Shown piece after piece: positions 1 to 64,000 of a stretch of DNA of 64,000 bases. The translations under genes were made by a program, and so were the position numbers. This stretch comes from Serratia sp. FDAARGOS_506 (lineage in GTDB: Bacteria; Pseudomonadota; Gammaproteobacteria; Enterobacterales; Enterobacteriaceae). The notes beneath the pieces are model-generated. The model searched no databases, was not told the DNA's origin, and was given only the letters and a program-made list of their open reading frames with translations. The stretch spans positions 4,278,001-4,342,000 of the forward strand of contig NZ_CP033831.1 in the NCBI RefSeq assembly GCF_003812745.1, read 5' to 3'. Position 1 is the first letter of the stretch; every line of letters begins with the position of its first letter.

Positions 1-740
1 TCATCGCCCGCACGCACCGGCAAAGCACCTTCACTGACCGCAGCCCGCAACGCGCGATCGATAGCGGCGAACTGCTGAAGATCGTTGCTGCCGAACGGCC
101 GTGCCTTGCCCAACTCAAGCGTACAGCTCGCCGCATTGAGATGTTCGCTGGAATAGTGGCTAAAAGTACCACCCGGCGCGCTGTGTACCACCAACGCATC
201 CAGATCGGCCGCATCCAGCAGCTTCAACATCGGCTCACTGTACGGGCGTTTCTGGAAAGGCAAAATGCCGAAGCGCGGCAAACGCGACTCACGAATGGCT
301 GTGTGCAAATCATAATGGAAACGCGCCGCCTGTTCCCCATCGAAAAAGGCAGCGAGCGCACGCTCCAACTGCTGCGCACGCACGGTTTCGCCGCTGGCGG
401 CGAAGTTGCGGTAACGGCCGCCGAACATGCGGTTCATATCGCTGTGCAGATAACGCTTGCCGGCCCGTATCGCCGCCGGATTACCCAGCACCACCAACAG
501 CCGCACCGTCAGCGGCAACCGGCCGGTCAACAGGTCGCCGACCAGCTGATTGAGCAGTTCAATCGGCGCTGTTTCGTTGCCGTGCACGCCCGCCGACATC
601 ACCATCGCCTGGCGGTAAGGCTGACGCGGCGTGAGCTCCAGCACCCCTTCCCCCTGCCAGCGCCAGCGCAGCTGCGGTGTTTCACCTTGCCATTCGACGG
701 GCTCGTTCCCTTCCAGCGTCAGAGGCAGTAGATCGATCAT
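1..740 (-). CDS. astE: Succinylglutamate desuccinylase AstE (partial, cut by window edge)
   Basis: Last enzyme of the arginine succinyltransferase pathway: it hydrolyses N-succinylglutamate to succinate and glutamate in the cytosol. About 246 N-terminal residues are visible and the reading frame is still open at base 1; the family is usually about 320-345 residues. The N-terminus MIDLLPLTLEGNEP and the zinc-binding segment GVHGNET (His and Glu around residues 53-56) are typical of the AstE/aspartoacylase zinc carboxypeptidase family. A second segment, FHYDLHTAIRES, also fits the zinc site. The start lies 10 bases after the astB stop, consistent with translation from the same astCADBE mRNA. 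Confidence 0.95.
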   Translation of the reverse strand, partial: MIDLLPLTLEGNEPVEWQGETPQLRWRWQGEGVLELTPRQPYRQAMVMSAGVHGNETAPIELLNQLVGDLLTGRLPLTVRLLVVLGNPAAIRAGKRYLHSDMNRMFGGRYRNFAASGETVRAQQLERALAAFFDGEQAARFHYDLHTAIRESRLPRFGILPFQKRPYSEPMLKLLDAADLDALVVHSAPGGTFSHYSSEHLNAASCTLELGKARPFGSNDLQQFAAIDRALRAAVSEGALPVRAGD

Positions 741-750
741 GCCGCCTCCC

Positions 751-2091
751 TTAGCGTTGGAATGGATAGATGGAACCAAGACCGAGGATCGACGTCAGCG
801 AATCCAGCGCTTCGCGCCCTTCGCGCAGCAGCAGCGGATCGGCCAGGTCATCCTGCGTCAGACGATCGCGGTAATGGCGATCCACCCACTCATTCAGCGT
901 CGCAAACAGCCGTTCGTTCATCATCACGCGCGGGTTCACCGCCCGCAACTCCTGTTCATTGAGCGCCACCCGCAGCCGCAGGCAGGCAGGGCCGCCGCCG
1001 TTGCGCATGCTTTCGCGCAGATCGAACACGCGGATTTCATCGATCGGGCCGCCGCTGCCGATCATGTCGTTGAGATAACGCCACACGCCGGCATGCTGAC
1101 GCGACTCCTCCGGCACGACGATCATCATCTTGCCGTTCGGTTTGGTAAGAATTTGGCTGTTGAACAGGTAGGTCGCCACGGCGTCCGCTACCGAGACGCG
1201 TTCTGTCGGCACCTCGATCGCCACCAGCTCGCTGTCCAACGTCGCCATCTTGCGGCGCACTTCATCCAGCGCCTGTTGCTGGCGATAAAACGCCTGCTGG
1301 TGGTGGAACAGCACGTTCTGGTTACTGACTGCAATCACATCGTTATGGAACACGCCCTGATCGATCACCGCCGGGTTTTGCTGCACGAAGACCGTATGCT
1401 GCTCGTCCAACTGGTGCAGGCGAGCGATCGCCTCGCCGGCTTCGCGCGTCTGGCGCGCAGGATAGCGCGCCGGCGCCGTTTCGCCGCCGAACTCCTGACG
1501 ACCGTAGACGAACACCTGTACACTGCGCTTGGCGTAGTCGCCGCCCAAGCGGTTGTGGTTGGCCGCCCCTTCGTCGCCGAACAACGCCACCTGCGGCAAC
1601 GCTTCGTGATGGGCGAAATGCCGATCGTCGCTGAACATCGCCCGCAATACGGCGGTGGTGGTTTCCGCTTCGATGGCGCGGTGGAACTTGTTGTTCAGAT
1701 TGGCGGCGGTGAAATGCACCTTACCGTCGGCGCTGTCCGCCGAAGGCGACACCGTGGCCGCATTGGCGGTCCACATGCATGACGCCGAGCTAAGCGCCGA
1801 CAGCAGTCGCGGCGACTGACGCATCGCCTGCGCCAGCACCGCCTCATCACTGCCGCTGAAGCCCAGGCGACGCAACATCGGCAAATGCGGCCGCTCCTGC
1901 GGCGGCAACACCCCTTGCTGGAAACCGAGATCGGCCAAGGCCTTCATTTTCAGCAAGCCTTGTTTCGCCGCCAGCTTCGGGTTCGATACGCTGTTCTGAT
2001 GCTGCGTCGAAGCCTCATTGCCGAACGACAGCCCGGCATAGTGGTGCGTCGGCCCCACCAAACCGTCGAAATTGACTTCATATCCTGACAT
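751..2091 (-). CDS. astB: N-succinylarginine dihydrolase AstB
   Basis: Cytosolic enzyme that converts N2-succinylarginine to N2-succinylornithine, CO2 and two ammonia; second step of the pathway. At 446 residues it matches the E. coli protein (about 447). The N-terminus [20 protein letters not shown] is diagnostic. Glu174 ([13 protein letters not shown]), His249 ([11 protein letters not shown]) and a Cys near residue 370 ([10 protein letters not shown]) fit the Cys-His-Glu triad of this amidinotransferase-fold family. I chose the ATG at 2091 because an AGGGG Shine-Dalgarno stands 6 bases before it; the ATG at 2097 has no spacing. The open frame extends upstream to 2283 inside astD, but that part does not look like AstB. 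Confidence 0.97.
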
Positions 2092-2143
2092 GTTCATCCC
2101 CTGGGGATAGCGTGCGGCGACGCCATCGCGACGCCGCAGACAA

Positions 2144-4650
<2,507 letters not shown>

Positions 4651-4702
4651 AATGCGAACCTCTTCTGAATCAGGCTGCGCCGGTGAAGGCGCAGCCCGCT
4701 GA

Positions 4703-5932
<1,230 letters not shown>

Positions 5933-6176
5933 TCAGCAAAGGCTGAATTTTGACTGTAAGGACCGCTCAAGCCCGGCTAGGCCGCCACAATGCAAAAAAA
6001 CCGCTGTTCGAAACCGACTTTCCCGGCGGAGAAAATGCTGTCCCTTACCGCTGATTTAGAAACAAATCTGTTACATAAAATCGGTTTTTCACTATTTATG
6101 GCGTATATCCGGTCCCTGAGCGGGGAGTAAATGTTAACGAGCAGTTAAAATACATGTCGTTTGATAAAGAGTGTAG

Positions 6177-6192
6177 AGCAGCTATCGTGCCA
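6177..6192 (-). promoter_or_regulatory. Sigma-54-type promoter upstream of astC
   Basis: Read on the minus strand this is TGGCACGATAGCTGCT. The -24 element TGGCAC is perfect, and the -12 block CTGCT keeps the essential GC of TTGCT at the right spacing. Transcription would start near 6166, leaving a leader of about 250 bases before astC. In E. coli the ast operon is known to be transcribed by sigma-54 with NtrC under nitrogen limitation, so the element fits. The long leader is the main reason for caution. Confidence 0.65.
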
Positions 6193-6245
6193 AAACGGGA
6201 TTTTTGCCGAATTTTGCGATTTTTTGCGTTAAAACAACGGCTTAT

Positions 6246-6284
6246 AATGCATATTTATTCAATTTCTATGCATTGGTAATGCAT
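6246..6284. promoter_or_regulatory. ArgR-box-like tandem site upstream of astC
   Basis: Two 18-bp ARG-box-like sequences are separated by exactly 3 bp, the spacing of natural ArgR operators. Box 1 (6246-6263, AATGCATATTTATTCAAT) differs from the consensus core TGAATWWWWATTCA at one base. Box 2 (6267-6284) has a good left half (TATGCATT) and a poor right half. The centre lies about 100 bases upstream of the predicted sigma-54 start. ArgR is known to activate ast operons in Salmonella and E. coli, so an activating role is inferred. Confidence 0.55.
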
Positions 6285-6429
6285 AAATTAAAAAATAAGG
6301 CCTAAAATCATCATTGCGCGCGAAATCCTATTCAATTACGAAAAACTTCAGGATTTCTGATCGGGCTCGCAAAAATAATTTCATCGGATTTGCTCGCTAT
6401 CACACTTTTTGCCCAATCGGGTGCAGCGG

Positions 6430-6446
6430 TGCGCCAGGATCGTGCA
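6430..6446. promoter_or_regulatory. NtrC-like site between astC and the esterase gene
   Basis: TGCGCCAGGATCGTGCA matches the NtrC dyad TGCACC-N5-GGTGCA at 10 of 12 specified positions, with the TGC-N11-GCA spacing exact. It lies about 270 bases upstream of the predicted astC sigma-54 start, a possible enhancer distance, and 135 bases upstream of the divergent esterase. A single site of this quality could be chance. Confidence 0.35.
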
Positions 6447-6580
6447 ACGTGACAGCGACGCAAAGATCCCACCCGCCATGCTCCCGAAACAGGGCCGGCT
6501 GACCGCGGCTCCTGCTTTGTGCGCCAGCGACTACACTGTGATCCTGACTGCATCTTCTCTTCTGCGTACAAGGAGTCACC

Positions 6581-7555
6581 ATGTCCAAGAAAACCGTCGA
6601 TCTCAGCCAGCCACGCGCCCAACAGGACATTCGCACGTTTCTCGACGCGTTGAATGCCGCCGGCGGTAAACCCATGGAACAGATGAAACCCAAAGAGGCG
6701 CGTAGGGTCTTGGAGGATGCGCAACGCAGCGTTGAGGTGCCGCTGCGCGAAGTGGAAATCAGCGAGAAAACCATCCACGTGGAAGGTCAGGATATTCTGC
6801 TGCAGCTGGTGCGGCCGGCCAGGGTCAAAGAGGCGCTGCCGGTATTCATGTTCTTTCACGGCGGCGGTTGGGTGCTGGGGGATTTCCCCACCCATGAGCG
6901 ACTGGTACGCGATCTGGTGCACAGCTCTGGCGCGGCAGCGGTGTTCGTTAACTATCCCCGCTCACCGGAGGTCCACTACCCTGAGGCGATCAACCTGGCA
7001 TACGCCGCCACCGAGTGGGTGGCCGAATACGGCGAGAAGATCAACGTCGACGGTTCGCGACTGGCGGTGGTCGGCAACAGCGCCGGTGGTAATATGGCGA
7101 CAGTAGTCAGCCTAATGGCCAAAGAGAAAGGCATACCGGCGCTGCGCTGCCAAATCCTGCTGTGGCCCGTCACCCACGCCCATTTTGATACCGACTCCTA
7201 TCATCAGTATGCCGAAGGCCATTTCCTGACTCGCAACATGATGAAGTGGTTTTGGGACAGCTACGCGCCCGATAAGGCGCAGCGCAAAGAGATCTACGCC
7301 TCGCCGCTCAACGCGACGCCCGAACAGCTGCGGGGCATGCCGCCGGCGCTGGTGCAGACCGCCGAGCTGGACGTACTGCGCGATGAGGGCGAAGCCTACG
7401 CGCGTCTGCTCGACGCCGCCGGCGTCGAGGTCACTTCCACCCGCTATAACGGGTTGATCCACGACTACGGCCTGTTGAATCCGCTCGCCCACGTCCCGGC
7501 GGTGCATTCGGCGATCCACCAGGCCGGGCGCGCGTTGAAGCACTACCTGTCCTGA
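6581..7555 (+). CDS. Alpha/beta hydrolase (hormone-sensitive-lipase-like esterase)
   Basis: Probable cytosolic carboxylesterase of the HSL family (bacterial family IV); the substrate cannot be deduced. The 324-residue protein has the family oxyanion-hole motif HGGGW (93-97), nucleophile Ser167 in GNSAGG, a likely acid in ELDVLRDE (Asp264 or Asp268), and His294 in GLIHDYG. About 80 N-terminal residues form the cap region. No signal peptide is seen. The ATG at 6581 follows AAGGAG at 5 bases. It is transcribed divergently from astC and ends 2 bases before the end of the convergent ABC operon, so it is probably a single-gene unit. Confidence 0.88.
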   Translation: MSKKTVDLSQPRAQQDIRTFLDALNAAGGKPMEQMKPKEARRVLEDAQRSVEVPLREVEISEKTIHVEGQDILLQLVRPARVKEALPVFMFFHGGGWVLGDFPTHERLVRDLVHSSGAAAVFVNYPRSPEVHYPEAINLAYAATEWVAEYGEKINVDGSRLAVVGNSAGGNMATVVSLMAKEKGIPALRCQILLWPVTHAHFDTDSYHQYAEGHFLTRNMMKWFWDSYAPDKAQRKEIYASPLNATPEQLRGMPPALVQTAELDVLRDEGEAYARLLDAAGVEVTSTRYNGLIHDYGLLNPLAHVPAVHSAIHQAGRALKHYLS

Positions 7556-7557
7556 CG

Positions 7558-8526
7558 CTAGCCGACGACGTGGCACGCCACCTGATGACCGGGCGCCACG
7601 CTGCGCAGGCGCGGCGCCTGTTCACGGCACTGCGCCGTGGCCTGCGGGCAGCGCGGATGGAAACGGCAGCCGTGTGGCGGGTTGGCGGGATTCGGCGGCT
7701 CGCCGCTTGCTGCCTGCGGCGGCAAGCGATGCGCATCCAGCGTCGGCACCGCCGCCAACAAGGCCTGCGTGTAGGGATGCAGCGGCCGGCGAAACAGCGC
7801 ATCGCGGTCGGCGCTCTCGACGATCTGCCCGAGATACATCACCGCCACGTCCTGACACAGATGCTCTACCACACCGAGATCGTGCGAAATAAACAGCAGC
7901 GTCACCCCCTGCCGTTCCTGCAAATCGGAAAACAGATTGATGATCTGCGCCTGAATCGACACGTCGAGCGCCGATATCGGTTCGTCGGCGACGATAAACT
8001 CCGGCTGTAGGATCAGCGCACGCGCGATGCCGATGCGCTGCCGCTGGCCGCCGGAAAACTCATGCGGAAACCGCCCGTAATGCTGTGGAGACAGCCCGCA
8101 GATCGCCAGGGTGTCGAGCACCCGCTCGCGCAGTTCCGCCTTGCTCGCCAAGCCGTGCTGCAACAGCGCTTCGCCGATGGCGTCGCCCACGCGCAGGCGC
8201 GGATTCAGCGAGCTGTACGGATCCTGAAACACCAGCTGCATTTTCGGCCGCAGGGCGCGCAACGCGTCTTTGCTCAGGCTATCCAGCGCCTGCCCTTTGA
8301 ACATCACCTCGCCGGCGGTTTTATCATGCAGGCCGAGCAGCGTGCGGCCAACGGTGGTTTTACCGCTGCCGGACTCGCCCACCAGCCCGAAAATGCGGCC
8401 CTTGCGAATGCTAAAGCTGACGTCGTCCACCGCCTTCAGCTGGCCGGTGGTTCGCCCGAACAGCCCGTCGCGCAGCGGGAAATATTTCTTTAACCCTTTC
8501 ACTTCCACCAGGGGTTCAGTCGACAT
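7558..8526 (-). CDS. Dpp/Opp-type ABC transporter ATP-binding protein (DppF/OppF-like)
   Basis: Second ATPase of the importer encoded at 7558-13147; it sits on the cytoplasmic face and powers uptake. The protein has 322 residues. Walker A is GESGSGKTT, the Q-loop VFQDPYSSLNPR, the signature SGGQRQR and Walker B FIVADEPISALD, followed by SHDLG. The C-terminal oligopeptide-type extension carries CRFHPRCP and further cysteines, as in OppF/DppF. The ATG at 8526 has GGAGG 8 bases upstream and overlaps the other ATPase gene by 11 bases. The open frame continues to 8643 but that part is not ATPase-like. Substrate is unknown. Confidence 0.9.
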   Translation of the reverse strand: MSTEPLVEVKGLKKYFPLRDGLFGRTTGQLKAVDDVSFSIRKGRIFGLVGESGSGKTTVGRTLLGLHDKTAGEVMFKGQALDSLSKDALRALRPKMQLVFQDPYSSLNPRLRVGDAIGEALLQHGLASKAELRERVLDTLAICGLSPQHYGRFPHEFSGGQRQRIGIARALILQPEFIVADEPISALDVSIQAQIINLFSDLQERQGVTLLFISHDLGVVEHLCQDVAVMYLGQIVESADRDALFRRPLHPYTQALLAAVPTLDAHRLPPQAASGEPPNPANPPHGCRFHPRCPQATAQCREQAPRLRSVAPGHQVACHVVG

Positions 8527-9502
8527 GTGGGCGCCCTCCGGCGTTGAGAAAGCAGGCGGATTGGCGCTGCTGTGTGCCATACAGCGGCGGAATGCCGTCG
8601 CGGCAGCGAGCGGAGGCCTGCGCACAGCGCTCAGCAAACGCACAATGTTCAGGCAAGCGCGCCAGATCCGGCACCTGCCCGGGAATGGAATACAGGCGGC
8701 GGAGCCGCTGGCCCGGCACCGGCCGCGAGGCGATCAGCCCCTGAGTATAGGGATGCCGCGGTTCGGACAGCACTTCCCGCGTCGAGCCCTGCTCGACGAC
8801 GCGCCCGGCGTACATCACCGCCAACCGGTCCGCCATCTGGGTGATCACCCCAAGATCGTGGGTGATCAAGATCATCGCCATATTGTGTCGCCGGCTCTGC
8901 TCGCGCAGCAACGCCAGGATCTGCGCCTGTACCGTGACGTCGAGCGCCGTGGTCGGCTCATCGGCGATCAGCAGCGCCGGGCGGCACCCGATCGCCATGG
9001 CGATCATCACGCGCTGCAACATGCCGCCGGACAGCTGATGCGGATAGCAGCGCATCAGCGCCTCCGCGCGCGCCAACCCCACTTCCGTCAAGAGCTGAAT
9101 CGCCTGACGCCAAGCCGCTTTCGGCGGCAGAGACAGGTGGCGAATCAGCGGTTCCACCAGCTGTTCACCGAGGGTCAACACCGGATTGAGCGCGCTCATC
9201 GGCTCCTGAAAGATCATCGCCAGCCGGTTGCCGCGCAGGTCGGCCATCTTGGATGCCCGCAGCGACAGCAGGTTCTGCCCTTCAAAGCGAATTTCACCGC
9301 CGTCTACCTGCGCCAGCGGCTGCGGCAACAGCCCCATCAGCGCCATGGCGGTCACGCTTTTGCCGCAGCCCGACTCGCCGACGATCCCCAGCGTTTGCCC
9401 GGCCTGCAGCTCAAGGCTGACCTGCTGCACCGCCCGCACCGGCCCTTGCTCTCCCTGAAACGACACCGACAGCCGATCGAACGCCACCAGCGGTTGACTC
9501 AT
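8516..9502 (-). CDS. Dpp/Opp-type ABC transporter ATP-binding protein (DppD/OppD-like)
   Basis: First ATPase of the importer. The protein has 328 residues starting at MSQPLVAFDRLSVSF. Walker A is GESGCGKS, the Q-loop IFQEPMSALNPVL, the signature LSGGMLQR and Walker B LIADEPTTALD, followed by THDLG. The C-terminal region has HPYTQGLIASRP and CAFAERCAQASARC, the OppD/DppD-type extension. The start overlaps the upstream permease stop as ATGA (9499-9502). DppD- and DppF-like subunits form the ATPase pair in this transporter class. Confidence 0.9.
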   Translation of the reverse strand: MSQPLVAFDRLSVSFQGEQGPVRAVQQVSLELQAGQTLGIVGESGCGKSVTAMALMGLLPQPLAQVDGGEIRFEGQNLLSLRASKMADLRGNRLAMIFQEPMSALNPVLTLGEQLVEPLIRHLSLPPKAAWRQAIQLLTEVGLARAEALMRCYPHQLSGGMLQRVMIAMAIGCRPALLIADEPTTALDVTVQAQILALLREQSRRHNMAMILITHDLGVITQMADRLAVMYAGRVVEQGSTREVLSEPRHPYTQGLIASRPVPGQRLRRLYSIPGQVPDLARLPEHCAFAERCAQASARCRDGIPPLYGTQQRQSACFLNAGGRPHVD

Positions 9503-10449
9503 CGCGTTACCCCGTTCATTTTCGGATCGAGCGCGTCCCGCAGGCCGTCGCCCAAGATATTGATCGCCACTACGGTGACGAAGATCGCCAGCCCCGGCGG
9601 CATCCACAGCCAGGGACGGTGCTGAAAGTCGATCAGGCTGTTGGCGGCGTCCATCATGTTGCCCCACGACGGCGTCGGCGGCACCACGCCCAGCCCGAGA
9701 TAGCTCAACGCCGATTCGCTGAGGATGGCGTTGGCCACCGCCATGGTGGCTACCACCACCAAAATCGGCACGGTGTTGGGCAGCAGATGGCCGAAAAGAC
9801 GCCGCCGGGTGGAGAGCCCCAGCACCTCGGTGGCCAGCATGAAATCCCGCTCGCGCAGCGACAGGATCTGGCCGCGCACCAGCCGCGCCAGCGACGGCCA
9901 ACCCAATAGGCTCAGCATGATCATCACCATGTAGATGCGGTAATCCGGCGAGACGTCGAGCTCGGTCAGCATCGCCCCCATGATGATCAACAGCGGCAAG
10001 CCGGGGATGGTCATCAACAGATCGGCGAAGCGCATGATCAGCCGATCCGCTACGCCGCCCAGATAACCGGCAAGCGCGCCCAGCACATAACCCAGCGTCA
10101 CCGACAGCAACATCGACACCAGGCCGATGGTCAGCGATATCCGCCCCGCCAGCAGCAGCCGGGTGCAGATATCGCGGCCGAGAAAGTCGGTGCCCAACCA
10201 GTGCGCGCCGCTCGGCGCCTGATTGATATTCAGCACATCACCAGCGTCGTCGCGCCACGGCGACAGCGACGGCCCAATCAGGCATAGCAACGCCAACAGC
10301 ACCAGTAATGCCAACGAGATCATCGCCGGCCGATGGCGGCGCAGCCGCCGCCAGGCCTGTGCTGCGGGCGGCGGCGACAGTTGCGCCAGCGCCGGCAACT
10401 GGGCCTGGCGCCAGCGGCGACGGCGGCCGAAAAACAACGTAGCCAACAT
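9499..10449 (-). CDS. Dpp/Opp-type ABC transporter permease (DppC-like)
   Basis: Inner-membrane permease of 316 residues. A cytoplasmic N-terminal tail rich in Arg and Gln precedes the first hydrophobic helix (MISLALLVLLALLCLIGP). The DppC-type segment HWLGTDFLGRDICTRLL follows, then the EAA-type loop that contacts the ATPase (ATEVLGLSTRRRLFGHLLPN). It ends NILGDGLRDALDPKMN, as DppC-like permeases do. It lies 4 bases after the partner permease. Confidence 0.9.
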   Translation of the reverse strand: MLATLFFGRRRRWRQAQLPALAQLSPPPAAQAWRRLRRHRPAMISLALLVLLALLCLIGPSLSPWRDDAGDVLNINQAPSGAHWLGTDFLGRDICTRLLLAGRISLTIGLVSMLLSVTLGYVLGALAGYLGGVADRLIMRFADLLMTIPGLPLLIIMGAMLTELDVSPDYRIYMVMIMLSLLGWPSLARLVRGQILSLRERDFMLATEVLGLSTRRRLFGHLLPNTVPILVVVATMAVANAILSESALSYLGLGVVPPTPSWGNMMDAANSLIDFQHRPWLWMPPGLAIFVTVVAINILGDGLRDALDPKMNGVTR

Positions 10450-10453
10450 AGCG

Positions 10454-11410
10454 TTACCTCAAGCGAATGCGCGGATCGGCGTAGGCGTACAGAATGTCCG
10501 CCAGCAGATTGCCGAGAATGGTCAGGGCCGCCAGAAACAGCGTGAACCCCATCAGTACCGGGTAATCACGCGCCGCCAGCGAATCGATATGGATATGCCC
10601 GGCGCCCGGCCAGTTGAAGATTTTTTCGGTGATCAGCGCGCCGGAAAACAATCCCGGCAGCTCGAACCCCAGCAGTGTGACGATCGGCAACAGCGCATTG
10701 CGCAGCGCGTGTTTGAGGATCACCGTTTTCTCCCTGAGCCCTTTGGCGCGCGCGGTGCGGATGTAGTCCATGCGGATCACCTCCAGCATGCTGGCGCGGA
10801 AATAGCGCGTCAGGCTGCCGGCCTGCAGCATCACCAGCGCCAGCACCGGCAGCAGCAGGTGCGCCGCCACCTCCAATACCCAGGCCAGCCCGCTCGCTTC
10901 GCTGCCGGTGCGCAGCATGCCGCCCGCCGGTAGCCAGTGCAGATCGACGGCGAACCATTTGATCAGCAGCAGACACAGGAAGAACGTCGGAAACGACATG
11001 GCGGCGAACACCGCCACGGTAATCAGATGATCGAACAGCGAATAGGGTTTCATCGCCGAGATCACCCCCACCGCCAGCGCGATACCCCAATACAGCACCA
11101 TCGCCACCGCCGCCAGCAGGAACGAGTTCCAGATGTATTGGTTCAGCAGCGTGCTGACCGGGATCTGATACTGCAGCGAAAAACCGAGATCGCCCTGCAG
11201 CAGCCGGCCGAGCCAGTGCAGGTAGCGGCTGAACAACGGCTGATCCAACCCGTAAAGCGCCCGCAGCTCGGCGGCGCGTTGCGCGGTCAGGTTGATGTTG
11301 CCGTCGATAAAGTCGCCGGGCGCCAGGGCGAAGATGCAAAAAATCAGCAAGGAAGCCAACAGCAGCATCGGGATAGTCTGCAACAGACGGCGCAGGATAA
11401 AATTTCTCAT
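10454..11410 (-). CDS. Dpp/Opp-type ABC transporter permease (DppB-like)
   Basis: Inner-membrane permease of 318 residues. The N-terminus MRNFILRRLLQTIPMLLLAS is typical of DppB/OppB subunits, followed by LAPGDFIDG and a periplasmic region with LDQPLFSRYLHWLGRLLQGDLGFS. The ATPase-contact loop is TARAKGLREKTVILKHALRN, and the family C-terminal segment EKIFNWPGAGHI is present. I prefer the start at 11410; an ATG 12 bases further upstream (11422) is also possible and neither has a strong ribosome-binding site. It lies 48 bases after the binding-protein gene. Confidence 0.88.
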   Translation of the reverse strand: MRNFILRRLLQTIPMLLLASLLIFCIFALAPGDFIDGNINLTAQRAAELRALYGLDQPLFSRYLHWLGRLLQGDLGFSLQYQIPVSTLLNQYIWNSFLLAAVAMVLYWGIALAVGVISAMKPYSLFDHLITVAVFAAMSFPTFFLCLLLIKWFAVDLHWLPAGGMLRTGSEASGLAWVLEVAAHLLLPVLALVMLQAGSLTRYFRASMLEVIRMDYIRTARAKGLREKTVILKHALRNALLPIVTLLGFELPGLFSGALITEKIFNWPGAGHIHIDSLAARDYPVLMGFTLFLAALTILGNLLADILYAYADPRIRLR

Positions 11411-11458
11411 CGCGATTTCCATCGCCGCCGCCCGGAGTGGCGCGGCGGCGTCAGGGCG

Positions 11459-13147
11459 TTACGGCGCCGGTTTGACGTTCGGCAGGCTGCCGACCAAGCC
11501 GTTGTAGATATCCGGTTTAAAGCCGGTGACGCGCGCGCTGCTGGCGCTCAAAATCTCGCGGTTGCCGAGCAGGATCACCGGCGGATCGTCCGCCAGCGCC
11601 TGATACAGCTGGTGGTACAGCGGCTTGCGCTGGGCGATATCCAGCGTGGCGTTGGCTCTGGCGATCAGCGCGTCCACCTGCGGGTTGTTATAGCCGGTCT
11701 CGCTCTCGCGGCTGATGAAATCGCGCACGCCGTCGTGCGGGTCGTTCAGCGTGCTGGTGCTGAGAGACGCCAGGTCATAATTACCCGCCTTGCGCTGCGC
11801 CAGCAGCGCGTTGAAATCCAGTACCTGTGGCTTGAGCACCACGCCGAGCCGGCGGTAGTTGTCTTTGGCAATCGGCACCAGCGCATCGTTGATCAACTTT
11901 TTGGTCACCAGCAGCGTCAGCTCCAGCTTCTTACCGTCTTTTTGCCGAATGCCGTCCGCGCCCACTCGCCAACCGGCCTCGTCCAACAGTTTCCCGGCCT
12001 TATCGAGATCGTAAGCGTAGGGATTGATGCCGTTCGCGTCATAGGCCCAGGAGATCGGCGAGATCGGCTGGTTGGCGACCTTGCCGTAACCCTGGTACAC
12101 CACGGCGATCAGTTTTTGCCGATCCAGGCCGTAGATCAGCGCCTGGCGCACCCGTTTGTCCTGCAGCGCCGGGCGCTTGAGGTTGAAATCGATGCGGCTG
12201 TAGTCGCTTGAGCTGTAGAGGTTGATATTGGCGAAGCCGAGCAGCTTCAGCTGTTCGATATCGTCCGGCTTGGCGGTAAAAGCGTCGTAGTCGGTCTCGC
12301 CAGTCTGGAACAGTTGGAAGTTGGTGGCCGGATTGGTGACGCGGTAGATAAAGCGTGCCATCGGCGGCGCACCGAGATAGAAGTTCGGGTTGGCGTGGAA
12401 GCGGATTTCCTGCCCTGGCACATATTTATCGTAAATATAGGGGCCGTTGCCGAGCGGTTTGCCGTTGAAGGCGCGCACGCCGTCGAGCTTGCCGCGCTGA
12501 TAGTCTTTGCCGTAGTAAGCCCGCGACAGCACCGGACCGCCGATCAGTTGCAACGTAGTCGCACCCGGTTGAGTGGTGACGATCTGAATGGTGCGATCGT
12601 CGATCACCTTCAGGCCGCTGATGCCTGAAGCGGTGCCGTTTTTATACTCGGCGCCGCCCTGGATGTGCGCCGGTGTGATGTCAGTGTCACCATCATAGGC
12701 CGGATCGTGCAGCAGCGTCAGGGTAAAGGCGATATCGTCGGCTTTCAGCGGCGAGCCGTCGCTGTAGACCAGGTTCGGCCGCAGCTTGATGGTGTAAGTC
12801 AGATTATCGGGGCTGACCTGCCAGGACTCCGCCAATCGCCCTTCTGGCTTGCCCTGGCTGTCCAGGCCAATCACGCGGCTGAAGATCACGTCGGTCACGT
12901 TCTCGTCCCAGCCGTTGGTGAACAGATACGGGTTGAAAATCCCTTGCGGCTCCGAGATACCCGCCACCACGGTGTCTTTGCGCAGCTTGGCGGCGGCCGG
13001 AACCCGAGCGGCGTCGCTGGCCGGCGTGATGCCTTCGGCCAGCGTTTCCGCCTGCGCACCGGCGCTCAGCCCCAGCGCGCAGACCAACGCCAGCGGCGTC
13101 AGCCGATAACGCAACAGTTTGTTTAGCTTATTTTTTATTCTGCTCAC
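11459..13147 (-). CDS. Periplasmic substrate-binding protein of a Dpp/Opp-type ABC importer
   Basis: Extracytoplasmic solute-binding protein family 5, 562 residues. A basic N-terminus and hydrophobic stretch (LTPLALVCALGLSAGAQA, cleavage before ETLAEG) form a Sec signal peptide. Family features are GRLAESWQVSPDNLTYTIKLRP, YSDGSPLKADDIAFTL and PYIYDKYVPG. I chose the GTG at 13147 because GAGGGG stands 6 bases before it; a TTG further upstream has no ribosome site. It is the first gene of the operon and should pass ligand to the two permeases. Ligand unknown: peptides, opines, nickel or other small molecules are all used by this family. Confidence 0.87.
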   Translation of the reverse strand: MSRIKNKLNKLLRYRLTPLALVCALGLSAGAQAETLAEGITPASDAARVPAAAKLRKDTVVAGISEPQGIFNPYLFTNGWDENVTDVIFSRVIGLDSQGKPEGRLAESWQVSPDNLTYTIKLRPNLVYSDGSPLKADDIAFTLTLLHDPAYDGDTDITPAHIQGGAEYKNGTASGISGLKVIDDRTIQIVTTQPGATTLQLIGGPVLSRAYYGKDYQRGKLDGVRAFNGKPLGNGPYIYDKYVPGQEIRFHANPNFYLGAPPMARFIYRVTNPATNFQLFQTGETDYDAFTAKPDDIEQLKLLGFANINLYSSSDYSRIDFNLKRPALQDKRVRQALIYGLDRQKLIAVVYQGYGKVANQPISPISWAYDANGINPYAYDLDKAGKLLDEAGWRVGADGIRQKDGKKLELTLLVTKKLINDALVPIAKDNYRRLGVVLKPQVLDFNALLAQRKAGNYDLASLSTSTLNDPHDGVRDFISRESETGYNNPQVDALIARANATLDIAQRKPLYHQLYQALADDPPVILLGNREILSASSARVTGFKPDIYNGLVGSLPNVKPAP

Positions 13148-13301
13148 CCACAGCCCCTCGTCTTCCCGTTGATAAAAATGTGACAAAATTTATCGCAGAG
13201 TAATGGGCCACTGCAGGGCTGTCTAACAACGAAACCGGCATTCCATTGCCGAAAAAAGCATTATGAATTTTTCTTGGGTGAAGCTCGGTGCAAAACGCGT
13301 T
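13148..13301. other. Intergenic region between the MocR regulator and the ABC operon
   Basis: This 154-base region must hold the promoter of the ABC operon if it is not read from the regulator gene. One short stem is visible: CGGCA (13236-13240) pairs with TGCCG (13247-13251) around a 6-base loop, a possible weak terminator for the regulator mRNA because the following bases are GUUUCGUUG. I see no convincing promoter hexamers. Confidence 0.35.
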
Positions 13302-14720
13302 TTAACCGGCCGCCGCCAGCCCCCGGATAAGTTTGGCTAAGGTTTTGATCGCCTCTTCAAACCGGTCGTTCCATTCAAAAGAGGCGTTGAGGCGGAAGCA
13401 GTGGTTGAAATGGTCGCCGGTGGTGAACATGCGCCCCGGCGCGATGCTGATGCCCCGTGAGAGTGCGCGCCGGTACAGTTCCATCGACGACAGCGCCTGA
13501 TCCAGCTCCAGCCACAGGAAATAACCGCCGTCGGGCTGACTGACTTTCACCGTCGGCGGGAAATGGTGGGCGATCGCCTGCCGCATCGCGCTTTGGCGCT
13601 GGGCCAGCAGGCGGCGCAACCGCCGCAGATGGGTGTCGTAGCCACCGTGCAGCAGATAATCCGCCAGTGCCATCTGGGTCGGTACGCTGGTGGAAACGGT
13701 GCTCATCAGTTGCAAACGCTGGATCTGTTGCGCATAACGCCCCGCCGCCACCCAGCCGACGCGAAAGCCCGGCGCCAGGCATTTGGAAAACGATGAGCAG
13801 TGCAGAATCTGGCCGCCGCTGTCGAGCGCCTTGGCCGGCAGCGGCCGTTCCGCGCTGAAGTACAGCTCACCGTAAACGTCATCTTCAATCAGCGAGATCT
13901 GTCGGTCGCGCAACAGCGTCACCAGCCGCTGCTTGTTGGCCTCCGGCAGGGTGGCACCCTGCGGGTTCTGGAAATGGGTCATCAGCCAGCAGGCTTTGAT
14001 CGGATACTGTTCCACCGCCTGCTGCAGCGCGTCCAGATCGATACCGTCCTGCGGATGCGTGGCGATCGCCACCGCCTTTAACCGCAGTCGTTCCAGCGCT
14101 TGCAGCGCGCCGTAAAACGCCGGCGATTCGATCGCCACATAGTCTCCCGGCTGGGTCACCGCCTGCAGGCTGAGGCTGAGCGACTCCATCGCCCCGGCGG
14201 TAATGACGATCTCGTCCGGCGCGACCTGCATGCCGCTCAGCGCGTAACGCTGGGCAATGTGCCGCCGCAGCGCATCGTTACCTGGCGGCAGGTTGGCCAG
14301 CGAACTGTGTGGCGTGAATTTGCGCGCCACGCTGCTCAGCGCACGCGCCAGCTTGGGCTGGGCAAACAGCGTGGCGTCGGGAAAGGCCGAACCGAAAGGC
14401 ACGATATCCGGATCCTTGCAGGCCTGCAGCACGTCGAAAATAAAGGCGTTGATGTCCACCTGCTCGCTAAGCAATAGCTTCTCGCCGCGCGAAGGCTGAG
14501 GCAGCGGCTGCGGGCGCGCCGCCACGTAGTAGCCCGACTGCGGCCGAGCGACGATCCAGCCCTGGCTTTCCAGCAGTTGGTAAGACTGTACCACCGTCAT
14601 CAGGCTCAATCCGGCGCGTTTGCCACTCTCGCGCAGCGAAGGCAGCTTGTCGCCCGCCCGCCACACCCGGTTCTGAATCTGTTCTCTAATCTGCTGCGCA
14701 AGCTGTTCGTATCGGGTCAT
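13302..14720 (-). CDS. ydcR: MocR-family regulator: GntR HTH fused to aminotransferase fold (YdcR-like)
   Basis: Predicted PLP-binding transcription factor, 472 residues. Residues 1-75 form a GntR winged helix (AGDKLPSLRESGKRAGLSLMTVVQSYQLLESQGW). The rest is a class I aminotransferase domain with NPQGATLP, DDVYGELYF and the PLP lysine Lys313 in SSFSKCLAPGFRVGW. Length and sequence resemble E. coli YdcR. It is divergent from cioAB with a 144-base spacer, and a perfect TATAAT flanked by direct repeats lies just upstream, suggesting autoregulation. A role in controlling cioAB or the adjacent ABC importer is only inferred from position. Confidence 0.88.
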   Translation of the reverse strand: MTRYEQLAQQIREQIQNRVWRAGDKLPSLRESGKRAGLSLMTVVQSYQLLESQGWIVARPQSGYYVAARPQPLPQPSRGEKLLLSEQVDINAFIFDVLQACKDPDIVPFGSAFPDATLFAQPKLARALSSVARKFTPHSSLANLPPGNDALRRHIAQRYALSGMQVAPDEIVITAGAMESLSLSLQAVTQPGDYVAIESPAFYGALQALERLRLKAVAIATHPQDGIDLDALQQAVEQYPIKACWLMTHFQNPQGATLPEANKQRLVTLLRDRQISLIEDDVYGELYFSAERPLPAKALDSGGQILHCSSFSKCLAPGFRVGWVAAGRYAQQIQRLQLMSTVSTSVPTQMALADYLLHGGYDTHLRRLRRLLAQRQSAMRQAIAHHFPPTVKVSQPDGGYFLWLELDQALSSMELYRRALSRGISIAPGRMFTTGDHFNHCFRLNASFEWNDRFEEAIKTLAKLIRGLAAAG

Positions 14721-14750
14721 AGCTCTTAACTGTTATATGAAAAAGTAAAA

Positions 14751-14777
14751 TAACTGTCACTATTATAGTCACTGTAC
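14751..14777 (-). promoter_or_regulatory. Promoter and repeat operator of the ydcR-like gene
   Basis: On the minus strand a perfect -10 hexamer TATAAT occupies 14762-14767, giving a start about 35 bases before the coding region; the -35 is poor. It is bracketed by two direct GTCACT repeats (14756-14761 and 14768-14773) 12 bp apart. MocR-type regulators usually bind direct repeats, so this is a plausible autoregulatory operator. A third ACTGT copy lies near 14729. Confidence 0.5.
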
Positions 14778-14822
14778 TTCGTGATTAACTTAACGCCAAG
14801 CTTTTCACATAAAAATGACAGC

Positions 14823-14828
14823 TATACT
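14823..14828 (+). promoter_or_regulatory. Candidate -10 element for the cioAB operon
   Basis: TATACT matches the sigma-70 -10 consensus at five of six bases and stands 37 bases before the cioA start. No good -35 is seen at 17 bp, so the promoter may need an activator. The strong ribosome-binding site AGGAGG follows at 14856-14861. Confidence 0.35.
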
Positions 14829-14864
14829 CAAGAGGTTAATTTATGTTCAACCCTAGGAGGCGCC

Positions 14865-16265
14865 ATGCTGGGTCTTGATGCACTGGAACTTGCCAGAATA
14901 CAGTTCGCCTTCACCGTGTCTTTCCATATCATTTTCCCCGCCATCACCATCGGTTTAGCCAGCTATCTGGCGGTGCTGGAAGGATTATGGTTGAAAACGC
15001 ACAATGAAGCCTACCGTGAGCTTTACCACTTCTGGTCAAAGATTTTCGCCGTTAACTTCGGCATGGGCGTGGTGTCCGGGCTGGTGATGGCCTATCAGTT
15101 CGGCACTAACTGGAGCTTCTTCTCCGAGTTCGCCGGCAGCATTACCGGGCCGCTGCTGACCTATGAAGTGCTGACCGCTTTCTTCCTCGAAGCCGGTTTC
15201 CTCGGCGTGATGCTGTTCGGCTGGAACCGCGTCGGCCCCGGCCTGCACTTCTTCGCCACCTGCATGGTGGCACTCGGCACGCTGATCTCCACCTTCTGGA
15301 TCCTGGCCTCCAACAGCTGGATGCAGACCCCTCAGGGGCATGAAATCATCAATGGTCAGGTGGTGCCGGTCGACTGGCTGAAGGTCATCTTCAATCCGTC
15401 CTTCCCATACCGCCTGCTGCACATGTCCACCGCCGCCTTCCTCTCCTCGGCGTTCTTCGTCGGCGCCTCCGCCGCCTGGCACCTGCTGCGCGGCCGCGAT
15501 ACCCCGGCGATGCGCAAGATGCTGTCGATGGCGATGTGGATGGCGCTGATCGTCGCGCCGGTGCAGGCGCTGATCGGCGATGCGCACGGCCTGAATACGC
15601 TGAAACACCAGCCGGCGAAGATCGCCGCCATCGAAGGCCACTGGGAAAACCCGCCGGGCGAAGCCACGCCGCTGATCCTGGTCGGCTGGCCGGACATGCA
15701 GCGCGAAGAGACCCGCTTCAAGCTGGAAGTGCCCTACCTCGGCAGCCTGATCCTGACCCACAGCCTGACCGAACAGGTACCGGCGCTCAAATCCTTCCCG
15801 CCGGAAGATCGCCCCAACTCCACCGTGGTGTTCTGGTCGTTCCGCATCATGGTCGGGCTGGGCATGCTGATGATACTCGCCGGGGTGTGGAGCCTGTGGC
15901 TGCGCTGGCGCGGCGGGCTGTATCAGTCGCGTCCGTTCCTGTACTTCATTCTGTGGATGGGTCCTTCCGGGCTGCTGGCGCTGCTGGCTGGCTGGTTCAC
16001 CACCGAGATCGGCCGCCAGCCGTGGGTGGTGTATGGGCTGCTGCGCACCAAGGACGCAGTGTCCGCGCACGGCGATCTGCACATGAGCATCAGCCTGCTG
16101 GCGTTCATCATCGTCTACTGCTCGGTGTTCGGCGTGGGCTATTCCTACATGATGCGCCTGATCCGCAAAGGGCCGCAGCCGCATGAACATCAAGAAGACA
16201 ATACCGAGGGCCGCCCGGCGCGTCCGCTGTCCGCGGTCAACGATACTCTGGACGACAGGAGCTGA
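14865..16265 (+). CDS. cioA: Cyanide-insensitive-type cytochrome bd ubiquinol oxidase subunit I
   Basis: Inner-membrane subunit that oxidises ubiquinol and carries the b and d haems of a bd-type terminal oxidase. The protein has 466 residues, shorter than E. coli CydA (about 522), consistent with the short Q-loop (CIO) branch. Visible family segments are [21 protein letters not shown] with haem ligand His21, [17 protein letters not shown], and [20 protein letters not shown]. The start at 14865 is fixed by AGGAGG 4 bases upstream; an in-frame extension to 14781 was rejected. It is followed after 2 bases by subunit II. The E. coli homologue of the same branch is AppC, but the small downstream gene and length favour the cioAB naming. 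Confidence 0.9.
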
Positions 16266-16267
16266 AC

Positions 16268-17275
16268 ATGGGCATCGATCTTCCACTGATTTGGTTTGTG
16301 ATCATCGTGTTCAGCACCATGATGTACGTGGTGATGGACGGTTTCGATTTGGGCATCGGCATCCTGTTTCCGTGGGTGAAAGAGAGCGGCGACCGCGATC
16401 TGATGATGAACACCGTCGCCCCGGTGTGGGACGGCAATGAGACCTGGCTGGTGCTGGGCGGCGCGGCGCTTTTCGGCGCCTTCCCGCTGGCCTACTCGGT
16501 GATCCTCGACGCGCTGGCGATCCCGCTGACGCTGATGCTGATCGGGTTGATTTTCCGCGGCGTGGCCTTCGAATTTCGCTTCAAGGCGAAGCCGGAGAAA
16601 CGCCATATCTGGGACAAAGCGTTCATCTGGGGTTCGATCTTCGCCACCTTCAGTCAGGGCGTAGTGGTAGGCGCCGTGATCAACGGCTTCCCGGTCGAAG
16701 GCCGCACCTACGCCGGTGGCGCGCTGGACTGGCTGACGCCGTTCGCACTGTTCTGCGGACTGGGTCTGGTGGTGACCTACGCCCTGCTCGGCTGCACCTG
16801 GCTGGTGATGAAAACCGCAGGTGACCTGCAGGCGCGCATGTATCATCTGGCGACGCCGCTGCTGGCGATCCTGTTGCTGGTGCTGGCTGCGGTCAGCATC
16901 TGGACGCCGATCGCGCATCCGGAAATCGCCGCCCGCTGGTTTACGCTGCCGAACCTGTTCTGGCTACTGCCGGTGCCGGTGCTGGTGCTGCTCAGCGCCT
17001 GGGGGATTCAACGCGGGGTGAAACGCGGCGCGCACTACTCGCCATTCATGCTGACGCTGCTGCTGGTGTTCCTCGGCCTGAGCGGGCTTGGCATCAGCAT
17101 TTGGCCGCACTTGATCCCGCCGGCCATCAGCCTGTGGGACGCCGCCGCCCCGCCGCAGAGCCTCGGCTTTATGCTGGTGGGTGCGCTGTTCATCATCCCG
17201 ATCATTCTGGTCTACACCTTCTGGAGCTACTACGTGTTCCGCGGCAAGATCAGCCATGAACACGGCTATCACTGA
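16268..17275 (+). CDS. cioB: Cyanide-insensitive-type cytochrome bd ubiquinol oxidase subunit II
   Basis: Second integral subunit of the bd-type oxidase, 335 residues, predominantly transmembrane helices. Diagnostic N-terminus: IWFVIIVFSTMMYVVMDGFDLGIGIL, followed by DRDLMMNTVAPVWDGNETWLVLGGAALFGAFP, which is strongly conserved in CydB/CioB. The start lies 2 bases after cioA, with an AGGAG ribosome site inside the cioA end. With cioA and the downstream DUF2474-like gene it forms a three-gene operon. Confidence 0.92.
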   Translation: MGIDLPLIWFVIIVFSTMMYVVMDGFDLGIGILFPWVKESGDRDLMMNTVAPVWDGNETWLVLGGAALFGAFPLAYSVILDALAIPLTLMLIGLIFRGVAFEFRFKAKPEKRHIWDKAFIWGSIFATFSQGVVVGAVINGFPVEGRTYAGGALDWLTPFALFCGLGLVVTYALLGCTWLVMKTAGDLQARMYHLATPLLAILLLVLAAVSIWTPIAHPEIAARWFTLPNLFWLLPVPVLVLLSAWGIQRGVKRGAHYSPFMLTLLLVFLGLSGLGISIWPHLIPPAISLWDAAAPPQSLGFMLVGALFIIPIILVYTFWSYYVFRGKISHEHGYH

Positions 17276-17289
17276 GAAGGGAGGACGCT

Positions 17290-17442
17290 ATGCAAGATAA
17301 AACGGCAGCCGTTGCTCCGGCGCCCTGGTGGAAACGCATCGGCTGGCTGGTGATCATCTGGAGCGCCAGCGTGCTGGGGCTGTTCGTGGTCGCCTCGCTG
17401 TTCCGCCTGCTGATGACCGCGGCAGGCATGAAGTCGCATTGA
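17290..17442 (+). CDS. Small single-helix membrane protein (DUF2474-like) of the oxidase operon
   Basis: A 50-residue protein too short for most gene callers. One hydrophobic helix (WLVIIWSASVLGLFVVASLF, about 19-38) sits between a charged N-terminus and a short C-terminus. A WWKR motif precedes the helix, as in DUF2474 proteins commonly found after cioB. By analogy with CydX, the small subunit of cytochrome bd-I, it may stabilise the oxidase; that is inference. GGGAGG lies 6 bases upstream and the gene begins 14 bases after cioB. Confidence 0.75.
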   Translation: MQDKTAAVAPAPWWKRIGWLVIIWSASVLGLFVVASLFRLLMTAAGMKSH

Positions 17443-17451
17443 CGCGGCGCC

Positions 17452-17718
17452 TTATCTGGCCGCGCTGTTGGGAAAGTAGAAGGATACCACCAGCGTGACC
17501 AGCGGCAAGGCGCCGATCTTCACCAGTTCGAACGCTTGCCTCAGCGCTTCGTTTTTCTCCCAATACGCGTGGGCGGCGAATACGCCCACGCTGACCACGA
17601 AGATCCCGCACAGCACCTGGCGCGCCAGGCGCAGCCGCTCCATTTCGTCGAAGACCAAGACCTGCTCCAGATAAACCTGGCTAGCCTCATCGCACAGATT
17701 ATGGCTTTCGATGTTCAT
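17452..17718 (-). CDS. Small membrane protein of unknown function
   Basis: I do not recognise this 88-residue protein. It has two hydrophobic segments (VLCGIFVVSVGVFAAHAYW about 36-54 and ALPLVTLVVSFYF about 70-82) after an acidic, Glu-rich N-terminal 30 residues, so a two-helix inner-membrane protein is likely. The start overlaps the stop of the upstream ribbon-helix-helix-like gene by 4 bases (ATGA), so the two are coupled. The stop faces the end of the cioAB operon 10 bases away. Confidence 0.6.
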   Translation of the reverse strand: MNIESHNLCDEASQVYLEQVLVFDEMERLRLARQVLCGIFVVSVGVFAAHAYWEKNEALRQAFELVKIGALPLVTLVVSFYFPNSAAR

Positions 17719-17939
17719 GGGAAGATCTCCACGACCCGCCCCACCGCTTCAAGCTGTTCACCATTTTCCCGTACAATGCCAAGTGAAGTACCATCCTGTT
17801 TCATCCAGTACTTATCGGCAATGGTAATCAGTGCAAACGCCATTTTGATTACCTCGGTTTTTTCCATCCCGTGACGCCAGGCGATAGCGTTCAGATCATC
17901 ATCAATTTTATTCGATACCCGAATCGGCAAGCTGCGCAT
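17715..17939 (-). CDS. Small ribbon-helix-helix-like protein
   Basis: A 74-residue protein. MRSLPIRVSNKIDDDLNAIAWRHGMEKTEVIKMAFALITIA resembles a ribbon-helix-helix fold: a short basic beta strand, a helix, then a second helix starting KTEVI, as in CopG/Arc-type DNA-binding proteins. The C-terminal 30 residues (DGTSLGIVRENGEQLEAVGRVVEI) look like a small beta hairpin. AGGAGG stands 7 bases before the ATG. Coupled to the membrane gene at 17452-17718. A DNA-binding or antitoxin-like role is conceivable but unproved. Confidence 0.6.
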   Translation of the reverse strand: MRSLPIRVSNKIDDDLNAIAWRHGMEKTEVIKMAFALITIADKYWMKQDGTSLGIVRENGEQLEAVGRVVEIFP

Positions 17940-18045
17940 ACTCCACCTCCTGTGGTCGTTGATTCACCGAGGGAAAGTCTACTGGAAGGGCAAACATCGT
18001 TCAATTAGTGAACTGCGTAACGCCTCGCACAATCCGCATGCAACG

Positions 18046-19131
18046 CTATTGGGGCTTGCGCCCCATCGCGCCGAGGAAACGCTGCTGCAGGCGCAACAGC
18101 TCCTCCAGCTCCAGCAGGCGGTAGTCGATGCCGAAATGCGGTGCCACCTCACCGATGATGCGGCTCAGCGCCGGGTAATGACGGTGGCTCCAGTGCGGGA
18201 ACAGATGATGCGTCAAATGCAGGTTCGCCCCGCCGAGCCAGTATCCCAACCAGCGTGGCCGGGTCAGCCAGTCGAAGGTGGTGGCGAACACATGATGATA
18301 CCAGCCGTGTGGCATCGCGCCCTGCGCCGGCGCCTGATAAAAATTGGCCTTGGCCCAGTGGGTACCGATGATCAACATCACGAACAGCAATGAAGAAAGC
18401 ATCTGACTCAACAAATAGACCAGCAGAATTTGCCCGATGCCGATGGCCGGCGGCAGCAGCCAGCACGGGATCGCCAGCGCCAGCAGCAGGTGTGCCGCTT
18501 TGCCCGCCAGAAACTCGCACCAGCCGCGCACGCCCTGCTGCGCCATGCGCGCCGCCACGCGGGTTCGGCCCGCCCGATCCAGCCAGTCGAACAGCCAGAT
18601 GTAGTACGGGAACGTCAGCGCCGCCACCAGCGGCCAATAGTAACGCTGCGCGCGCATAAAAGGCCGCCAGCGCTGGAACGGCGTTTGCCGCAACACGCCG
18701 TTGGCATCGATGTCGGGATCGTAATGTTCAATATTGTTATGGGCATGGTGGAACAGCACGTGCCGCACGCGCCAGCAGTCGGGATCCAGCCCCAGCGGCA
18801 CGCTCACCAGTGCGTTCAGCCAGCGATTGGCCCCGGGCCGACGGAAAAACGCGTTATGCGAGGCGTCGTGCACCACGTTCACCGTCAGGAACATGCCGAT
18901 AAAGATAAAGCCGAAATAACAGGCGAAAAACGCCCAGCCGTTTTGCTGCTGCAGGCTCAGCCCGTAACACAGGCCGCACAGCGCCAACAGTAACGCCACC
19001 TTAGCCAGCATGCCGCCGTCGGCGAAGCGGTGATCGCCGTTGGCCGCCAGATAATGCTGGGCGGCCTGCATCAGCGCGCGATGCAACCCGCTATCGTCGC
19101 GCCGATAAGCTAACGGGCGCAACGGTTTCAT
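18046..19131 (-). CDS. Membrane fatty acid desaturase (second of a tandem pair)
   Basis: Di-iron membrane desaturase or hydroxylase acting on acyl chains, 361 residues. The three histidine boxes are present: VHDASH (88-92), RHVLFHH (123-129) and NLHLTHHLFPHWSHRHYP near residue 310. Two pairs of hydrophobic helices separate them. It is a close paralogue of the preceding gene with boxes at identical positions, so it arose by tandem duplication. It is the last gene of the eight-gene operon; the ATGA overlap with its neighbour sets the start at 19131. A GGGGC/GCCCC hairpin (18051-18064) lies at its 3' end. Which bond or carbon is modified cannot be told. Confidence 0.85.
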   Translation of the reverse strand: MKPLRPLAYRRDDSGLHRALMQAAQHYLAANGDHRFADGGMLAKVALLLALCGLCYGLSLQQQNGWAFFACYFGFIFIGMFLTVNVVHDASHNAFFRRPGANRWLNALVSVPLGLDPDCWRVRHVLFHHAHNNIEHYDPDIDANGVLRQTPFQRWRPFMRAQRYYWPLVAALTFPYYIWLFDWLDRAGRTRVAARMAQQGVRGWCEFLAGKAAHLLLALAIPCWLLPPAIGIGQILLVYLLSQMLSSLLFVMLIIGTHWAKANFYQAPAQGAMPHGWYHHVFATTFDWLTRPRWLGYWLGGANLHLTHHLFPHWSHRHYPALSRIIGEVAPHFGIDYRLLELEELLRLQQRFLGAMGRKPQ

Positions 19132-20210
19132 GGTTGCCCCATCCGGCGCAAGAAGTGTTGTTGTTGCGCCAGCAATTCGTGATAACCGATGCAGCGATAC
19201 GCCATGCCGTGCCGCTGCGCCACTTCCGCCACCGCGGCAGCCAGCGCTGGATAATGGCGGTGATTCCAGCCTGGAAACAGGTGATGGGTCAGGTGATAGT
19301 TCAGCCCGCCGGTCAAGTGCTCCAGCCAGCGCGGCTCGGGACGCCAATCGCAGGCGGTGGCGAAATTGTGCCGGTACCAACCGTGCGGCATGCTGCCGCC
19401 CGTCGGCGCCGGGTAAAACTCGGCCTGCGCCCAGTGGGTGCCCAGCAGTAGGAACACCACCAGCAGCGAGGCAAACATCTGGCTGAGCGTGTAAGCCAGC
19501 AGCACCCAGCCCCAACCGATGCCATGCAGGTGGCACAGGATCAGCGGCACCACCAGCACCAGCGCCACATGGAGCAACTTGCACAGCACGAACAGCGCCC
19601 AACCGCCCCGCCCCGCCAGCACGCGTTTTTCCCGCAGCGGCGTTTTATCGAGCCGATCGGACCAATCGAAAATCCACGCAATGTAAGGAAGCGAGAGCGC
19701 GGCGATCAGCGGCCAGTACAGATGCTGATAGCGCATATGCGGCCGCCAGCGCTGGAACGGCGTCTGGCGGAAAAAACCGTTCTCTTCGGTGTCCAGATCG
19801 TAGTGTTCGACGTTGGCGTAAACGTGGTGGTAATCCACATGGCGCGTGCGCCAATAGTCCGGATCGACGCCGAGCGGCAGCGTCACCAACCGCCCCACCA
19901 GGCGATTGGCCCAGGGCGCGCGCAAGAAGGCGTTATGCGAAGCATCGTGATTGACGTTGACGTTAAGCAGCATGCCCATGGCCACGAACAGGAAATAGCA
20001 GAGGAAAAACGCCCAGGGCTGATGCTGCATCAGGCTCAGCGCGTAAAACCCGATGCACAGCGCCAGCAACAGCGCGGCCTTGGCCAGCCGCGCGGCATCG
20101 GCATAGCGATGATCGCCCGCCAGGCAGGCGTGCGCCGCGTGCTTGAGATCGCGGTGAAACGCCTGCTCGCCATCGGCGGGAAAACGCAGCGGCGGTAATG
20201 ATTCAGCCAT
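19128..20210 (-). CDS. Membrane fatty acid desaturase (first of a tandem pair)
   Basis: Di-iron acyl desaturase or hydroxylase, 360 residues. Histidine boxes are NHDASH (88-92), RHVDYHHV (124-129) and NYHLTHHLFPGWNHRHYP near residue 310. These are of the linoleoyl-CoA/delta-6 desaturase-like family (HDxxH, HxxxHH, H/QxxHH). No cytochrome b5 domain is attached. The start at 20210 has GGAGG 6 bases upstream and overlaps the sterol-desaturase-type gene by 8 bases. The substrate is probably the product of the upstream synthase genes, by inference from the operon. Confidence 0.85.
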   Translation of the reverse strand: MAESLPPLRFPADGEQAFHRDLKHAAHACLAGDHRYADAARLAKAALLLALCIGFYALSLMQHQPWAFFLCYFLFVAMGMLLNVNVNHDASHNAFLRAPWANRLVGRLVTLPLGVDPDYWRTRHVDYHHVYANVEHYDLDTEENGFFRQTPFQRWRPHMRYQHLYWPLIAALSLPYIAWIFDWSDRLDKTPLREKRVLAGRGGWALFVLCKLLHVALVLVVPLILCHLHGIGWGWVLLAYTLSQMFASLLVVFLLLGTHWAQAEFYPAPTGGSMPHGWYRHNFATACDWRPEPRWLEHLTGGLNYHLTHHLFPGWNHRHYPALAAAVAEVAQRHGMAYRCIGYHELLAQQQHFLRRMGQP

Positions 20211-21336
20211 GCGGTTCCTCCACGGCGACCGGTGCGGCCACTCGCCCCCAGCCCAGCGCCACGCACAGAGCATGTAGCGCCACAGCGGCCATGGTGATAT
20301 GCCAATAACGCTGCGGCCAGCCGAGATAGCCGATAAACAGCAGCGGCATGCCCAGCGCGATCAGCAACCAGACGGCGCTCGCCCACGGCCGCCCTTCGGT
20401 CATACCGCCCAACGCCGCCGAGCCCAGAGCCAACAGCGCCAGCAACATCATTTGCGGCCAACTGATGTCGCTATAGCCATAACCGTATTGGTAGACGTAA
20501 CCGACCACCAGCGTAAACAGCAGCATCGCGCCGCTGAATACGCTGAGCGCCGAACGGCGGTCGCGCGGCCGGCCCGGCGCCGGACGCCAGGCCAGACGGA
20601 AATAACGCAGGAACGGCAGGTTACTCGCCCAAAATGGGTTGGCGGACGACCGATCGCCGCTGACGCCGTAGCTGAACGGCGTGGTCGGCAATGCCGGGCA
20701 GAACGTGCCGAACAGCTTGTCCCAAAAGATAAAGCTGCCGCCGAAGTTCTTATTGGAATACGCCATGTCCTTGACGTGGTGCACCCGGTGGTGCGCCGGC
20801 GTGACCAGGATTTTTTCCAGCACGCCGAGCTTCGGCGTCAGCGCATTGTGGTTAAACAGCTGAATGCTGTAGTGAAAAATCGACACCGTGACAAACACCG
20901 ACAGCGGCACGCCCGCCAGCGCCAGCAGCAAAAAGAACGGGATCGACGTCAACGACGAATACCAGGAATTGCGCACCCCCAGCGACAGATTAAAGTGCTC
21001 GCCCTGATGATGAACCACATGTACCGCCCACAGCAGCCGGAAGCGATGGTGCAGACGGTGCAGCCAGTAGAAACCGAAGTCCCACGCCAGCAAAGCGAAC
21101 AGCCACATCAACAGCGGCGGCCAGGCATCCAGCAGCTCCAGACTGAAATGCGCGGCCACGTAGCCGTAGCAGGTAATCTCCAGTCCGCGGAACAGCCACA
21201 GCATGATATGACCGGAGTTCAGGTTGAACACCAGATCGTGCCAATTGACCGGCTCACGACGACCCCACTGCAGCGCCACCGCCTCGGCCACCACGATGAA
21301 CAGCATGAACACTATCGGCAACGCCAGATCGCTCAT
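20203..21336 (-). CDS. Sterol desaturase / fatty acid hydroxylase superfamily membrane protein
   Basis: Integral di-iron enzyme of 377 residues. The histidine motifs of the superfamily are clear: HRLHH (93-97), HVVHH plus His114 (106-114) and AHHRVHH (182-187). An extra C-terminal region of about 130 residues with four hydrophobic helices is unusual for a hydroxylase of about 250 residues. Family members hydroxylate or desaturate sterols, sphingoid bases and alkylglycerols. The ATG at 21336 has GGAGA 6 bases upstream and overlaps the PAP2 stop by 4 bases. Confidence 0.85.
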   Translation of the reverse strand: MSDLALPIVFMLFIVVAEAVALQWGRREPVNWHDLVFNLNSGHIMLWLFRGLEITCYGYVAAHFSLELLDAWPPLLMWLFALLAWDFGFYWLHRLHHRFRLLWAVHVVHHQGEHFNLSLGVRNSWYSSLTSIPFFLLLALAGVPLSVFVTVSIFHYSIQLFNHNALTPKLGVLEKILVTPAHHRVHHVKDMAYSNKNFGGSFIFWDKLFGTFCPALPTTPFSYGVSGDRSSANPFWASNLPFLRYFRLAWRPAPGRPRDRRSALSVFSGAMLLFTLVVGYVYQYGYGYSDISWPQMMLLALLALGSAALGGMTEGRPWASAVWLLIALGMPLLFIGYLGWPQRYWHITMAAVALHALCVALGWGRVAAPVAVEEPHG

Positions 21337-21950
21337 CCCATTTCTCCTTTAACCACACGCCGGCGCAGGGCCTTTATGCGCAGGGCCAGCCAGCCGGCGA
21401 ACAACGCCAGCAGCGTCCCGCCGGCCAAATCGACAAACAAATGCCGGCGCAGTTGCAGAATGGAGAACGCGATCGCCACGCCCCACAGCATCCACAACGC
21501 CGTCCGCACTTTATGCTCGCCGTCGCTCAGCGCCCATACCGCCAGCACCGTCAGCGCCATGTGCAACGAAGGCAGGCAGTTCTGCGGCGAATCCACCTGC
21601 GTTAGCGCCGCCAGCAGCTGCGCGCTGATCCCAACGCCATCGTTCTGCGGATAGGCCATGGTGGTCGGCCACAGCAGGTAAACCACTCCGGCGCCCAACG
21701 CCGTCAACTGCATCGCCAGCGTCAGCCATTTGATCCGTTGCAGCGGCGCCAGCAAATAACCCGCCGGGACGATGAGGAAAAACGACAGGTAGAGCCAGAT
21801 GGCCGCAGGGTTGAACGAGATAGCCCGGTCAAGCGCCGACGGCGGCAACAGGGTTCCCGCCCCCTGCAAACGATCGGTCACGCTATACACCACCCCGACC
21901 GTCCCCCAGCCCAGCAACATGTGCCCTAGCCGGAACAGCATATTTTTCAT
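21333..21950 (-). CDS. PAP2-superfamily membrane phosphatase or phosphotransferase
   Basis: Integral membrane protein of 205 residues with about six hydrophobic helices. It carries NCLPSLHMA (His130) and RRHLFVDLAGG (Arg168-Arg169, His170, Asp174), the His-His-Asp catalytic set of PAP2 enzymes. The first KxxxxxxRP motif is not seen. This pattern (PSLH then RHxxxD) resembles the inositolphosphotransferase/IPC-synthase-like branch, which transfers phospho-head groups between lipids. A head-group transferase or phosphatase for the operon's lipid is inferred. GGAGG stands 3 bases before the ATG and the gene overlaps its upstream neighbour by 4 bases. Confidence 0.8.
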   Translation of the reverse strand: MKNMLFRLGHMLLGWGTVGVVYSVTDRLQGAGTLLPPSALDRAISFNPAAIWLYLSFFLIVPAGYLLAPLQRIKWLTLAMQLTALGAGVVYLLWPTTMAYPQNDGVGISAQLLAALTQVDSPQNCLPSLHMALTVLAVWALSDGEHKVRTALWMLWGVAIAFSILQLRRHLFVDLAGGTLLALFAGWLALRIKALRRRVVKGEMG

Positions 21951-23233
21951 GCGTCCTCCGCCCGGCGCACGATGCGCCGCCGCTTGCGATCGAACTGCGG
22001 CAACACCGCCTGTGCCGTCAGCCGCCATTCGAGCCGATCGGTGGCAATACCCTGGCGAGCGAACAGCGCGATCAGCTGCGCCTGACAGTGCGCCAATTCC
22101 GCCTGGCTGCAATCGGCGATCAGCTCCAGCCGCTGCTCGCCGCGCTGGATCAGGCGGTAATCGCTGGTCAGCGGCAGCGCATTGGCGATCGTCCGGCTGC
22201 AGGCATCGGCGAACACTGCCTGCGGTTGCCGCTGCGCATCGGGCAGCATCAGCTGATCGTCGCGCCGCCCTTCGATACGCGCGATCGCCCGCGTCGGCTG
22301 CCCGCACGGGCAGGGTTCCTTGCGCAGCACCAGCACATCGTCCAGCCGATAACGCACGATCGGCTGTGTGCTACGGGTAAAGTCGGTGATCAACGGCGTA
22401 AAACGCTGCTCGTCGATCCACTGCGGTTCGATATGCAAAAACTCTTCGTTCAGATGCAGCGTGCCGTGCGAGCAGGTCGCGGCAAGGAATCCTTCGGTAG
22501 CCTGATACACTTCGCCCACCGCGGGAAACACCTGCATCAGCAGGCGGCGATCCTGCTCTTCCAATACTTCGGCCACCGAGATCGCTTTTTTGACCGGCAG
22601 CTTCACCTGCCCAGCCAGCACTGCCAGCGCCAAGGCGCGCAGCACCTGCGCCGGGGCTACGATGATGCTGGGTGCCTGCCGCTCCAATGCGGGCAGATGC
22701 TCACTGAACGGCGCTAGCAGATCGTAAAACGCCAGGCTCAGCCAACGATTGTTCACGCTGTGATAGAGATTATTGTCCGCCCGCAGAAACAGCGCGACGC
22801 GCTCGCCGGCCAACAGCCCGTCCGGCAGCATTTTCGCCAGCATGCCGCCGGCCCACACCTGCTGTTCGCGCGGACTGACGACAAACACGCCGCGCTGCCC
22901 GGATGTGCCGGACGACAACCCGACGCTGTAGCGCCCGATCTTCGGCGTGAAATCGCGATCCGCCTCGCTGCGCTGCGCGCAGGCCAGTACCGCATCACGC
23001 TGCAGCCCGGCGGTATTCATCCGGTCGAACTGCGCCATCATCAGCGCCTTGTCCATCTGCGGCCATTCGGCGAGCGGCCGCCGGCTGAAGCGCTGAAAAT
23101 AGGGGCTCTTGCTCAGCACCCGGCGGGCAAAGCCCGCGAGCTGCCGAGCCTGATGCGCCTCCAGCGCCGCACGATCGCCAAAGCGCAGGCGCCGGGCGCG
23201 GAAATAGTGCCAAAGGGTCATGAAGGAGATCAC
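21947..23233 (-). CDS. F390 synthetase/PaaK-like adenylate-forming enzyme
   Basis: Member of the ANL-like superfamily related to coenzyme F390 synthetase and phenylacetate-CoA ligase, 428 residues. The nucleotide-binding loop is YSVGLSSGTSGQRGVF (102-117); VYQATEG and YRLDDVLVLRKEPCPCG follow, the YRxxD motif and a CPCG pair. Such enzymes activate a carboxylate as acyl-AMP. The start is GTG at 23233, with GAGGGGG 4-5 bases upstream and a GTGA overlap with the MBL gene; an ATG 12 bases later (23221) is less well placed. No carrier protein is encoded nearby, so the acceptor is unknown. Confidence 0.82.
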   Translation of the reverse strand: MISFMTLWHYFRARRLRFGDRAALEAHQARQLAGFARRVLSKSPYFQRFSRRPLAEWPQMDKALMMAQFDRMNTAGLQRDAVLACAQRSEADRDFTPKIGRYSVGLSSGTSGQRGVFVVSPREQQVWAGGMLAKMLPDGLLAGERVALFLRADNNLYHSVNNRWLSLAFYDLLAPFSEHLPALERQAPSIIVAPAQVLRALALAVLAGQVKLPVKKAISVAEVLEEQDRRLLMQVFPAVGEVYQATEGFLAATCSHGTLHLNEEFLHIEPQWIDEQRFTPLITDFTRSTQPIVRYRLDDVLVLRKEPCPCGQPTRAIARIEGRRDDQLMLPDAQRQPQAVFADACSRTIANALPLTSDYRLIQRGEQRLELIADCSQAELAHCQAQLIALFARQGIATDRLEWRLTAQAVLPQFDRKRRRIVRRAEDA

Positions 23234-24036
23234 AGGTCCCCCTCGTGGCACAGCAAAATGTTGACCTGCCCGCCCGCCCACAGCTGGTTGAGCCGCTCCA
23301 GCGTACGGGTGTATGCCACCGCGTCGTCCATCACCAGATTGGCCAGGCGCGAAGGCCCGCGCAGCGTCTGGTAGCTCTGCGGCGACCATGCGGCGTCGCT
23401 GGCCAACAGCGTCCAACCGGCGTCGGTAAGGATAAAGGCGCCGATATGGCCGGCCGCATGCCCCGGCAACGGCACCAGCACGATCTGCCCTTCGCTGCCC
23501 GGCAGCGCGTAACCGCGATCGAACGGCGCCAGCAACGCGGGCAACGCCAGCGAGGGAAATGCCTCCATAAACTGCAGGCGGCTCTCGAAATCCGCCGGGA
23601 TCAGGCCGGGAATAAAGGCGCGCTTCAGCGCCGCGAAACCGCGCAGCCCACGGGTTTGCTGCCAGCCTTCGCCGGAGCAAATAAAATCGAGTTGGCTGAA
23701 ATCCTGCAGCCCGGCAATGTGGTCCGCGTGAAAGTGCGAGACGATCAGCGCCTGGATGTCGCCTTCGGCGTAACCGGCCTCACGCAGCTGATGCGCCAAC
23801 GACTCGGCGGGATCGAAATAAACCGGCGTCATGCGGCGATAAAGGCTGAATACCCCCGACTGCGTGTGCTGCTGAAAATAATGCGCGTAGCCGGTATCCC
23901 ACAGCCAGCGGCGCTCCCCCACCTCCAGCAGATAGGCGCGCGCCGGGAATTTGCACACCCGGAACCCGGCTCCGCGCAGCGCCATGCAGCCGATATGCGT
24001 GCAATAGCCCACTTCAAATACGGTGACCTTAGCCAT
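23230..24036 (-). CDS. Metallo-beta-lactamase-fold hydrolase
   Basis: Probable dinuclear-zinc hydrolase of 268 residues, cytosolic. The metal motif HFHADH (101-106) is perfect; further ligands are His193 or His197 in PGHAAGH, Asp214 in LASDAAW and His264 in LLCHEGDL. The overall layout resembles the N-acyl homoserine lactonase (AHL lactonase)-like and thioesterase-like branch. In an operon with a ketoacyl synthase and an acyl-AMP enzyme a thioester or lactone substrate is likely, but it is inferred. Overlaps the SDR gene by 8 bases and the adenylating enzyme by 4. Confidence 0.83.
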   Translation of the reverse strand: MAKVTVFEVGYCTHIGCMALRGAGFRVCKFPARAYLLEVGERRWLWDTGYAHYFQQHTQSGVFSLYRRMTPVYFDPAESLAHQLREAGYAEGDIQALIVSHFHADHIAGLQDFSQLDFICSGEGWQQTRGLRGFAALKRAFIPGLIPADFESRLQFMEAFPSLALPALLAPFDRGYALPGSEGQIVLVPLPGHAAGHIGAFILTDAGWTLLASDAAWSPQSYQTLRGPSRLANLVMDDAVAYTRTLERLNQLWAGGQVNILLCHEGDL

Positions 24037-25045
24037 GCTGTACGCCTCCTTGCTGCCGCAGCCACTCCCCGGTCAGGTGGATCCCCTCCTCCATCGAGTA
24101 ACGCGGCCGGTAGCCCAGCTCTTCGATCGCGCGAGTCTGACTCAGGGTCATGTCGAAATGCACTGCCGCCACGCTGTAGCGCGTCAGCCTCGGTTCTTTG
24201 CCACTGAGGCGTGCCCACAGCTCCATGCCGCCGGCCAACGCCTGCAGCAGCGGATACGGCACAGCCTGCAGCCGGTAGCGCAGCCCCAGCTCTTGGCGCA
24301 GCAACGCATCCAGCATCTCCGCCAGCCGCTGCGGTTGGTGGTTGGTGATGTTGTACACGGCGCCGGACTGCAATCCGCGTTGCCGGCTGGCCAGCTCCAT
24401 GGCGTGCACCACGTTGGGAGCAAAGGTCAGATCCAGCAGCGCCTGCCCACCGCCGGGCAGCCGCAGCACGCCGCGATCGCGTTCGAGCTGTTGCAACAGC
24501 CGCGGTACGATCACCCGATCGTGCGGGCCAAACAGGCCGCGCGGCCGCAGAATGATATAGGTGGTTTGCGGGTAGATCTTCGCCTGCGCCAACAACCGCT
24601 GCTCGGCGGCGTGCTTGCTGGCGGCATAATGATTGGCGAAGCGCCGGGCGCGATAACCCTCGTCAAGCTTGTAATGCGGCTGAAAATCGAAGTAGATTGC
24701 CGGCGTGGAGATATGCACGAAACGCCGCACGCCGCAGCGCCCGGCCGCCTCCGCCAGCTTCTCCGTCGCGGCGGCGTTGATGCGGTGAAACTCCGCTTTG
24801 CTGCCCCAGGGCGATGACTTGGCCGCACAGTGCCATACCCACTCGCAGTCGGTCACCAGCTGCCGACACTGCGGCGGCGTGGCCTGCGCCAGATCGAGTG
24901 AGTAAAATTCGGCGCCCAGCCGGCGCAACGCTTCGCCGGCCCGCTCATCGCGGCCGGTGGCGCGCACCTGATGCCCGGCCTCCAGCAACCACTGCGCCGC
25001 GTTGCGCCCCAGTCCGCTGGTCGCCCCGGTCACCAGCACCCTCAT
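24029..25045 (-). CDS. NAD(P)-dependent epimerase/3beta-HSD-family oxidoreductase
   Basis: Extended short-chain dehydrogenase, 338 residues. The N-terminal Rossmann motif is VTGATSGLG (5-13), with Asp51 in SLDLA; the catalytic Ser113/Tyr140/Lys144 are in HIST and HYAASK. The domain resembles 3beta-hydroxysteroid dehydrogenases and OleD, which reduce or oxidise a hydroxyl beta to a carbonyl. Its start overlaps the KAS III stop by 4 bases (ATGA). Likely substrate: the beta-keto product of the synthase, by inference. A plant-type dihydroflavonol reductase-like activity is an alternative. Confidence 0.82.
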   Translation of the reverse strand: MRVLVTGATSGLGRNAAQWLLEAGHQVRATGRDERAGEALRRLGAEFYSLDLAQATPPQCRQLVTDCEWVWHCAAKSSPWGSKAEFHRINAAATEKLAEAAGRCGVRRFVHISTPAIYFDFQPHYKLDEGYRARRFANHYAASKHAAEQRLLAQAKIYPQTTYIILRPRGLFGPHDRVIVPRLLQQLERDRGVLRLPGGGQALLDLTFAPNVVHAMELASRQRGLQSGAVYNITNHQPQRLAEMLDALLRQELGLRYRLQAVPYPLLQALAGGMELWARLSGKEPRLTRYSVAAVHFDMTLSQTRAIEELGYRPRYSMEEGIHLTGEWLRQQGGVQHG

Positions 25046-26049
25046 GGCAGCAACACCATGCCGGCCAACGCCAGCCCGGCGGCGGTGCCGATCAGCATCA
25101 CCGGTTGACCGGGGTTGAAGCGCCCGGTGGTCACGGCGGCATGCAGCGCGGTCGGAATAGAGGCTGCCACCTGGTTGCCGTGATGGCGGTAGATGTCCAC
25201 CAGCGCCTCGCTGGAGACGTGCAGCCGTTTGCGCATATGTTCGAGCGACAGATGGCTGGCCTGGTGCGGCACCACGGTGGCAATCTGCGCCAGGGTCAAG
25301 CCGCTGGCGCTCAGCAGCCGGTCGAGGTAGCCCTCAATCAGCGCCGACGCCTGACGGAACAGCGGCTTGCCCTGCATATGAAACAGGAAGTCTTGCTCGC
25401 ACATGCCGGCGCGCGGGTTGCGGCGCGTGCCGCCGGCGCGGATCTCGCACAGTTCGCTGCCGGCGGGATAGGTTTCCACCAGGCTGGCGAGAATGCCGCT
25501 GGCGCCGTCGCCACGCTCCACGATGGCACAGGCGGCGCCATCGCCGAAGATCAGCGACGACTCTTCGTGCTGCCAGTCGATACCGCGCGAAGCGAGATCC
25601 GCCGAAACGATGGCGATACGCCGATACGTCCCGGCGTTCAACAGCCCCGCCGCCACCTGCAGCGCAGAGATAAAGCTGACGCAGCTGCTGTTGATGTCGA
25701 AACCAGGCGTACCCGGCGCCAATCCGGCGACCTTGAGAATATGCGCGGCGGAGCATGGCAATGCCTGCACCGCTATCGCCGAGGCGGAGATCAGCAGATC
25801 AATGGAGGCCGCCGGGATGGCACTGCGGCCCAGCGCGTCTTGCAGCGCAGCGGCGGCGAGTTCAGCCTGGCTGGCATCGTCGGCGGCGTGATAGCGGTAA
25901 ACGATGCCCGAGCGTTTCTCAACGTAGCCGGCCGGTTTCCCCAGGCGGACATCGAGCGTAGAGGAAGCCACGCGGTTGGGCGGCAACGCAGCCCCGGTGG
26001 CGATGACTTTCAGAGGCAGCAGCTCAGGTGAGCGAAATTGTGTGGTCAT
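25042..26049 (-). CDS. 3-oxoacyl-ACP synthase III (FabH/OleA-like ketosynthase)
   Basis: Thiolase-fold condensing enzyme, 335 residues. Cys123 (DINSSCVSF), His262 (VPHQAS) and Asn292 (HGNQVAAS) form the Cys-His-Asn triad of KAS III enzymes. The C-terminal half keeps the GTAAGLALAG glycine-rich loop. The Cys context differs from housekeeping FabH (AAACAGF), so this is a divergent KAS III rather than the fatty acid synthase copy; beta-keto acid or head-to-head condensation are options. It is the first gene of the operon. The ATG at 26049 lacks a clear Shine-Dalgarno, so the start is the least certain of the operon. Confidence 0.85.
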   Translation of the reverse strand: MTTQFRSPELLPLKVIATGAALPPNRVASSTLDVRLGKPAGYVEKRSGIVYRYHAADDASQAELAAAALQDALGRSAIPAASIDLLISASAIAVQALPCSAAHILKVAGLAPGTPGFDINSSCVSFISALQVAAGLLNAGTYRRIAIVSADLASRGIDWQHEESSLIFGDGAACAIVERGDGASGILASLVETYPAGSELCEIRAGGTRRNPRAGMCEQDFLFHMQGKPLFRQASALIEGYLDRLLSASGLTLAQIATVVPHQASHLSLEHMRKRLHVSSEALVDIYRHHGNQVAASIPTALHAAVTTGRFNPGQPVMLIGTAAGLALAGMVLLP

Positions 26050-26183
26050 TATTGTTATTGATTAACCTGACTATCCATAAAGCGATTCTCCCGCACGGCG
26101 CGAAGGCCACGCGGATCATCCCCGGTTTTTATGTCCCAAAATGCCTTTCATCAAGGCGGTATCTCTTGTTATCGGCTGGCACG

Positions 26184-26243
26184 GCCGACGTCCGTCGGCG
26201 GAAGCATAAACGTAACATTACTGAGATATTCAGTTTACGGCAA
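26184..26243 (-). promoter_or_regulatory. Candidate promoter and dyad in front of the lipid operon
   Basis: On the minus strand TTGCCG (26238-26243) and TAATGT (26215-26220) are separated by 17 bp, a plausible sigma-70 pair, with a start near 26208 and a leader of about 160 bases. Just inside the leader is a perfect 7-bp inverted repeat with a 2-bp centre (GCCGACG-TC-CGTCGGC, 26184-26199), placed like an operator for a dimeric repressor. Confidence 0.45.
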
Positions 26244-26285
26244 GGCGGCGAGAATAGGCAGGTGGCGGGTGAATTATCAGAATAG

Positions 26286-26312
26286 CGCCGCCGCTGGCGA
26301 TCAGCGGCGGCG
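26286..26312 (-). terminator. GC-rich hairpin after narI (weak terminator)
   Basis: A perfect 11-bp inverted repeat (CGCCGCCGCTG at 26286-26296 and CAGCGGCGGCG at 26302-26312, 5-base loop) starts 13 bases past the narI stop. On the minus-strand transcript it is followed by CUAUUCUGAUAAUU, not a true U-run, so termination may be incomplete and read into the lipid operon. Confidence 0.45.
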
Positions 26313-26324
26313 GCGGGATCAGGC

Positions 26325-27002
26325 TCAGCGGCGGTTGCGCACCAGTTGATAACGACGGGTCAGGTACTCTACCGGCGCACTCCAGATGTGCACCAGGCGG
26401 CAGAACGGGAACAGCACGAACAGCGTCATGCCCAGCACCATGTGCAGTTTGAAGATAAGCGCCACGTCTTCCAGGTGCGCAGAAGCGCCGGCGTGGAAGG
26501 TCACCACCGCCTGCGCCCAGGCCACCAGCTTCATCATTTCGCTGCCGTCCATATGCTGGGCGGAGAACGGAATGGTCAGCAAGCCGAGGCACACCTGGAC
26601 CATCAGCAACGTCAGGATCATGATATCTGCGAAGCTGCTGGTGGCGCGCACTCGTGGGTTGGTCAACCGGCGCTTCAGCAACAGCGCGCCGCCGATCAGC
26701 GTCATCAGGCCGCAGGCGCCGCCGGCTACCATCGCCAGCTTTTGCTTCACGTCGATCGGCAGGAAAGCCTCATACATCCAGTGCGGCGTCAGCATGCCGA
26801 GGAAATGACCAACGAAAATGCCGATAATGCCGATGTGGAACAGGTTGGACGCCAGCCGCATGCCCTTTTTATCCAGCATCTGGCTGGAGCCGGCGCGCCA
26901 GCTGTACTGCCCATAGTCGTAACGCAACCAGCTGCCGATCAGGAATACCGCGCCGGCCAGATAAGGATAGATATCGAAGAAGAACTGATTCAAAAATTGC
27001 AT
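26325..27002 (-). CDS. narI: Respiratory nitrate reductase gamma subunit NarI (cytochrome b)
   Basis: Membrane diheme cytochrome b that oxidises quinol and passes electrons to NarH. It has 225 residues, the same as E. coli NarI. The four haem histidines are at exactly the E. coli positions: His56, His66, His187 and His205. Five hydrophobic helices are evident. The start at 27002 ([17 protein letters not shown]) lies 2 bases past the narJ stop. Last gene of narGHJI. Confidence 0.97.
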
Positions 27003-27004
27003 GA

Positions 27005-27727
27005 TTAGCGTCCTTTGGTTCCGGTTAACGCATCCGTCAGGTCCAGATACTGTGGCGCCACCGCGCCGGCGAAGCGCCGCTGGTGCGCCGTCTGCTGGGC
27101 GGAAGCGCAGCCCTGTTCGCCGAGAAACTTGACCTGCTCCTCTTCCCACACCGCATCCAGCGCCTGCGGCGTATCGTCACGCGCCTCTTGCGCTACCTGG
27201 GTCTCCAGCGCCTGGGCCTGCACCGCGCTGCCGGACAGCGCCAGCAGCAGATCGAACAGCACTGCGTACGGGCTCTCGCGCTGTTGCAGGCGTGCGCCCA
27301 GCAGCGCCAGGATCGGCGCGATATCCTGCAGCCCTTCCCGCGCCTGCGCCGCGCTGCGGCTGGCCAGGTACTCCAGGTACAGCGGCAGGAAATCCGGCAG
27401 CTCGCGGCTGTCGATCTCCAGCCCGGCGGCGCGGTACTGCGCCATCAGGTCAACCATCGCCTGGCCGCGATCGCGCGACTCGCCGTGCACGTGCTCAAAC
27501 AGCAGCAGCGAGGTGGCGCGGCCGCGATCGAACAGCTCGCAATAGTCGGCCTGCGCGTCCAGCAGCGGGCGGGCGCACAGGCGCCGGATAAACAGAATCA
27601 GCTGCGCGCTGTGGTGCAGATCCAGCTCGCTGGCCGGCTCCAGCGCCTCGATCAGCGCCTGCTGATGGTCAAACAGCGCCTGCTCCGGGTAATCCAGCAG
27701 GCGGGCGATCACTTTCAGGCTGATCAT
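27005..27727 (-). CDS. narJ: Nitrate reductase molybdenum cofactor assembly chaperone NarJ
   Basis: System-specific cytosolic chaperone that binds NarG and allows insertion of the molybdenum cofactor and haem maturation; not part of the final enzyme. It has 240 residues (E. coli 236). Family hallmarks are [12 protein letters not shown] at the N-terminus and [29 protein letters not shown] in the middle, with [13 protein letters not shown]. The ATG overlaps the narH stop by 4 bases (ATGA) with GGAGG 7 bases upstream. Confidence 0.96.
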
Positions 27728-29268
27728 GAGGCATCCTCCGGCCGTGCGGTTTTCGCGGTCACGTCGATGGCGTCGATGCGGCGGCTGTTGAACAGGTTGA
27801 ACTTGCCGTCGCTGCCGTGGCAGCCGTCGCCGAAGCTGAAGCCGCAGCCTTTGCTTTCCGGGAAGGCTTCGCGCGCCAGCTCGCGGTGGCTCGACGGCAC
27901 CACGAAGCGATCTTCATAGTTGGCGATCGCCAGGTAGCGGTACATCTCCTGCGCCTGCGCTTCGCTCAGGCCAACCTGTTCCAGCGCGCTGGTGTCCACC
28001 ACACCGTCGACGGTTTCCGCCCGCTTGTAGTGGCGCATCGCCAGCATGCGCTTCAGCGCCAGCAGCACCGGTTCGGTATCGCCGGCGGTCAGCAGGTTCG
28101 CCAGATACTGCACCGGAATGCGCAGGCTCTCGACGTCCGGCAACACGCCGCTGTGCGCCAGCTCGCCGGCATCGGCGGCGGACTGAATCGGCGACAACGG
28201 CGGCACGTACCAGACCATCGGCAGCGTGCGGTATTCCGGGTGCAGCGGCAGCGCCAGCTTCCAGTCCATCGCCATTTTGTACACCGGCGACTGCTGGGCA
28301 GCTTCAATGACGCCCTGCGGCACACCGTCCGCCAGCGCCTGAGCAATCACCTTCGGGTCATGCGGATCGAGGAAGATATCGAGCTGGCTCTGGTACAGAT
28401 CCTGGTCGTTCTCCACCGCTGCCGCCTGCTCGATGCGGTCGGCATCGTACAGCAGCACGCCGAGGTAGCGAATGCGGCCGACGCAGGTCTCCGAACAGAC
28501 CGTCGGCTGCCCGGCTTCGATGCGCGGGTAGCAGAAGATGCACTTCTCGGACTTGCCGCTCTTCCAGTTGAAGTAGATTTTCTTGTACGGACAGCCGGTC
28601 AGGCACATGCGCCAGCCGCGGCACTTGTCCTGGTCGATCAGTACAATGCCGTCTTCGCCGCGCTTGTAGATCGCCCCGCTCGGGCAGGTGGCGACACAGG
28701 CCGGGTTGAGGCAGTGCTCGCACAGGCGCGGCAGGTACATCATGAAGGTGTTTTCGAACTGGCCGTACATCGCCTTCTGCAGGTTGTCGAAATTCTTGTC
28801 CTGCGAGCGTTTTTCGAATTCCCCACCGAGGATCTCTTCCCAGTTCGGGCCGCTTTCGATCTTGTTCATCCGCTGGCCGGTGATCAGCGAGCGCGGGCGA
28901 GCCACCGGCTGGTGCTTGCCCTGTTTGGCGGTGTGCAGATGCTGGTAGTCGTAATCGAACGGCTCGTAGTAGTCATCCAGCGCCGGCACGTCCGGGTTGG
29001 CGAAGATTTTCGCCAGCACGCCGACGCGGTTGCCCATGCGCGGCTCCAGCTTGCCGTTGATTTTACGGATCCAGCCGCCCTTCCATTTTTCCTGATCTTC
29101 CCAGGCGTGCGGATACCCGACGCCGGGCTTGCTTTCCACGTTATTGAACCAGGCGTATTCCATGCCTTCACGGCTGGTCCAGACGTTTTTGCAGGTGACC
29201 GAACAGGTGTGGCAACCGATGCACTTGTCCAGATTCAGCACCATGCCGACTTGCGAACGAATTTTCAT
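27724..29268 (-). CDS. narH: Respiratory nitrate reductase beta subunit NarH (iron-sulfur)
   Basis: Cytoplasmic-face electron-transfer subunit with one [3Fe-4S] and three [4Fe-4S] clusters, 514 residues (E. coli 512). Cysteine groups are visible in order: CIGCHTCSVTCKNVW (16-30), CEHCLNPACVATCP (about 184-197), CRGWRMCLTGCPYKK (where Trp replaces a Cys, giving the [3Fe-4S] cluster) and KCIFCYPRIEAGQPTVCSETC. Its start overlaps the narG stop by 4 bases. Confidence 0.97.
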   Translation of the reverse strand: MKIRSQVGMVLNLDKCIGCHTCSVTCKNVWTSREGMEYAWFNNVESKPGVGYPHAWEDQEKWKGGWIRKINGKLEPRMGNRVGVLAKIFANPDVPALDDYYEPFDYDYQHLHTAKQGKHQPVARPRSLITGQRMNKIESGPNWEEILGGEFEKRSQDKNFDNLQKAMYGQFENTFMMYLPRLCEHCLNPACVATCPSGAIYKRGEDGIVLIDQDKCRGWRMCLTGCPYKKIYFNWKSGKSEKCIFCYPRIEAGQPTVCSETCVGRIRYLGVLLYDADRIEQAAAVENDQDLYQSQLDIFLDPHDPKVIAQALADGVPQGVIEAAQQSPVYKMAMDWKLALPLHPEYRTLPMVWYVPPLSPIQSAADAGELAHSGVLPDVESLRIPVQYLANLLTAGDTEPVLLALKRMLAMRHYKRAETVDGVVDTSALEQVGLSEAQAQEMYRYLAIANYEDRFVVPSSHRELAREAFPESKGCGFSFGDGCHGSDGKFNLFNSRRIDAIDVTAKTARPEDAS

Positions 29269-32200
29269 TTACTGTTCTCCTGCTGACTGCCCTGCGCGTA
29301 GTCGTTACCTTCGTCGTCCAACCAATCAATACGGTTCATCTTGCGCACCACCACGAACTCGTCGCGGTTGGAGCCGACGGTGCCGTAGTAGTTGAAGCCG
29401 TAGGCCAGCTGCGCATAGCCGCCGATCATGTGGGTCGGCTTCGGACAGGCGCGGGTCACCGAGTTATGGATGCCGCCGCGTTGGCGGGTGATCTCTGAGC
29501 CCGGCAGGTTCACGATGCGCTCCTGCGCGTGGTACATCATGGTCATGCCGGCCGGGATACGCTGGCTGACCACCGCGCGCGCCGTCAGCGCGCCGTTGGC
29601 GTTGAAGGCCTCGATCCAGTCGTTGTCCGCGATGCCCAGATCTTTGGCGTCTTCCTCACTCAACCAGACGATCGGGCCGCCGCGCGACAGCGTCAGCATC
29701 AACAGGTTGTCGCTGTAAGTGGAGTGGATGCCCCACTTTTGGTGCGGCGTCAGGAAGTTCAACGCCTTCTCCTTGTTGCCGTTCGGCTTGCTGTTGAGCA
29801 GCGGCTGCGCGGCGCGGGTGTCGATCGGCGGTCGGTACACCAGCAGGCTTTCACCGAAGGCGCGCATCCACTCGTGGTCCTGATACAGCTGTTGACGGCC
29901 GCTGATAGTGCGCCACGGGATCAACTCATGTACGTTGGTGTAACAGGCGTTGTAGGAAACATGTTCGTCCTCCAGACCGGACCAGGTCGGGCTGGAGATG
30001 ATTTTGCGCGGCTGCGCCTGAATGTCGCGGAAGCGAATTTTCTCGTCTTCCTTGTTCAGCGCCAGATGCCGGTGATCGCGGCCGGTGACGTTGCTCAGGG
30101 CTTCCCAGGCTTTTACCGCCACCTGGCCGTTGGTTTCCGGCGCCAGCGACAGGATCACTTCCGCCGCGTCTATGGCGCTCTCGATCTTCGGCCGCCCCGC
30201 CGCCGGGCCGTCGGCCTTGACGTAGTTAAGCTGCTTGAGGAAGTCGACCTCGGTTTGGGTGTTCCAGCTGATGCCCTTGCCGCCGTTGCCCAGTTTGTCC
30301 AGCAGCGGCCCCAGCGAGGTGAAGCGCTCGTAGGTGGCCGGGTAATCGCGTTCCACCGCGATGATATGCGGCGCAGTTTTGCCCGGGATCAGATCGCATT
30401 CGCCTTTCTTCCAGTCCTGCACGCCGTAAGGCTGCGCCAGTTCGGCGGCGGAGTCGTGCTGGATAGGCAGGGTTACCACGTCGGTTTCCTGGCCCAGATG
30501 GCCGACGCACACCTCGGAGAAGGCCTTGGCGATGCCCTTGTAGATCTCCCAGTCGCTCTTCGAATCCCAGGCCGGATCGACCGCCGCCGACAGCGGATGA
30601 ATGAACGGGTGCATGTCGGAGGTGTTCATGTCGTCTTTTTCGTACCAGGTGGCGGTCGGCAGCACCACGTCGGAGTACAGGCAGGTGCTCGACATGCGGA
30701 AATCGAGCGTCACCACCAGATCCAGCTTGCCTTCGCCGCCCTGCTCACGCCATTCCACTTCCTGCGGCTTCACGCCGCCCTGCTGGCCGAGATCTTTCCC
30801 CTGGATGCCGTTTTCGGTGCCCAACAGGTATTTGAGCATGTACTCATGGCCCTTGCCGGAGGAGCCCAGCAGGTTGGAGCGCCAGACGAACAGGTTGCGC
30901 GGGAAGTTCTGCGGATTGTCCGGCTGCTCGGCGGCGAAGCCCAGCGTGCCGTTTTTCAGGCTGTCGACGGTGAACTCGACCGGCGACTGACCGGCCGCGC
31001 GGGCCTGCTCCGCCAGGCGCAGCGGGTTGGTGCCCAGCTGCGGCGCCGACGGCAGCCAGCCCATGCGCTCGGCGCGCACGTTGAAGTCGATCAGGCTGCC
31101 GCCGAAGCACGACTTGTCCGCCAGCGGCGACAGCAGCTCGTCGGTGCCGACGGTTTCATAGCGCCATTGGCTGGAATGGTTGTAGAAGAACGAGGTGCTG
31201 TTCATGTGGCGCGGCGGACGCTGCCAGTCGAGGCCGAACGCCAGCGGCAGCCAGCCGGTTTGCGGCCGCAGTTTTTCCTGGCCGACGTAGTGCGCCCAGC
31301 CGCCGCCGCTCTGGCCGACGCAACCGCAGAAGATCAGCATATTGATCAGGCCGCGGTAGGTCATGTCCATGTGGTACCAATGGTTAACGCCGGCGCCGAC
31401 GATGATCATCGACCGGCCGTGGGTCTTCTCGGCGTTTTCCGCGAACTCGCGGGCAATGCGAATGATGTTGTGACGCGATACGCCGGTGATCTGCTCGGCC
31501 CAGGCCGGGCTGTAGGCCTTGACCTCGTCATAGTCGGCGGCACAGTTGGCGTCGCCCAACCCGCGATCGAGGCCGTAGTTAGCCAGCGTCAGGTCGTACA
31601 CGCTGGTCACCAGCGCTTCGCTGCCGTCCGCCAGCTGCAGGCGTTTCACCGGCAGTTTGTGCAGCAGGATCTCGTCCAGCGCCACGCTGTTGAAATGCTC
31701 GCTGTCGGCGCCGCCGAAGTACGGGAAGCCCACTTCGGCAACGTCGTCATGGCGACCTAACAGACTGAGCTGCAGCTCGACCTCCTGTTGCGACTTGCCC
31801 TCGCGCTGCTCCAGGTTCCACTTGCCCTTCTCGCCCCAGCGGAAGCCGATGGAGCCCTGCGGCGCCACCAGATCGCCGCTGCGGCTGTCGATAGCGACGG
31901 TTTTCCACTCGGGATTGTTTTCCTGGCCCAATCCGCCCACCAGATCGGCGGCGCGCAGCAGGCGGCCGGCGGCGTAATGGCCGCCTTCACGCGCTTCCAG
32001 CAGCACCAGCATCGGCATGTCGGTATAGCGGCGCACGTAGTCGCGGAAGTAGCCGACTTCGCGATCGAGATGGAACTCTTTCAGCATCACGTGGCCCATC
32101 GCCAGCGCCATCGCGCTGTCGGTGCCCTGCTTCGGATTCAGCCAGTGATCGCACAGCTTGGCGACTTCGGCGTAGTCCGGCGTCACCGCCACGGTTTTGG

Positions 32201-33026
32201 TGCCCTTGTAACGCACTTCGGTAAAGAAGTGGGCGTCCGGGGTGCGCGTCTGCGGTACGTTGGAGCCCCAGGCGATGATGTAGGAGGAGTTGTACCAGTC
32301 GGCGGATTCCGGCACGTCGGTCTGCTCGCCCCAGGTCATCGGCGAGGCCGGCGGCAGATCGCAATACCAGTCGTAGAAGCTCAGGCAGGCGCCGCCGATC
32401 AGCGACAGGTAGCGGGCGCCGGCGGCGTAGGACACCATCGACATCGCCGGGATCGGCGAGAAGCCGATAATGCGGTCCGGGCCGAAGGTTTTGGCGGTAT
32501 AGACGTTGGCGGCGGCGATCAGTTCATTGACCTCTTGCCAGCTGGAGCGGACGAAACCGCCGCGGCCGCGCGCCACCTTGTAGCTTTTGGCTTTTTCCGC
32601 ATCACCGACGATCGAGCCCCAGGCCGCAACCGGATCGCTGTGCTGCGCTTTAGCCTCGCGCCACAGCTTGAGCAGACGCTTGCGCATCAACGGGTATTTC
32701 AGCCGGTTGGCGCTGTACAGGTACCAGGAGTAGCTGGCGCCGCGCGGGCAGCCGCGCGGTTCATGGTTGGGCAGATCGGGCCGGGTACGCGGATAGTCGG
32801 TTTGCTGGGTCTCCCAGGTCACCAGGCCATTCTTCACGTAGATCTTCCAACTGCAGGAACCGGTGCAGTTCACGCCGTGGGTGGAACGCACCACTTTGTC
32901 GTGCTGCCAGCGGCTGCGGTAGCCGTCTTCCCAGTCGCGGTTGGTGTTCAAGGTTTGGCCGTGATCGCCAGAGAAAGGTTCCGCCAACTGCTTGAAATAG
33001 CGGAAACGGTCTAAAAATTTGCTCAT
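29265..33026 (-). CDS. narG: Respiratory nitrate reductase alpha subunit NarG (molybdoenzyme)
   Basis: Catalytic subunit reducing nitrate to nitrite at a Mo-bis-MGD centre, cytoplasmic side of the inner membrane. It has 1253 residues (E. coli 1247). The FS0 [4Fe-4S] ligands His50, Cys54, Cys58 and Cys93 are all present in STHGVNCTGSCSWK and RGCPRGAS, including the unusual His ligand. The molybdenum-ligand region with YWYNSSYIIAWGSN-like sequence (DWYNSSYIIAWGSNVPQTRTPD) is intact. First gene of narGHJI, with a perfect FNR box 85-98 bases upstream. Confidence 0.98.
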   Translation of the reverse strand: MSKFLDRFRYFKQLAEPFSGDHGQTLNTNRDWEDGYRSRWQHDKVVRSTHGVNCTGSCSWKIYVKNGLVTWETQQTDYPRTRPDLPNHEPRGCPRGASYSWYLYSANRLKYPLMRKRLLKLWREAKAQHSDPVAAWGSIVGDAEKAKSYKVARGRGGFVRSSWQEVNELIAAANVYTAKTFGPDRIIGFSPIPAMSMVSYAAGARYLSLIGGACLSFYDWYCDLPPASPMTWGEQTDVPESADWYNSSYIIAWGSNVPQTRTPDAHFFTEVRYKGTKTVAVTPDYAEVAKLCDHWLNPKQGTDSAMALAMGHVMLKEFHLDREVGYFRDYVRRYTDMPMLVLLEAREGGHYAAGRLLRAADLVGGLGQENNPEWKTVAIDSRSGDLVAPQGSIGFRWGEKGKWNLEQREGKSQQEVELQLSLLGRHDDVAEVGFPYFGGADSEHFNSVALDEILLHKLPVKRLQLADGSEALVTSVYDLTLANYGLDRGLGDANCAADYDEVKAYSPAWAEQITGVSRHNIIRIAREFAENAEKTHGRSMIIVGAGVNHWYHMDMTYRGLINMLIFCGCVGQSGGGWAHYVGQEKLRPQTGWLPLAFGLDWQRPPRHMNSTSFFYNHSSQWRYETVGTDELLSPLADKSCFGGSLIDFNVRAERMGWLPSAPQLGTNPLRLAEQARAAGQSPVEFTVDSLKNGTLGFAAEQPDNPQNFPRNLFVWRSNLLGSSGKGHEYMLKYLLGTENGIQGKDLGQQGGVKPQEVEWREQGGEGKLDLVVTLDFRMSSTCLYSDVVLPTATWYEKDDMNTSDMHPFIHPLSAAVDPAWDSKSDWEIYKGIAKAFSEVCVGHLGQETDVVTLPIQHDSAAELAQPYGVQDWKKGECDLIPGKTAPHIIAVERDYPATYERFTSLGPLLDKLGNGGKGISWNTQTEVDFLKQLNYVKADGPAAGRPKIESAIDAAEVILSLAPETNGQVAVKAWEALSNVTGRDHRHLALNKEDEKIRFRDIQAQPRKIISSPTWSGLEDEHVSYNACYTNVHELIPWRTISGRQQLYQDHEWMRAFGESLLVYRPPIDTRAAQPLLNSKPNGNKEKALNFLTPHQKWGIHSTYSDNLLMLTLSRGGPIVWLSEEDAKDLGIADNDWIEAFNANGALTARAVVSQRIPAGMTMMYHAQERIVNLPGSEITRQRGGIHNSVTRACPKPTHMIGGYAQLAYGFNYYGTVGSNRDEFVVVRKMNRIDWLDDEGNDYAQGSQQENSK

Positions 33027-33110
33027 CCGGAATGCTCCTGAAGGCTCTTGTCGTTATAAGAAGACATGCTCAATCTGCCGCCAGCCTACTGACGGCCAAC
33101 CGGCGGCAAA

Positions 33111-33124
33111 TTGATTGCGATCAA
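33111..33124 (-). promoter_or_regulatory. FNR box of the narG promoter
   Basis: TTGATTGCGATCAA is a perfect FNR site (TTGAT-N4-ATCAA) centred at 33117.5. Placing it at -41.5, the class II position, puts the start near 33076 and the -10 at TAGGCT (33082-33087, minus strand), leaving a 50-base leader. Activation by FNR without oxygen is well established for narG. I could not find a clear array of NarL heptamers further upstream. Confidence 0.85.
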
Positions 33125-33278
33125 GAGAAAGCGGGAGGCGATACACTCTCCGGGTGCGGAATACCACCAAAGTACAGGTACGGGAAATGATGTTAATCGA
33201 TTGAATTTAAATGAATAAAGTTGGGGTTCACGACAGAATTTGGCGGGAGGGAGGCTAGACGGGGTATTTGGGGGTAGG
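33125..33278. other. Upstream flank of narG (no gene)
   Basis: This stretch separates the narG FNR box from the end of the polysaccharide locus. It should hold NarL and IHF sites in analogy with E. coli, where NarL sites lie about 200 bases upstream, but the heptamer-like matches I see (for example TACCTGT near 33172) are imperfect. No open frame of interest. Confidence 0.4.
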
Positions 33279-33300
33279 ACGCGGGAGAAACCTCCCGCGT
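33279..33300 (-). terminator. Hairpin at the 3' end of the polysaccharide operon
   Basis: A perfect 9-bp inverted repeat (ACGCGGGAG at 33279-33287, CTCCCGCGT at 33292-33300, 4-base loop) begins 18 bases after the glycoside hydrolase gene. On the minus strand it is followed by CCUACCCCC rather than a U-run, so it is either a Rho-assisted terminator or an mRNA-stabilising end. Confidence 0.5.
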
Positions 33301-33318
33301 GACGTTTACTCGACGCCT

Positions 33319-35187
33319 TCAGCGCTGCAGCCACAGCGTCGCGGTGCCCACAGCGGACAACGCCAGCTGGATCTCCGTTCCTCCTCCCTGCTGCCGCCAG
33401 CCCGCCGGAAGGCGCAATCGGGTGCTTCCCTCTCGATAGTAGGGGTTGGCTGCCAGCAGCAAGGCGCGATCGCCCAGAATAAACATCCGCACCGGGATTT
33501 GAGGGTCGCTTCCCGCCAGCGGAGTCGATTTTCCCGTCAGCAGATAAGGGGTGAAGGCGGCGATTTGCTGTGATACGGCAGCCACACCACGCCAGGTGGC
33601 GTCAAACTCGCGTTGATCGAAGCGGCCGGTTTTGCGCTTGTAAAACAGATCGGTATAAGAATAAAACAACAGCCCCTTGGCGCCGCCGATCAGCGCCTGC
33701 CAGGCCTGATTGCGGATTTCTGCCTCTGACGGCGGATGTGGCTTACGGCGGGCGTCATAAGCGGCGTGATCCATGATTTGCATCACCACCCAGGCCCCAC
33801 GCGCCTGGCGGGCGGCCTGCACCGTGAGTTCGGTATAACGCGTGGTGCGCGTCAGATCGCGATCGTTCCCCACCGGGTAAGGGTCGGTCGCCAAAATGTC
33901 GCTGCTGTTAAAGTAAGCGTCCAACTCTCCGGTTTTGTTCAGCACCTGGAAGGTGGGATGATCGCCGTCAAGTCGCTTTATTTGCAGGTTTTTTTCCTCG
34001 ATCTTATCGAGATATTCCGGCCCCAGCTCATCGTTGATGTACCAGGCGAGCAGGTTAGGTTGAGAGCGCAAGCGCTGCACATACCAGGCCGTCAGCGCCG
34101 CGTAGTCGCCGCCGCGGACGGCCGGAGCGAAACGGGTGCCGCTGTACTGATCTTTGACGGAGTAAATGACCAGCAGCCCGCGTTTGCGTGCGTTGCGGAA
34201 AAAGGCGTAAGGATCTTTCTTTTCCCCATAATCATAGTTCAGCACCGTGTTGAATCCCGCCGATGCGATGCGCGCCAAATGCTCATCGGTCGCCACGTTG
34301 GCATAAATGCCCAACGGGAAAAGCCGCTGACCATCGCGCAGGGTAAAGCCTTCGCTGTCGATCGCCACTTTGGCCGCAGGCTGCCCGACGCGAAAAGACA
34401 GCTCGCTGCGCTGTGCCGGCTGGGAAGGCTGCCCGATGACCTGCTGACGCAGGCGGTATTCACCCTGGGCCAGGCCAGTCGGCAGTGGGTACTCGATACG
34501 GCGCTGCCCTTCAACCTGATAACGGTCGCGGCTACTGTGAACAACCTGCCCCTCGGCATTGAGCAATTCACTGTCGACCTGCAAATGCTGCGGCTGCGGA
34601 GTGACCAGCAGCGTGTCGACCTTCCCCTGCGTCGACGCGCCGAGCTGATACAACGCCGGCGTAGATGCTCGAGCACACGCATAGGCGTCGTCAAACCAGG
34701 CGGTACCGGTGCTCCCCTTGCGCAGATAGACGCCAAAAGTGACTCGCGCCGCCTGCGGCGGCACGGTATAGCTGGCACTCACCTGCTGCCAGGCGCTGTC
34801 GCCGGTCACCCCTGTCGGATAGCTGCCTTCCAGAAAGCGCCCCTGCGCATCAAAGCTCTGCAGATAAACCCCGGCGCCGCCGTCGCGGCTTTGCCCGCGT
34901 ACGCCATGGGTCTTGAGCCAAACGCCGAAATCGATCGTCTGCCCGGGCACAACTCGCAGCGCCTGGCTGAAGGTGCGGTACTGTGCCGCATCTGCATTGT
35001 CATAACGCAGACTACCACGGCCGCTGTGCGTATCGCCGTCGGCCTGCGCGCCCTGCGCACGCCAGCCGCTGAGCCCCTGCTCAAAACCGGGGTTGGCCAA
35101 CAGATTGAGTTGGCAGCTCTGCGCCAAAGCCGAAGCGCTCCACCAGGCGCAACAGCCCAGAGCCACCATCTGATACATCCCCTTCAT
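33319..35187 (-). CDS. Secreted glycoside-hydrolase-like protein with N-terminal carbohydrate-binding domain
   Basis: Probable periplasmic or exported protein of 622 residues, last gene of the polysaccharide locus. A signal peptide (MKGMYQMVALGCCAWWSASALAQS) is followed by a jelly-roll carbohydrate-binding-like region (NLLANPGFEQGLSGWRAQG, about 28-180), a beta-sandwich linker, and a TIM-barrel domain from about residue 300 (FPLGIYANVATDEHLARIASAGFNTVLNY). NDELGPEYLDKIEE may supply a catalytic acid. It resembles GH2/GH42-like barrels, but the family is not certain. I chose the ATG at 35187 with AAGGA 7 bases upstream. It may trim or release the polymer. Confidence 0.75.
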   Translation of the reverse strand: MKGMYQMVALGCCAWWSASALAQSCQLNLLANPGFEQGLSGWRAQGAQADGDTHSGRGSLRYDNADAAQYRTFSQALRVVPGQTIDFGVWLKTHGVRGQSRDGGAGVYLQSFDAQGRFLEGSYPTGVTGDSAWQQVSASYTVPPQAARVTFGVYLRKGSTGTAWFDDAYACARASTPALYQLGASTQGKVDTLLVTPQPQHLQVDSELLNAEGQVVHSSRDRYQVEGQRRIEYPLPTGLAQGEYRLRQQVIGQPSQPAQRSELSFRVGQPAAKVAIDSEGFTLRDGQRLFPLGIYANVATDEHLARIASAGFNTVLNYDYGEKKDPYAFFRNARKRGLLVIYSVKDQYSGTRFAPAVRGGDYAALTAWYVQRLRSQPNLLAWYINDELGPEYLDKIEEKNLQIKRLDGDHPTFQVLNKTGELDAYFNSSDILATDPYPVGNDRDLTRTTRYTELTVQAARQARGAWVVMQIMDHAAYDARRKPHPPSEAEIRNQAWQALIGGAKGLLFYSYTDLFYKRKTGRFDQREFDATWRGVAAVSQQIAAFTPYLLTGKSTPLAGSDPQIPVRMFILGDRALLLAANPYYREGSTRLRLPAGWRQQGGGTEIQLALSAVGTATLWLQR

Positions 35188-35189
35188 GG

Positions 35190-35933
35190 TCATTTCCTTT
35201 TCACCACGGCATTGAACAGATAGGTGGCAAACAGATAACAGGATTTCTGGTAAGACAGCCCCAAATGCTGACGGTAAATCCGCCATTGCCAGTCTGCGGC
35301 GCGGATTTTGTTGCCCGACAGCGAGTGGGTAGACAATCGGTAACAGGCCAGTGGTTCGGGAATGCAGTAAGCCAGGCCGTTACGCGCCTTCTGCAGCACC
35401 GCCAGCCACATCAAATAGTCCTCATGGCCCACTTTTTGCTGATACACCTTGCCGATACGCTTCTGGTTGTAGATCCCGGTGAGATTGCCGATCCAGTTGC
35501 TTTTCAACATGTCCTGATAGCCAATGAGCTCATCCGCGCCGCGGGTGTTTTTGATCAATTTCAGGTCGTCTTCGAAGGTGTAATAATGGGAACACACCAC
35601 GTCATAGCGGCGGGTTTGCAAAATGCTCGCCTGGCGCGACAGCTTGTTGGGGAGCCATACGTCATCACTGTCGCAGAAGGCGATATAGTCACCCTTCGCC
35701 GCCTCAATGCCGATGTTGCGCGTTTCCGCCACGCCCTGGTTATGCTCATTGCGTATGTAGGTGAGGCGATCGTGGATAAACGGCCGCACAACCTCGGCAG
35801 TATCGTCGGTGGACGCATCATCGATCACATACAGGTGATAATCGGTAAATCGCTGATTCAGCACGCCCAGGATCGACTCTTTAATAGAGTGCGCCGCATT
35901 GTAGGCCGGCATTATCACGGATATCTTTTCCAT
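35190..35933 (-). CDS. Family 2 glycosyltransferase
   Basis: Cytoplasmic GT-A-fold inverting transferase adding a sugar to the lipid-linked repeat unit, 247 residues. MEKISVIMPAYNAAHSIKESI is the family N-terminus, with VIDDASTDDT (37-46), and the metal-binding motif FCDSDDVW near residue 90. Also seen is the HEDYLMWL acceptor-site segment (general base region). Located between a GT4 and the glycoside hydrolase. Sugar specificity cannot be told. GAGGACAGA precedes the ATG. Confidence 0.88.
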   Translation of the reverse strand: MEKISVIMPAYNAAHSIKESILGVLNQRFTDYHLYVIDDASTDDTAEVVRPFIHDRLTYIRNEHNQGVAETRNIGIEAAKGDYIAFCDSDDVWLPNKLSRQASILQTRRYDVVCSHYYTFEDDLKLIKNTRGADELIGYQDMLKSNWIGNLTGIYNQKRIGKVYQQKVGHEDYLMWLAVLQKARNGLAYCIPEPLACYRLSTHSLSGNKIRAADWQWRIYRQHLGLSYQKSCYLFATYLFNAVVKRK

Positions 35934-35940
35934 TCTGTCC

Positions 35941-36996
35941 TCACTCGGTGAGCTGTTGCCACTGGGGATAAATACGTTCAGGAGAAAAACGACGAGACTT
36001 CTCTAACGCGGCGATAGAAAAGTGCTCGCGCAACCCCGGATCGAGCATCAATTTGATCACCCCTTCGCTGAAGGCGGCGGCGTCGTCATCGGGCACCAGA
36101 TAGCCGTTGACGCCATCATCTATCAACTCGGCCGGGCCGGTCTTACAGTCGTAGGCCACCAGCGGCAGGCCGAAACTCATCGCTTCGATCAGCACCATCG
36201 GCAACCCCTCATAGCGCGAGGTCATTAAATACAGACTGGCTCGGCGATAATAGGCCGCCACGTCGGCGGTGGCCGGCAGCAGGCTCACCTGCCGCTCCAA
36301 CCCGGCGTCTTCAATCTGCCGCCGCAATGCGTCGCGCTCCGGGCCGTCGCCAATAATCAGCAACCGCCAATCCGGCACCTGCGCCGCCACTCCTCGCCAC
36401 AACGCGATCAGACGATCGAAGCCTTTCTGACGACTCAATCGCCCCACCGCCAGCGCCACCTTTTCCTGCAGCGCCGGCGCCGGCGCTTGCGCGCCGAACG
36501 GTGAAACGTTCTCGATCACCCGACATTTCCCGGCGCCCACCCAGCGAGCGATGGCGTCGCTATCTTGCCGCGTCAGGAAAATCACGCAATCAGCCAGCCG
36601 ATAAACCAACAACTTCAACCACTTAAATACGCGCGGATACTGGTGAAAGCTGACGTGCTCACTCAATAGCAGCCGACTGCGGGCGCAAAACAAACGCAGA
36701 AAAGGCGTCATCACCACCGACAGTTTCCCCATGGAAACGGTAATGATCACGTCCGCGCGTTCACGCCGCAGTGCCAATGCAAGCCGCCATGGCCAGAACA
36801 ACGAATCGCCACCTCCGCAGCGCAGCCGGACATCGCTCGCCAGCGGAAAGAAGCTCCGATCGCCAAACAGTGAAAACACCGCCACGTCGTAGCCCGGCAG
36901 ACGCGCCAGCGCATTGGCCAATCCGCTGGCGACCCGTTCAGTACCGCCCTTGCCCGCTATATTTTCGATAACGATGATTACCTTGCGTGGTTGCAT
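35941..36996 (-). CDS. Family 4 (GT-B) glycosyltransferase
   Basis: Retaining GT-B transferase of 351 residues. The N-terminal domain begins VIIVIENIAGKGGTERVASGLANAL, the acceptor domain typical of GT4. The C-terminal domain has VGRLSRQKGFDRLIALWRGVA, IIGDGPERDALRRQIE and SRYEGLPMVLIEAMSFGLPLVAYDCKTGPAEL, the E-x7-E nucleotide-sugar site. The ATG at 36996 has AGGAG at 5 bases; the frame extends upstream to 37080 without similarity. Sugar unknown. Confidence 0.9.
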   Translation of the reverse strand: MQPRKVIIVIENIAGKGGTERVASGLANALARLPGYDVAVFSLFGDRSFFPLASDVRLRCGGGDSLFWPWRLALALRRERADVIITVSMGKLSVVMTPFLRLFCARSRLLLSEHVSFHQYPRVFKWLKLLVYRLADCVIFLTRQDSDAIARWVGAGKCRVIENVSPFGAQAPAPALQEKVALAVGRLSRQKGFDRLIALWRGVAAQVPDWRLLIIGDGPERDALRRQIEDAGLERQVSLLPATADVAAYYRRASLYLMTSRYEGLPMVLIEAMSFGLPLVAYDCKTGPAELIDDGVNGYLVPDDDAAAFSEGVIKLMLDPGLREHFSIAALEKSRRFSPERIYPQWQQLTE

Positions 36997-36997
36997 A

Positions 36998-37903
36998 TCA
37001 TCTCCTGAATCCCTGGCGCACATTGCGCAGCAGCCGGCCACCCACCGAGAACAACCCCAACCGCGCCAGACAATCGCCATACCATTTGATCATCTTGAAC
37101 TTGCCGCTCAGGCTGTGCCGCACGATGCGCGACGAGTAATAATTGAACGCCTGGGCGTTTTCCGAATACAGCGAGGCCAGCAGATGCTTGCAGGCGAATC
37201 CGCTGATATGGCGATCGCTGGGGCTGAGGAACGTATTGATAAAGCGATCGCTGGCCTCCAGATTAAGCTTCGCCGTCATGCGCCCGTAGCGCCCTACGTC
37301 AAGAAACACGCCGCCGCCGGCGTCGTGCGCCACATGCGCGCCCAAATTGGTGGCATTGACCAAAAAGCCCCAATCCTGATGCTTATTGAGAAACTCGGGA
37401 AATAAAAAGCGGCGATCGCTTTTTTTACGTATGCTGATGGTGGATGAACGAATATCGCCCATTTCCAGAAAAAGGAAATCCTCGCCGGAGGAACCCGATT
37501 TATAGTGGAAGTTGAAGTCACGTACCGAATCGCCGCTCACCTCCGCATAGTTGCCGAAGATAATATCAATCTGGCGATCTTCATGTTTATTCATGCGGCG
37601 AATAATATAGTTGGTCGTGAAGTAATCATCAGAGTCGAGGAAAAACACGATCTCCGATTGCGCCAGCTTGATACCCAAGTTACGCGATACCGCCGCATTG
37701 CTCTTCTGCTTTTTTTCATGCAGCATCACGTTGCTATTGGTCGCTGCTATCTGGCGAATATATTTGATGTCATCCTCGTCAGAGCAATCATCAACCAAAA
37801 TCACCTGATAGTCGAACCCTTGGCAAGCGTTGAAAATCCGCTTCAGAGTTTTAGGCAGGTAGCGCGCACTATTATAAATAGGGATCACGATCGAGAAATC
37901 CAT
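36998..37903 (-). CDS. Family 2 glycosyltransferase
   Basis: GT-A transferase of 301 residues. It shows MDFSIVIPIYNSARYLPKTL, VILVDDCSDEDD (34-45), RNLGIKLAQSEIVFFLDSDDYF with the DSDD metal motif, and HQDWGFLV in the acceptor region. The start lies 3 bases after the polymerase gene and the stop 1 base before the GT4 gene, so the cluster is tightly packed. Base composition is visibly more AT-rich than in nar genes, as common for polysaccharide loci. Sugar unknown. Confidence 0.87.
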   Translation of the reverse strand: MDFSIVIPIYNSARYLPKTLKRIFNACQGFDYQVILVDDCSDEDDIKYIRQIAATNSNVMLHEKKQKSNAAVSRNLGIKLAQSEIVFFLDSDDYFTTNYIIRRMNKHEDRQIDIIFGNYAEVSGDSVRDFNFHYKSGSSGEDFLFLEMGDIRSSTISIRKKSDRRFLFPEFLNKHQDWGFLVNATNLGAHVAHDAGGGVFLDVGRYGRMTAKLNLEASDRFINTFLSPSDRHISGFACKHLLASLYSENAQAFNYYSSRIVRHSLSGKFKMIKWYGDCLARLGLFSVGGRLLRNVRQGFRR

Positions 37904-37906
37904 TTC

Positions 37907-39061
37907 TTAACCCTCCAATTTAGAATTTATCATTTCTTTTCCACGGCAAAGCAGCAATAACGACACATTAAATACCGGGACCAAAAAATAGGTTTCTGTA
38001 AGCGTTGTTAACAGGAAAACGACCACCACCCAGCGCATGAATCGACTCAGCCTTCGCATATTACCCAACAGGTGAAAGTAACAGAAAAGCATAACAACAG
38101 AGGCGATTCCACCGGCCGAATAAAACATGGCAATGAAGAAGAAATCGACAGGCTTATAAGGTTCTATATTCATGCCAAACAGCGGGTTGGGCAGTCCCAC
38201 CGCCTGAAACATCTGCCAGGAGAACCAGACTCGCCCGGTCAACGCCTGGTTCAATAGGACGTCCAATGCCGGATTGCTCCCCCAGAGCATAACGCTGGCG
38301 AATTGAAAGCCAACAATGATCAACGTCAGCGCGATGCAGACTTTTCTATTGGGGGCGACACGCAGCAGCGGCGCCAGCCAAAACAGCAGTAACATCAACA
38401 AGGCCAGCATAAAACAGGTGCGAGAATAGGAATACATTAGCACCGGGAGAATTAACGCCGACACCGCCAACGAAGCGATATTTTTCATTCCACGCGTTAA
38501 TTTTGCATGATCGATCAGACACAGCAGTGTCGCGAACAAGGCAAAAGAATAATACGCCAGGGTATTCGGGTTATCGAAACCCAGCGTTAATCTGTTGCCG
38601 TAACGCTCATCAAGGTAAACGAACCCATTGGTGTAAAAGGCATAGGGAATAATCATCAGCAACCCTGCCACCACAAAGGTGATGGCAAACATTTCAGCGC
38701 CACGCCCCATGTCTATGCGGCGAAATAAAATTATCACCGCCGTGCTGAACACCGCCCCAAACAGATAATCTCCATGCCCAGTGGCAATATTAACCATAAA
38801 CAGCAGAGCCAAAAAACCCGCAACCACCTTTTCCGCCAGCGTAGCGATAAAAAATGCATAACCGACATAGAGTAACATCACCCCATTAAGTCCCATCACG
38901 GCTTTATTAATCAGCTCGCTGTTGAACGATCCCGAGGTCAGAAAAGTTTTCACGAAAAACATCAGCAGAAATGTCAATACGATGGATTGATTGACTAAAT
39001 CCCGCGACTGATTATAACCGGCATTGGCATGCATTTGAAAATCGGAGGCGACTCTTTGCAT
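37907..39061 (-). CDS. O-antigen/exopolysaccharide polymerase (Wzy-like)
   Basis: Inner-membrane protein of 384 residues with about ten to twelve hydrophobic helices and a long periplasmic loop (residues about 250-310: LWGSNPALDVLLNQALTGRVWFSWQMFQ). The loop motif NQALTGRVWFSW and the segment FGMNIEPYKPVDFFFIAMFYSAGG are typical of the Wzy/Wzc-dependent polymerases. It should link repeat units at the periplasmic face after flipping by Wzx. Sequence conservation in this family is low, so the call rests on topology and context. The gene is noticeably AT-rich. Confidence 0.78.
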   Translation of the reverse strand: MQRVASDFQMHANAGYNQSRDLVNQSIVLTFLLMFFVKTFLTSGSFNSELINKAVMGLNGVMLLYVGYAFFIATLAEKVVAGFLALLFMVNIATGHGDYLFGAVFSTAVIILFRRIDMGRGAEMFAITFVVAGLLMIIPYAFYTNGFVYLDERYGNRLTLGFDNPNTLAYYSFALFATLLCLIDHAKLTRGMKNIASLAVSALILPVLMYSYSRTCFMLALLMLLLFWLAPLLRVAPNRKVCIALTLIIVGFQFASVMLWGSNPALDVLLNQALTGRVWFSWQMFQAVGLPNPLFGMNIEPYKPVDFFFIAMFYSAGGIASVVMLFCYFHLLGNMRRLSRFMRWVVVVFLLTTLTETYFLVPVFNVSLLLLCRGKEMINSKLEG

Positions 39062-39067
39062 AAGTGT

Positions 39068-39916
39068 TTACTCAGTAAAATAACTGCCCCATTCCTGCTC
39101 AATGTTTTTCGGCATCAGCTTGCTTAACCCCGCGCCGGGCGTAAACGTCAACTCGCCGAAATACACCTTCTCACCGACCTGGTAGAAATCCACGCGGACA
39201 TAAGAGAACTGCTGCGCAGCCTGGCGAGCCAAACGCGTCATTTCTTCCAGCCGTGTAGGGCGCGGCATCGGTTCGTCGGCATTCGGTAAGCTGATACGGA
39301 TTTCGGTGCGGTTCCAGTCGATATCAAAAATGTCGCGGCGATGAGTGCCGAAACGCTGATAATCCACCTGGATGAACATGCGAATTTCATGATTGTCGTT
39401 GAAACAATGAAACTTGATATCGTTCGGCACCTGCTCGTCATCCAGCAACATGCGCTCCACCATGATGCAGGGTTCGATGCCCAGATAATGTTTTTCGCGA
39501 CTCTGCTCGTAAAAGTTGCTGTGCATCCAAGAGTTGCTGAGATCGTACAACTCCGCGTAGCTCACCTGCCGTTTGTCGAACACCAATCGGTTATAACCGC
39601 TGCCGTGATTGGCTTTCAGCACGAAGGCGTTAGGCAACTGCCTGAACATGTCGTAGCTGAGCTCAGTGCCATGCGCATACAGTTCCACCAGATACTCCTC
39701 GCCCCACAGGCCGGCGATAAATTCGCGTACCTTGAACTTGTCCGACAAGGTGGTGTAGATGCTGCGCGGGTAAATCTTACGACGCATGATCTTTTCGCTG
39801 AAACCGGTCGGTTTTGACAGGTGCGGCAGCTTCTTGAAATAGAGCGCGTATTTAACCTGATGGTGCCAGGCATCGGGCAGGCGCTTGGAAATGTTTTTAA
39901 CCAGGGTATTTAACAT
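39068..39916 (-). CDS. TupA-like ATP-grasp polysaccharide-modifying protein
   Basis: ATP-grasp protein of the TupA-like group (polysaccharide biosynthesis), 282 residues, cytosolic. It has KLPHLSKPTGFSEKIMRRKI, FVLKANHGSGYN (ATP-binding loop), IEPCIMVERML, and VRVDFYQVGEKVYFGELTFTPGAGLSK at the metal end, the pattern of this family. Members are thought to attach an amino acid or similar acyl group to a sugar, inferred from the ATP-grasp ligase fold. AAGGAG 6 bases before the ATG. It overlaps the flippase 3' end by 20 bases. Confidence 0.8.
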   Translation of the reverse strand: MLNTLVKNISKRLPDAWHHQVKYALYFKKLPHLSKPTGFSEKIMRRKIYPRSIYTTLSDKFKVREFIAGLWGEEYLVELYAHGTELSYDMFRQLPNAFVLKANHGSGYNRLVFDKRQVSYAELYDLSNSWMHSNFYEQSREKHYLGIEPCIMVERMLLDDEQVPNDIKFHCFNDNHEIRMFIQVDYQRFGTHRRDIFDIDWNRTEIRISLPNADEPMPRPTRLEEMTRLARQAAQQFSYVRVDFYQVGEKVYFGELTFTPGAGLSKLMPKNIEQEWGSYFTE

Positions 39917-41195
39917 GCTCTCTCCTTAATTTGCTGACAAGACGCGGCAGGCAGTAAAAACAGGTCAGCTGCAGTCGGGTAATTTTTCCGCCACGAAATA
40001 GACTGTTCAGCACAAAGAACGAAATGAATTCCGCCAACAGCGTAGACACCGCCGCCCCGATCAGGCCGTAGCGCGGGATCAGCAGCAGATTCATCACCAC
40101 GTTCGCCACAGCCACCAACGGCATCTTGATGGCGATAAAGCGATAGCCGGCGAACAGCACGATGCTGCGGTAGGAAACCGTCCCCATTACCGAGAACAGC
40201 GAGGTCAGCGTACAAATAGCCAGGATGCCGGCGGCCGGTTGGAAAGCGGCGCCGTACAACAGCGCAATGGCCGGCTGGGCGAACCACCATAGGCCGAGCA
40301 ATACCGGCAACGACAGGCCCAAGACCACCAGGTAAAGCACCCGGATACGGTACTCCTGCTCCAACGGATCGCGACAGCTGGCAATGCCCGGCATCAATGA
40401 GGTGATCAGCGCCATCGGCACAAAAACCCAGCCTTGGCTAAGGGTGGTGGCGGCACTGAACCAGCCTACCGCCTGCTCGCCGACCAGATTGCCCAGCATG
40501 ATTTGATCGATGCGGGTATAGATCACTATCGACAGGCTGGAGATGGCCAGCGGCAACCCCACCTTTAGCAAATAACGGCCATAGCGCCCGGCCTGGCGCG
40601 TCGTAATCCGCGGCGAGGCCGCAGCTTCCCCACGGAATAGCCAGAGGCGCGCCAGGTAAGGTACGGCGCTGCTGAGGATGTAGGGTACCGCGAACCACAC
40701 CAGCGGCAGCGCAGCGCTCACCAACGCCAGCCGCAGCCCGATCGACAGCAGCAGCGCCAGGTTGTTGATCAGCGTATTGCGTTTCGACTGCAGGCGGGCG
40801 TCGTAATAAATTTTGTACACGTCCTGAATCGAGAAATAGGCGCTGATAAGCAGCAACAGCGTCATCAGTTGGCTGGCGAGGGGTTGACTGAAATAACTCC
40901 ATATCAGTATCGGCAGCGCCACCACCAGGAACAGCCGACGGCGCAGGCGAATTGACGCCAGCATCAGGCGAATGCCGCTCGGCTGTCGGCGGGCGACACG
41001 GTTGAAAATGATGCTGTCGGCGCCCAACTGCACCAGTGGCACCACGATAGCGATCGTCGCCAACAGATAGTTGAGAGCGCCAAACTGCGCGGGCCCCAGA
41101 TAGCGCGCAACGTAAATGGAGACGAAGATGCCGGACAGGCTGAGCGAAACGCGTTCGAGCATCAGCCACAAGGCATTGGTGATAATGGCCTTCAC
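39897..41195 (-). CDS. Oligosaccharide-unit flippase (Wzx-like)
   Basis: MATE/MVF-like membrane translocase of 432 residues with about twelve helices. It begins NALWLMLERVSLSLSGIFVSIYVARYLGPAQFGALNYLLA, the typical Wzx N-terminus, and later has YTRIDQIMLGNLVGEQAVGWFSAATTLSQGW. It moves the undecaprenyl-linked repeat across the inner membrane to Wzy. The start is GTG at 41195, just 4 bases after the wzc stop, with AGGGA 9 bases upstream; the first ATG is within the first helix. Context (wzc, wzy, GTs) supports the call. Confidence 0.87.
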   Translation of the reverse strand: MKAIITNALWLMLERVSLSLSGIFVSIYVARYLGPAQFGALNYLLATIAIVVPLVQLGADSIIFNRVARRQPSGIRLMLASIRLRRRLFLVVALPILIWSYFSQPLASQLMTLLLLISAYFSIQDVYKIYYDARLQSKRNTLINNLALLLSIGLRLALVSAALPLVWFAVPYILSSAVPYLARLWLFRGEAAASPRITTRQAGRYGRYLLKVGLPLAISSLSIVIYTRIDQIMLGNLVGEQAVGWFSAATTLSQGWVFVPMALITSLMPGIASCRDPLEQEYRIRVLYLVVLGLSLPVLLGLWWFAQPAIALLYGAAFQPAAGILAICTLTSLFSVMGTVSYRSIVLFAGYRFIAIKMPLVAVANVVMNLLLIPRYGLIGAAVSTLLAEFISFFVLNSLFRGGKITRLQLTCFYCLPRLVSKLRREHVKYPG

Positions 41196-41199
41196 CCGC

Positions 41200-43380
41200 T
41201 TATTTCCCTGCAGGCGGGAGATCTTCCCGATGACTTGGATAGGCGAAGTTGTAATAGCTCATGTCGGTTGCCGCCTTCTTCACCATGCCGTTGAGGATCA
41301 CCCCCTTGATCGCCACCCCATTCTGTTCGAAACGGCGCATGCTGGTTTCGATCTGCTTGACGGTATTGACCTCAAAACGCACCACCAGCAGCGAGGTGCC
41401 CGCGTGATTGCCGACGATCGCCGCATCCGTCACCGCCAGAATCGGCGGCGTATCGATCAGCACCAGATCGTAGTTTTGCCCAGCCCAGCGCAGAAAATCG
41501 GCGAAACGGCGGTGCATCAGCAGTTCGGACGGGTTGGGCGGCACCTGGCCGCGCGGCACGAAATCCAGATTGGCGATGGCGGTTTTCCGCACCGCCTCTT
41601 CCGCCATCACGTTGCCCACCAGCATGTCGGACAGGCCCTTATGGCCATCGTCCGCCAGCCAACGGTGCAGGAAGCCTTTGCGCATATCGGCGTCGATCAG
41701 CAGCACCCGCTGCCCGGCCTGCGCCACCACCACCGCCAGGTTTGTGCTGGTAAAGCTCTTGCCGCTTTCCGGGCTGGCGCCGGAGACCATCAGAATGTTG
41801 TTTTTGGCCTCCAGCATGGCGAAATGCAGGCTGGTGCGCAGGCTGCGAATCGCTTCCACCGACAGATCCGTCGGTTCGACCACCGCCAGGATCGGCAAGC
41901 GCCGGCCACCGGACTTAGGCAGCAGTTGCCGTTGCTCGCGATTGCGCTTCACCTGCCACGGCGACAGCGGTACGGTGGCGTAGACGTTAATGCCCCGCTT
42001 CTCCAGGGTATCGATATCATTGATGCCGCGATGGAAAGCCGCACGCAGCAGCACCACCGACGCGGCGCCCCCTGCGCCCAGCAGCAGCGCCAGCAGCACG
42101 ATCAACATCTTTTGCGGCTGAATCGGCCGGATAGCGGTTTCCGCTTCGTCGATGATGCGAACGTTGCCCACCGTGCCCGCTTTGCTGATGCTCAGCTCCT
42201 GCTGTTTGTTCATCAGCTGCATGTAAACCTGCTGATCCACCTGCACGTCACGGGTGAGGCGCAGGATCTCCTGCTGCATTTTCGGCAGCGTCTGTACCTG
42301 TTTACCCAACCGCGCCTTTTCCGCCTCCAGCGTGGCGCGCTTTTCCAGCAGCGCCCGGTAAGCCGGGTGCACGCGGGTATAGAGCTTGGAGATTTCCGCT
42401 TCCTTGAAGGTCAGCTCGTTGAGCTGGGCCTCGAGCTGCACCTGAGTATCCAGCACCGATTTGGCTTCCAGCGACAGATCCACCGAGTCGTTTTGCTGGC
42501 GGAATTGATTGAGCTGGGTTTCGGCGTTGTTCAATGAGGTTTGCGTTTGCGGCAGCTGCTCTTGCAGGAACGCCAGCATGCGCTGCGTCTCTTCCGTTTT
42601 GCGATCCACGTTCTGCTGCAGATAGTTGTCGGTGATGTTCTTCAGCATCGCCTCGGCATTCTGCGGATCTTCGCTCGGCAGCGTAAAGGTTATGATGCCG
42701 CTGTCCTTGCCACCCGGCACCACGTCCAGGTATTTGCGCAGATCGTCCACCGCTTTTTGACGCGCGACTTTAACCACGGTGAAACTGGCGCCCGGTGCCG
42801 CGTCCAGCGCCGTGACGGTCATGTTCCAATCGCCCTGCTTCACCGGCTGCCCGACAATCCCGCTGAACAGTTTGTCGCCGTCATAGCTCAACTCGTAATG
42901 CTGCCCGTCGCGCACCGTCAGCGTCAGCGATTCGTCCTGCATGTCCGCCGGCGTCGTCAGCGTGGCAATGTCCAGGACCGGCGGTTTTTCGCCGCTCAGC
43001 CGGGCAAAACCTTTGCCGAACACCGGGAAATAGTCCGGGCTGACGCGCACCGTCAAGCCGAGGGCGTCCACCGTTTTGCCGAGCACGTAGCGTGACTTGG
43101 CCAACGTCACCTCATCCTGCGTCGCTGAACTTTGCCCCATCGAGTTGTCCAGCGTTTCACGCAGCAGCGAATCGCCGGATAGCTGCTTCTCCACCTGCAC
43201 CACCGCCGTAGCCTGATACACCGGAGTGGCCAACAGGGCGTAAGCGACACCCAGCACGCCGGCCAAACCGGTCACGACGGCGATCCGCCAACGGTTATCC
43301 CACAGCGGCCCTACCAGACGCTCCCACTCCAGCTTTTCATCTTGTTCGGCCACCATCACAGACAGCGCATTGTTTTTCAT
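41200..43380 (-). CDS. wzc: Tyrosine-protein kinase / polysaccharide co-polymerase Wzc
   Basis: Inner-membrane BY-kinase of 726 residues controlling chain length and export with Wza. TM1 (about 33-52) and TM2 (about 425-447) flank a periplasmic coiled-coil domain (VDLSLEAKSVLDTQVQLEAQLNEL). The cytosolic kinase has Walker A GASPESGKS, Walker A' LLIDADMRKG and Walker B LVLIDTPPI. The C-terminal tyrosine cluster is short: Tyr709, Tyr710 and Tyr714. I chose the ATG at 43380 with AAGGA 7 bases upstream; a GTG 18 bases earlier lacks spacing. No phosphatase gene (wzb) accompanies it. Confidence 0.93.
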   Translation of the reverse strand: MKNNALSVMVAEQDEKLEWERLVGPLWDNRWRIAVVTGLAGVLGVAYALLATPVYQATAVVQVEKQLSGDSLLRETLDNSMGQSSATQDEVTLAKSRYVLGKTVDALGLTVRVSPDYFPVFGKGFARLSGEKPPVLDIATLTTPADMQDESLTLTVRDGQHYELSYDGDKLFSGIVGQPVKQGDWNMTVTALDAAPGASFTVVKVARQKAVDDLRKYLDVVPGGKDSGIITFTLPSEDPQNAEAMLKNITDNYLQQNVDRKTEETQRMLAFLQEQLPQTQTSLNNAETQLNQFRQQNDSVDLSLEAKSVLDTQVQLEAQLNELTFKEAEISKLYTRVHPAYRALLEKRATLEAEKARLGKQVQTLPKMQQEILRLTRDVQVDQQVYMQLMNKQQELSISKAGTVGNVRIIDEAETAIRPIQPQKMLIVLLALLLGAGGAASVVLLRAAFHRGINDIDTLEKRGINVYATVPLSPWQVKRNREQRQLLPKSGGRRLPILAVVEPTDLSVEAIRSLRTSLHFAMLEAKNNILMVSGASPESGKSFTSTNLAVVVAQAGQRVLLIDADMRKGFLHRWLADDGHKGLSDMLVGNVMAEEAVRKTAIANLDFVPRGQVPPNPSELLMHRRFADFLRWAGQNYDLVLIDTPPILAVTDAAIVGNHAGTSLLVVRFEVNTVKQIETSMRRFEQNGVAIKGVILNGMVKKAATDMSYYNFAYPSHREDLPPAGK

Positions 43381-43407
43381 CTTCTGTTCCTTATTCACCC
43401 TGCGGAG

Positions 43408-44541
43408 TTACCAGTTGCGCACGCGCAAGGTAGCCTCGCTGAGATCGTTAAAGCTGCTGATGGTCGGCACCAGCTGGCTGATCAAACGGTTCCAGCGCGC
43501 GACCGGCGCCGCAGTGACGTACACGACATCGTAAGGTTGCAGCTGAAATTCGGCGCCCATTGCCAGCGCGCTGGCGTCGGAGAGATCGAACTGATACAGC
43601 GTCGCCAGCCGCTGCGGCGCTTTACCGCCGCTCGGCCGGATCACGAACACCCCGGTCGCATCCGCCACCGTCTGGCTGATCCCTTCGGAAGATCCGAGGG
43701 CTTCGGTCAAGGTCATGCCGCTGCGATCCATCTTCAGCGTCGTTTGTTTGCCCACCTCACCCATCACGAACACTTTCAATTCGTCATTGCGCGGAATGTA
43801 GAGGATGTCACCCGGTTGCAGCAGCGCGTTCTGGCTGATGTCGCCGCGCTGCATCAGCGCCTGCAGCGAGATAGCGCGCTCTTTGCCCTGATGGGTCAGC
43901 ACCACGTTGCGCCAGTCGGCGTTGTCCGTCAGGCCGCCGGCGGCGTTGATCGCATCCAAAATGGTCAACGGCACGTTGGTGATCGCCTGTTGGCCGGAGG
44001 TTTTCACCTCGCCGGTCACGTAGGCCTTCTGCGAGCGGAAAGCGGCGATGCTGACGTCCACCTGCGGGCTTTCCACATACTGCGCCAGACGGCCGGCAAT
44101 CAGGCTGCGCACTTCGGTGACGGTCTTGCCCACCACCGCCACGCGCCCGATATAGGGATAAAAGATCGTGCCATCCGCATGCACCCAGTTGCCGGTGTCG
44201 CTGGCGCTGCGGTACTGGCCGGCCGGCGTGGTCAACTCGGGGTGATCCCAAACCGTGACGTTCAACACGTCGCCGATGCCGATGCGGTATTGATAGCTCT
44301 GCAACCGCTGATCCAGCGCCGGATTCGGCCGGGCGACCGGTTCTACACGCCGCATTTTCTGCAGCAGCATCGGCGACATGCGATAAACCTGTACCTGGTT
44401 ATTCAAATCGAAATCGTCGTCCTGCTGCACGACGATAGTTTTTCCACTGGTAGGTAAATGCGAGCCGGGGACCACCGTACAACCGCTCAACAGCGCAGAG
44501 GTACAGACCAACGGCATCAAAAGAGGCAAATGAAAATTCAT
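43408..44541 (-). CDS. wza: Outer-membrane polysaccharide export lipoprotein Wza
   Basis: Octameric outer-membrane export channel, 377 residues. Signal peptide with lipobox LLSGC (acylated Cys21) is followed by [20 protein letters not shown] (poly_export domain), then two SLBB-type repeats ([32 protein letters not shown] and [31 protein letters not shown]), and the C-terminal amphipathic helix ([20 protein letters not shown]). It is followed directly by wzc after 27 bases. The ribosome site is poor and a strong hairpin lies just upstream. Confidence 0.94.
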
Positions 44542-44557
44542 GGGGGTACCGTGATAG

Positions 44558-44579
44558 ACGGGCTGCTGCCGCAGCCCGT
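44558..44579 (-). other. Hairpin between the wecA-like gene and wza
   Basis: A perfect 9-bp inverted repeat (ACGGGCTGC, 44558-44566; GCAGCCCGT, 44571-44579) with a 4-base loop fills most of the 45-base gap. No U-run follows on the minus strand, so it is unlikely to be a full terminator. It ends 17 bases before the wza ATG and could tune wza translation or stabilise the downstream mRNA. Confidence 0.5.
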
Positions 44580-44586
44580 GAAAAGA

Positions 44587-45636
44587 TTAACGACCAACGG
44601 TTGGGTTGTCGCTAAGCACCGTTGCCTGCCGCGGTTCGCGCAGCATGGCGAAATAACCGCAAAAACAGAGTAGAAACGCTACCAGCATCAGGCTTTCCTG
44701 CAGCTTCAACACTTCGCTGCAAATGCCGATGCAGGCCAGCGTCACCGCCAGCATGGTGCTCATCGCCAGCGCCTGGCGCGCATTAAGCCCGCGACGCATC
44801 AGAATATGGTGTAAATGGTCGCGTCCCGCTTTGAATGGGCTTTGGCGACGCAACAGGCGGCGCACCATCACGGTCACCATGTCCATCAGAGGAATGGCGA
44901 TCAACCACAGCGCGGTGACCGGGCGCATCACCGCCTGCGGCCCCTGAGTCGCCAGCAACACCAGCCACAGCACGCTGAAACCAATCACCATGCTGCCGGC
45001 GTCACCCATAAAGATCTTGTTGCGTGCGCCGAACAGGCTCAGGTTAAACAAGAGGTACGCCGCCAGAGCGACGATCAGGCCCAGACACCACAGCGCCAGG
45101 TCCTCCCGGCCGCCCAGTCCGAACACGATGGCCAACGCAACGAAGGTAACGCAGGACAAGGCCCCCAGTTGCCCATCGATGCCATCGACCATGTTGTAGG
45201 CGTTGATCGCCCCCCAGACCGCCAGCGGCGTGAGCAGCAACGCGCCATAACCAAGCATCACTTCCTGATGTCCCCAGACATAACCCAGCGAGGAAAGTTG
45301 CATCCCTGCCGCCAGCATCATCGCCAGCGCGATCCCTCCCTGCACCATGACGCGCGGCGCCACGGGCAGATCAAAGCGGTCATCCAGCACGCCCAACACC
45401 ACCAGCGCCGTGACGCACAGCAGGTAGATCGTGCTGTCGGGCAACCAGGCAGGTTGCCACAGCGTCATCAGCATCAGCGTCAGGTACACGGCGATACCAC
45501 CGACCAGCGGAATATGCCCCAGATGTTGCTTGCGCGCATTGGGCTTATCCACCAGCCCCACCGCCAAGGCGGCCCGACGGGCAATAAGCACCCACGTCAC
45601 CGCCAGCACAAATATCACGCTCAGTTGATATAACAT
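44587..45636 (-). CDS. WecA/MraY-family undecaprenyl-phosphate sugar-1-phosphate transferase
   Basis: Inner-membrane transferase that starts repeat-unit synthesis by loading a HexNAc-1-phosphate onto undecaprenyl phosphate, 349 residues, about eleven helices. Conserved segments are VDKPNARKQHLGHIPLVGG, LGVLDDRFDLPV (Asp pair), NAYNMVDGIDGQ, KIFMGDAGSMVIG and the cytoplasmic loop RDHLHHILMRRGL. Sequence resembles WecA, but position in the polysaccharide locus indicates a second, dedicated copy. CTGGAGGAA stands 4 bases before the ATG. The ops element ends 20 bases upstream. Confidence 0.9.
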   Translation of the reverse strand: MLYQLSVIFVLAVTWVLIARRAALAVGLVDKPNARKQHLGHIPLVGGIAVYLTLMLMTLWQPAWLPDSTIYLLCVTALVVLGVLDDRFDLPVAPRVMVQGGIALAMMLAAGMQLSSLGYVWGHQEVMLGYGALLLTPLAVWGAINAYNMVDGIDGQLGALSCVTFVALAIVFGLGGREDLALWCLGLIVALAAYLLFNLSLFGARNKIFMGDAGSMVIGFSVLWLVLLATQGPQAVMRPVTALWLIAIPLMDMVTVMVRRLLRRQSPFKAGRDHLHHILMRRGLNARQALAMSTMLAVTLACIGICSEVLKLQESLMLVAFLLCFCGYFAMLREPRQATVLSDNPTVGR

Positions 45637-45655
45637 CGTTCCTCCAGCGAATAAG

Positions 45656-45690
45656 CACGCTACCGCCCTTGAGTTACAGCTCCCAATGCG
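45656..45690 (-). promoter_or_regulatory. JUMPStart sequence with ops element (RfaH recruitment site)
   Basis: On the minus strand the 12-base ops element GGCGGTAGCGTG (45656-45667) is perfect. It is preceded by GGGAGCTGTAACTCAA, which matches the rest of the JUMPStart consensus. It lies 20 bases upstream of the wecA-like start. RfaH is known to bind RNA polymerase paused at ops and prevent polarity in long surface-polysaccharide operons. The run from here to 33319 (about 12.3 kb) is such an operon. Confidence 0.92.
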
Positions 45691-45736
45691 CTATTAACAA
45701 AAACAAAATTGATCCTGCCAGGATATAAGTCAGCAT
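45674..45736 (-). CDS. Possible 20-residue hydrophobic leader peptide
   Basis: A short frame in the leader of the polysaccharide operon encodes MLTYILAGSILFLLIAHWEL. It is one hydrophobic helix, with AGGA 8 bases upstream of the ATG; its TAA stop falls inside the JUMPStart sequence. It would be translated before RNA polymerase reaches the ops site. It may be a real small membrane protein, a leader that couples ribosome to polymerase, or chance. Confidence 0.4.
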   Translation of the reverse strand: MLTYILAGSILFLLIAHWEL

Positions 45737-45810
45737 GAGTTAATCCTGAAAAATGCAGATTTATCCGCTTGTCGGCGGAAATAGGTAAATAACGTCAGCG
45801 TGCGGTTAAG

Positions 45811-46773
45811 TTATCTATCAGAAAACTCATGTTTAATGGTTCTTTCGATTGCCGAATCAAGTTCAACCGGCGCCACGAAATTATTCTGCACACTACTTTT
45901 AAATTGCGTTCTGGCGCAGAATTTCTGCACTCTGACGCGACTGATTGGGAATTTTTTTCGACTTATTTTACTCACGACATCCAATGCGGTTGCGCCGCAT
46001 ATTCCCACGGCATAGGGAATGCGAATCGTCTTGTTTTCTCGCCCCAGCGAAGAGGAGATAACGTCGACCAATTGATTCATCGTAAAGTCCGGCTTATCGA
46101 CGTAGTTGCTGACCTGATAAGTTGACTGTTGATCCAGCGCATGTTCCAGGCGAGCGGCAATATTTTCAACGTAGGCCATCGATTTCATATTATTGCCGCT
46201 GCCAATCATTACAAATCGGCCGCTGGCGATCTGGCGGAATAGGTTATACACGTTGCCGCGGTTGCCTTCGCCGAATACCACTGTAGGACGGATGATGGTT
46301 AATTTGTTGGTGCTGTCCGCCTTACGCCAGGCCTCATAGACATATTCTGCTTCGAGCTTGGACTTGCCGTAATGATTGAAGGGTTCAAAACGTCCCCCTT
46401 CGTCGGTTTCCTGTTCAACGAAGCCGTAAACGGCAACCGAAGAGGTGAAAATGATTTGGCGAATATTCAATGCGGAGGCGGTCATGCAGACATGGCGTGC
46501 GCCTTCAACGTTGACCTGATAATAGAGCGAAATGGGATCGACATTGTCCTGGTGCTCCGCTGCCAGATTAATGATGGCATCACAGCCCGCCAGCGGTGCT
46601 TGCAAAGTCTGGGGTTGCGTCACATCGCCATACTGATAGAGATCAGGAAAATGTGCACTGGGTTGCTTATCAACGATGACCAACGACAGGTCGTCGCGCA
46701 TACTGAGACGTTTCGCCAGGCGTGTTCCGATAAAACCGGAACCCCCGATAATAGCTACTTTACGCTTATCCAT
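45811..46773 (-). CDS. NAD-dependent epimerase/dehydratase family protein
   Basis: Nucleotide-sugar-modifying extended SDR, 320 residues. It has IIGGSGFIGTRLAKRL (Rossmann motif), DVTQPQTL, AAEHQDNVDP, Ser/Tyr/Lys set TSSVAVYG and HYGKSKLEAEYV (YxxxK), and RPTVVFGEGNRGNVY. It probably epimerises or dehydrates a UDP- or dTDP-sugar used for the polymer; a UDP-glucose 4-epimerase-like role is possible. It is transcribed before the ops element, so it may be in a different transcript from the rest. Its C-terminal third is AT-rich. Confidence 0.82.
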   Translation of the reverse strand: MDKRKVAIIGGSGFIGTRLAKRLSMRDDLSLVIVDKQPSAHFPDLYQYGDVTQPQTLQAPLAGCDAIINLAAEHQDNVDPISLYYQVNVEGARHVCMTASALNIRQIIFTSSVAVYGFVEQETDEGGRFEPFNHYGKSKLEAEYVYEAWRKADSTNKLTIIRPTVVFGEGNRGNVYNLFRQIASGRFVMIGSGNNMKSMAYVENIAARLEHALDQQSTYQVSNYVDKPDFTMNQLVDVISSSLGRENKTIRIPYAVGICGATALDVVSKISRKKFPISRVRVQKFCARTQFKSSVQNNFVAPVELDSAIERTIKHEFSDR

Positions 46774-46892
46774 AATTTGTCACTCAGCAGGTTCTCATTA
46801 TTCCTGTCACCATGGCGGAAACAGGACGCTAATATGCGTTAGGTAATGAGCTCCAGACTGGACAAATCGAACCTGGCTTTCAAATAACAAAT

Positions 46893-46913
46893 AATGAAAT
46901 AAAAGATTTCATT
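46893..46913. promoter_or_regulatory. AT-rich inverted repeat between regulator and epimerase genes
   Basis: AATGAAAT (46893-46900) and ATTTCATT (46906-46913) form a perfect 8-bp inverted repeat around AAAAG. It lies about 120 bases upstream of the epimerase start and within 42 bases of the regulator stop. It shares the TGAAAT half-site with palindromes at 48153-48162 and 57138-57147, so it may be an operator. It could also be a weak hairpin. Confidence 0.4.
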
Positions 46914-46953
46914 AAATGTGAAATTATCGCTAAAGATAAAACCTCATTCAGCG

Positions 46954-47853
46954 CTAATTTTTAACATCGTAAGCGACTTGATATTGCAGGGTTTTATTAG
47001 GCAATATGAGATTAATCTGACCCTTGCCTGGTGTAGAAGAGGTCTCATATTTTACCGGCAATTTAAGCTGGCCTTGCTTAGGGTCGACACATTCAATGGT
47101 CGCCTGCTCCAGGCTCTCTCCCTGGTACAGACAGAACAAGGTTTGCGGGCTGTTGGTATGAGGGTTATTCAGCGTCAGCGTCAACACGACGCGCGTGTTG
47201 TTCTGAATATCATTGATCACCGGCGGGCGGGTTTGGTTGCCCAGGACATATGAAAAATGTGAAATAACCAGTAAAGAAGCGAATACCGTCAGGTATTTCA
47301 CTACGCGGCTGGCAGGCATGCTGAAAAAACGGCGCATCGCCGCCGACTTCTTTTCCTGCATCGGTGTTTTGGATGACTCCATCGTTGCGACAGGCGCAGC
47401 GACAAGCGTCGATTTACGCGGCTTATCTATTTTCTCTTCGTTGATTTCAGGCGATTCACTTTCACTTTCAGAAAGTTCCGCTTGAATATCAGCACCAATA
47501 TCATTGTCGCCATTTAATATATCATCGCCAGCGTAGTCTTCATCTTCGGATATAAAGTGAAAAACTGCTTGATTTTCCACCTTGTAACCCAATCGAGGAA
47601 TAGTTCTGATAAGCGTGTGTTCCGCATCGCTAATTTTCTGACGGATAGATTTAATTGTTTGATTTATAGTCGAATCTGAACAATAAGTTCCTTTCCAGAT
47701 ATTTTCTATAATTTCCGTTCGGGTAACCAGCTCTGGTGATCTGGCGACAAGCAGCGAAAGAATTTGATACTCTTTCCAACGCAGACGGAATTTCTCCCCG
47801 GCAGGAGTCAGAACATCGAGATTCCTAATCTTTATTCTTTTATCAAGATTCAC
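46954..47853 (-). CDS. CadC/ToxR-like membrane-anchored transcriptional regulator
   Basis: Predicted inner-membrane regulator of 299 residues, topology as in CadC and ToxR. Residues about 1-90 form a winged helix of the OmpR type: RLRWKEYQILSLLVARSPELVTRTEIIENIWKGTYCSDSTINQTIKSIRQKI, ending with RTIPRLGYKV. An acidic linker rich in Glu and Ser follows (about 100-180), then a single helix (about 190-210, VVKYLTVFASLLVISHFSYVLG) and a periplasmic domain of about 85 residues with two cysteines. The GTG at 47853 has AAGGA 8 bases upstream; a TTG upstream was rejected. It probably controls the polysaccharide locus. Confidence 0.85.
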   Translation of the reverse strand: MNLDKRIKIRNLDVLTPAGEKFRLRWKEYQILSLLVARSPELVTRTEIIENIWKGTYCSDSTINQTIKSIRQKISDAEHTLIRTIPRLGYKVENQAVFHFISEDEDYAGDDILNGDNDIGADIQAELSESESESPEINEEKIDKPRKSTLVAAPVATMESSKTPMQEKKSAAMRRFFSMPASRVVKYLTVFASLLVISHFSYVLGNQTRPPVINDIQNNTRVVLTLTLNNPHTNSPQTLFCLYQGESLEQATIECVDPKQGQLKLPVKYETSSTPGKGQINLILPNKTLQYQVAYDVKN

Positions 47854-48582
47854 TTTTAATTTCCTTAGCGTGCCTGTCCTGCACACTTTGTATAGAAATA
47901 TCAAAAAATGTTCAAGAAATTAAATGTAAACTCAACAGGTTGCATCCATTGGATATTGGCTTTTATAAAAATTTTCTGATTTCATTTTTTACATTAGCCC
48001 TTATTGAGGATGTTATGTTTATCCAAATGACTCTTTTTCCCTGTTGGCAACATGGATTTCTTTCATGGTTACCGTAAAATTCAAACGAACACCTCATTGA
48101 TTTAAAAAGAAAAAACTAACAATGTTGTTTGATTGTTAATCGAATAAAATTGTGAAATTTCATTCCGCGCCTTGAATTCATCCTGTTTTTCCACCTAATC
48201 TGATTGCCAGATAGACTACAAAAAGCCGAAAAAAACAGAATGAGAGTTATCTGATTTAACCCCGGCATTCATTCCACTCAGCAGGCGTAGCATCTAAGAC
48301 AAAACCCTATTGCTGATTTTATAACAATCGCACTAATTATGCCTTACCCACTCGGAAATTTCATTTAACCTGCGGGAAAGACATTAATACTTTAATGTAA
48401 GAATACTCTCAACAAAACGAAAAAACCGTGCAAATAATATAATCCCTTTGCGCGAAAGCATTCTGACATTGAGAGATAGTGCTATAAAAAAAGGAAAAAA
48501 TGGCAAGCGGAGATGAGAATTTTACCTAAAGACAGAAAATTTCACTGAGGAGGAGAGGAGAGAAGACTCGGGATGAACGAAA
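47854..48582. other. AT-rich intergenic region between regulator and narK
   Basis: About 730 bases without a convincing gene, much richer in A and T than the flanking nar genes. It should hold the promoter of the regulator gene, which is transcribed leftward. A perfect TGAAATTTCA palindrome lies at 48153-48162, with near-copies at 48355-48364 and 48535-48544. A 20-codon frame (48015-48077, plus) is probably chance. Such AT-rich segments are often bound by H-NS. Confidence 0.5.
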
Positions 48583-48608
48583 TATCCCTCCCCTGTCGGG
48601 AAGGGATA
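48583..48608 (-). terminator. Rho-independent terminator of narK
   Basis: Stem TATCCCTCCCC/GGGAAGGGATA (one mismatch, 4-base loop) begins 18 bases past the narK stop. The minus-strand transcript continues UUUCGUU, a modest U-run. It should end narK transcription before the AT-rich region. Confidence 0.65.
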
Positions 48609-48626
48609 GAGAAAACCATTTGGTAC

Positions 48627-50021
48627 TCAGGCCTTTTTCTTACGGCCATACACCGCCCAGGTGATCACCACGCACAGGATATAAAACACCAGGAACACCT
48701 TCATCGCCCCGGCAGGCGAACCGGTCAGCGCCAGCGAGGTGCCGAACGCCTGAGGAATGAAGAAGCCGCCGGCGGCGCCAATCGCCGAGATAAAGCCCAA
48801 TGCAGCGGCGGAATCTGTTACTGCTTCACGCTGTGCGCTCTCATCGCTGCCACCGGCCGCTTTGACGCGATCGACAGTGATTTTACGGAAAATGACGGCA
48901 ATCATTTGGAAAGTCGAGCCGCTGCCGAGGCCCGCGGTGAGGAACAGCACCATAAAGATGCCGTAGAAAGCGATGAACGAACCGCCCTCACCCGCATTCG
49001 GCAACGTCAGGAACAACAGTGCAGCGAAAACAGCCATCACCACAAAGTTGATCAACGTCACCCGCACGCCGCCGAAACGGTCAGACAGCGCACCGCCAAC
49101 CGGCCGCGCCAGCGCCCCGAGGAATGGCCCGAAGAACGCATAATGCAGGATAACCACGTCCGGGAACTGCGTTTTCGACAGCATGGCGAAACCGGCGGAG
49201 AAACCGATGAAGGATCCGAAGGTTGCGAGGTACAGCAGGCTCAGCATCCACAGATGCCCGCGCTTGAGCACCGGCAATTGCTGACGTAACGATGCCTTGG
49301 CCGCCGCCAGATCGTTCATGCCGAACCAGGCCGCCAGCGTGGCGACCAGCAGGAATGGCACCCAGACCCAGGCGGCATTTTCCAGCCACAGCTGGCCACC
49401 CTCTGCCTGATTTTGCGCCGTGCCGCCAAACAGGCCGAACAGGCTGAAAGAGATCGCCAGCGGCGCGACCAGCTGCATGACGCTGACGCCCAGATTCCCC
49501 AACCCGCCATTGAGGCCCAGTGCGCCGCCCTGACGCGCTTTCGGGAAGAAGAAGCTGATGTTGGCCATGCTGGAAGCAAAGTTGGCGCCGGCGAAACCGC
49601 ACAGTAGGGAAATGATGACGAACACGCTGTACGGCGTGCTGCTGTCCTGCACCGCAAATCCGAGCCACAGGCACGGCACCAGCAGGAAGCAGGTGCTGAT
49701 AGCGGTCCAGCGGCGGCCACCAAACAGCGGGATCACGAATGAATACGGTACGCGTAAAATAGCGCCCGAGACCGACGGCAGCGCTGTCAAAAGGAACAGC
49801 TGGTCAGTGGTGAAGTTGAAGCCGACCTTGTTCAGATTGACCGCAACGGCGCTGAACAGCATCCAGACGCAGAAGGCCAACAGCAGACAGGGAATGGAAA
49901 TCCACAGGTTGCGGGTGGCGATACGATGGCCACGCTGCTGCCAAAAGGCGCTGTCTTCAGGACGCCAGTCCTGAATCAGCGCACCGGTTTTCTTTGATGA
50001 AGGCGTTGCAAGTTGCGACAT
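48627..50021 (-). CDS. narK: Nitrate/nitrite antiporter NarK
   Basis: Major facilitator transporter that brings nitrate in and exports nitrite; 464 residues (E. coli 463), about twelve helices. Nitrate signature motifs are visible: LNGGLGNLGVSVMQ and LFLTAGLGSGSTFQM. PYSFVIPLFGGRRW in the first half and the conserved arginine pair region of the fold are also present. The start at 50021 (MSQLATPSSKKTG) has GAGG 5 bases upstream; an upstream in-frame ATG was rejected. Divergent from narX. A perfect FNR box precedes it. Confidence 0.96.
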   Translation of the reverse strand: MSQLATPSSKKTGALIQDWRPEDSAFWQQRGHRIATRNLWISIPCLLLAFCVWMLFSAVAVNLNKVGFNFTTDQLFLLTALPSVSGAILRVPYSFVIPLFGGRRWTAISTCFLLVPCLWLGFAVQDSSTPYSVFVIISLLCGFAGANFASSMANISFFFPKARQGGALGLNGGLGNLGVSVMQLVAPLAISFSLFGLFGGTAQNQAEGGQLWLENAAWVWVPFLLVATLAAWFGMNDLAAAKASLRQQLPVLKRGHLWMLSLLYLATFGSFIGFSAGFAMLSKTQFPDVVILHYAFFGPFLGALARPVGGALSDRFGGVRVTLINFVVMAVFAALLFLTLPNAGEGGSFIAFYGIFMVLFLTAGLGSGSTFQMIAVIFRKITVDRVKAAGGSDESAQREAVTDSAAALGFISAIGAAGGFFIPQAFGTSLALTGSPAGAMKVFLVFYILCVVITWAVYGRKKKA

Positions 50022-50082
50022 AAAAACCTCAGACACGGGGGGATCATTCCGCACACCCTAGGGGGCGGCCCCGGCGGCAAAG

Positions 50083-50096
50083 TTGATGTATATCAA
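50083..50096 (-). promoter_or_regulatory. FNR box of the narK promoter
   Basis: TTGATGTATATCAA is a perfect FNR site centred at 50089.5. Placing it at -41.5 gives a start near 50048, a 26-base leader to narK and a -10 at TAGGGT (50055-50060, minus strand). FNR activation of narK is well known in E. coli. It is palindromic, so a weak effect on the divergent narX is possible. Confidence 0.85.
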
Positions 50097-50141
50097 CCCG
50101 AGTGCAAGTAGTTGGCGACGTAAATAGCGCCTTCATCCCCT

Positions 50142-50157
50142 TAGGGGTACGCCCCTA
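50142..50157. promoter_or_regulatory. NarL-like heptamer inside an inverted repeat
   Basis: On the minus strand TACCCCT (50143-50149) matches the NarL heptamer TACYNMT at all positions. It forms one arm of a perfect 6-bp inverted repeat TAGGGG-N4-CCCCTA (50142-50157). It lies about 98 bases upstream of the predicted narK start, close to where NarL acts on narK in E. coli. The arrangement is not the classical 7-2-7. Confidence 0.5.
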
Positions 50158-50373
50158 TTAAAAATTAAATTAATTAAAATCAACGCATTGAAAATAAAAC
50201 ACTCATCACTTTCATCGTCCCGCCCCGCCATCGGAAACTAATGGGTACTTCATTCGAGGTATGGGGTTATGCTCAGGGATAATCAAAAATACGGCTGAAT
50301 CGTTACTTGTTTACCCCCGCCGCCGCCTTCGCCCCTGAGCTTCAGCGGCGCCAAATGCCAGGAATCCGCGCTT

Positions 50374-52158
50374 ATGAAACGCCTGTTGGCTCCGCTTTCG
50401 ATCGTAAATCAGGTCGCCCTGCTGATGTTGCTGTCGGGCATTCTGGGCGTGGCCGGCATGGGGATTTCCGCCTGGATGTCGCAGAGCATTCAGGGCAACG
50501 CACACGCCATCAACAAGGCCGGTTCGCTGCGTATGCAAAGTTACCGGCTGCTGGCGCAGGTGCCGCTGGATGAACGGCACGAAACGCTGATCCGGGAGCT
50601 GGAGCGCGACGAAAACAGCCCCGACCTGCAGCGTTCGGTGGAACAGGAGGGATTGACACAACCTTTCAACGCCTTGCGCGACTATTGGCAACAAACCTTG
50701 CAACCTCGCCTGCGAACCGCACAGCGCCCGGCCGACGCCGCGCCGCAGGTGGCGCACTTCGTACAGCTGCTGGATAAGCTGGTCTCGGATATCGACAGGC
50801 AAACCGAGCGTCGCCTGCTGATGGTGACGCTGGTGCAGGCCGGCTTCATCGCGCTGACCCTGCTGCTGCTGATCGGTACCACCTGCTACCTGCGCCGCCG
50901 GTTGCTGCATCCGTGGCGACAGCTGGTGGAGATGGCGTTGGCGGTAGGCCGCGGCGATTTTAGCCGCCGCTTTGCGCAGCGTGGCCACCAGGATGAAATG
51001 GCGTCGCTTGGCGGCGCGTTGAACACCATGTCCGACGAGCTGTCGGCCACCTATAGCGGGCTCGAGCAGCGCGTGGCCGAGAAGACCGCCGACCTGCAGC
51101 AGAAAAATCAGGTGCTGAGCTTCCTCTACCGAGCCAGCCGCCTGCTGCACGCCAGCGAGCCGCTGTGCAGCCGCCTGACGCCGCTGCTCAACCAACTGCA
51201 AACCCTGACGCCGCTGCGCGCCATTCAGGTACGGCTGTATGAAAACGACAGCCGGGAACCGTTGTTGCAGCTGAGCGGCAACCAGCCGCTGCGGCCGGAG
51301 CATTGCCATAACCCGGTATGCAGCGCCTGCCTGAACGACAGCGACCGCCAGCTTCCCGACAATCCGTCGCTGAGCTGGAGCCTGAGCGACAAGCTCGGCG
51401 ACTACGGCGTAATCGTGGCGCAGCATGCGCCGCAACAGCCGCTGAACGATGAGCACCGCCAACTGATCAACACCCTGGTAGAACAGTTAACCAGCGTGCT
51501 GGCCATCGAACGTCAGGTCGACCACCAGCAGCAGCTGATGTTGATGGAAGAACGGGCGGCAATCGCCCGCGAGCTGCACGACTCCATCGCCCAATCGCTC
51601 TCCTGCCTGAAGATGCAAATCGCCTGCCTGCAGATGCAGGGCGAAACACTCTCGTCCGCCAGCCAGGCGCTGGTGCAACAGATGCGCGAAGAGCTGAACG
51701 GCGCCTATCGCCAGCTGCGTGAGCTGCTGACCACCTTCCGCCTGCAGTTGACCGAACCGGGCCTGCTGGCGGCGTTGCAATCGACGGTCGCGGAGTTCAA
51801 TCCCAAATTGGGTCTGACCATCCATCTCGATTACCAACTGGGGCCGCGCACGGTGCCCGCCTACCAGGCCATTCACCTGCTGCAGATCGCCCGCGAGGCG
51901 CTCAGCAACATCCTTAAGCATGCCGCCGCCAGCCAGGTGAGCATTCAGGTCATCAACAAACGGGGCGAAGTGACCCTGAGCGTATGCGACAACGGACGCG
52001 GCCTGCCGGCCGAGACTTCCCGCCCCGACCATTACGGCTTGATCATCATGCGCGATCGCGCCAAGAGCCTGCACGGCCGCTGCGACATTTTACCGCGCAG
52101 CGGCGGCGGCACCGAGGTGCGGGTCAGCTTCACGCCGGATAACCACGCCATCGACTAA
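50374..52158 (+). CDS. narX: Nitrate/nitrite sensor histidine kinase NarX
   Basis: Inner-membrane sensor of nitrate, 594 residues (E. coli 598). TM1 (about 13-33) is followed by the P-box [17 protein letters not shown] (46-62), which binds nitrate; TM2 is about 150-171, then a HAMP domain. A central cysteine cluster CHNPVCSAC (311-319) matches E. coli NarX. The H-box [20 protein letters not shown] contains phospho-acceptor His402, and the ATPase domain has [17 protein letters not shown] and GGGTEV. It phosphorylates NarL, encoded 10 bases downstream. AGGA stands about 10 bases before the ATG, rather far. Confidence 0.96.
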
Positions 52159-52168
52159 CGGAGACACC

Positions 52169-52819
52169 ATGACGACAGAAACCGCCGCCACAATCTTACT
52201 GATCGACGACCACCCGATGCTGCGCAACGGCGTAAAACAGCTGATTGGCATGGACGCTCGCCTGCAGGTCATCGCCGAAGCCAGCAACGGTGAACAAGGG
52301 GTCGCGCTGGCGGAACAGCACGATCCGGATCTGATCCTGCTCGACCTGAACATGCCCGGCATCAACGGGCTGGAAACGCTGGATCGCTTACGCCAAACCG
52401 ACCTGTCAGGACGCGTCGTGGTGTTCAGCGTGTCCAACCATGAAGACGATGTCGTCAGCGCGCTCAAACGCGGCGCCGACGGCTATCTGTTGAAAGATAT
52501 GGAGCCGGAGGATCTGCTGAAAGCGCTGCATCAGGCGGCGGCCGGGCAGATGGTGCTGAGCGAGACGCTGACGCCAATCCTCGCCGCCAGCCTGCGGGAA
52601 AACCGCCCCAGCGCCGATCGCGATATTCAGCAATTGACGCCGCGCGAGCGGGATATCCTGAAGCTGATCGCTCAGGGGCTGCCGAACAAACTGATCGCCC
52701 GCCGCCTGACCATCACCGAAAGCACCGTCAAGGTGCACGTCAAACACCTGCTGAAAAAGATGAAGCTAAAATCCCGCGTCGAGGCGGCCGTGTGGGTGCT
52801 GCAGGGTAAAAACGGTTAA
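52169..52819 (+). CDS. narL: Nitrate/nitrite response regulator NarL
   Basis: DNA-binding response regulator, 216 residues. The receiver has DDHP (acidic pair, 13-16), phospho-acceptor Asp59 ([10 protein letters not shown]), and Lys108-like [11 protein letters not shown]. The C-terminal LuxR-type helix-turn-helix ([43 protein letters not shown]) binds TACYNMT heptamers at narG, narK and others. Its TAA stop overlaps the TAA of convergent ychO in one TTAA tetranucleotide (52816-52819). Forms an operon with narX. Confidence 0.96.
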
Positions 52820-54327
52820 TCGCCGCCGTACAGCGGCCCGGTTTGCGCCGGAATGGGCGGCGGCGTCAGGGTTTTGATCGGCGGCAGGTCCGCGTCTTCC
52901 CCGGTGGTCGCCGTCAGCGGCGGCGCCACTTTCAGCTCTATCCAGTTGGACGTCACGCGCTGCTGTTTATCGTCTTCCAGCGTGACCGACAACCGATAGC
53001 TGTTGGCGGCACCCGGCGCGTCATCCCACGGCGGCACAATCGCCGTCCAGCCCTGCGGATCGTTGGCATTATGCGGCGGCGTCAGGCTCAGCGCCTGCGT
53101 ATCCCCCTGCCAACTGACGTGAGAAATCCCATTCAATGCCTTGATCTCCAGCACCAGCGGCACGGTTTCTCCCGCCTGCAGGCTCCACGGCGGCGTGGCG
53201 AGGAACACCTGCAGTGTCTTGCGCTGGCGGAACTCCAGCACCGGCACGTTCTTGCGTTCGATAGGATCGTAGCGGCTGCCGCGCAGCGACTTGGCCTGCG
53301 CCACGTACTCCGGCGAAATCTGCTTCACCAGCGGTACGCCGAGCCGATAGCTCAACGCCAGTTCAACCTGGTCCTGGCTCTGCCCGCCCGCGCCAATCTT
53401 GTGCAACGCCTTCATCGTCACCAGCGGTACCGGGGTGTAATTGAGTCCCAGCTGCATCGCGCGCGGATCATTTTGCTTTTTGCCGCTGCCGAACAGATCG
53501 ACATTGTCGCCCAGGTACTGCTCATAGCTGAGCGAACCGCCGATCTGGCGGTAAAACGGCAAGTAGCCTTGCGTCGTGATTTCGTAACCGCGTGCCGGAC
53601 GGCTGAAAAACACCCCGTCGCCGGGCTGCTGCGACAGCGCCGACAGCGGGTAGTAATAGTTGGTGGAGAAACGCAGGTAGTCTCCCCAGGCTTCCGCACC
53701 GACGCTGCCGCGATTGCGCTGCCGGGCGAAATCGCTGTCGAGCGCCGTGTTGTAGCCCAGCAGCCAGTCGCCGACGATCCAGCGCTGCCCCAGCGCAAAA
53801 TTACCCAGCGCCCCGGCGCTTTGCTGCAGCCAGCCGATCTGGCTGTAGGTCAGCAATCCGTCGACGTCGTACAGCGGGCTGAATAACTGCCCGTTGCTGC
53901 CGGTAAAGTCGCCCTCGCCGGTCATCTTCAGCGATAACCGGGCAGTGCCCAGCGGCGACAACAGTTCCTGCGCCTGTTGCTGCAAAGCGCCCGTCGCCTG
54001 GCCCAGCAAATAGTCCTCGGCGCGGCTGCGCATCTGCTGACGTGAAACGTTATTCAGATCTTTTTCGCCGAGCTGTTTGGCCATCTCGGCCCACTGCTTT
54101 TCGCGCGCGGCGTCGTCGGGCGCGCCGCCCAGCTCCGGCAAGTTTTTGGCCGGATCCGCGGCTTGCTGCTCGGAAGGACTTACGGTATCCGGCGCCGGTG
54201 GCGACTCAGCGTACACGGGCAACGCGCCGGCCAGCCACACCAGCGGCCCGGCCAGCCACGCCGTCTGGCGGCAGCGCCAGAGTCTTTTTTGGGTCTTGAT
54301 GAGTATTGCCTGAATCACGTCTTTCAT
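52816..54327 (-). CDS. ychO: Inverse-autotransporter-like outer-membrane protein YchO
   Basis: Invasin/intimin-type beta-barrel protein of 503 residues, with no long passenger. A signal peptide ([20 protein letters not shown], cleavage near 41) precedes the inverse-autotransporter barrel ([76 protein letters not shown]) and an Ig-like C-terminal region. It lies beside narL as in E. coli. The ribosome site is weak: GGTG just before the ATG; AAGGAG is 18 bases upstream. Confidence 0.9.
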
Positions 54328-54754
54328 GACACCGTTGGCTTATCTCCTTCCTGGAATACACCAACTCACTGCTTTGCCGCCGCTTTTCCCGCGGCAGATC
54401 TGAAAAAACTCGCGCCCCCGGCCTGGCGGGTGCGCCTCTCCCTTAAGCCTAGCGGCTTGACGAGCAGAAACAATAGGATAAACCCCAATCGCACCTTGTG
54501 ACGCCGTCACATAGTGCCATTAACTCGGCCACGCCGTTCACCCAGTGAATTCATACCATTTTAGCGCCAATTTTGCCGAAAAAACGTGCGGTAAAAGCTG
54601 CGAGCCGACACGTAGATGCTTGTTTCATCATGCAATACGCCAAGCCACGTTGCGAACAACCACGCATATCCGGCAGAGCACCGCGTTTCATCCCGATGAA
54701 ATGTGCATTTTGCCGTTATTTTAAACGTCTGTTTTACGGCTGGCGGAACCCTGA
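54328..54754. other. Intergenic region between ychO and the prepilin peptidase gene
   Basis: 427 bases without a convincing gene. It must contain the divergent promoters of ychO and the peptidase. I see a few short ATG-starting frames but none with a good ribosome site and family similarity. No hairpin with a U-run was found. Confidence 0.4.
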
Positions 54755-55423
54755 ATGTTTATTCCTTTACTGTGGCAAGCGCTGTTTTTCACCGCGCTGC
54801 TGTCAGCAGGCATGGTTGCCTTCTCGCTCATCACCTGGCTGGAACGAACGGAGTACGTACGCGCCAACCCGCCGAGATTGCGCCGCTGCAGCCTGCTGCT
54901 GACAGCCTTCGGTTTAGCATTGGCGACATTGCCCTTCGACCTGCCGGCAGCGCACCGGCTGTGGCTGCCACCGGCCGCGGCGCTGCTGATCGCCCTGAGC
55001 TGGCTCGACTGGCGCCACCGATGGCTGCCGGACCGGCTCACCCAGCCACTGTTGTGGAGCGGGCTGCTGTGTAACCTTGACGCCCGCTGGGCGCCGCTGG
55101 ACGATGCGGTTATCGGCGCTGTGGCCGGTTACGGCGCGCTGTGGCTGCTCAACGCGCTTTATCGGCAGGCGCGGCGACGTAACGGCATCGGTCAGGGTGA
55201 TTTCAAACTGTTGGCGGCACTAGGCGCCTGGCTCGGTTGGACGACGTTGCCGCTGTTGCTCTGCCTGGCGGCGGCGTTCGGGTTAAGCCTGGCTGTAGCG
55301 CACGGCCTGCATAACCGCCGCGCCTGGCGAACGCCGCAACCTTTCGGTATCGCCTTGGCGGTGGCCGGCTGGCTGCAGCTCTTGATGGACGCCGACCAAA
55401 ATACGCCGGCGCTGTTCGGTTAG
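54755..55423 (+). CDS. Type IV prepilin peptidase-like protein (A24, short form)
   Basis: Inner-membrane aspartic protease of 222 residues, about seven helices. The two catalytic-aspartate motifs are intact: LDWRHRWLPD (Asp85 with Asp93) and GIGQGDFKLLAALGAWLG (Asp149), both typical of GspO/PilD peptidases. The N-terminal cysteine-rich methyltransferase domain of bifunctional prepilin peptidases is missing, so it is a cleavage-only form. No pilin or type II secretion gene is near. It converges with the beta-helix gene and their stops overlap (TTAG, 55420-55423). AGGCGGAA stands 6 bases before the ATG. Confidence 0.8.
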   Translation: MFIPLLWQALFFTALLSAGMVAFSLITWLERTEYVRANPPRLRRCSLLLTAFGLALATLPFDLPAAHRLWLPPAAALLIALSWLDWRHRWLPDRLTQPLLWSGLLCNLDARWAPLDDAVIGAVAGYGALWLLNALYRQARRRNGIGQGDFKLLAALGAWLGWTTLPLLLCLAAAFGLSLAVAHGLHNRRAWRTPQPFGIALAVAGWLQLLMDADQNTPALFG

Positions 55424-57030
55424 TTCTTCAGTGCCTCGATCAGCCGGTTGAGCAATCCGGCCACTTCTGCCGTGCTGGCCGTTGTCGGATTGGCCAGCGG
55501 CTGGATCACCGCGAGTTTGGTCGTGGATAACACCTCGTCGCTACGGATTTCCAACGCATCGGAGGGAGGCGTGCTCAACGAAGCGCCGTCCGGCCGCCAG
55601 TAACTGCCACGCGTAGTCTGCACCTGATAGCTGCCAAAGCCGAAATCCTTCTCGACGCGATAATATATTTCGCAGCTCAACGGCCCGGTGCGCCGCAACA
55701 TAAAGGCGCCTTTCGCGCTATAGCTACCTTTATTGACGACAAAGGCGGTCGCCTGCGAAGACAGATCGAACGTGATATATAAATCGCACGCCAGCACCTT
55801 GGTGCTGACGCCCTGCTGAAGCGTAATGTGCGTTGTGGGTTGCCGATCCGGCGCGGTCAGTGTGCCTAAAAAAGTCCACGATGGCTGTTTCGAGATATTA
55901 CGCGGCAAATGATTGCTGGTGGAGGAAGGGGCAATCCCCCGCTCGCCCAGACTGTACATCGTTTCGACCCCGCTTAAAAACGACGTAACGTCAACGCTGC
56001 TTTTGCCGGCCACCGGGATGCCGCCGTTGTATACGTTACTGAAAGTTACCTCGGTATTGTTGTTACAGGCGGCGATTGCCATCGGGAAAGGCGTCTTCGA
56101 ACCGCTGTAAAGATTCAACTGACCGATATCCCAACGGGATTCGTTAATGAATCGGCACAACACGCCCCCGCTCTCCACGTTCTGCGCGTCCTGGATATTG
56201 ATATTGCCTATCGTGCCCTGAGCAAAGTTGGTGGACAGCACGCTGACGCTGGCGGCACGCTGCGTGTTGCGGTTCTCACAGCCCAATGAATTGATCGTGC
56301 CGTTAAAATCCTTGAAAGAGTAGATATCGCCGGTGCAGTCATCCGCGGCCAACGAGCCGATGGTGGAATAGAACCCTGAAATTCTGAACGCAGTGCCCTT
56401 GGCGTGAGCGGCGTAGAGCCCATCGATAAAGTTGGTGGTGCCGGACTTGTTCATCCACAGCACACCATCTCCCGGGCGATTGGCGTTAGCTTCCATCTGC
56501 ACGTTCACCAGCCAGTTAATGAACATGTCGCCCGACACAAACAGCGAATAACCGCCAACCTTGGTGTAGATGTCACGGATATCAAACTTCGTCATATTGA
56601 GATCGCTGAACCATACGCCGTGGGTATCGTCTGCGCCGGTATCATCCCGCAACGTCAAGCCGTGCAGCGTCAGATTGGCGAAGCCTTTCACCACGATCAC
56701 CGCTTTCTTCGTTTCGCCTTGTTCATTGGTATAACTGCTGTCCGCAGTCTTGACGATTTTGGTCGCCCGCCCCAACCCGACCACCCGCAAGCCGATGCCG
56801 CCGTAGATGTCCGTTGTCGTTTGAATGAGTACATGCCCGGCGACCGTATACACCCGTTTACCCAGGGACAACGTGCCGCCGGCTTGCAGCGCCGCCGCCG
56901 CCGCTTTGTTGATCGCCGGCCCCCAGTTGCTGCCGTCGCTGTCCTGATAAAACTGTTCCGGCGTCACAACCTCACCGGTGGCGAGCAAGGTTGCTGCGCG
57001 CTCAACTGAAACGTTTTCGTTATTGTCCAT
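55420..57030 (-). CDS. Right-handed beta-helix (tailspike/pectate-lyase-like) protein
   Basis: A 536-residue protein without a signal peptide. Residues about 35-100 have the N-terminal turn of pectate-lyase-3/tailspike beta helices (SDGSNWGPAINKAAAAALQAGGTLSLGKRVYTV). Repeating coils follow to about 400 (FANLTLHGLTLRDDTGADDTHGVWFSDLNM, TIGSLAADDCTGDIYSFKDFNG). A C-terminal beta-rich domain and a helix (AEVAGLLNRLIEALKN) complete it. Phage tailspikes and polysaccharide lyases share this fold, but no phage gene is near. AGGAG precedes the ATG by 5 bases. Polysaccharide binding or cleavage is inferred. Confidence 0.72.
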   Translation of the reverse strand: MDNNENVSVERAATLLATGEVVTPEQFYQDSDGSNWGPAINKAAAAALQAGGTLSLGKRVYTVAGHVLIQTTTDIYGGIGLRVVGLGRATKIVKTADSSYTNEQGETKKAVIVVKGFANLTLHGLTLRDDTGADDTHGVWFSDLNMTKFDIRDIYTKVGGYSLFVSGDMFINWLVNVQMEANANRPGDGVLWMNKSGTTNFIDGLYAAHAKGTAFRISGFYSTIGSLAADDCTGDIYSFKDFNGTINSLGCENRNTQRAASVSVLSTNFAQGTIGNINIQDAQNVESGGVLCRFINESRWDIGQLNLYSGSKTPFPMAIAACNNNTEVTFSNVYNGGIPVAGKSSVDVTSFLSGVETMYSLGERGIAPSSTSNHLPRNISKQPSWTFLGTLTAPDRQPTTHITLQQGVSTKVLACDLYITFDLSSQATAFVVNKGSYSAKGAFMLRRTGPLSCEIYYRVEKDFGFGSYQVQTTRGSYWRPDGASLSTPPSDALEIRSDEVLSTTKLAVIQPLANPTTASTAEVAGLLNRLIEALKN

Positions 57031-57050
57031 AATCTCTCCTGACATGATGT

Positions 57051-57068
57051 GTCCGCATCAATGCGGAC
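57051..57068 (-). other. Hairpin in the leader of the beta-helix gene
   Basis: GTCCGCAT and ATGCGGAC form a perfect 8-bp inverted repeat with a 2-base centre, ending 20 bases before the ATG. It could be a leader stem, an operator, or the end of the upstream substrate-binding-protein mRNA. No U-run follows. Confidence 0.4.
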
Positions 57069-57136
57069 GGTGGCGGTGGACGGCATAACCAACGCCGTCT
57101 TGCAATCCCAACCTATCATCGTCACGTGAGCACGTT

Positions 57137-57148
57137 ATGAAATTTCAT
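57137..57148. promoter_or_regulatory. ATGAAATTTCAT palindrome upstream of the beta-helix gene
   Basis: A perfect 12-bp palindrome about 107 bases before the ATG of the beta-helix gene, followed by TTTATTTCACT. Its TGAAATTTCA core is identical to the palindrome at 48153-48162 upstream of the CadC-like regulator. It could be a shared operator. AT-rich palindromes also occur by chance. Confidence 0.4.
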
Positions 57149-57261
57149 TTTATTTCACTCTGACACAACACCTCGTAATTCGTGGTTGCAACAGCACGCA
57201 AGTTCACACGCTGTCGACCTTCGACGCGACACAAAGCTCGGCCAGGCGCGCGGCGCTGTCG

Positions 57262-58836
57262 CTACTTACTCACCCGGTCCAGATACAGCATGCTGTTGGC
57301 GATATCCACCCGGGCATCTTCAACATTGTCCCGCAATGCCACCAGCGTTTGCCCTTGCAGCGTCACCACATAGGGCGAACTAACCTGTAATTCCCGCTGC
57401 AGCGCGACGTAACGTGCGCCGCGTGCGGCGCTGTTGCCCTCCGCAGCCGCCGCACGCGTCTGCGCACTGATGGCCGGAATGCTCCACTGGGTGCGCCAGG
57501 CCAGGGTTTTCGGCCCGCCCGGTACGTTGTAGGCAAAGGCGCTGGCGTTGGTGTTCGGATCCAGGTAGTCGGCACCCCAGTAGGTGAAAATCGCCTGAAA
57601 ATCGCGGCCACGCATTTTGCCCCACAAATCGCTCTCCACCACCGGCTGGATATCCAGCCGCAGCCCGGCCTGCGCAAAGCTGGCTTGCAGCGCCTGCGCG
57701 ATGTCGGTATACGGCGGCTGGTTAATGACGATCAGACTGATGCGCGTGCCTTCGGCAATGCCGGCCTCACGCAGGATCTGTTTGGCCTTGGCGACATCGA
57801 GCTTAAACGGCCGCTCGTCGAGCGCTCCGTCCAATCCCTGCGGCAAGAAGGCCTGATGCACGCGATATTGTCCTTTCAGCAGCTGCTCGGCGATGCTCTG
57901 ATAATCCACCAACCAACGCGCCGCCTGCCATAATGCAGGGTTGCCCAGCGACGGATTGTCTTTGCTGCCGGTGTTGAAACCGAGGTAATACACTCTGGGC
58001 GCATCGGCCTGCTCGATGCGTACGCCGGGCGCATTGCGCAGCGAGTCGAACTGATCGGCCCCCAGATCGTAGGCCACATCGGCATCCCCTTTCAGCAGCA
58101 GCAAGCGGCGAGTACCGGCGTCGCTGACATTCTTGAACAACACCGTTTTCAGCCTGGCCGGCGACGGCGCATAGTCGTTGCGGCCAAACAGCAGCGCCTC
58201 GTGCGGCACATAGTTGTTCACCCGATACGGGCCACTGCCGGCGGAATGGCTGTGCAACCAGGCATTGCCGTAATCCCCCTGTTGCGCGTGCTCATTCAGC
58301 AGCTTCTCATCCACGATCGAGGCCACATTCGCCGTCAGCAGGCGCAGCGCCAGCTCGCTGCCGATGTTGGCCGGCCAACTGAGTTGCACCTGGTTATCCC
58401 CCACCTTCTTCAGCTGCTGCTCAACGTTATCCGGCGTCCAGCCAAATTCACCGAGGATAAACGACGGCGCCTTGTTCAGCTTCACCGCGCGAACCAGCGA
58501 GAAAATCACGTCCTCAGGCCGCAGCGGATTGCCGGAAGCAAAGCGTTGCTGCGGTTTCAGGGTAAAGATCAGGCTGCGGCCATCGGCGCCCGCTTGCCAA
58601 CTGCCTGCGGCGTCCGGTGCCAGCTTTTGCGGCGCATTGCGATCCGGTGCCACCAGGCGCTGATAGAGGTTGACCAGATTGGCCGAGCTGACGGTTTCAA
58701 AACTCTCCGCCGGATCGAGGCTGATAATGCCCTCCAGCGAACTGACGACCACCAAGGTATCCTGCGGGGTGGCGGCCTGCGCGCCGAAAGCGGCCGCCAT
58801 CGCGCCAAACAATAAGGTTGGGATTAACCGTTTCAT
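57262..58836 (-). CDS. Periplasmic substrate-binding protein, Dpp/Opp type (second of two)
   Basis: Solute-binding protein family 5, 524 residues. Signal peptide MKRLIPTLLFGAMAAAFGAQA is cleaved before ATPQD. The protein is a clear paralogue of the one encoded at 62390-63958: both share NPLRPEDVIFSL, LHSHSAGSGPY / LNSHSAGSGPY, QALQASFAQ and DPNTNA. It lies 132 bases past the ATPase gene and ends the importer cluster, separated from it by a hairpin, so it may be made from its own promoter. GGAGAG stands 7 bases before the ATG. Ligand unknown. Confidence 0.85.
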   Translation of the reverse strand: MKRLIPTLLFGAMAAAFGAQAATPQDTLVVVSSLEGIISLDPAESFETVSSANLVNLYQRLVAPDRNAPQKLAPDAAGSWQAGADGRSLIFTLKPQQRFASGNPLRPEDVIFSLVRAVKLNKAPSFILGEFGWTPDNVEQQLKKVGDNQVQLSWPANIGSELALRLLTANVASIVDEKLLNEHAQQGDYGNAWLHSHSAGSGPYRVNNYVPHEALLFGRNDYAPSPARLKTVLFKNVSDAGTRRLLLLKGDADVAYDLGADQFDSLRNAPGVRIEQADAPRVYYLGFNTGSKDNPSLGNPALWQAARWLVDYQSIAEQLLKGQYRVHQAFLPQGLDGALDERPFKLDVAKAKQILREAGIAEGTRISLIVINQPPYTDIAQALQASFAQAGLRLDIQPVVESDLWGKMRGRDFQAIFTYWGADYLDPNTNASAFAYNVPGGPKTLAWRTQWSIPAISAQTRAAAAEGNSAARGARYVALQRELQVSSPYVVTLQGQTLVALRDNVEDARVDIANSMLYLDRVSK

Positions 58837-58942
58837 CGATACACTCTCCACAATCACGCGGTTGCGCTGTTTGTCGAGTGTAGGGGGTAAGAATTAACGG
58901 CAGAACGACGATAAATTGCTTTATTTATTACCAAGATGGATA

Positions 58943-58963
58943 TGCCCGCCGCGTTGGCGGGCA
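58943..58963 (-). terminator. Hairpin between the importer ATPase gene and the second binding-protein gene
   Basis: TGCCCGCC (58943-58950) and GGCGGGCA (58956-58963) form a perfect 8-bp stem with a 5-base loop, 5 bases past the ATPase stop. On the minus strand AUAUCCAUCUUGG follows, with no U-run. It may partly terminate or protect the upstream mRNA, giving different levels of the two parts of the cluster. Confidence 0.45.
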
Positions 58964-58968
58964 CGAAT

Positions 58969-59640
58969 TCAAGCCATGATGCGTCCGTGTGCCATCGCCA
59001 CCGCGCGATCGCACATGTGATCGATTACGTCCGCATCGTGGCTGACCAGCACCATAGTCAGATCGCCCGCCTGTTTTAGTTCGTTGAGCAGGTTAAGGAT
59101 CTCAGCCTGCACCGACATGTCCAACGCCGAGGTTGGCTCATCCAGCAGCAACAGCTTCGGCCGCAACAACAATGCGCGCACGATCGCCACGCGCTGCCGC
59201 TGGCCGCCCGACAGCTGATGCGGGTAGCGATCCAGCAGGCGCGGATCCAACCCGACCTGGCGAAAGCCCGCGCTGATTTTGCGTTCGATGTCGCTTTCCT
59301 TCAGCAGTTTGAGTGGCTCCGACAGCGTGCGCAAAAGCCGGTGTTTGGGGTGTAGCGATGCATAAGGATCCTGAAACACCATCTGCACCTCGCGCCGCAG
59401 TTCGCCGGTAAACGCCTGCCCCGGCTGCAGCTGCCGCCCCAGCAACTCAAAGCCTCCCTGCCAGCTGCCGTTCAGCCCGGCCAGCACCCACAGCAACGAG
59501 GACTTGCCGCAGCCGGAAGGCCCCACCAGCCCGAAACACTCACCCGGTTCGATGCGCAAGTTAACCCCATGCACCACGGTGCGCAGCTCGTAGCCCTGAC
59601 GGTGACTGACGCTCAGTTTCTCCAGTGCGATCACGCTCAT
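58969..59640 (-). CDS. Dpp/Opp-type ABC transporter ATP-binding protein (DppF-like, short)
   Basis: Second ATPase of the 57262-63958 importer, only 223 residues because it lacks the C-terminal oligopeptide-type extension of DppF. Motifs are complete: Walker A GPSGCGKSS, Q-loop VFQDPYASLHPK, signature LSGGQRQR, Walker B LLLDEPTSALD, switch His in SHDADV. The ATG at 59640 overlaps the other ATPase gene by 4 bases. A much longer open frame continues upstream but is antisense-like sequence of the neighbour. Confidence 0.88.
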   Translation of the reverse strand: MSVIALEKLSVSHRQGYELRTVVHGVNLRIEPGECFGLVGPSGCGKSSLLWVLAGLNGSWQGGFELLGRQLQPGQAFTGELRREVQMVFQDPYASLHPKHRLLRTLSEPLKLLKESDIERKISAGFRQVGLDPRLLDRYPHQLSGGQRQRVAIVRALLLRPKLLLLDEPTSALDMSVQAEILNLLNELKQAGDLTMVLVSHDADVIDHMCDRAVAMAHGRIMA

Positions 59641-60479
59641 TTCAACGTCTCCAACAGCGCGCGATCCAACACGGGCAACGGCTTGCCGCGCGTCTCGCGG
59701 CTCGGCCGGCACGCCCACAGGGTGCGGGTATAAGGATGCGAGGCCTGCGCCAGCTCCGCCGCCGGCAGTTGATCCAACAGTTCGCCTTTGTACATCACCA
59801 GCACACGCTCGCAGTGGTGCGCCACCTGTTGCAAATCGTGGCTGATCAGGATCAGGCCCATATTGCGTTGCGCCACCAGATTTTCTATCAGTTGCAGAAC
59901 CTGATCGCGCATCTGATGATCCAGCGCCGAAGTGGGTTCGTCGGCAATCAGCAACTGCGGATCGTTGATCAGCGCAATGGCCAGCATCACCCGCTGTCCC
60001 ATGCCGCCGGAGAGCTGATGCGGATAGCGGCGGCACAGCCCCGCCGGATCGGGCAAGCCCACCGCCGCCAGCATCTCCAGCACTTTTTCACGCCGTTCGG
60101 CGCGACTCAGCTTCGCATGCAGCACCAGCGGCTCCTCCACCTGGCGGCCGATTGGCTGATTGGGATTCAGGGCATGCTTGGGATCTTGCATCACCATCGC
60201 CACCCGGTCGCCGCGCAGGCGGCTCCACTGGCGCTCGCTCAGGCGCGTTAAGTCTTCATCGCCCAACGTCAGACGCTGCGCCTGCAGCTGCAACGGCGGC
60301 GGCAATAACCCCATCAGCGCACGCGCGGTCAACGACTTGCCGGAACCGGACTCTCCGACCAGCGCCAGCCGCTCCCGTCCCATGCTGAACGAAATATTTT
60401 TCACCAGCGCCACCGGCTGTGGCCCCGGTACGCCAATCGCCAGGCGTTCGACGGTCAATAAGGTGTTATCAGTGCCCAT
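59637..60479 (-). CDS. Dpp/Opp-type ABC transporter ATP-binding protein (DppD-like)
   Basis: First ATPase of the importer, 280 residues. Walker A GESGSGKS, Q-loop VMQDPKHALNPN, signature LSGGMGQR, Walker B LLIADEPTSALD and SHDLQ are intact; HPYTRTLWACRPS at the C-terminus is the oligopeptide-type end. The start at 60479 (MGTDNTLLTV) overlaps the permease stop by 11 bases. Pairs with the short ATPase encoded downstream. Confidence 0.89.
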   Translation of the reverse strand: MGTDNTLLTVERLAIGVPGPQPVALVKNISFSMGRERLALVGESGSGKSLTARALMGLLPPPLQLQAQRLTLGDEDLTRLSERQWSRLRGDRVAMVMQDPKHALNPNQPIGRQVEEPLVLHAKLSRAERREKVLEMLAAVGLPDPAGLCRRYPHQLSGGMGQRVMLAIALINDPQLLIADEPTSALDHQMRDQVLQLIENLVAQRNMGLILISHDLQQVAHHCERVLVMYKGELLDQLPAAELAQASHPYTRTLWACRPSRETRGKPLPVLDRALLETLK

Positions 60480-61338
60480 GACGAGGATCCATTTTGTCGC
60501 GCAGGCCATCGCCCAGCAGGTTAAAGGCCAGGCTGGCGAACAGGATCGCCCCGCCCGGTGCGGCGGCGACCCACCATTGGTCGAAAATCACTTTACTGCC
60601 TTCGGCCACCATCGAGCCCCATTCGGCGGTCGGCGGCGCGACGCCCATGCCGAGAAACCCCAGACCGGCGGCGGACAAAATGATGCCACCCAGGCTCAGC
60701 GCCGCGCGCACCACCGCGCTCGGCAGGCATAAAGGCAAAATGTGGCCGACCATCAACCGCAGCCCGTTGATGCCCTGCATGCGCGCCGCCGCCAGGTAGT
60801 CGCTGCGGCGCAGCGCCAGGGTTTCGGCCCGCGCCTGGCGGGCAAAGGCCGGCCAGCTGGTCAATGCCAGCGCCAGTGCGCCGTTCATCAGCCCCGGCCC
60901 CATGACCGCCACGAACGCCAGCGCTATCACCAGACTCGGCAGCGACAGGAAAATGTCGGTCAGACGCATCAAAATGCGCTCTACCCAGCCGCCAAGGTAG
61001 CCGGCGCAAATGCCGACCAACAGGCCGATGGGAATGGTCAACACCAAAATCAGCGACACCAGAATCAGCGTTGGCCGCGCGCCGTAAATCACGCGGGAGA
61101 GCAAATCGCGGCCAAAGCCGTCGGTGCCCAGCCAATGTGCGGCGGAAGGCGGCAATAACCGCAGCTCGATATGCTGCAGATTGGGATCGAAAGGCGCCAG
61201 CCACGGGGCCAGCAGCGCGGTGACGATCAGAATCGCCACCAGCGCCGCGCCCAGCGTCAGCGTGGTCAGACGGCGACCGCTGCGGTAACCGATGGCCGGC
61301 TCGCTTTGCGGTTCGTGTTCAGAGAGATATTGGCTCAT
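60469..61338 (-). CDS. Dpp/Opp-type ABC transporter permease (DppC-like)
   Basis: Inner-membrane permease of 289 residues. It has LAPWLAPFDPN, HWLGTDGFGRDLLSRVIYGAR (family motif), LTDIFLSLPSLVIAL, the ATPase-contact loop AARMQGINGLRLMVGHILP and the C-terminal NLLGDGLRDKMDP. Start at 61338 overlaps the partner permease by 4 bases (ATGA). Confidence 0.9.
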   Translation of the reverse strand: MSQYLSEHEPQSEPAIGYRSGRRLTTLTLGAALVAILIVTALLAPWLAPFDPNLQHIELRLLPPSAAHWLGTDGFGRDLLSRVIYGARPTLILVSLILVLTIPIGLLVGICAGYLGGWVERILMRLTDIFLSLPSLVIALAFVAVMGPGLMNGALALALTSWPAFARQARAETLALRRSDYLAAARMQGINGLRLMVGHILPLCLPSAVVRAALSLGGIILSAAGLGFLGMGVAPPTAEWGSMVAEGSKVIFDQWWVAAAPGGAILFASLAFNLLGDGLRDKMDPRHGH

Positions 61339-62390
61339 CGGGTTCGCGGATCCACTAAATAGGTCAAGGCGTCGGCCAGCGCATTCAACAACACGAAACA
61401 GGTGCCGATCAGCAACGTGGCGCCGAGGATCGCCGGCGTGTCGGCGGCAAACAGCGCCGAGGTCAGATAACGCCCGACGCCGGGCCAGGCGAACACCGTT
61501 TCGGTCAATACCGCCCCTTCCAACAGGCTGGCATAGGAGAGAGACAGCACGGTGATCAGCGTGCCCAGCACGTTGGGAAACACGTGCCGCAGCAGAATGC
61601 GCAGGCGGCCGGCACCCTTGGAACGCGCCAGCGTCACGTATTCCTTGTTGCACTCTTCCAGCATCGCCGCCCGCAGCAATCGGGTAATGCCCGCCATCGA
61701 CAGCAGCGCCAACGCCACTACCGGCAGCCACAGGTGGCCGATGGCGTTGTAGAACATTTCGCGATCGCCGGACAGCCAACTGTCGATCAACACGAAACCG
61801 CTGCGCGGTTCCATGCTGTACAAGTAAATGTCGTCAAGCCGCCCCGGCCCCGCCGACCAGTGCAGCGTGGCATAGAACAGCAGCAGCCCAAGCAGGCTCA
61901 GCCAGAAAATCGGTACCGAATAGCCTACCAACGACAGCAAACGCGCCGCGTTATCCAGCCAGCTGCCAGGTTTGAGCACCGCCAGAAACGCCAGCGTAAT
62001 GCCGCCGAGGGCGCCGAGGATAATGGCGCAGGTGGCCAGTTCGACCGTCGCCGGGAAGGTACGCAGCAGATCGCTCAATACCGGCTGGGCGGTGATGCGC
62101 GAAATGCCCAAATCGCCGTGCGCCAGGTGCACCAAATAACGCCAAAACTGCACCGGCAACGGCTGATCCAACCCCAGCTCGTGCCGCACCTGCGCATAGG
62201 TGGCTTCGCTCGCGTGATCGCCCGCCACCTGCAGCGCCGGATCGATCGGGGCCAGGTGCGACAGCATGAAGGTGAACAGCAATAGGCCAAGCAACGTTAA
62301 CGCCAACGACAAGGCGCCGCCGAGCAGCCGCCCACCCCAGCGCCAATACCGCCGGGTAACCCCGGCGGAGGCCGACAGTTCGCCGGCCAT
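61335..62390 (-). CDS. Dpp/Opp-type ABC transporter permease (DppB-like)
   Basis: Inner-membrane permease of 351 residues, about six helices. Family features are LAPIDPALQ, LGLDQPLPVQFWRYLVHLAHGDLGIS, ATPase-contact loop TLARSKGAGRLRILLRHVFPN and TVFAWPGVGRYL. A basic N-terminal tail of about 24 residues precedes the first helix. The start touches the end of the first binding-protein gene by one base (TAATG), indicating translational coupling. Confidence 0.9.
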   Translation of the reverse strand: MAGELSASAGVTRRYWRWGGRLLGGALSLALTLLGLLLFTFMLSHLAPIDPALQVAGDHASEATYAQVRHELGLDQPLPVQFWRYLVHLAHGDLGISRITAQPVLSDLLRTFPATVELATCAIILGALGGITLAFLAVLKPGSWLDNAARLLSLVGYSVPIFWLSLLGLLLFYATLHWSAGPGRLDDIYLYSMEPRSGFVLIDSWLSGDREMFYNAIGHLWLPVVALALLSMAGITRLLRAAMLEECNKEYVTLARSKGAGRLRILLRHVFPNVLGTLITVLSLSYASLLEGAVLTETVFAWPGVGRYLTSALFAADTPAILGATLLIGTCFVLLNALADALTYLVDPRTR

Positions 62391-63958
62391 TACTTACTGA
62401 CCTTGCTGTAGAACACCATGTCAGGGTTGATGCCCTGCACATAGCCCTTGAGGTTGTCACGCACCGCAATCAGGCTGCGCGCCTGCAGACCGATAACGAA
62501 CGGCGAGCTTTGCTGCACCTGTTTTTGCAGCTGCTGATAGTCGGCCACCCGTTTGGCGGTATCGTTTTCCGCGGTGGCGGCCAACGTCAGCTTGCTCAGC
62601 GCCGGGATCTGCCAGTTGGCGCGCCAGGCCAGCGTCTTGCTGCCATCTTCCGGGTTGTAGGCGAAGGCTGCGGCGTTGGTGTTAGGATCGAAATAATCCG
62701 GCCCCCAGGAAGTCAGCGTCGCATCGTAGTTAAGTGATTTCACCTTGGTGGAGACCTGTGAACTGATGCCAGGCACCAGTTCCACTTTCACGCCGCCCTG
62801 GGCAAAACTGGCCTGCAGCGCCTGAGCGATATCCAGGTATGGCGGTTGGTTGTTGACGTCCAGACGGAAACTGACGTTGCTGAGCCCTGCCTTGGCCAGT
62901 ATCTCTTTGGCTTTTTGCGGATTGAAACTATACGGCTGATCCTTGAGCGCACCCAGATAACCGTCCGGCAGGAACGCCTGATGGCTTTGGAACTGCCCTT
63001 TCAGCAAATCGTCGGCGATGCCTTTGTAATCGAACAGCCAGCGCGCCGCCTCCCAGAACGCCGGATTGCCAAGCGCCGGCGACGCCTTGGCGTTGAACTG
63101 CAGGAAATAAAGCGAGGCGTAAGGAATGGCCAGCGGTTTGACGCCCGGCTTGCCCTTCAAGGCCGCCATCTGGTCTGCTCCCAGGTTGCGCGCGATATCG
63201 GCATCGCCCTGCTCGATCAGCAAGCGGCGAGCAGCCGGATCGGGCACGTTTTTGATCAGGATGGTTTTCAGCGTCGGCGCCCCTTCCGGCGAGCCGGGGT
63301 TGGCGTCCAGCACTACCACTTCGTGTGGCACATAGGTACGGATTTTGTAAGGGCCGCTGCCGGCGGAGTGGCTGTTCAACCATTGGTGCCCCAGATCGTC
63401 GCCCTGCTGGTGCGCCAACGCCTCTTTGGCATCGACGATCGACGATACCGGCGCTGACAGCAGGCTGAGTACGAAGGCCGGGCTAACGTTTTCACTCCAG
63501 CTGATTTTTACCGTGTGATCATCCACCTTGCTCAGATGTTGCTCCACGTTCTTCGCGTTCCAGCCCAGCTGCGTCAGGATAAACGACGGCTCCAGATTCA
63601 GTTTCACCACCCTTGAAAGCGAGAAGATCACATCTTCAGGGCGCAGCGGATTGCCGCTGGCGAATTTGGCGTCCGGGCGCAGGCTGAAAGTCAGGCTGCG
63701 ATTGTCGGCACCGGCCTGCCAGCTGCTGGCCAATGTCGGTTTGAGATCGATAGGGTTGTGCGGATCAGACTGAATCAGACGCTGATACAGACTGTTGAAC
63801 GACTGCACCGTGGTTAACTCAAATCCCTGGGCCGGGTCAAAGCTGACCACGTCATCGATAGACTGCGCGATCACCAGCGTGTTGGCCGGCGTCGCCGCCT
63901 GCGCGTTAACGCTGGCCGCCACGGCTAAAAACAGCAAAGAAGGAACGAGCGCTTTCAT
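62390..63958 (-). CDS. Periplasmic substrate-binding protein, Dpp/Opp type (first of two)
   Basis: Solute-binding protein family 5, 522 residues. Signal peptide MKALVPSLLFLAVAASVNAQA is cleaved before ATPAN. It has SIDDVVSFDPAQGFE, SWQAGADNRSLTFSLRPDAKFASGNPLRPEDVIFSL and PEDGSKTLAWR. It is the first gene of the importer operon and a paralogue of the protein at 57262-58836. GGAGAG stands 6 bases before the ATG. Ligand unknown. The promoter would lie beyond 63958, mostly outside the window. Confidence 0.87.
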   Translation of the reverse strand: MKALVPSLLFLAVAASVNAQAATPANTLVIAQSIDDVVSFDPAQGFELTTVQSFNSLYQRLIQSDPHNPIDLKPTLASSWQAGADNRSLTFSLRPDAKFASGNPLRPEDVIFSLSRVVKLNLEPSFILTQLGWNAKNVEQHLSKVDDHTVKISWSENVSPAFVLSLLSAPVSSIVDAKEALAHQQGDDLGHQWLNSHSAGSGPYKIRTYVPHEVVVLDANPGSPEGAPTLKTILIKNVPDPAARRLLIEQGDADIARNLGADQMAALKGKPGVKPLAIPYASLYFLQFNAKASPALGNPAFWEAARWLFDYKGIADDLLKGQFQSHQAFLPDGYLGALKDQPYSFNPQKAKEILAKAGLSNVSFRLDVNNQPPYLDIAQALQASFAQGGVKVELVPGISSQVSTKVKSLNYDATLTSWGPDYFDPNTNAAAFAYNPEDGSKTLAWRANWQIPALSKLTLAATAENDTAKRVADYQQLQKQVQQSSPFVIGLQARSLIAVRDNLKGYVQGINPDMVFYSKVSK

Positions 63959-64000
63959 CTGAAACTCTCCAAGCGGATGGAATTTATAATAATTTCGCGA

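Follow-up and report, generated by a model that had tools for sequence, protein, structure and literature searches.

An eight-gene Serratia operon, most likely for a fatty lipid, with a conserved four-gene cassette and variable tail genes

Eight co-oriented genes, here called A to H, occupy positions 18046-26049 of the minus strand in the window, the 64,000-nt stretch of Serratia sp. FDAARGOS_506 DNA that was analysed. The initial annotation had described them as an operon with overlaps of 4-8 bases at all seven junctions and had named a domain family for each gene. Coordinates and, given a GTG start for gene D, all seven overlaps were borne out, the strand is the minus strand, and the families were recovered by Pfam and NCBIfam profile matches. 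The genes and the gap that separates them from narI are as follows.

25042..26049, minus strand: gene A, KAS III-like ketosynthase, 335 aa (PF08541/PF08545)
24029..25045, minus strand: gene B, extended SDR, 338 aa (PF01370)
23230..24036, minus strand: gene C, metallo-beta-lactamase (MBL)-fold hydrolase, 268 aa (PF00753)
21947..23233, minus strand: gene D, F390-synthetase-related adenylating enzyme (TIGR02304)
21333..21950, minus strand: gene E, PAP2 (PAP2_3) membrane phosphatase/phosphotransferase, 205 aa (PF14378)
20203..21336, minus strand: gene F, sterol-desaturase/fatty-acid-hydroxylase family membrane enzyme, 377 aa (PF04116, E 8.5e-28)
19128..20210, minus strand: gene G, membrane fatty acid desaturase, 360 aa (PF00487, E 1.9e-32)
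18046..19131, minus strand: gene H, second membrane fatty acid desaturase, 361 aa (PF00487, E 6e-32)
26050..26324, minus strand: narI-gene A gap, with an inverted repeat directly after narI and then two promoter-like sites

Neighbouring genes overlap by 4 nt (A/B, D/E, E/F and G/H) or 8 nt (B/C and F/G). Genes C and D overlap by 4 nt if D starts at the GTG at 23233, which gives a protein of 428 aa, and are separated by an 8-nt gap if it starts at the ATG at 23221 (424 aa); the figure of seven overlapping junctions in seven is conditional on the former. In the window and 80 named relatives, the overlap was kept at 72 of 78 A/B, 73 of 79 B/C, 80 of 80 C/D, 60 of 61 D/E, 53 of 61 E/F, 53 of 55 F/desaturase and 20 of 20 desaturase/desaturase junctions, counts that are biased both by a script that took the in-frame start closest to a 4-nt overlap and by the prior omission of pairs with no in-frame start within 60 nt of the preceding stop. 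All eight genes are under purifying selection, with dN/dS values of 0.07-0.22 against S. quinivorans (L074) and 0.03-0.12 against S. marcescens (L073). Pfam found neither a serine palmitoyltransferase or other PLP enzyme nor a polyketide synthase among the eight, and the earlier remark that no acyl carrier protein is encoded is correct for these genes. An Rfam scan of positions 12000-34000 gave no match.

An 11-bp inverted repeat (26286-26312) adjoins the end of narI. This repeat and the differing right-hand flanks found beside narI argue against the nar genes and the operon forming a single transcription unit. The operon may have a promoter of its own; promoter-like sites in 17900-26400 are weak and number three against 1.9 expected. 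A terminator scan of the same region did not list the 11-bp repeat.

The predicted catalytic residues of genes A to D are conserved in at least 95% of the aligned rows (92 for A, 94 for B, 94 for C and 97 for D). In gene A these are Cys123, His262 and Asn292, and its nearest PDB chains are MxnB (4v2p) and CorB (4yuc), PqsD being a far weaker match at E 1.8e-21. We did not retain gene A as a curated KAS III (FabH) member: it scores below the cut-offs of both the FabH model TIGR00747 (188.4 bits, cut-off 292.1) and its best NCBIfam model, NF005541 (PRK07204; 334.3 bits, cut-off 402), and four FabH rows form a separate clade with 99/99 support. Gene A also lacks the 'DR' that FabH has in a CoA-contacting loop. 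A tree and residue table were built from 25 of the 92 A rows, chosen for spread, together with MxnB, CorB, four FabH and two OleA rows. The MxnB/CorB grouping apart from FabH received 94/94 support, just below the 95 mark, so that gene A may side with MxnB and CorB; support for the A rows as a separate group is 90/85. The A rows share QA[LIV]P and GG[TS]R features with MxnB and CorB, motifs that vary in single rows. At the position of the OleA glutamate, Leu or Ile is found in all 25 A rows and Glu in both OleA rows, which were assigned, without an OleA model, because they come from loci with an OleD (L168 and L169) and resemble A weakly. An excerpt of a published account places V94 of MxnB and CorB, a hydrophobic residue, where OleA and PpyS carry Glu, and states that MxnB and CorB join two chains (PMC4578411).

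Gene B retains Tyr140 and Lys144. Its best NCBIfam match is OleD (2-alkyl-3-oxoalkanoate reductase), at 148 bits against a cut-off of 580, and it is 48% identical to YbjS encoded in the same genome. In a tree of 23 of the 94 B rows, chosen for spread, the Serratia YbjS is nested among B rows in a 15-row clade (100/97), and four OleD rows, of which L167 and L168 score over the OleD cut-off and L169 and L170 below it, form a 100/99 clade that contains none of the 23 B rows. By these comparisons, gene B is closer to the orphan YbjS than to OleD, and because this nearest relative is an orphan, a beta-keto reductase role would rest on the wider family. YbjS is near-universal in E. coli (5,373 of 5,426 genomes), and a published passage on it says no more than 'predicted oxidoreductase'.

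In gene C, the HxHxDH motif and the full MBL set (H101, H103, D105, H106, H193, D214 and H264) are conserved, and we take these residues to be the metal ligands of a dinuclear MBL-fold hydrolase. AHL lactonases make up most of its closest PDB chains, which also include 4-pyridoxolactonase. As a quorum-quenching lactonase or 4-pyridoxolactonase, gene C was rejected on its scores: 49.2 bits against a cut-off of 325 for 4-pyridoxolactonase, 47.2 against 375 for AiiA, and lower for other lactonases. Gene D had no Pfam match at E 0.001 but six NCBIfam matches at that level, none of them to an OleC-named model; TIGR02304 (aden_form_hyp) alone passes its curated cut-off, with 578.9 bits over 251.9. 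Its nearest PDB chains are phenylacetate-CoA ligases, making it PaaK-like, and a late Lys is conserved among the 97 D rows. The family names given earlier call for refinement, A lying outside the KAS III cut-offs, B being a YbjS relative and D a PaaK-like TIGR02304 protein. Pseudomonas caricapapayae and P. cerasi, which we take to belong to the species group of P. syringae pv. actinidiae, carry A to G (L077 and L078). In excerpts of published work, a 'Coenzyme F390 synthetase' is reported without context in P. aeruginosa ATCC 27853 (PMC5467263), and a Tn5 mutant in a gene of that name, IYO_RS29540, is among 91 reduced-virulence mutants of P. syringae pv. actinidiae (PMC9823363). IYO_RS29540 may be a counterpart of gene D.

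The remaining four genes encode predicted membrane enzymes. Gene E conserves PSLH and RHxxxD (69 rows); its similarity by profile to LpxE (E 0.014) and to the IPC synthase AUR1 (E 0.043 and 0.052) is weak. The histidines of gene F are conserved in its alignment, and a profile search at E 0.1 found no PDB relative for it. His boxes are conserved in both desaturases (49 rows for G and 33 for H).

Genes A to D occur in the same order, by label, in 77 of the 80 mapped named relatives, and the order recurs in annotated Paracoccus, Ketogulonicigenium, Rhizobium, Pseudomonas sp. FeN3W and Paraburkholderia records. Paenibacillus and Pontibacillus have it too, with a single ATP-grasp insertion separating A from B. 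Judged by gene order and labels, this cassette is conserved across genera and phyla, including some Bacillota and Alphaproteobacteria records. A tree of 47 of the 97 D rows, chosen for spread, mixes genera. In E. coli, gene A is present in 672 of 5,426 complete genomes, a collection that may include near-copies, and its carriers include Nissle 1917 and ATCC 25922; in the three E. coli records inspected, including that of Nissle 1917, narI is followed immediately by seven of the eight genes. A to D of Nissle 1917 are ECOLIN_RS07415-07430. TetR or ArsR genes adjoin some cassettes.

What follows gene D is far less constant. Genes E and F, the commonest tail, are found in 60 of the 80 loci. Nine of the 80, and L043 in addition, are labelled as A-D alone, which makes the lipid-type tail optional, the A-D-alone contigs L119, L120 and L138 stopping within about 650 bases of D. 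Alternative tails include a GT21 and a second glycosyltransferase (L090), DUF3419 (L071), an NRPS module with a desaturase (L152), and ATP-grasp, GNAT and Rieske proteins (L067, L065 and L044). In L093 and L098, the PAP2/desaturase tail is followed by a second SDR and glycosyltransferase-tail genes, of which the SDR and the last glycosyltransferase of L093 were profile-scanned. Buttiauxella and Citrobacter sp. R56 have a second SDR and glycosyltransferase-type genes as their tail. Three cassette-adjacent genes have no family match (536 aa in L069, 365 aa in L071 and 194 aa in L090). The tails that were matched to Pfam or NCBIfam profiles consist of lipid, head-group or amino-acid enzymes, and such varying tails beside a constant A-D suggest one lipid core with interchangeable decorations. 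The eight genes had initially been read as one unit; they are indeed conserved together, but that reading missed the modularity, A-D being the core and E-H one of several tails.

Most likely, the eight genes make and decorate a fatty lipid for which we found no description. A search of open-licence PMC text returned no paper on the operon among the matches listed, in line with the initial remark that the arrangement was not recognised as that of a described pathway. The claim of one lipid pathway is supported by conserved order, overlaps and co-occurrence; the chemistry of an oxidised or unsaturated lipid we infer. The chances seem to us about even that A-D is a portable cassette building a hydroxylated acyl core and that E-H finish an envelope lipid. 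In the predicted order A-C-B-D, gene A would use its Cys-His-Asn residues to join an acyl chain and a malonyl or beta-ketoacyl thioester into a beta-keto thioester; C would release the free acid by hydrolysing this thioester or a lactone derived from it; B would use NAD(P)H to reduce the beta-keto to a beta-hydroxy group; and D would activate the free carboxylate as an acyl-adenylate for transfer to a head-group acceptor or carrier. E might then remove or transfer a phosphate on the lipid, while F and G/H might use O2 in the membrane to hydroxylate and to desaturate the chains, respectively. The substrates, the modification sites and the nature of the product are, like this order, putative, and D might open the sequence by loading a fatty acid rather than close it.

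The operon might instead yield a small diffusible natural product (an alpha-pyrone, butenolide, beta-lactone or similar), perhaps a signal or toxin, whose alkyl chains the membrane enzymes would trim. An excerpt on MxnB and CorB, the nearest solved relatives of gene A, has them making alpha-pyrones (PMC4578411). The nearest solved relatives of gene C are lactonases, some tails carry an NRPS module or ATP-grasp/GNAT proteins, and the distribution is patchy, with the mixture of genera seen in the D tree. Against this, the commonest tail belongs to membrane-lipid enzyme families, relatives of GT21 and PAP2_3 act on membrane lipids, and the 20 neighbour proteins scanned against Pfam included nothing exporter-like except an ABC ATPase and an import-type solute-binding protein, upstream in L102; we regard a diffusible product as possible but somewhat unlikely. 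SUR2, DES1 and GCS are eukaryotic ceramide-decorating enzymes. A sphingolipid-like pathway, with a ceramide or long-chain-base analogue as its core and tail enzymes in the roles of AUR1, SUR2, DES1 and GCS, would fit the presence of ceramide-decorating families (PAP2_3 with its weak similarity to AUR1, FA_hydroxylase and FA_desaturase) and the match of the L090 GT21 to the ceramide glucosyltransferase 26qs (E 3.1e-9). However, the eight genes include no serine palmitoyltransferase or other PLP enzyme, the AUR1 matches reach E 0.04-0.05 only, and the L090 GT21 has a further match in the hopanoid enzyme HpnI (E 2.5e-23, 82.5 bits, under the cut-off of 310), so that more than one acceptor is conceivable. 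We consider this pathway unlikely.

The OleABCD pathway combines a thiolase-fold condensation, an extended SDR, a hydrolase and an adenylating enzyme, the same set of activities as A-D, and OleD is the best curated match of gene B. By analogy, two acyl chains would be fused and reduced, D would make a beta-lactone and C would decarboxylate it to an olefin. Yet A lacks the OleA glutamate, B falls outside the OleD clade, C has the MBL fold rather than that of an alpha/beta hydrolase, D is a TIGR02304/PaaK-like protein, and an olefin would leave no substrate for PAP2 or the glycosyltransferases; this route is very improbable. We consider it equally improbable that the genes serve to alter common fatty acids destined for lipids that the cell already makes, such as lipid A or phospholipids, and produce no new one. 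All their families are of fatty-acid-synthesis or desaturase type, and the best PDB match of gene E, a weak one, is the lipid A phosphatase LpxE, but such a task would render a dedicated condensing enzyme, hydrolase and adenylating enzyme superfluous.

Returning to the envelope lipid, we raise tentatively, as something possible but on balance doubtful, a broader proposal: that A-D is the cross-phylum core for envelope lipids of an undescribed class, which a ketosynthase builds without glycerol or serine chemistry and which carry lineage-specific head groups (phosphate, sugars, amino acid, sulfate or betaine-type), that such a lipid has gone unnoticed in the strains behind roughly an eighth of complete E. 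coli genomes, the probiotic Nissle 1917 being one of them, and that YbjS, an orphan present in nearly all E. coli, would have branched off from the cassette reductase. If the proposed A-H pathway holds, well-studied bacteria would contain a lipid class that has escaped attention, TIGR02304 would gain a function, and work on YbjS would gain a direction.

Among known systems, the ketosynthases of myxopyronin and corallopyronin synthesis, MxnB and CorB, resemble gene A in Cys-His-Asn, QA[LIV]P and GG[TS]R and are its nearest solved relatives, but the Serratia operon contains no polyketide synthase among its eight genes and the A rows stand as their own group. By score, gene D is a full member of TIGR02304, 'F390 synthetase-related protein', a name already annotated in E. 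coli and other records; this model name conveys no function, and we found no name for the cassette around it. Unlike gene B, ybjS sits outside any cassette in the genome of the window. OleABCD olefin biosynthesis offers four activities of the same general kind as A-D, but membership was rejected, as A, B, C and D all differ from their Ole counterparts in at least one tested feature. In quinolone synthesis, PqsD, PqsE and PqsA place a KAS III enzyme, an MBL thioesterase and an AMP-forming ligase in one pathway that, to our knowledge, involves no reductase and no membrane lipid enzymes. The operon would share this KAS III, MBL and adenylating trio by analogy, and adds to it a reductase and membrane enzymes.

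The eight genes, lettered A to H as they are transcribed, are all open and co-oriented: they are read from the minus strand, starting at 26049 and finishing at 18046, and overlap successively from A/B to G/H by 4, 8, 4, 4, 4, 8 and 4 nt. The initial annotation's description of eight co-oriented genes joined by seven overlaps of 4–8 bases is borne out, in the case of C/D provided that D starts at the GTG at 23233. This start is supported by the relatives, as a 4-nt C/D overlap is possible at 74 of the 80 junctions measured by a script that favoured starts near such an overlap. Purifying selection acts on all eight genes (dN/dS 0.03–0.22 in two comparisons). An inverted repeat at 26286–26312, directly after narI, suggests a promoter belonging to the operon itself; promoter-like sites in the region (three found versus 1.9 expected) hardly exceed chance.

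D, the adenylating enzyme, has at least 569 relatives in a contig collection of 84,980 species, the best 80 of which were mapped. By label, the gene order A-B-C-D is found in 77 of these 80 loci. Of the three exceptions, L125 and L129 showed no A, L129 having a desaturase in its stead, and L136 is a 5.8-kb contig whose sequence starts inside D. Among the same best 80, E and F follow A-D by label in 60 loci and nine have A-D alone by label; in three of the nine (L119, L120 and L138) the contig stops no more than about 650 bases from D. Three Xenorhabdus loci have a PAP2 gene upstream instead. Five loci continue after A-D with a second SDR, plus genes of roughly 375, 190 and 400 aa, which in L090 encode a GT21 glycosyltransferase, a protein without family and a second glycosyltransferase, and which in the other four were matched to L090 by size alone. 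The protein of about 190 aa in L090 (13433–14017) matched neither Pfam nor NCBIfam; genes of similar size occur in L098, L099, L101, L105 and L109.

Some tails are composite: L093 and L098 have E, F and a desaturase followed by genes of the second-SDR/glycosyltransferase type (two of the L093 genes were scanned for domains). The gene after D in L152 encodes a 1002-aa protein with amino-acid adenylation and carrier domains; a desaturase and a PAP2-type gene come next, and L147 has genes of similar sizes. Elsewhere the company of A-D differs: Paracoccus and Ketogulonicigenium have sulfotransferase and TetR on the other strand, Paenibacillus and Paraburkholderia ATP-grasp and GNAT, Pontibacillus ATP-grasp alone, L044 ATP-grasp and Rieske, Rhizobium DUF3419, which is akin to BtaA, and L043 no further genes. 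The cassette genes are spread across 10 kb in Pseudomonas sp. Leaf58, D alone was found within the stretch viewed in P. amygdali, and Fusobacterium vincentii, viewed without annotation, has matches to B, C, D and A together, with A at the end. This gene content makes A-D the constant part and the downstream genes the variable part, which, where scanned, appears to serve mostly lipid or head-group chemistry.

The closest solved chains to the ketosynthase A are MxnB (E 1.7e-48) and CorB (E 1e-45), ahead of any FabH. A 33-row tree places the A rows in a single group (90/85); support for A together with MxnB/CorB is 94/94, just below the mark of 95, and the FabH rows stand apart (99/99). The Cys-His-Asn triad is kept in A, and the features QA[LIV]P and GG[TS]R are common to A and MxnB/CorB, with deviations in single rows. 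The 'DR' of the FabH CoA-contact loop, whose Arg contacts CoA, is missing from A. Leu or Ile stands in A at the position of Glu in the OleA rows; PMC4578411 reports V94 in MxnB and CorB at the place of the PpyS glutamate, and has the carbon for deprotonation between two carbonyls.

For the reductase B, the top curated family is OleD, with a score far below the cut-off. The Serratia genome has a second B-like copy, 48% identical to B, which is named YbjS after the E. coli annotation:

L195, 8882–9900, minus strand: YbjS
Own genome, C2:3125893–3126891, minus strand: YbjS

In the B tree, the Serratia YbjS is placed within a clade of 15 proteobacterial B rows (100/97), OleD forming a separate clade (100/99), and YbjS may be an offshoot of the cassette reductase. 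An orphan oxidoreductase, it is nearly universal in E. coli (5,373 of 5,426 genomes), and PMC2731931 includes ybjS in the CpxR regulon.

The hydrolase C has conserved dinuclear metal ligands, and its closest solved chains are lactonases. D belongs to TIGR02304 and is PaaK-like, with conserved P-loop and late Lys; E is a PAP2_3 protein with weak likeness to LpxE and AUR1; F is FA_hydroxylase, and G and H are FA_desaturase. PMC9823363 describes lowered virulence in TBc29, a mutant of a kiwifruit pathogen with a transposon in a 'Coenzyme F390 synthetase' gene, possibly gene D of the operon.

Among the matches listed, the closest named genomes are Serratia marcescens and other Serratia. Within the genus, D is present in 24 of 30 genomes, counting the window's own; four of the six that lack it are reduced genomes (1.5–3.6 Mb). 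The same search of 30 further relatives gave short weak matches in five and no match in 25. A class-wide draw of 369 genomes contained 2 with D above the TIGR02304 cut-off, and a phylum-wide draw of 398 contained 7; both figures include the window's own genome, and the distribution of the operon is therefore patchy. Pseudomonas, Snodgrassella and an Azoarcus MAG group with Serratia in one 13-row clade of the D tree (95/85), a mixture of genera that points to horizontal movement. Counted separately, A and D each occur in 672 of 5,426 complete E. coli genomes; carriers among the matches listed include Nissle 1917, ATCC 25922, 83972, NRG 857C and O25b:H4-ST131 strains. The Nissle 1917 annotation has seven of the genes, among them one desaturase, and flags none as a pseudogene.

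In the window and 11 of 95 loci, all from Serratia, Escherichia and Leclercia, narI was found upstream of A, and in several the operon follows it directly:

Window, 26050–26330: operon directly after narI
L060, L095, L098 and L196: operon directly after narI

The right-hand flanks are unlike, with cyd-type genes (by eye) in Serratia and tRNA-Tyr and purU in E. coli, where the neighbourhood was inspected in three records. G025, which belongs to the same genus, has an empty site: its match to the window stops about 38 bases past narI and restarts 65 bases on, on the cyd side. G002, another member of the genus lacking the operon, has other DNA there with two ORFs resembling a Phd/Doc pair by eye (L159, 7659–8683), which makes the narI site a variable spot. 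The operon may have come to lie there through repeated insertion at this site or through transfer by recombination within nar. A shared anaerobic programme with nar is argued against by F, G and H, enzymes of families that need oxygen. Two small minus-strand ORFs of 74 and 88 aa (17452–17939) separate gene H from the cyd-like genes in the window; in G025 the former and most of the latter are missing along with the operon.

The proteins are already named individually in public annotation. The initial annotation did not know the arrangement from a described pathway, and this stands for open-licence PMC text, where no paper among the matches listed describes the operon or its product. The genes would form a lipid or natural-product operon of familiar families in an undescribed combination, and a new lipid class is a realistic possibility for the product. 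On the simplest reading, A would perform the condensation, C would release the product as a free acid, B would reduce the beta-keto group, D would reactivate the acid by adenylation, and E-H would carry out membrane tailoring last. D could instead load A rather than act last of the four. The Ole pathway shares this logic of release and subsequent reactivation, though A, B, C and D each fall outside the Ole families in the membership tests made.
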